This document shows positions 1-21,900 of a stretch of DNA of 21,900 nucleotides, one piece after another. Each line of letters starts with the position of its first letter. The stretch's first letter is position 1. This DNA comes from a virus: IMG/VR virus record IMGVR_UViG_3300029266_001274, positions 1 through 21,900 of that record; one strand, given 5' to 3'. The position numbers and the translations under genes were made by a program. The notes beneath the pieces were generated by a model that was given only the letters and a program-made list of their open reading frames with translations, ran no database searches and was not told the origin of the DNA.

Positions 1-72
1 GGGGGGAGAGAGGCCCGTTTGCGTCTGCCACTAGGAAACTTAGCGGGTCACAGCGACCAGCAAAATATGTAA
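1..72 (+). CDS. C-terminal end of an upstream gene (partial)
   Basis: The first reading frame is open from base 1 to a TAA at 70-72, giving 23 residues ending in GNLAGHSDQQNM. The AAGGA ribosome binding site of the next gene begins one base after this stop, which matches the tight stop-then-SD spacing between other genes in the block. The third frame is also open, to a TGA at 87-89 overlapping the next start, so the frame choice is not certain. In podovirus-like layouts a tail gene often lies here, but the fragment is too short to assign a function. Confidence 0.4.
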   Translation, partial: GGREARLRLPLGNLAGHSDQQNM

Positions 73-85
73 AAGGAACAGCGCA

Positions 86-1951
86 ATGAGCCGCCTAAGT
101 CTGATGAACCCGTTTTCGCCACTGAATATCCATAGCCGTATCTGCTACAATAACGATGGCGGTAGCGGTGGCGACGATAACGGCGGCGTAAACGATGATA
201 TGGAGTTTGGCGAGGCATTTGCTACAGCCCGTAAAAATAAGGGTGCGGGCCAAACTTTTACTCATGCTGGCAAGTCGTATTCTACGGCTGTCGCTGGTGA
301 GGACCGCGCTCTTGATAACGCAATGGCCCCTGCACCCCCTGCCTCGCAACCGAAACTAGGTAAGAACGCGCCCCAGCCCGCCGCACCGACTTCCAATACT
401 AGCGGCAGCACATATGATGAAGTGGGCGTGATAGCCCCGCCCAAAGAAACCGACTACTGGGAAAAGCTTATTGATGCGGGCGAAAGCGATGTTTCAGCCT
501 TGGACGCGCTGGCAATGCCAGCGGTCAACAACAGACTGTATAATTTTAATACTGGCATGGATAAGGACGCTGTTCAAGATTACTTCACAACGGGCGCGGG
601 TAGCATGGGCTACACCACGTTAGACCCGAACCAGAACGAAACGGCTTCGGGAAGGAATTACAACACAGCAGCGATTAGGGACTATGCTGACAGGACGGGC
701 GGCACTGAATACTACGGCGACCCGTATAGTGACAACGGTACGCCAAGGGGTACGGTTATGAAGTCTGGTCCCAACCAGAAAAGTCTTTACAACGCGACTT
801 ATAATGACAACGAAAGTATTTTGAATGAAGATGGGGTAAACCTCGCCCAATACGGCACTCTTTATAGCAACAGTACACGGGATGCTGACGGTGTAGAGAC
901 TACAATAACCGAGCCAGTTTCGTTGGGTCCAGATTACAGTTACTTCAAAGACAAATACCCTAGAATGCCAGAAGAAACTGTGCTTGATATTTCACAAACG
1001 GACCCTGTTGCGGGCTACTCTCCGTTGGTCAATGCCGAGCCACCAACGGCAAATCCCATAGATAGTTCCGCGATTATGAACGCGATGAAAAAAATAAACG
1101 CGCAAACCCTTGGCGAAACTGAGGGTATGTTAAAGACAGGTTTCCAGACCGGAGCCGACAAAGAGTTGGTCGAAAATTACGGTTGGACACGAAACAAAGA
1201 TGGCACAGCTTCACCCCCTGGATCATCACCAACTAGAGCCGCCCCCGAAGGGTCTGGTGGCCCAGCCGCACCCGCCAAGGAAATGTCTCTTGGCGAAAGA
1301 ATTATGGCAACCCTTAGAAAAGGGTCTGACCCAATCCCACCCAGTGACGGCCCTAGTGATCGTGATGAACGGGAAGCGAAAGCCAAAAGAGAAGCCGCCC
1401 TTCCACAAGGTTACAATGTCGGGGCCGTTGGCCCTACTGCACCCGCTGCCCCCAATGAACCTGTCGCAGATTTGGTATATGAGGAAGGCCAACCAGAAGG
1501 GTCAACTCCTGTCGATGAAACGGTAGCAGAAGATATTTTTGCTGATGCTGACCAAGACGGCTATGTAACTGAGTTAGAGGCCGATGTTGCCAATCTTCGC
1601 CAGCAACTCGCATTGCTGACAAATACTAGCACGGCAGACACGCAAGGCATGTCGCGTGACCAAGTATTAGCGATGATCCAAGAGGCGATGAATAACAATA
1701 ACAGTTCTGGCTATAATGCTGATACCTTCCAAAATGCGTTTGGGTTCGCGCCTCAAGCCAACTACTTTGGGCAAGTTGTACCCAGCAATATATCCGAGGA
1801 TGGCGTCTATGAACGCCGCGCGGTGCGCGACAAGGACACGGGCGAAGTCAGATATGTCAACGTCCCGATAGGTAACGCCAGCTTAACCGGAACATCCGGT
1901 TATCAAAAACGCCGCCGCGAAGGTTTTGGTCGCACGATTGATATATTTTAG
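86..1951 (+). CDS. Low-complexity virion-associated protein with an EF-hand-like loop (621 aa)
   Basis: No enzyme family is recognised. The ATG at 86 has AAGGA at 73-77, eight bases upstream. The protein is rich in Gly, Asn, Asp, Pro and Ala. Residues 20-35 are a Gly/Asp/Asn linker, and residues 42-67 (GEAFATARKN, then FTHAGKSYST) resemble a short motif I recall from virion proteins of other marine podoviruses. Long Pro/Ala-rich stretches lie around residues 78-105 and 375-460. Residues 487-498 (DADQDGYVTELE) match a canonical calcium-binding EF-hand loop, with acidic residues at positions 1, 3, 5 and 12 and Gly at 6. A short coiled-coil-like segment (VANLRQQLALL) follows. The C-terminus is basic (KRRREGFGR). 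It is the first of four consecutive large genes, so a structural or ejected virion role is likely. That role is inferred from position and composition. Confidence 0.7.
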   Translation: MSRLSLMNPFSPLNIHSRICYNNDGGSGGDDNGGVNDDMEFGEAFATARKNKGAGQTFTHAGKSYSTAVAGEDRALDNAMAPAPPASQPKLGKNAPQPAAPTSNTSGSTYDEVGVIAPPKETDYWEKLIDAGESDVSALDALAMPAVNNRLYNFNTGMDKDAVQDYFTTGAGSMGYTTLDPNQNETASGRNYNTAAIRDYADRTGGTEYYGDPYSDNGTPRGTVMKSGPNQKSLYNATYNDNESILNEDGVNLAQYGTLYSNSTRDADGVETTITEPVSLGPDYSYFKDKYPRMPEETVLDISQTDPVAGYSPLVNAEPPTANPIDSSAIMNAMKKINAQTLGETEGMLKTGFQTGADKELVENYGWTRNKDGTASPPGSSPTRAAPEGSGGPAAPAKEMSLGERIMATLRKGSDPIPPSDGPSDRDEREAKAKREAALPQGYNVGAVGPTAPAAPNEPVADLVYEEGQPEGSTPVDETVAEDIFADADQDGYVTELEADVANLRQQLALLTNTSTADTQGMSRDQVLAMIQEAMNNNNSSGYNADTFQNAFGFAPQANYFGQVVPSNISEDGVYERRAVRDKDTGEVRYVNVPIGNASLTGTSGYQKRRREGFGRTIDIF

Positions 1952-1966
1952 TAGGGAGTACACCTA

Positions 1967-3121
1967 ATGAGTTGGTCCGAGTATGTGGACATTGGGATGG
2001 GTGTGCTTAACCTTGGGTCAACGATCCGGTCAAGCAACAAAGCCGATGATCTAACAGGCGCAAGTGAAGGTCTGGTCAATCAGGAGATCGCTAGGAATAG
2101 TGAGTTAGCTGACCTATATGCACGGGGCGGCACTTCAATATCTGGTGCGATTGATGGAACCCTCGCCAACTATGGCGACTTTGGGCAAATCTCCCCCGAT
2201 ATTGTTGACGGCTTTACAAACTTTACTGCGCTAAATCGAGCAAGCGAGGAAGCGGGAAACAAGGGTGAGGTTGATGACCTAACCGCTTACGACATTGCCC
2301 GACTAAACGGCATGGAAGATATGTTTCGTGAATACGCCGATGTGCGTTTAAACGAGGCCGACGATGAAGTATATTATCGTGACCGATTTGCTAGAATGAC
2401 GGCCCCAAATACTACGGATTTCGTGGATATGCAGGGCGATCTTACTGGACGTTTCATGCAAATGCGGCAAGGTAATACGCAACGTGCGCTAGACAACCAA
2501 TATGCCAAAGCCCTTGCGAATATTCCGGAAGGAATGGAAAACTCGACTTTGCGGGTGCAGATGGAAAGAGCCAGTGCCGACCTTTCCGCGCAACGGTACA
2601 ATGAGGATATGCTTTCCTCTGTGACAGACGCCCAGAATTACATTGCGGGATTGCAGGGTGCGGCATCTAACCAGCAAAACATGACCAACGCCGAGCGAAA
2701 CATGGCGCGGTCATTGACCACAGACAAACTAAACTATGGCACTACGACTTTAAGCAACACGCTTAAATCTGGTCAGTACGGTCAAGATTATTACACCAAT
2801 GAGAACGCTATGACAGGCCGCAACATTTCCGAACTTTCTGCACAGCAAGGTATGCGTAATAACACGGCGATCATGGATTACACCAACGCGCTTAATCTGG
2901 CGGGTGCAGAAAACACGCTGGCAAATGATTACCTTAACCAGAGAGTTACACAGGCAAGTGCGCCTATTGCGTTCTCGGCTAACGGTCAAGCGCAACTCGG
3001 CAACTCGAACAGTATCGCCACACTCGCAACGATGGCGGCGAACCAACAGACTCTTGCTAATCAAGGCGCAACTGGTCTGGGCCAGTGGTGGAATGATGCG
3101 TCCAGTAAATACCAATGGTAG
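1967..3121 (+). CDS. Putative internal virion protein (384 aa)
   Basis: The ATG at 1967 has GGGAG at 1954-1958 and follows the previous stop by 15 bases. The protein starts with a short amphipathic helix (VDIGMGVLNLGSTIRSS). It then becomes Ala/Asn/Gln-rich and probably helical, with no transmembrane segment, cysteine cluster or catalytic motif. Repeated Asn/Gln/Ala stretches in the second half resemble internal core or DNA-ejection proteins of podoviruses, such as the P22 and T7 internal proteins, in size and composition. I see no diagnostic motif linking it to one named family. Its place directly before two larger proteins of the same type supports an ejection or internal-core role. The next gene's SD overlaps this gene's stop, so the two are probably translationally coupled. 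Confidence 0.65.
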   Translation: MSWSEYVDIGMGVLNLGSTIRSSNKADDLTGASEGLVNQEIARNSELADLYARGGTSISGAIDGTLANYGDFGQISPDIVDGFTNFTALNRASEEAGNKGEVDDLTAYDIARLNGMEDMFREYADVRLNEADDEVYYRDRFARMTAPNTTDFVDMQGDLTGRFMQMRQGNTQRALDNQYAKALANIPEGMENSTLRVQMERASADLSAQRYNEDMLSSVTDAQNYIAGLQGAASNQQNMTNAERNMARSLTTDKLNYGTTTLSNTLKSGQYGQDYYTNENAMTGRNISELSAQQGMRNNTAIMDYTNALNLAGAENTLANDYLNQRVTQASAPIAFSANGQAQLGNSNSIATLATMAANQQTLANQGATGLGQWWNDASSKYQW

Positions 3122-3127
3122 GTGATA

Positions 3128-5641
3128 ATGGCTTTTAATTTTGGCGCGTTTCAACAAGGTGTTTCCAACTCAAAAAAGGAAATATCCGCCCAGCGAAAAG
3201 ACAATGCTGCGCTTTATGGCGACTTCATTAAGAGTAACCCCTCGGCAAGCGCGGGGGATCGGGAAGCGTTTGCCAATAATCTAGCGGGCAATAACAAAGG
3301 TTATCGTGCAGCATTGCCGTCACGGTCAATGATGGAGAGCAACGTATCTGCATATAATCAAAAGCAATCCGCTGCCACTGCCGCGAGGGATCGGAAAACA
3401 AAACTGCAAAACATTAAAATCGTAGGTGAGGCCAGCAATTATATGTCTGACCTTTTGCAAACGATGGATAGTGACAAAGCATTGTCGAATGTTGAGTTGG
3501 TTTTTGGTGATCTACTGGACAAAGAAATGTTACCAGCGGTTCAATCATCAGCGGATCGCATGGGCTGGCAGAAATACAGCAAAACCGCTGCGCCTTTGCT
3601 GCAATCGTTTTCAGCGAACCCCAACCAAGCATCTTTAGACGCCCTCGCAATGGAAGGGTATAACCCCGCCTACGGCGACAGGTTAGTTAAGAGCCAACAG
3701 GGTACTCTTTCACGCGCAAAAACAGCGGCTATTGCAAGTGCAGAAGCCGCCCACATGCAAGCGGCAATGAGTACCGATGTTTTGTCTCCGGACGCAATGC
3801 AAGTTTTGGAAAATTCCCTTATTGCTAAACATACTGGTTTACTTACACAGGCCGAATTGCAGCCTTCTTTTAAAACTGGGGCTACCGAATTTCAAAGGCG
3901 TGTTGGCCTCTATCAAACGGGTGAGACAAGTAAGGCGCAAGGGTTTGCCAATGAGGTTGCTCAATCCATTACAACATCGGACAGCATACAATATTCTACA
4001 CTTGAGGAAGCACTAAGACAGTATGATGATAAGATAGCGGCAAGTGGTGTGTTGCCCGAATTTGTGACTGATACTGCTCGGCAATCGGTTTCGGATGCTT
4101 GGCACGACAGAAATCAGACTGACCTTGATGCAATCAATCTGGCAGAGGATCAGAAGGCTCTTAAACAAACACAAGAACTCACACAGAACAGGCAAACAAC
4201 CGAAGTCACGCCCGCTGATCTTCAAGGCGTTTTCTTGTCGGCTCTGGAAGATGCTACGACTAAGGGTGCGGTGACGGGTGCGAAATATGACGCCGATATT
4301 GAAGCCAATAAAGCGTTTGGCGTTCTGCGAAACACCGCGCTTGATCTGAACATCGACATTAAGGACAGCGCGTTTGTCAACCAATGGGTTGCCGCTGCTA
4401 ATAAGCTGCGCGAAAATCAAGGGGCATTTGAGGAAGTCGGGATAGAATTAGATAGGTCACACTTCCTCGCGGCCCTTGATGAAATGTCGTATCTCGGCGC
4501 GACTGACCCCAACTCAATCGCAATGCGGCGGGCTTTGACCAATGTTGGATTGGCAAACTTTAGCGGTATGGATGAAGGAAAGTATGCTCAATTTTCTGCG
4601 GCTGTTAATGACGAACTCGGAAAAATTGTAAAGGCTAAGACTGACATATTTAGCCGCAAAGATACAACGCTGGATCATCGGATCACTGGCGCGTCTGACA
4701 CGCTGCAAGCATCAGTTTCTACTTTTGAAGGTGATGATTTAGATATTATGACCGCCAAAGCCGCCGCACTTCTCAACGAAGATGTGTCGCCGCGCTCGGA
4801 TGCAGGGACATTTGAAGATATAAATAAATGGGGATTAGAGGCACAATCTTATGTTGGACGCTTGGTCGGAGAAAGCCGCCGCTTGACCAATGAAGCCAAC
4901 CGACTGAGGACCATTACCACACACCCACACTTTTCTTCGGATTTACCCAGAGTGCAAGCCGCATTGAAACAAGCCGATAAGCTAGACGCGCAAGCACAGG
5001 AATACCTCACTAATAGCCAAGCGGTTGCTTCACAGGGTCGCAAGCTTAAAGAAGTACAGCGGATTTCTAATGTTTCGCCAGATCAAGTCACGGCAACAAA
5101 TGCGGAGGGTCAGCCGATACTCGGTCCAAATGGTCAGCCAATTCAGACTGATGCCGACACTGTTAAAACAACTGCGATTGCTCAAATCGCGGGCAACACA
5201 AATACCCAGATTACAAAAAGAAATGGTACAGCTAATGAAATGACGCCCGCCCAAATCTTTGGGTACGTCTATCAACAGGCCCAGAAAGCGCAGAAGGCAA
5301 ACCCGAAAGCTGTGCCGATGATCACACAGTACGGAAATGGCGCACTTCTTAATGGAAAGACCGTCACGGGCGAGTTAGCATTTGGCCCATACTTGGAAGC
5401 CATTACAGCCCCAACCGGAGCCGAGGTTTTATTACAGGGCAACCAAAATCTGATGAACACCGTGCCGAACTTTGAGCCGTTTATGAAGTCGATTTATGAG
5501 GAACTGGGATTGCCTTTCCCAACCGCAACTGAGGCCCGAATACTGATGGAGGGTACTAACTTTGCCGAGAACTTCCAATCTGGAATGGAAGGGATTGGAG
5601 AGGCAATAGGCCAGCGGGTGCAAGACTTTATGGGCCGATAA
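3128..5641 (+). CDS. Putative large internal virion protein (837 aa)
   Basis: I chose the ATG at 3128 because AGGTG at 3120-3124 overlaps the preceding stop and gives a usable SD. A GTG at 3122 in the same frame would add two residues but would lie inside that SD. The sequence is mostly helical-looking, Ala/Gln/Asn/Lys-rich, and has no signal peptide, transmembrane helix or recognised catalytic motif. The N-terminus (FNFGAFQQGVSNSKKE) begins like other phage internal proteins that open with a short hydrophobic patch and a charged helix. The gene ends in tandem stops TAA TAG (5639-5644). Size and position, between a 384-residue protein and a 3185-residue giant, resemble the ordered internal-protein genes of podoviruses. 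The functional call is inferred from context. Confidence 0.65.
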   Translation: MAFNFGAFQQGVSNSKKEISAQRKDNAALYGDFIKSNPSASAGDREAFANNLAGNNKGYRAALPSRSMMESNVSAYNQKQSAATAARDRKTKLQNIKIVGEASNYMSDLLQTMDSDKALSNVELVFGDLLDKEMLPAVQSSADRMGWQKYSKTAAPLLQSFSANPNQASLDALAMEGYNPAYGDRLVKSQQGTLSRAKTAAIASAEAAHMQAAMSTDVLSPDAMQVLENSLIAKHTGLLTQAELQPSFKTGATEFQRRVGLYQTGETSKAQGFANEVAQSITTSDSIQYSTLEEALRQYDDKIAASGVLPEFVTDTARQSVSDAWHDRNQTDLDAINLAEDQKALKQTQELTQNRQTTEVTPADLQGVFLSALEDATTKGAVTGAKYDADIEANKAFGVLRNTALDLNIDIKDSAFVNQWVAAANKLRENQGAFEEVGIELDRSHFLAALDEMSYLGATDPNSIAMRRALTNVGLANFSGMDEGKYAQFSAAVNDELGKIVKAKTDIFSRKDTTLDHRITGASDTLQASVSTFEGDDLDIMTAKAAALLNEDVSPRSDAGTFEDINKWGLEAQSYVGRLVGESRRLTNEANRLRTITTHPHFSSDLPRVQAALKQADKLDAQAQEYLTNSQAVASQGRKLKEVQRISNVSPDQVTATNAEGQPILGPNGQPIQTDADTVKTTAIAQIAGNTNTQITKRNGTANEMTPAQIFGYVYQQAQKAQKANPKAVPMITQYGNGALLNGKTVTGELAFGPYLEAITAPTGAEVLLQGNQNLMNTVPNFEPFMKSIYEELGLPFPTATEARILMEGTNFAENFQSGMEGIGEAIGQRVQDFMGR

Positions 5642-5703
5642 TAGAGGACGATCCACAGGGTACAAATCGTTAATCTGGCAACAGGTTAAATGGAGTACCT
5701 AGC

Positions 5704-8700
5704 ATGTCGGACGATATTAACGACTTCCTCAATATGTCTTGGGGAGCGGAGCCAGCCGCGCAAGATGATTACAGCTATGTCAATCTGTCCGGTGTGGAAC
5801 TTGTTACCAACAATGATGCGATTAAAGATGTGCGGGATTACTACTCCGCTCAAGGTGAAACATTCACCGATCTATCGTCTATGTGGGACCAGTTTTATTC
5901 TGATCGCCGCTGGAACGATGTTAATACGCTGGGCGCAGTAACAAACGCCGCTGAAAATTTCATGGCTGGGGATGATAACGCCCGCCTTGGTCGCTTATCT
6001 CGCATTTGGGCCAATGCGCCTATGCGCGGATCAACGCTTGATCGGGTTTGGGATTACGGAAAGGCCGCTGTACTTGACCCCACAAACTTAATTCCTGTCG
6101 CTGGGCAACTTGGCAAGGCCAAGCAAGCTTTTGGTCTAGCACGGGCGGCGGGTAATACTCTCCAACAGTCGAGGCGGGCGGGCCGAGTTGCGGGCGCAAA
6201 AACGGCGGCTGGACAAGAGGCTTTAATCGGCGGTGCTGTTGGTGGTTTGCAAGATACGCTCAACCAGAGTGTCGAAGTCGATCAGGGTCTTTCAGATGGC
6301 TTTGACATTGGCCGATTGGGGCGGTCTGTTGCTCTTGATGCTGGACTGTCCGGTGTCGCTGGCGGTGCGCTAGACTATGCGGGAACCTCTGCGATAGGTC
6401 GCAATATACCTGTCTTAAACAAGCTGATCGGCGGCGATTATGCCGATGATATTGCCAACTGGGAAGTGACAACAACGCTGGGTCAAACCCTGACCCAACG
6501 CCGCACCGCTATCGAAAGTGGTTTAACCAGAATTGATAACGAACTCGCCACTGATGGGGCTGATGTTGACGTTCTGACAGAGGAACGGATCGAACTTGCT
6601 GCCGAGCAAGCCAAGATAGAAGCTGACCGAGCAATAGTAAATGATATGGACGGGCGGTTAGATGATCTGGCAACCCAGATGCAATCAGCGGTCAAGGAAG
6701 GTGTGGATGCTACGCCGATCCGCACCGAGTACCAAACCCTTCTAACTGAATATAACAAAATTGTTGCGCGGCGGCGTATAAGACCCGCTGCTGTTGAAGG
6801 CCCGCCAGCAATGCAAGGGCCACAAGTGCCGCCAATGCAGGGGCCACAAATGCCCCCGATGCAGGGTCCACAGATGCCGCCAATGCAAGGGCCACAAATG
6901 CCCCCGATGCAGGGGCCGCAAATGCCGCCAATGCAAGGGCCGCAAATGCCTCCGATGCAGGGTCCACAGATGCCGCCAATGCAGGGGCCACAAATGCCCC
7001 CCGTTCAAGGCCCACCCCAAATGCAAGGGCCGCAAATGCCGCCCGTCCAAGGACCGCCTCAAGTGCAAGGGCCACAAATGCCCGCTGTGCAGGGTCCACC
7101 AGAATTACAGGGGCCACCACGCCCACCAGAAACCCAAGGTCCACCGGAAATGCAGGGGCCACCCCGCCCACCCGAAGTCCAAGGACCGCCCCGTCCCGTG
7201 CAAGGGCCACCAGAATTACAGGGGCCACCACGCGCACCGGAAACTCAAGGTCCACCGGAAATGCAGGGGCCAAGTCGCCCCGTCCAAGGTCCACCAGAAA
7301 TGCAAGGACCGCCTCGCGCACCAGAGGTCCAAGGCCCGCCAGAAATGCAGGGTCCAAACCGTCCGGTGCAGGGACCGCCAGAAATGCAAGGCCCGCCGCT
7401 TGGGCCGGACTTACAGGGACCGCCCGAAATGCAGGGGCCACCCGTTCCAGAAGGTGATGGGTCGGTAGAATACAGGGCGTCTAGCGCGAAGGTAAATGAT
7501 CAGCTTGAACAGCTTATCATGTCAAATTCTGACGTAATAACCCGCCAGCAAATCAATGAAATGGCGGCGGCAAACAAACTGTCTCTAACGTCTGGTCGCA
7601 AGATCGGCGGTACTGCGCTCAAACAAATCAAAAGGTTTGTTGATGATGCCCGCGCGTCTGCCGAGGTTGAGGTTCCGGATGTTCAAGGACCGTCCCTTCC
7701 TACCTCCGGTGATGGCTCATTCATTGGACCCGTCCAGAAAGCCCTTGCTAACGTCCCGATTGCTGGTGACGCTGACTTTGTTGGCCCTGTCGGATCAGGA
7801 AGCAAAACCTTCGCCAAGAATGAAGCTAAACTCACCCAAGATGATAGGGATGATGATGCTGTTCGCCGTTTGATGAAAATGGCGGCGGGTCTAAACGGCG
7901 ACAGGATTGTTAATATTCGGACACGCTTGTTAAGAGCGTACCCAAAATTCAACACGCCAGAAATTCGCAAGCGGCTAGACAATTTAGAAATGCAGAGGGC
8001 AAAAGATGGGGCCGCTGCAAATCCTGATCGGGTTCTACGGACAGAAATAGACACGGGGAAATCCACCCCATCGCGGATGGCTGACCAGACCCAGAAATCT
8101 ATGGAGAAAATCGAGGACGTACCGCCGTACATCATCGACATGGAAACAGGACGAAGAATTGCCAACCCAGAGTATAAGCAAGCGGGCATGGGTCCAAGCT
8201 ATGCGATGAAGGCTGGCGTTGATATAGGTGGGGGCCGCTCGGTCACTTCGCTTTATGGCGCACGAACAAAAGATTTCCCGCTTGAGAGCGTGAAGCGTAT
8301 CGTTGTGTCTGATGCCAAGAAAGGTGTGCAACAATCGTTGTATCCATACACGGCATATCGTGGCGAAAAACTCTATGACGGCAAAGCAGATGGCGGCGAT
8401 ATTGTATTTTATTCCCCTGTAGTGCGTAAAAGTTTCTCGACACCAGAGGGTGCGTTCAAGGCGGCTGGCGTAAGCCCCGACCAAAAATATCTGGTCGATG
8501 AAGATGCCCTGCCTGTCTATACTGACCGCCAGTATGCCGAGGAAAAATCTGCAATCATCCAACAGGCAGAAGATGGCAAGATTACCGTTGAAGAAATGGA
8601 AGATCAGGTAGACATTCTTGACGCCCGCTCAGAAGGCGCAATGTCTCGCCCACAGAAAAAAGAAGTGGTTGGCAGAAGCGGCAAGGTTATGACCCGCTTG

Positions 8701-11700
8701 CAAGCTGGCGTTCCAAATATGCGCGGCGACAAAGTTGTTGCCCTCATTCCACGCCGCCAGTTTGACCCAGATGGCAACATAGTTGCGGCTCGGATTATCA
8801 AAGAGGCCCAGATTAAGCGCGGCCTTTCCGCTGATCAACTGCTCGGTACTGAGGATGCGGCTGATTGGTTCGTTGGGTATGTACCCAAATCTTCCCGCTC
8901 GGACAGTACAGACGCCGAGGCGTTGATGGAAGTCTTTGAGCCGCTAGATGAAGCAAACACGGCTGGCGGGCTTGATACAAGAAACCCGAAAGAGCCGCCA
9001 AAGCCGCTAGACTTAGAAGCGCAAGGCGACAATCTTATTGTCGATACCTACAGTTTGCGAGGGACAGAACTTAACGACATTTTCTTTGCCTACAATCTCG
9101 CGCGGTCAAATGGCGTTGATCTTGTTCCAAACCTTAAATCCCCAAATGACTTGCACAACCACGATGTGACCTTGCGCGAACTCGCCAGTTTGGAAGTGGT
9201 TTTAGAAAATGCGGATTGGGATGCCAGCATCAAGGTTGGTGACAAATCTGTACCGCTGTCCTACGACAACCGCTTGCGGGCGATCCAGACTATGCACACG
9301 CTTATGTCTAATATTGCCCCGAATGGGGTGCGGCGACCTTCCACTGACATTACAACTAGCTTGGCTCAAGTTGACAATATCTATGCTGGAGCAAGTGCCA
9401 CCACACGCGCCAATATATCCAAGCTAATTCGTCTTGTTGTGCCAGATGGCACAGCCCCCATATTCAAAGGGGTTGATATGGATGCCAGCGTGTTAGGCCG
9501 CTTTGTGAGTGACCGAAACACGGCACTAAATCAGATTGAAATAAATCCGGAAATGATTGGAAAGACCAAAGACACGGTAGGTCTGTCTGAAACTCACATT
9601 GTAGCCCACGAACTTGGGCATTGGGTTTACGCCAACCTTATGTCGAGCGGCGACAAGGTTGAGTTTTGGGACGCAATCAGTAAATTTTATAAGGACGGTG
9701 GGCGGCTTTACAAAGACGGCGACAAGGACGCCATGTTTGAAATACAGGTCAAATCCCCGTACATCGCAGGGACTAAAAAATCTGTTGGCTTCTCAAATGC
9801 GCTCGACAATCCAAGCGAATATTTTGCCAACCAATTTGCTCTGTTTATGAACCACAAATACGACCTAATGATGTGGCCCCATATTTCGTTCTGGGAAAAA
9901 GCTATGAAGCTGACCAAGCGGCTATGGGCAACCCTGTCTAGCAAGGCAATCATCGACAAAGATTTGGAACCGATCTTTAACAAGCTGATTGAAAGTAAGA
10001 ACAAAGCCGCGCAAGCGCGGTACGCCCGTCCTGTCGAGCCGAAGAACGCTTTGGATGCAACGCTGGCAATTCGATATGACAATCTGTTGAAGTTCAAAAC
10101 CGAACTAACACGGGCAATAGATAATGCTGATCCCATTGCCTTTATCGAAAAGATTAAAGAGCCTAAGTTTGGCCTCGCGGCTGAACTTCGTAGCCTCACA
10201 GCAACTCAGGCCAATGCAAAATTCTATGCAGCCAGCAAGGGCGAGGATTACAAGAAATATACAGGCATGCTTAAAGCATTGCAGGGTGGCGGTCTGGGCG
10301 GGCGTATTAGAAGCTTGGTTAAAGAGATTGACCAGATGGGCCAACGCAATCAATCGGTTGATTACACCCTATTCCCCGACCAGAAAGAGGGTACATACGG
10401 TACGTCATATAGCCTTGATGACTACAAGGAACTCCGCAACCTGTATGACGATTACATCAAGGACACCCTTGATCAAACAATGACCCGTTTGAACGATGCC
10501 TACTATCAATCCACTAACGGTGACATTCCAAATTATGTGGTCAACATCGCCGCCCGCGAGAAGGCGGGATCGCGTTTGGATAAGGCACGGACTTTCGACG
10601 CGAATACAGCCAACACTCGCAGAGTGCGCGGTCAACGCAAATCGACAATGGAACTTGCCGTCAAGAAAATGGGCGAAAAGAAAATAGCGGATGATGCCGA
10701 TGATATTGCGGAATTTTTTGCCGCTGATTATCCGGACATTGAGCCACTGGTTCGTAGCCTTCCCACTTATATGAAGAATGGAAAGCTGACCAAAGACGGT
10801 AGGTCCATTGCGAACAAGATCAAAGAAAAAATCAACTCACAAATGCCGACCTTAGAGCCAGCGAATGTACTTCGTTACAACCAAACCAAAAAAGCGAAAG
10901 CACTAGGTAAAGTTGTAGCAGAGGGTCCATATCAAAATGCTGACATTGACCAGCTTGCCGCCTTGTTCCGCGAAGCATTGCTTGGCGATGGTAACAAAGA
11001 CAAGCTGCAAGATGTGGCGTATGAGTTCACCCGTAAATCTGGCAACATGGGTGTATATACATCGCCCACTGTCCCTGATCAGCCAGCGGTTATTGATGCG
11101 ATCAAGGTTGAGGGGATATTCAATCGCGGCGTTGAGACTGAAACAGGGATCGGTGGCAAAACCCCGTTTGTCCTGTCTAGTTTCCTGAGTGAGATTACCG
11201 CTCGGACCCCAGCTAAAGAAACAGCCGCCCGCAAGATTGCACAGCGGGTCATTGCGCTGGGCCACCAGATAAGCCCTGTTGCCAAAGGTGAAGAATTTAA
11301 TGACTTCCGTGGATTGATGCGGCGTCTGTCGGCAAATGTGGTATCCAAATCAGACATTACCCAATCGGTCAAAGAGTTGACCACAATGTTATTCCAAACC
11401 AATATTATTTCTAGTGGCACTCGCCGTCACCTAGAAAAAACGGCGGTTCGGATGGGCGTTGATGCGGATGAAATTATGTCTCGGATCATGGTCGAAGATA
11501 CTGACATGAACACAGATCGCACAATTATGAAACAGATCAAAGGGCGGTTGTCTGAGGTCGAGGGTTACGAAACCGAGGATGCACTTGACGATGCCCGCAA
11601 CTCAATACGGGAAGGGATCGCATATGTTCTTAACGGGCTGATCGAAAATCCCGCTGCGCGTGAAAGGTTCCTACCCCTCACCATGTACGGTGATATGAAA

Positions 11701-14700
11701 GCTGGCGAGGCTATTATATCGCGTGGATCACCAGCGGGAATTTACAACGATAAAGTTCCCGCTGAGTTTGCGTCTGATTTCGCAAATGACTTCATCGCCA
11801 GCCTGTCGGTTGATGCACAGGCTGCAATCAGGTCTTGGACAGGTGACGATAACATACGCATGATGTTTATATCTCCAAATTCCCGATCACCGTTGCTAGG
11901 TCGGGGCGATCTTATCACGGCCCGCCCAACCAACACAGTCAGCAACTTGCGTGACGGTATCATAGAAGCCACCCCAGAGGGTTCGCGTGAAGCCGTGACC
12001 GAAGGGCTTGACCAACTTCAAGGGGTTCGTAAAGGCGTCCTTGGTATGCGCGAAGATGGCTCGGCAAATGATCTAATAGATCACTATACATTCGGTGATG
12101 TGGTCGGTGAGAACATGGATCGGTTCGGTATCCCAGATCAGACCAGTGTTCGACCAGTGTTTGTGCGAGACAGCAAGCCCGCAATTTTCGCCCGCCGCAT
12201 GACCTACAAAGATGATGTGGTTAAGGGGATTGTGGACGTTCTTAAACGCGAGGCTCGGACCCCCGACCTTGCGGAACAGATCGACACTTACATCAATGAT
12301 AATCTTGGTATGCTGGATGGCAAGGAAGTTTTTGACGGGCTGGCGCGTCTAGCTGGCAGTGTCGAAAACTTACGCCGCACTATAAAGCGGGCGGGTCATT
12401 CCACACTGACCCTTGACGGTGAAACTGTCGTGCTTAATCAGCGCAATGTCAAAGCCGCCACAAGCGGCGACTTTGTTAATGCCAAGGCAATCATCGGTGA
12501 GCGGGACACACTCGCAGGGGTTAATTCGTTCCTTGTTCAAGAGGCGACTATCGCCACTGATGGGGGCGAGGCGGCAACCAAAATGGTATCCGGTCAGCTA
12601 GAGCAAGCTGGTGTTGATAAAGAATATCTGGGCGCGGTAAATAATCTCCGCAACCGGAAAAAGTTTTCGTATAAAGATGCCGAGGTAATTAGAGAACGCA
12701 CACACGCCACCACTAAAACTCAGTCTCAGATTATCGCCAAATCAGGTATGAAATTTATCTCAGAATTTGCAGAGCCAGAGGACGGTTCGGGTGGGCATTT
12801 TGAGCGGGTACACGGTAACATGGCCCGCACTTTGATCCCGCTTACCAAAGCACTGAATGGATTACCCGACAGCAAAAATGCTATTGGTCGGTGGTTCGAT
12901 ATGGGCATAGGTCAAATGGCGCAATCGACAACAGATACCTTTGGTCAGATTGTGGGACTAACACCCGCACGGCGACAGCAACAGCCTAAGAGCCATGAGC
13001 GTATTGCTGCTGCAATGCGTAACTCGGACAAGGTTCAAAGCCTTAAACCAGCCGAGCGGAAGGTTTACAATATCTCGCGTAAATATTTCGATGACATGCG
13101 GGGTCGCATGGCAGCGGCGGGCGAGGTCATAGGAGATATAACAAAAGATTATTTCCCCCAAGTGTGGCGAACTGATTTGATTGAGGCGCGGCGTCCACAA
13201 TTCGAGCAAATGCTGTCCCGTTATTTCCTTGCTGAACACCAAAGGGAATTTGGGACTGCCCGTACACTGACCGATGAACAGGCTTTGAAAAAAGCGCAAG
13301 ATGTGGCGTCTAATCTTTTGAAAGATGAAGGGGTATTGTTCCCGAAGCCTAATATCTTTTCGACAAAAGGACTTGGCGGGGCTGATGATCACTTAGACTA
13401 TGCCCGCTTGATCAGGCTGGACAAAAGCAAAGAGTTCACAGACCCCACCCGACCAGCCGATGATCTGGGCGCGTTCCTAGAAAACGATCTAATGATGGTA
13501 ATGTCGAAGTATGCCGACAACGCAGAACGGCGGCTGGATATATCAACTAAGTACGGTCCAGGGGCGCATGCTTTGTCTGATTACGTTTCCGTGATCCGCA
13601 ACGGACCAGAGGGTATCGCTAGTCTGCTGTCATCAAACAAAATTATGGCAAAGGATCGCCATATTTTCCAAGGTCCGGATGAAGATGATATAGAGGGCAT
13701 GGGTGCGCTCAAGGAAAAATTCGTTACTTCTTTGTTTAAGCCACCGTTTGCTTCAAAGAAAAACGCTGAGTTCTTTTCTGATCGGCTGTTGCAGAAAGCA
13801 CGGTCTGGGGCGAACCAAGATGACCTGACCCGTGACATAATGGAACTGTTGCAGGGTGACGGCATGGGCGACGAATTTTCTGATGCCATGCGGCGTAACT
13901 TCCGCAAACGTGCCGAGGCCATAGCCGCCGCGCTGACCGACACTAATGGCTTAACTCGCGTACCAAGTGACGATAACGTGAAACACGCCGAGCAATACGG
14001 CGAGTTGCTGCTGAGAAGGCCACAAGGTTCCGCAAGTGCGCGGCGGTTATCGTCTGCCTTGCGGATGGTAAACGGGGTGACATTGCTATCCTTCACCACG
14101 CTCACATCGCTGGGCGACCTTGTACTTCCATTGATCAGGTCGGGAGATTTCAAGGCTTGGACCGCCGCGCTTGGTCAGTTTATGGCTGACCCCGTGGCGG
14201 GTGGGGCGTATCGTGACATGATACGCAATGTCGGTGTGGCGGTTGAGAACACTGTTCACCAGAGAATGTCACAAGGATATGGGGTTGATGCTACCAAATT
14301 CTCCACGGGGTTTTTCACAGCAACGGGTCTGACACCTTGGACAAACATGATGCGTGAATTGGCAGGGGCTACAGCCTATGAGCATTTCAAGGCACAGACT
14401 AGGATCGCGCGGGAAGCCCCCAACACTCGCCAAGGTCGGATCGCCAAACGAAACCTAGATTATTTCGGGCTGACTAATCTGGTCGATGGTAAGTCAATGG
14501 ACATTGACATGATTATGAAAAGCGCGGGAACTGAGGCTGAGAACCCACAGTACCGAGACATTCAAAACGCGATCATAAAATTCTCAAACGAAAGTATCTT
14601 TACGCCGAACATGAATGACCTACCACAGTGGGCCAACGGCCCAACGGGTGCGGTGATTGCTCAACTTAAATCGTTCCCGCTCAAAATGCTGAGATTGGGA

Positions 14701-15261
14701 CGGTACGCATACAGTGAGGCGGCACGATCAGACGATCCAAATTTTGCCCCAGCCTTGCTTTACATGACGGCTGGCCCAGCAATGGGATTTGGTGCAGCCA
14801 CAATCAAGGATGTTGTGCAAGGTCGGGGCGGTGAGGACAACCGCGAGTTCGACACACGGGATCGCCGCATAACTAAAACCTTTAAATCGCTGGATGGTCA
14901 GCTTGGCGACAACACAGACAAAGCTTTGGGCTGGTACTTCGACGGGTTTATGACAATGGGCGGGCTGGGTATCATCGGTGAAATGCTCTATGACACAGCC
15001 AACCAACTAGATAATGGTGCATACGGTCAAATCAGGATGATGGAAACTGTCATGGGTCCGACCAGTGGGTTGTTCTTCGATGCCTCAACGGTACTCGCGG
15101 GCATGCAAGATGCGGCAAGCAATGCTATCACTGGAGAGGGTACAACGGGCAAGACCCGTGCGGCGGTGCGCGAAACAGTCAGCCGAGTGCCGATCCTTGG
15201 TCAAGTTTCTGCTGCCCGCGAAAGCATTGTGGACACTGTTGCTGGGCCACCATCCAAGTAG
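5704..15261 (+). CDS. Giant polyvalent-like ejected virion protein with zinc metallopeptidase domain (3185 aa)
   Basis: This single 9.6 kb frame starts at an ATG with TGGAG at 5691-5695. Visible regions in order are as follows. An N-terminal region (about 1-150) includes DPTNLIPVAGQLGKA, a pattern common in giant phage virion proteins. Glycine-rich hydrophobic patches lie at about 125-235. A charged coiled-coil-like stretch spans 255-358. A Pro-Gly-Gln repeat spans about 366-583. A zinc metallopeptidase motif HELGH sits at 1302-1306, with a possible third ligand Glu1372 in NPSEYFANQF. Residues 2480-2488 (TKDYFPQVW) match a motif I associate with such giants. The C-terminal ~400 residues hold hydrophobic Gly-rich segments, including 2791-2811. 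Polyvalent proteins of phages and conjugative elements are known to carry metallopeptidase domains and to enter the host with the DNA. Co-injection and acting on a host protein are inference here. A purely structural self-cleaving role is an alternative. Confidence 0.75.
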   Translation: MSDDINDFLNMSWGAEPAAQDDYSYVNLSGVELVTNNDAIKDVRDYYSAQGETFTDLSSMWDQFYSDRRWNDVNTLGAVTNAAENFMAGDDNARLGRLSRIWANAPMRGSTLDRVWDYGKAAVLDPTNLIPVAGQLGKAKQAFGLARAAGNTLQQSRRAGRVAGAKTAAGQEALIGGAVGGLQDTLNQSVEVDQGLSDGFDIGRLGRSVALDAGLSGVAGGALDYAGTSAIGRNIPVLNKLIGGDYADDIANWEVTTTLGQTLTQRRTAIESGLTRIDNELATDGADVDVLTEERIELAAEQAKIEADRAIVNDMDGRLDDLATQMQSAVKEGVDATPIRTEYQTLLTEYNKIVARRRIRPAAVEGPPAMQGPQVPPMQGPQMPPMQGPQMPPMQGPQMPPMQGPQMPPMQGPQMPPMQGPQMPPMQGPQMPPVQGPPQMQGPQMPPVQGPPQVQGPQMPAVQGPPELQGPPRPPETQGPPEMQGPPRPPEVQGPPRPVQGPPELQGPPRAPETQGPPEMQGPSRPVQGPPEMQGPPRAPEVQGPPEMQGPNRPVQGPPEMQGPPLGPDLQGPPEMQGPPVPEGDGSVEYRASSAKVNDQLEQLIMSNSDVITRQQINEMAAANKLSLTSGRKIGGTALKQIKRFVDDARASAEVEVPDVQGPSLPTSGDGSFIGPVQKALANVPIAGDADFVGPVGSGSKTFAKNEAKLTQDDRDDDAVRRLMKMAAGLNGDRIVNIRTRLLRAYPKFNTPEIRKRLDNLEMQRAKDGAAANPDRVLRTEIDTGKSTPSRMADQTQKSMEKIEDVPPYIIDMETGRRIANPEYKQAGMGPSYAMKAGVDIGGGRSVTSLYGARTKDFPLESVKRIVVSDAKKGVQQSLYPYTAYRGEKLYDGKADGGDIVFYSPVVRKSFSTPEGAFKAAGVSPDQKYLVDEDALPVYTDRQYAEEKSAIIQQAEDGKITVEEMEDQVDILDARSEGAMSRPQKKEVVGRSGKVMTRLQAGVPNMRGDKVVALIPRRQFDPDGNIVAARIIKEAQIKRGLSADQLLGTEDAADWFVGYVPKSSRSDSTDAEALMEVFEPLDEANTAGGLDTRNPKEPPKPLDLEAQGDNLIVDTYSLRGTELNDIFFAYNLARSNGVDLVPNLKSPNDLHNHDVTLRELASLEVVLENADWDASIKVGDKSVPLSYDNRLRAIQTMHTLMSNIAPNGVRRPSTDITTSLAQVDNIYAGASATTRANISKLIRLVVPDGTAPIFKGVDMDASVLGRFVSDRNTALNQIEINPEMIGKTKDTVGLSETHIVAHELGHWVYANLMSSGDKVEFWDAISKFYKDGGRLYKDGDKDAMFEIQVKSPYIAGTKKSVGFSNALDNPSEYFANQFALFMNHKYDLMMWPHISFWEKAMKLTKRLWATLSSKAIIDKDLEPIFNKLIESKNKAAQARYARPVEPKNALDATLAIRYDNLLKFKTELTRAIDNADPIAFIEKIKEPKFGLAAELRSLTATQANAKFYAASKGEDYKKYTGMLKALQGGGLGGRIRSLVKEIDQMGQRNQSVDYTLFPDQKEGTYGTSYSLDDYKELRNLYDDYIKDTLDQTMTRLNDAYYQSTNGDIPNYVVNIAAREKAGSRLDKARTFDANTANTRRVRGQRKSTMELAVKKMGEKKIADDADDIAEFFAADYPDIEPLVRSLPTYMKNGKLTKDGRSIANKIKEKINSQMPTLEPANVLRYNQTKKAKALGKVVAEGPYQNADIDQLAALFREALLGDGNKDKLQDVAYEFTRKSGNMGVYTSPTVPDQPAVIDAIKVEGIFNRGVETETGIGGKTPFVLSSFLSEITARTPAKETAARKIAQRVIALGHQISPVAKGEEFNDFRGLMRRLSANVVSKSDITQSVKELTTMLFQTNIISSGTRRHLEKTAVRMGVDADEIMSRIMVEDTDMNTDRTIMKQIKGRLSEVEGYETEDALDDARNSIREGIAYVLNGLIENPAARERFLPLTMYGDMKAGEAIISRGSPAGIYNDKVPAEFASDFANDFIASLSVDAQAAIRSWTGDDNIRMMFISPNSRSPLLGRGDLITARPTNTVSNLRDGIIEATPEGSREAVTEGLDQLQGVRKGVLGMREDGSANDLIDHYTFGDVVGENMDRFGIPDQTSVRPVFVRDSKPAIFARRMTYKDDVVKGIVDVLKREARTPDLAEQIDTYINDNLGMLDGKEVFDGLARLAGSVENLRRTIKRAGHSTLTLDGETVVLNQRNVKAATSGDFVNAKAIIGERDTLAGVNSFLVQEATIATDGGEAATKMVSGQLEQAGVDKEYLGAVNNLRNRKKFSYKDAEVIRERTHATTKTQSQIIAKSGMKFISEFAEPEDGSGGHFERVHGNMARTLIPLTKALNGLPDSKNAIGRWFDMGIGQMAQSTTDTFGQIVGLTPARRQQQPKSHERIAAAMRNSDKVQSLKPAERKVYNISRKYFDDMRGRMAAAGEVIGDITKDYFPQVWRTDLIEARRPQFEQMLSRYFLAEHQREFGTARTLTDEQALKKAQDVASNLLKDEGVLFPKPNIFSTKGLGGADDHLDYARLIRLDKSKEFTDPTRPADDLGAFLENDLMMVMSKYADNAERRLDISTKYGPGAHALSDYVSVIRNGPEGIASLLSSNKIMAKDRHIFQGPDEDDIEGMGALKEKFVTSLFKPPFASKKNAEFFSDRLLQKARSGANQDDLTRDIMELLQGDGMGDEFSDAMRRNFRKRAEAIAAALTDTNGLTRVPSDDNVKHAEQYGELLLRRPQGSASARRLSSALRMVNGVTLLSFTTLTSLGDLVLPLIRSGDFKAWTAALGQFMADPVAGGAYRDMIRNVGVAVENTVHQRMSQGYGVDATKFSTGFFTATGLTPWTNMMRELAGATAYEHFKAQTRIAREAPNTRQGRIAKRNLDYFGLTNLVDGKSMDIDMIMKSAGTEAENPQYRDIQNAIIKFSNESIFTPNMNDLPQWANGPTGAVIAQLKSFPLKMLRLGRYAYSEAARSDDPNFAPALLYMTAGPAMGFGAATIKDVVQGRGGEDNREFDTRDRRITKTFKSLDGQLGDNTDKALGWYFDGFMTMGGLGIIGEMLYDTANQLDNGAYGQIRMMETVMGPTSGLFFDASTVLAGMQDAASNAITGEGTTGKTRAAVRETVSRVPILGQVSAARESIVDTVAGPPSK
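6814..7005 (+). repeat. Tandem 24-nt coding repeat, 8 units (QGPQMPPM)
   Basis: Eight contiguous 24-base units each encode QGPQMPPM or a one-residue variant (V at position 5 in unit 1, V at position 8 in unit 8). Alternate units use different synonymous codons: units 2 and 4 end ATG-CCC-CCG-ATG, while units 3, 5 and 7 end ATG-CCG-CCA-ATG. This gives a higher-order period of 48 bases, which suggests the array grew by duplication of two-unit blocks. The product is a proline-rich, probably disordered or polyproline-II segment of the giant virion protein. Confidence 0.95.
7006..7440 (+). repeat. Degenerate Pro-Gly-Gln repeat continuing the tandem array
   Basis: Directly after the regular array the same protein continues with about eleven units that start with QGPP and run 7 to 15 residues, typically QGPPEMQGPPRAPEV or QGPPEMQGPSRPV. 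Met gives way to Glu and Arg, so this half is charged while the first half is neutral. Unit length varies but stays in frame, and stop codons are absent, so the coding function is maintained. It probably forms a flexible extended linker between the coiled-coil region and the rest of the giant protein. Confidence 0.85.
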
Positions 15262-15267
15262 ATACAG

Positions 15268-15298
15268 AAAAACCCCCGCCGTGGGTGCGGCGAGGGTT
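15268..15298 (-). terminator. Intrinsic terminator for the leftward operon
   Basis: Arms 15271-15281 and 15288-15298 form an 11-bp stem with a 6-base loop. In rightward RNA one position (15276/15293) is a C-A mismatch and no U-run follows. In leftward RNA the same position is a U-G wobble, and the stem runs into five Us (A-run at 15268-15272). The element is therefore built for leftward transcripts ending after 15338, though it may also slow rightward transcripts from the giant gene, whose stop lies 10 bases away. Confidence 0.8.
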
Positions 15299-15337
15299 CG
15301 TATATTGGAGAATGTTCATATGAGGAACAGGACAACC

Positions 15338-15649
15338 TTAGTTGTCTTTAGTGTCTTTTGCAATACTAAATTCACTGCCCAAGCTACTGTAGCCGACCTT
15401 ATCTAGCCACCCATCCTCTGATGATATTGTGTGACAGAGCCGACAGGTCTTGACCCAATCCATCATAAGGGCGACATGACCCGCTGTGATTTCGCCATGC
15501 AAAGCCAAAGCATTTTTGGCAATTATGTTCCAACCAGTAGCGATATTTTTATGAGTGGTGAGGGCTTCTCCGTATTCCTCGGCTCTCGGCCCATTGATTA
15601 GAGCCTTCGCTTTGTCGAGTGTTTCATTTCGCCTTAAAGTTTTAGACAT
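15338..15649 (-). CDS. DUF6378 family phage protein (103 aa)
   Basis: The sequence carries the pattern I associate with the DUF6378 family, a small phage protein family of unknown function. An N-terminal helix has KAKALINGPRAEEYGEAL (about residues 13-30), followed by HKNIATGW. Near the C-terminus is VKTCRLCHT, and then EDGWLDKVGYSSLGSEF, where the acidic residue, Trp and GY are the usual conserved positions. Length is typical. The ATG at 15649 has AAGGGG seven bases upstream and overlaps the preceding gene by eight bases, so it is translated as part of the leftward operon. Its stop codon lies in the loop of a perfect 6-bp inverted repeat (15331-15346, GACAAC/GTTGTC) just before the terminator. 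It is the last gene of the operon. Family assignment is by pattern memory, not by search. Confidence 0.75.
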   Translation of the reverse strand: MSKTLRRNETLDKAKALINGPRAEEYGEALTTHKNIATGWNIIAKNALALHGEITAGHVALMMDWVKTCRLCHTISSEDGWLDKVGYSSLGSEFSIAKDTKDN

Positions 15650-15926
15650 TTGTTAGCCCCTTCAAGTAATTTAATTCTAACAGATCAACCTCAAATTCGG
15701 ACGCGCTGACTTGCAACTCTACTAATCTTTCTTTGACATGCTTCTGTTTCATTCGGGCTTTGTGATAATCGTCATAACTTGGGTGGTCTGACTGATCACC
15801 GCCGACACTGGCAATCTGTTCGATCCGATCTTGGATACTTTCTATTTCCGCTCTGCGCCGAATTATCGCCTCGCGTATATTTTTCAGATCATCAAAAATA
15901 ATTGGCGCACCACTGATCTTATTCAT
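15642..15926 (-). CDS. Hypothetical coiled-coil protein (94 aa)
   Basis: I do not recognise a family. Most of the protein looks like two charged helices. The first covers about residues 12-40 (DDLKNIREAIIRRRAEIES then IQDRIEQI) and the second about 52-88 (YDDYHKARMKQKHVKERL then EVDLLELNYL), separated by a short Gly/Asp/Ser turn. It has no cysteines and no catalytic motif. The start overlaps the exonuclease stop as ATGA, and a GGA lies six bases upstream of the ATG. Translation is therefore probably coupled to the exonuclease gene. A helical-hairpin partner or regulator of a neighbouring DNA-processing protein is possible but unproven. Confidence 0.65.
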   Translation of the reverse strand: MNKISGAPIIFDDLKNIREAIIRRRAEIESIQDRIEQIASVGGDQSDHPSYDDYHKARMKQKHVKERLVELQVSASEFEVDLLELNYLKGLTNV

Positions 15927-16753
15927 TTTGGTTCCATCTTTATCTGTTCGTACTGGTCACAAACTTTTTCTGAGTTACACCCATAGGGGCAAGCAAAATC
16001 CCCATCGGGAGTAGGTCTGGAATGTTTACACATCTGGGCCGAAGGCGGCAGCGGAGGGTTTTCCCAGCACTGAGTGCGCTTGAAACACATCTTGCACCGC
16101 CAATCGTTTGGGGTGGATGATACACGCCAAGAATGACCGTCCAGCGCGGCTTGAATATTACTATAGATTTCGTCCCACATTTCCTGATCGAAAGGGACAA
16201 TCTCGGCATGGTATCCGCTGGTGTTTTTGCAGTAAGAAATAAAAAATGATCGCTCAATCTTGAACATCGCCATCATCATTTGCATCTGTGAATAATAATG
16301 GCGGTGGGATGCCTTAACCCCGTATCCCTTAAACTTTTTAAAGTTGGCGTCATTCATACTTTTGATTTCAAGGATCAGCGGCTCACTGCCATCCTCTAAA
16401 TCTACCAGCCCGTCCGAGTGACAGACCACATGCCCACCAAGCCACTCGGCGCGGTGTTGCCGACCCGTCATTAAGTCTTTTTCGTACACCCTGAGATTTG
16501 CCATGCGCTTGAGATCACGCACGACCTGATCCTCTAGTCTATGCCCCTCTCGGAATATCCTTTGGGTGCGCGGCTCAACCGGATCGTTTGGTGCGCCCCG
16601 CAAAGAAAGCTGCATTTTGGCGATGCACTCATGTCCGGTAGACGCCCCGATGTAACATCGGGGGGTCTCACCTTTCTTTCTCGCCGTTTCAGAAAAGCCG
16701 CTGTCGATAGCTTCAACGACAGCGGCGGCTATTGGGTGTACCGGATGTTCCAT
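15923..16753 (-). CDS. Cas4-like PD-(D/E)XK exonuclease with iron-sulfur-type cysteines (276 aa)
   Basis: Likely a DNA end-resecting nuclease of the Cas4/RecB-like fold. The PD-(D/E)XK core is visible: His71 in EGHRLEDQV, Asp114 in HSDGLVD, Glu129 and Lys131 in LEIKSMN, and a Gln-rich motif at YYSQMQ (153-158). One cysteine before the core (Cys43) and three after it (Cys220, Cys223, Cys229) match the 1+3 arrangement that holds a 4Fe-4S cluster in Cas4 and AddB enzymes. Four further cysteines (242, 255, 259, 265) form an extra C-terminal cluster. Its operon partners are an SSB-like protein and a RecA-fold ATPase, which fits recombination. There is no CRISPR array here, so a CRISPR role is not indicated. 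The ATG at 16753 has no visible SD. It lies five bases after the upstream stop in an A-rich run, so re-initiation is likely. Confidence 0.8.
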   Translation of the reverse strand: MEHPVHPIAAAVVEAIDSGFSETARKKGETPRCYIGASTGHECIAKMQLSLRGAPNDPVEPRTQRIFREGHRLEDQVVRDLKRMANLRVYEKDLMTGRQHRAEWLGGHVVCHSDGLVDLEDGSEPLILEIKSMNDANFKKFKGYGVKASHRHYYSQMQMMMAMFKIERSFFISYCKNTSGYHAEIVPFDQEMWDEIYSNIQAALDGHSWRVSSTPNDWRCKMCFKRTQCWENPPLPPSAQMCKHSRPTPDGDFACPYGCNSEKVCDQYEQIKMEPK

Positions 16754-16758
16754 TTTTT

Positions 16759-17184
16759 TTAAAACGGGATTTCATCATCCAGCGGCAGCGGCGTTTTAGT
16801 CGCGGCAACTGAGAAAGTTTTAACCACGCGCGTGTTGTTCTTACCCTGCTCTAATTTGGAGCGAACTATAATCCCGATTGGCTTGCCACTGTACCATTCA
16901 ACGCTTGGCGGCTTGGCCCCTTCATGGCCCAGATTGTTGAGCAACAATTTTAATTGTTCACGACCAATTCTTGTTGCGTCTGCATTTGGATGATTAAAAA
17001 TAATCCACTGGGTCATTACGCCCTGATCATTTTTATATCTAACTTCAAGTTGCGGGTGTCCATTTTTAGTTTGCGTCACCTTCGCGGTTTCAATCAGACA
17101 TTCGTGTGACCCATCTGGCAGCATTGACATGCCACCAGCGTTGCTTACGTCAACGCTTTCTAAATCAATATCTAAGTAGTTCAT
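16759..17184 (-). CDS. ssb: DUF669-type single-stranded DNA-binding protein (141 aa)
   Basis: The sequence follows the DUF669 pattern: LPDGSHECLIETAKVTQTKNGHPQLEV, an OB-fold-like strand set, then a central Trp-rich segment (TQWIIFNHPN), IGREQLKLLLNNLG and a GKPIGIIV strand. The protein ends in acidic DDEIPF (136-141), nearly identical to the C-terminal tip by which bacterial SSB recruits partner proteins. It probably coats single-stranded DNA produced by the adjacent nuclease or helicase. The ATG overlaps the ATPase stop as ATGA, with an AAAGGA-type SD eight bases upstream. The gene lies between a Sak4-like ATPase and a Cas4-like exonuclease, a standard phage recombination grouping. The gene symbol is functional rather than a claim of orthology to bacterial ssb. 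Confidence 0.75.
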   Translation of the reverse strand: MNYLDIDLESVDVSNAGGMSMLPDGSHECLIETAKVTQTKNGHPQLEVRYKNDQGVMTQWIIFNHPNADATRIGREQLKLLLNNLGHEGAKPPSVEWYSGKPIGIIVRSKLEQGKNNTRVVKTFSVAATKTPLPLDDEIPF

Positions 17185-17951
17185 GCCGCAATTCCTTTTG
17201 GTTTCGGTGCGCGTAGCCGCTCGACTAATTCTGTAACATCGTTCACTGTTTCAACTGCCTTGATACGGCGGTGGGGATCACGGTTCTTTCCGTGCCAGCC
17301 ATGAACTTGATCGCAAATCAGGTATCGCTTTAGACTAACTTTGCCATCCACTTCGGCGGTCTTAGTGACCATTCCGCACACCAGATCGAAATCACCCGCA
17401 TATTTCTTTTGCTTAGATTTCTGATGCAGCATTGGATAGAAATGTGTCTGACCATTATCGTCTGTTTCTTCGGCTGCTAGTGCAGTGACGATTGTGTGAA
17501 GGGGCAGATCGCGCAGATCACCGATAAGCGGGTCCAGCTTTTGCGTATAAATCTGGTATGGTTTGAAGTTGTTATTCTTGTCGGGGTTCTCTGCTACAGC
17601 TTCCATAAACGCGCGGCGGGATAACTCGGTGATGCTATCAACAGCTATCCATTTGTATCCTTGGGCTGCAAATTCTGGGGATCGGATATAACCCATTATT
17701 TCCATAAAGCTGTAGCCGTTTGGATGCACCTTTTTATCTACCGGATGATCGAATGAATAGAAGGGAAGGTAATCTATTTCCCTGTCGCTGATCGAAGTCA
17801 GCCCGCCCTCTCCGGACAGCACTAATCCTTTGCCATATCTGTCATACATCTTGCCGATCTGAGTGGTCTTGCCACTTCCAGCATGCCCATACAAAAGGAT
17901 ATTGAGAGCGATGCTACTCACATCGCTAGTTTTAAACGGTTTAATTTTCAT
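17181..17951 (-). CDS. Sak4-like RecA-fold ATPase (256 aa)
   Basis: This is a P-loop ATPase of the short RecA-like type found in phage recombination modules. Walker A is GHAGSGKT at residues 22-29, directly after a hydrophobic strand (ALNILLY). Walker B is WIAVDSI at 101-107 with Asp105, and a later strand carries HTIVTALAAEE. The length fits the Sak4 (single-strand annealing/RecA-core) family and is well short of full RecA. The expected role is ATP-dependent strand annealing or exchange together with the SSB-like protein and exonuclease encoded downstream. The start overlaps the previous gene by four bases, and an AAAGG lies about ten bases upstream of the ATG. Some relatives are annotated only as phage nucleotide-binding proteins, so the recombinase role is an inference from family and context. 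Confidence 0.75.
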   Translation of the reverse strand: MKIKPFKTSDVSSIALNILLYGHAGSGKTTQIGKMYDRYGKGLVLSGEGGLTSISDREIDYLPFYSFDHPVDKKVHPNGYSFMEIMGYIRSPEFAAQGYKWIAVDSITELSRRAFMEAVAENPDKNNNFKPYQIYTQKLDPLIGDLRDLPLHTIVTALAAEETDDNGQTHFYPMLHQKSKQKKYAGDFDLVCGMVTKTAEVDGKVSLKRYLICDQVHGWHGKNRDPHRRIKAVETVNDVTELVERLRAPKPKGIAA

Positions 17952-18373
17952 GTTTTTAGAACCTTTATTGCGGGGTTGCCGCGCTTGATGGTGAGGGCTG
18001 GTGTCAGCCTGTCTTTCAAATCAGCGGTAGCGGCGTCGAACTTTGCCTTACTGACTGTGAAATTTTGTGAGATACAATCGGGTAGGTCGCCATCCTTGAA
18101 CATTTCGGCAAGTGCGGCCTTGTCCCAATCGTACTTTTCGGGAGTGGAAATTTTTACCCGCCCCCCCTCGGCTAGTGGTATCTCCCACTCTCCGTATTCT
18201 TCTGGCAAGTCAGATAAAAGTTGTGCTTTTACATAGTCGATCTTGGCTTTGATCAAATCCAAGTCGGCAGCGAGTTTATTATATGCCTCGGCATGCCCCG
18301 CTAATCGTTCACTCTTACTCTGCGCGGGGATAAGGTCGAGCGATATATCACCATAAATTATTTCGTCCGTCAT
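17948..18373 (-). CDS. Hypothetical phage protein, first gene of the recombination operon (141 aa)
   Basis: No named family is recognised. The N-terminal half is helical and charged (about residues 20-55, SERLAGHAEAYNKLAADLDL and IKAKIDYVKAQLLSDL). The second half has a strand-like segment (GGRVKISTPEKYDWDKAAL), then DCISQNFTVSKAKFDAATADL, and ends in PALTIKRGNPAIKVLKT. I recall similar C-terminal patterns in small phage proteins encoded beside Sak4-type ATPases, but this is recollection only. It overlaps the ATPase gene by four bases and begins at the divergent control region. An AAGGG lies roughly ten bases upstream of the ATG. Confidence 0.65.
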   Translation of the reverse strand: MTDEIIYGDISLDLIPAQSKSERLAGHAEAYNKLAADLDLIKAKIDYVKAQLLSDLPEEYGEWEIPLAEGGRVKISTPEKYDWDKAALAEMFKDGDLPDCISQNFTVSKAKFDAATADLKDRLTPALTIKRGNPAIKVLKT

Positions 18374-18447
18374 GTTGAAGTTGACCCTTGATAGTTGCGG
18401 TGGTTGTCTTTAGTAACACATCCACCACAACCCAACAAGAGGCAATG
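18374..18447. promoter_or_regulatory. Divergent promoter/operator region
   Basis: This 74-base gap separates the leftward operon from the rightward Cro-like gene. An inverted repeat has arms GTTGCGGTGG at 18394-18403 and CCACCACAAC at 18422-18431 (9 of 10 positions pair). Leftward, a TTGTTG (18433-18438 on the complement) and an extended TGT-TACTAA (-10 hexamer at 18410-18415) are 17 bases apart. Rightward, TTGACC at 18381-18386 is a good -35, but no strong -10 follows. The repeat arms overlap both promoter spacers, as expected for a repressor operator. AAGAGG at 18437-18442 is the SD of the rightward gene. Confidence 0.5.
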
Positions 18448-18669
18448 ATGAAATTCAATCTGAAAAAATTGGTTAGCGATCTTGGTGGTGCGCGACAGGT
18501 CGCGGAACTTATCGGTGTAGGGCGAACCGTTCCTTATGGATGGATACGGCGAGACTACATCGGCTCAACTCACCTTTTATTGATTAAACAGGCCAACCCT
18601 ACGTTGGATATAAACACTTACTTTGAGCGAGGCACGAATGACCGAGGCAACACTGTCGGCAGCACTTGA
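18448..18669 (+). CDS. Cro-like helix-turn-helix regulator (73 aa)
   Basis: A small DNA-binding protein. Residues 14-38 (GARQVAELIGVGRTVPYGW, then IRRDYI) fit a Cro/CII-type helix-turn-helix in which the last helix carries the basic recognition residues. A short helix plus TLDINTYFE follows. The ATG at 18448 is preferred because AAGAGG lies five bases upstream. An in-frame ATG at 18445 leaves only two bases, and an in-frame TTG at 18388 would place the start inside the promoter region. The 3' end overlaps the primase-helicase gene by 32 bases. Its place beside a divergent control region with an inverted repeat suggests that it regulates both its own operon and the leftward recombination operon. 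Confidence 0.7.
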   Translation: MKFNLKKLVSDLGGARQVAELIGVGRTVPYGWIRRDYIGSTHLLLIKQANPTLDINTYFERGTNDRGNTVGST

Positions 18670-20536
18670 GTATATAGACAGGGGATGGTCAGTCATCCCC
18701 ATCAGAGCGGGAACTAAAAAGCCCGTAATAGGATGGAAGGAATATCAAGACAGACAACCAACCGAGGCTGAGTGCATTGGTTGGTTTGAGGATACAGACC
18801 ACGACATCGCGATTGTGTGTGGTCGGGTCAGCAACCTAGTCGTGGTGGATACTGATGATGACACCGCGACTAGGTTGGCAGCGGATCAGGGATGGGACCG
18901 GACCCCGTATCGGGTCAAGACCCGCAAAGGTTATCACTACTATTTTTCGACTGACACTCGGATACAGAAGGGAAAATTAGCCGACAAAGTAGACCTACAA
19001 GCCGAGGCAAGTTATGTGCTTGCACCGCCAAGCACAGACAAAACCTTTGTGCCTCTGGCTGGCTGTGATCCTGACGATCTTCCCTCATACTCTGGCCCTA
19101 TGGCTGGCACGGTGGTCGGCATAAATACCCATGAGGATTACGAAGATATTTCCCTAGACAATATTAAAATCCGTGAACCGATCTGGGAAGCGACAGAAAA
19201 ATTTGTAGCCCAGCACGGCAAGCTTGCTGGTGGTGTAGGGCATAACTGTCACAATCGTCTGGTCAGCTTAGTTGGTGAGTACGCAGCCGTGGGCTACAGC
19301 CCACAGGAAACCTATGCCGCCGCGCAAGAATTTATGCAGTTGTTTATGGCCGACCCCTTTGATGATCCGAAGGTATGGGGTGTAATCAAAGATATATACC
19401 GTAACGAATTGAAGAAAGAGCCTGACAATGTTCAGCCTATTAAAGAGGAAACACCGGAGCCTGACCCAGACCCAGAAATAAAGCTGATCACGACCAAAGA
19501 CATTGATAGGCTTGAGGAATATCTAGGTGATCAGACGTTCTACGTTGACCCAATCATCCCAAGTAATGACGCCACTTTAACAATGGTGTTTGGGTTTAGC
19601 GGGCATGGCAAGTCAATGTTTACGCGAAACATGCTGTACTCTGCATGCTGTGAGGATCAAACGTATGGGCCTTTCATCCTACAGGATAGACCGCGCGTGT
19701 TGTACCTCGATCTTGAAAATGGACGGCGTAACATCACCAAGTTTTTGAACCAAGCGAAGGCAACGTATGGGGATGCGGGCGATAACTTTATGATGTTCGC
19801 CCCGTTTGAGGGGTTGGATATGAACCTCAAGTCTGACGCTGGTATCAAACTTTTAAGACAGGTGATCAACCAGACGCGCCCAAACATCGTTTGCATTGAT
19901 ACAATCCGTTCTGCGTTCCCTGGAATTATTGAAAAGGAAGGTAGCGAATGGGCCAACGTCAACGCACTAATTATGAAGCTACGCAACCACGGGATTAGTG
20001 TGATCCTAGTCCACCATGCCAATAAGCCGCAAGATGGCGGGCAGTCTGGAAGCTTCGCGGGATCGACCAACGCTATGACCAATCTGGAATTTCAAATCAA
20101 AATTACTCAGGTGTTCGACGAGCAGGATAAGGCCGTGTCTCGCGCGGGAATATACACTGGCGATATTGAGGATGCTAACCTACTGAGGCTGCAATCTCCC
20201 GCCGCTCTCAAGGATGGGGAGCGCATGGCGATGCTGTTAAAAATTCAGTTCACCAAAAATCGTGAGGCTGACGAAAGTTTAGAGGACGTTAGCTATATGG
20301 GCTTCGCCTCAAATTATGACGCCAGAACATTTCGCCCCGTGTCGGTCAAGACGCCAAAGCAAAGGGCTATGTATATGGCTAGGCCGCATGCTCTGGTGGA
20401 TGGGACGGTTGCCGCTGGTCTGTCTGATTTGGAGATAGCCCGCAAGCTTGATCTGCCGCTCAACCTTGTAAAAGATTGGCTGGCAATCGTGCGGAAGAAT
20501 GAAGTGGCCCCCTACATTTCAAACCAAATTAGTTAA
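18638..20536 (+). CDS. Bifunctional primase-polymerase / RepA-like helicase fusion (632 aa)
   Basis: Replication initiation and priming protein. The N-terminal domain (about 5-160) is a Prim-Pol archaeo-eukaryotic primase: GWSVIPIRAGTKKP near the start, metal-binding DTDDD at 71-75, His100 in KGYHYYF, and Asp119 with SYVLAPPS after it. An acidic proline-rich linker lies at about 270-280. The C-terminal domain is a RecA-fold ATPase of the RepA/AAA_25 type: Walker A GFSGHGKS (319-326), LYLDLEN with Asp358 and Glu360, Walker B IVCIDTI with Asp421, and VHHANKP (458-464). A C-terminal segment (SDLEIARKLDLPLNLVKDWL) resembles a small HTH. The ATG at 18638 has GAGG five bases upstream; a TTG at 18623 in frame is less likely. 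The catalytic residues appear intact. A structured non-coding region that may be its origin follows. Confidence 0.85.
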   Translation: MTEATLSAALEYIDRGWSVIPIRAGTKKPVIGWKEYQDRQPTEAECIGWFEDTDHDIAIVCGRVSNLVVVDTDDDTATRLAADQGWDRTPYRVKTRKGYHYYFSTDTRIQKGKLADKVDLQAEASYVLAPPSTDKTFVPLAGCDPDDLPSYSGPMAGTVVGINTHEDYEDISLDNIKIREPIWEATEKFVAQHGKLAGGVGHNCHNRLVSLVGEYAAVGYSPQETYAAAQEFMQLFMADPFDDPKVWGVIKDIYRNELKKEPDNVQPIKEETPEPDPDPEIKLITTKDIDRLEEYLGDQTFYVDPIIPSNDATLTMVFGFSGHGKSMFTRNMLYSACCEDQTYGPFILQDRPRVLYLDLENGRRNITKFLNQAKATYGDAGDNFMMFAPFEGLDMNLKSDAGIKLLRQVINQTRPNIVCIDTIRSAFPGIIEKEGSEWANVNALIMKLRNHGISVILVHHANKPQDGGQSGSFAGSTNAMTNLEFQIKITQVFDEQDKAVSRAGIYTGDIEDANLLRLQSPAALKDGERMAMLLKIQFTKNREADESLEDVSYMGFASNYDARTFRPVSVKTPKQRAMYMARPHALVDGTVAAGLSDLEIARKLDLPLNLVKDWLAIVRKNEVAPYISNQIS

Positions 20537-20538
20537 GC

Positions 20539-20582
20539 AAAAAACCCCCGCTTTTGCAGTGCGAAACCTAACCAAGCGGGGG
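20539..20582. terminator. Terminator-like hairpin after the primase-helicase gene
   Basis: A 9-bp perfect stem (20545-20553 with 20574-20582, CCCCCGCTT/AAGCGGGGG) encloses 20 bases. Six As at 20539-20544 mean that leftward RNA would end GGGGG-UUUUUU, a good intrinsic terminator. Rightward RNA has only GAGUUU after the stem. In rightward RNA the loop can fold further (UUUUGC/GCGAAA, 20552-20566, one U-G pair), which is less perfect in leftward RNA. The evidence on direction is therefore mixed. It may act on rightward transcripts from the replication gene, on a leftward transcript from the next intergenic region, or on both. Confidence 0.6.
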
Positions 20583-20825
20583 GAGTTTAGACAACCAAGG
20601 GAGGATAAAAATTGTCTTTAATTTTCTGTGTCCCAAAGGACACTCGCGTACTGCCTACTTCCTTCGTATCCACCGCAACCCGCACCAGCGGGGTTGCGTG
20701 TCCACTACGTCGTAAACACTCAGCGAGTGTACCGTGTTTGTCGGAAAAGTAAACCCCTATAGGTGTGCTGGTTGTGAAAAAAGTTGTGTTGTGATACATA
20801 GACCACATCACAACGAGGGGATTTG
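20583..20825. other. Stem-loop-rich non-coding region; candidate origin, structured RNA or operator
   Basis: No convincing gene is present. Beyond the terminator there are five further inverted repeats: AGACAA/TTGTCT (20589-20594 with 20612-20617), GTGTCC/GGACAC with a 4-base loop (20628-20643), CGCAACCC/GGGTTGCG (20674-20698), ACACTC/GAGTGT with a 3-base loop (20716-20730) and GTTGTGAT/ATCACAAC (20788-20814). A purine-rich GGGAGG (20599-20604) sits in the loop of the first. Placement directly after the primase-helicase gene is typical of phage replication origins. A leftward non-coding RNA ending at the preceding T-run is also possible. The function is inferred from structure and position only. 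Confidence 0.45.
20771..20814 (+). promoter_or_regulatory. Operator/promoter cluster of GTTGTG half-sites
   Basis: GTTGTG occurs at 20771, 20783 and 20788, and its complement CACAAC at 20809. The last two form a perfect 8-bp palindrome (GTTGTGAT/ATCACAAC, 11-base spacer). A weak promoter overlaps it: TTGTGA at 20772-20777, 17 bases, then an extended TGA-TACATA at 20792-20800. The cluster ends one base before the GAGGGG ribosome site of the next gene, so a bound protein would block initiation of that transcript. The promoter call is low confidence; the repeats are directly visible. Confidence 0.4.
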
Positions 20826-21167
20826 ATGTTGGCAAGATCACCGATCACATCCGATGTTGAGCGGTGGCTGAAATCTAATCATAAACATCACAGTCACCGT
20901 GAACTCGCCGCGCATATCGGGTGTTGCTTAGACACAGTGAAACGGGCGTTAGTCAGACTCGATTTGGAGGTTATCTATGGGGCGAAATACCAACGGCGTG
21001 AGGCCAATAAGAAATGGTCACGGCCCTGCATAACTTGCGGCTCGACCAGACCACGCCCACGCTACCAGTATAAGTGCGGTCCTTGCCATGAGCGGATCAA
21101 TGATCTTGAGCGTGTGAACCTAAACAAAAAACGCCAAACAGATATATCATTACCAAGGATGGATTAA
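20826..21167 (+). CDS. HTH plus zinc-ribbon DNA-binding protein (113 aa)
   Basis: The ATG at 20826 has GAGGGG five bases upstream, and an in-frame TTG at 20823 would be too close. Residues 11-50 contain a helix-turn-helix (HSHRELAAHIG, then CLDTVKRALVRL). A zinc-ribbon-like pattern follows: Cys68 and Cys71 in CITC, Cys84 and Cys87 in CGPC, a C-x2-C-x12-C-x2-C arrangement flanked by Arg and Lys. The protein is strongly basic. These features fit a sequence-specific DNA-binding protein, either a regulator or an accessory replication factor. The GTTGTG cluster just upstream suggests autoregulation. It ends one base before the nuclease gene, so the two are probably co-transcribed. I do not recognise a named family. 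Confidence 0.65.
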   Translation: MLARSPITSDVERWLKSNHKHHSHRELAAHIGCCLDTVKRALVRLDLEVIYGAKYQRREANKKWSRPCITCGSTRPRPRYQYKCGPCHERINDLERVNLNKKRQTDISLPRMD

Positions 21168-21168
21168 A

Positions 21169-21543
21169 ATGTCAGCGATGAAGCGCAAGGGGGACGGGTA
21201 TGAGCGTGAGTTAGCCGCTTGGTTCAATACTGAGATATTCGGTGAGGAAAGGTGCCAACGCGCACCACTCAGCGGGGGCGGCAAGATCGGCATGCAAGCG
21301 GGCGGCGCAGATATTCTAGGGACTGACTATCTATTCGTTGAAGCCAAGCGCGTTGAAAAATTAAACTGGCGTGAGGCCGTGGCTCAGTCTGAGCGGAACG
21401 CCGCTCATAAAAAAACTGACCAGACTCCGATAGTAATCACCCGCAAGTCCCGTGAAGCAACGGGCGATAGCCTGTGTGTCCTTCGCCTCAAGGATTTCAA
21501 AAAATATTATGAAGCTTACTTGCATCAACAATCAAAAATCTAG
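21169..21543 (+). CDS. Small PD-(D/E)XK endonuclease, Holliday-junction-resolvase-like (124 aa)
   Basis: The layout matches the small phage PD-(D/E)XK nucleases. An N-terminal helix has KRKGDGYERELAAWF with Glu12 and Glu14 as the expected metal-helping acid. A Gly-rich loop (PLSGGGKIGMQAGGADI) carries Asp48, and the core strand FVEAKR holds Glu58 and Lys60. The later REAVAQSERNAAHKK helix and PIVITRKSR strand complete the fold. The family includes junction resolvases and packaging- or recombination-linked nucleases. The likely role is to cut branched recombination or replication intermediates. The ATG at 21169 follows the previous stop by one base, with AAGGATGGA upstream. An in-frame ATG at 21178 is a possible shorter start. 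The catalytic residues appear intact. Confidence 0.75.
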   Translation: MSAMKRKGDGYERELAAWFNTEIFGEERCQRAPLSGGGKIGMQAGGADILGTDYLFVEAKRVEKLNWREAVAQSERNAAHKKTDQTPIVITRKSREATGDSLCVLRLKDFKKYYEAYLHQQSKI

Positions 21544-21584
21544 GACGATCTGACCGACAGCCTTTGTTATACTCTCACCACTTA

Positions 21585-21613
21585 ATGTCACAATCATAGT
21601 CAGAACTTATACT
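21585..21613 (+). promoter_or_regulatory. Possible sigma70-type promoter
   Basis: TATACT at 21608-21613 is a near-consensus -10, with ATGTCA (4 of 6) at 21585-21590 and a 17-base spacer. A second TATACT occurs at 21568-21573 but lacks a good -35. The site lies in the 85-base gap between the nuclease gene and the last, truncated gene, 15 bases before its start codon. That leaves a very short leader containing only the AGGAA ribosome site (21616-21620), so the promoter may be fortuitous or may serve that gene directly. Confidence 0.35.
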
Positions 21614-21628
21614 ACAGGAACTATTCTT

Positions 21629-21900
21629 ATGGTTGCGGAAGTGTTGGCTGGCATTGCCTTGGTGAAGGCGTCCTGTGAAATTATCTCAAAAACTATTTCA
21701 GCCGCCAAGGATATTTCCTCAGTGGCATCGGAAGTAGACAATCTATTTGAGGGGTCGAGACAGCTACAGATCGAAGAAAAGAACGCCCGAAAATCGGGTC
21801 AGTCTGTTACTGAAATCGTCATCAATCAACAGCTTGCAGCAGAGCAAGTATCGCTCTGCAAAGAACTGATCATAGGACGGTTCGGTTACTATTCATGGCA
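21629..21900 (+). CDS. Phage protein of unknown function, N-terminal 90 residues (partial)
   Basis: The ATG at 21629 has AGGAA eight bases upstream, and the frame stays open to the end of the window, so the C-terminus is missing. The start is hydrophobic and helical (VAEVLAGIALVKASCEII), followed by SKTISAAKDISSVASEVDNL, which looks like an amphipathic helix pair. A charged segment then follows (QIEEKNARKSG). The LAGIALVKAS opening recalls small conserved proteins that I have seen in other marine podoviruses, whose function I cannot name. With one hydrophobic N-terminal helix it could be a membrane-associated or lysis-related protein, or a small virion protein. Neither is established. Confidence 0.6.
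   Translation, partial: MVAEVLAGIALVKASCEIISKTISAAKDISSVASEVDNLFEGSRQLQIEEKNARKSGQSVTEIVINQQLAAEQVSLCKELIIGRFGYYSW

Follow-up and report, generated by a model that had tools for sequence, protein, structure and literature searches.

What function do the 289 bases that follow the replication gene of this marine phage serve? In the window, meaning the whole stretch of 21,900 nucleotides that was analysed (positions 1 to 21,900 of IMG/VR record IMGVR_UViG_3300029266_001274), they form the longest gap between likely genes (20537-20825). The neighbouring genes are as follows:

18638-20536, plus strand: protein with Prim-Pol and AAA_25 (RepA-like helicase) domains, identified by Pfam; relatives were found
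20826-21167, plus strand: HTH and four-cysteine (zinc-ribbon-like) protein, with an alternative TTG start at 20823
21169-21543, plus strand: RusA/PDDEXK-like resolvase

Pfam gave no SF3 helicase match in the Prim-Pol protein of the window, and neither known RNA families nor tRNAs were found in the window. Positions 5704-15261 are occupied by a single open frame of 3185 aa, with a run of MPPMQGPQ-type repeats at about 6.9-7.5 kb; this is probably a giant virion protein.

An earlier note had described six inverted repeats in the gap and read them as a candidate replication origin or, failing that, a structured RNA. All of the repeats it described are present in the sequence, among them one of 9/9 bp (20545-20553/20574-20582), two of 8/8 bp (20674-20681/20691-20698 and 20788-20795/20807-20814) and two 6 bp stems, with a loop of 3 nt (20716-20721/20725-20730) and of 4 nt (20628-20633/20638-20643). 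Their grouping into one origin array holds for the middle part, where 20674-20698 and 20716-20730 are parts of a larger conserved element whose outer arms (20640-20647/20723-20730) were missing from the original list. It does not hold for the two ends, as 20537-20582 is terminator-like and 20783-20814 is operator-like. The features of the gap, with the frequency of the outer arms among the relatives described below, are:

20537-20582, minus strand: intrinsic-terminator-like hairpin AAGCGGGGG followed by T6, read from the sequence (the scanner's loop limit excludes it)
20628-20643: 6-bp hairpin GTGTCC/GGACAC, overlapping the left arm
20640-20647: left outer arm ACACTCGC, complement of 20723-20730, with equivalents in 67 of 69 relatives
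20674-20698: central hairpin CGCAACCC/GGGTTGCG with inner GC/GC; relatives have a hairpin of different sequence in the same place
20716-20721: second short copy ACACTC, which can pair locally with 20725-20730 as an alternative hairpin
20723-20730: right outer arm GCGAGTGT, complement of the left arm, with equivalents in relatives
20726-20731, minus strand: putative -10 box TACACT, in the right arm and reaching one base beyond it in this phage
20748-20753, minus strand: putative -35 box TTTACT (TTGAC in most relatives), with a 16-nt spacer and no partner in the stem
20772-20800, plus strand: promoter-like site TTGTGA-N17-TACATA of the HTH gene, read from the sequence and below the scan cut-off
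20783-20814: operator-like dyad GTTGTGAT/ATCACAAC spanning the HTH gene's promoter-like site

The terminator-like hairpin was not seen in the nearest relatives, and the hairpin at 20628-20643 is apparently specific to this phage. Short local arm copies like that at 20716-20721 were seen by eye in many relatives. ACACCT/AGGTGT motifs are repeated between the divergent promoters of many relatives (L104, for example) and resemble operators, perhaps for the HTH protein.

Since 40% of shuffles of this part of the sequence also reach 8 bp, the 8-bp outer arms are not significant in the window alone, and their significance comes from the comparison with relatives. With the HTH, Prim-Pol and resolvase proteins as queries, about 230 viral loci were found, and the Roseobacter phage CRP-810 in addition. 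Removal of near-identical gaps left 69 non-redundant Prim-Pol-to-HTH gaps, from IMG/VR contigs and CRP-810, with the window counted in. A scan for related loci with the window's Prim-Pol protein alone found no loci, and alignments were needed as the query; a later scan, for which the Prim-Pol alignment was broadened, supplied a held-out set of loci that had not been used before. The annotation of CRP-810 omits two genes conserved at this locus, the HTH/zinc-ribbon-like gene (L002:8392-8685, plus strand; record 14023-14316) and a small minus-strand gene (KYPEIAEFVDAVRAYFPDAKV; L002:7826-8143, minus strand; record 14565-14882). In the CRP-810 record, whose host belongs to the CHUG lineage of Roseobacter, the element falls at about 14439-14552. 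CRP-810 also has an Rfam tRNA match (L002:13306-13377, plus strand) about 12 nt from its integrase gene, probably the setting of an attachment site.

Complementary arms of 7-16 bp, usually 11-13, enclose 58-125 nt with a central hairpin in 67 of the 69 gaps, so the stem conservation for which the earlier note had asked is found. The arms take 38 different sequences. Their mean score is 11.3, compared with 7.1 in dinucleotide shuffles, and scores of at least 11 are reached by 81% of the gaps and by 0.7% of the shuffles. Arms are weak in three of the 67 (L064, L068 and L151); the left arm of L151 is cut to 7 bp, and its Prim-Pol protein is 99% identical to that of L198, so the two phages offer a natural comparison of how long the stem must be. 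The element could not be fitted in L083 and L219; inspection of L219 by eye alone suggests that a degraded copy, with a single G·T pair, may be present there.

The element lies 44-136 nt upstream of the HTH start, and the distance from the Prim-Pol stop to the left arm runs from 12 to about 1010 nt, so its tie to the HTH promoter region is no looser than its tie to the Prim-Pol gene. When 11 near-complete relatives (1.23 Mb, both strands) were scanned for the stem with its embedded promoter, the locus was found once in nine of the 11, with one unrelated match overall. The pattern missed the locus in G001 and G005, where the -35 box is TTGCC; both have the stem. In the later-scan loci the element is present in nearly all of those with enough downstream sequence. 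Exceptions exist: the Prim-Pol gene of L313 is directly followed by the HTH gene, L081/L082 have the Prim-Pol gene and lack the HTH gene, and in none of these was an element found nearby; nor was one found in L054 or the Poseidonocella sequence L272. The element is thus not strictly required by the Prim-Pol family, or has moved elsewhere in these genomes, which were seen in part. A separate 12-bp inverted repeat arm, TCGTGCAGGTCT, is shared by CRP-810, G003 and G009 inside the Prim-Pol gene, about 1.1 kb upstream of the element, and may only reflect conserved coding sequence.

The two arms change together. With stem positions anchored on the promoter -10 to give a 12-position stem, the core positions are 94-100% Watson-Crick and positions just outside are at chance levels. 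As the arm search had favoured good Watson-Crick runs, we ran a test defined by the promoter, which was found blind to the repeat; the 12-mer around the -10 was then compared with the 40-150 nt downstream. Complementarity of at least 10/12 was found in 75% of relatives, compared with 5.5% when the 12-mers of other relatives were used, and full 12/12 complementarity in 42% compared with 0.25%. Parsimony of the core pairs on the Prim-Pol tree gave 71 double Watson-Crick changes, three one-sided changes and six others. L228 and L230, with Prim-Pol proteins 97% identical, illustrate this, with arms TGATAGAATG/CATTCTATCA in one and TGGTAGAATG/CATTCTACCA in the other. The covariation that the earlier note had proposed to look for is therefore very strong in the outer arms.

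A sigma-70-type promoter pattern on the minus strand, TTGAC-N16/17-TAnAnT, stands in fixed register to the right arm. The base after TTGAC is T or A in most relatives. The -10 lies entirely within the arm in 57 of 67 relatives, most commonly starting 3 nt from the arm's outer end, and in about half of the relatives the arm starts with the TGn of an extended -10. The -35 shows no such pairing, as the best complement of the -35 10-mer was no better than controls. From this register we infer that the repeated segment is the melting region of a putative promoter. Transcription is predicted to begin about 2-4 nt beyond the arm, and the RNA would then lack the outer stem. A conserved small minus-strand gene lies downstream in 48 of the 67 relatives. 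Promoter and stem are kept in the window, L004, L015, L016, L022, L024 and others that have no minus-strand gene. The element can thus be explained neither by that protein nor by its leader, and the leader was rejected as a full explanation. Termination of the Prim-Pol mRNA was likewise rejected, as the outer stem is not GC-rich and has no consistent T run.

These results bear on whether the element acts as RNA or as DNA. A structured RNA could take the form of a minus-strand transcript's leader, of a small RNA, or of a fold within mRNA that reads through on the plus strand. The covariation fits it, as do the conserved promoter that reads into the element, the minus-strand gene downstream in most relatives and the window's minus-strand terminator-like hairpin, which would end an RNA of about 180 nt. 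The gap as a whole also folds well as RNA compared with dinucleotide shuffles (z -3.6 on the minus strand and -3.2 on the plus strand, with 0 of 200 shuffles as good). However, an RNA that starts at about the end of the arm that carries the -10 would have no outer stem, the element persists where the downstream gene is absent, and the Rfam 15 covariance models gave no match to it. RNA helices are normally richer in wobble pairs. All four Watson-Crick pairs occur in the core outer stem and G·T pairs are absent; the central hairpins have 681 Watson-Crick pairs, 11 G·T, 4 A·C and 40 other mismatches, a G·T share among the exceptions that is close to chance, with no wobble enrichment. Both hairpin searches penalised G·T like any other mismatch, so the wobble argument is supporting rather than conclusive. 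Taken together, the outer stem and the central hairpin look constrained as DNA, and we regard a structured RNA as unlikely. Of the two possibilities raised in the earlier note, the origin is the better explanation.

A regulatory DNA switch for divergent transcription is a serious rival to the origin, if a doubtful one. Here a cruciform formed by the inverted copy of the -10 region, or a protein that bridges the two sites (the HTH protein, perhaps), would control both the minus-strand promoter and that of the HTH gene, with no role in replication. The arm boundaries match the extended -10 region, the element is always near the HTH start, and L081/L082 lack both HTH gene and element. Against this, 38 arm sequences are ill suited to a fixed protein site, paired arm changes separate L045 and L142 despite 90% identity between their HTH proteins, L313 lacks the element although it has the HTH gene, and looping needs neither a central hairpin nor a wide loop. 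A further but improbable explanation is a single-strand promoter of the Frpo type, in which the plus strand folds when single-stranded, the left arm serves as the non-template -10, and a primer or early transcript is made by RNA polymerase. The stem spans the extended -10 and stops close to where transcription is predicted to begin, as if the promoter had been opened in advance, and the plus-strand mismatches of the central hairpin (A·G/G·A 23 vs C·T/T·C 5, in loci that are not independent) hint, by their purine-purine excess, that the plus strand is the folded one. Yet these phages are not known to pass through a single-stranded stage, and the -35 has no partner here, whereas the Frpo structure takes in the -35 region with its complement as well (PMC11541004). 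Finally, perfect arms might have arisen incidentally as the DNA replicates, through template switching or through repair at hairpins, with no selected function. Arm-to-arm conversion would give few one-sided changes, as seen (3 vs 71). The fixed promoter register, the persistent central hairpin and the single site per genome point instead to selection on place and form, which makes this explanation very improbable.

In our judgement there is an even chance that the DNA stem-loop at about 20640-20753, 3' of the Prim-Pol/helicase gene, is a replication origin or a single-strand initiation site within one. The covariation, the conservation and the place 3' of the Prim-Pol/helicase gene all argue for this part of the original proposal. 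GC skew does not: in 11 near-complete relatives the cumulative skew suggested as a check, with third positions split by gene strand, does not turn at the element. The skew is dominated by gene orientation and is weak evidence.

There are several steps by which such an origin could work. Host RNA polymerase would open the -10 region, and the freed strands would fold into the hairpin, or the hairpin may form in vivo on lagging-strand ssDNA. The exposed loop of about 60-125 nt could then allow loading and priming by the Prim-Pol/RepA-like helicase, with the transcript, or RNA polymerase itself, supplying an RNA primer. A bolder and less likely reading is a two-state promoter-origin: as duplex the element would be an ordinary promoter, and when folded it would be a hairpin with its -10 already open, and RNA polymerase itself would open or prime the origin for the phage Prim-Pol/RepA-like replisome. 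If this is true, the coupling of a sigma-70-type -10 to a covarying stem is a new origin design in a widespread marine phage family. To our knowledge, the origins of Prim-Pol phages are almost uncharted. The signature of a covarying stem with an embedded promoter, one per genome, singles out a specific candidate origin in a phage isolate whose host is in culture, and it raises the question whether RNA polymerase takes part in starting Prim-Pol replication. In the passages of the CRP-810 paper that we consulted, the family is described as diverse and globally distributed, and an origin is not mentioned (PMC11288001).

There are several known systems with which the element can be compared. No such element was found among the inverted repeats near the Prim-Pol-like genes of Streptomyces phage mu1/6, Sinorhizobium phage NV1.1.1 and MW202444. 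In the Frpo/ssi sites of conjugative plasmids (PMC11541004), as here, a promoter -10 is paired with its complement in a DNA hairpin; here the -35 lies outside the stem, unpaired, and the genome is that of a dsDNA phage. Closer in setting is Bordetella phage BIP-1, for which a similar stem-loop 3' of the primase gene was reported and a mode shared with pRN1 proposed (PMC4234260). In BPP-1 we find an inverted repeat with 9-bp arms and a 52-nt loop just past the primase stop. Both cases are phages with a Prim-Pol-type replication gene and an inverted repeat 3' of it, but the BPP-1 arm GGCGTCAGC has no -10 box.

The nearest likeness is to the archaeal plasmid pRN1. A stem-loop of about 100 nt 3' of orf904, which encodes its Prim-Pol/helicase, is needed for replication and can be relocated; its structure is conserved and its sequence is not, and one stem mutation was tolerated only together with a change in its partner (PMC4234260; PMC3869888). 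The pRN1 origin has a 21-nt stem and a 58-nt loop (Berkner et al. 2014, PMC4234260; Joshua et al. 2013, PMC3869888). The phage stem is usually 11-13 bp and carries a bacterial -10, and no promoter in the stem has been reported for pRN1. The phage element also has a conserved central hairpin, an HTH gene with its own putative promoter follows it, and the phage helicase domain is AAA_25 where pRN1 has an SF3 helicase and a winged helix. The AAA_25 domain and the promoter in the stem are the reasons why we say that the candidate origin works like a pRN1-type origin and do not class it as one, a reading whose chances we put at about half. The likeness lies in an element of about 100 nt 3' of a Prim-Pol/helicase gene, in structure kept without sequence, and in paired stem changes, and it lends support to the proposal, made in 2014, that phages too have origins like that of pRN1.
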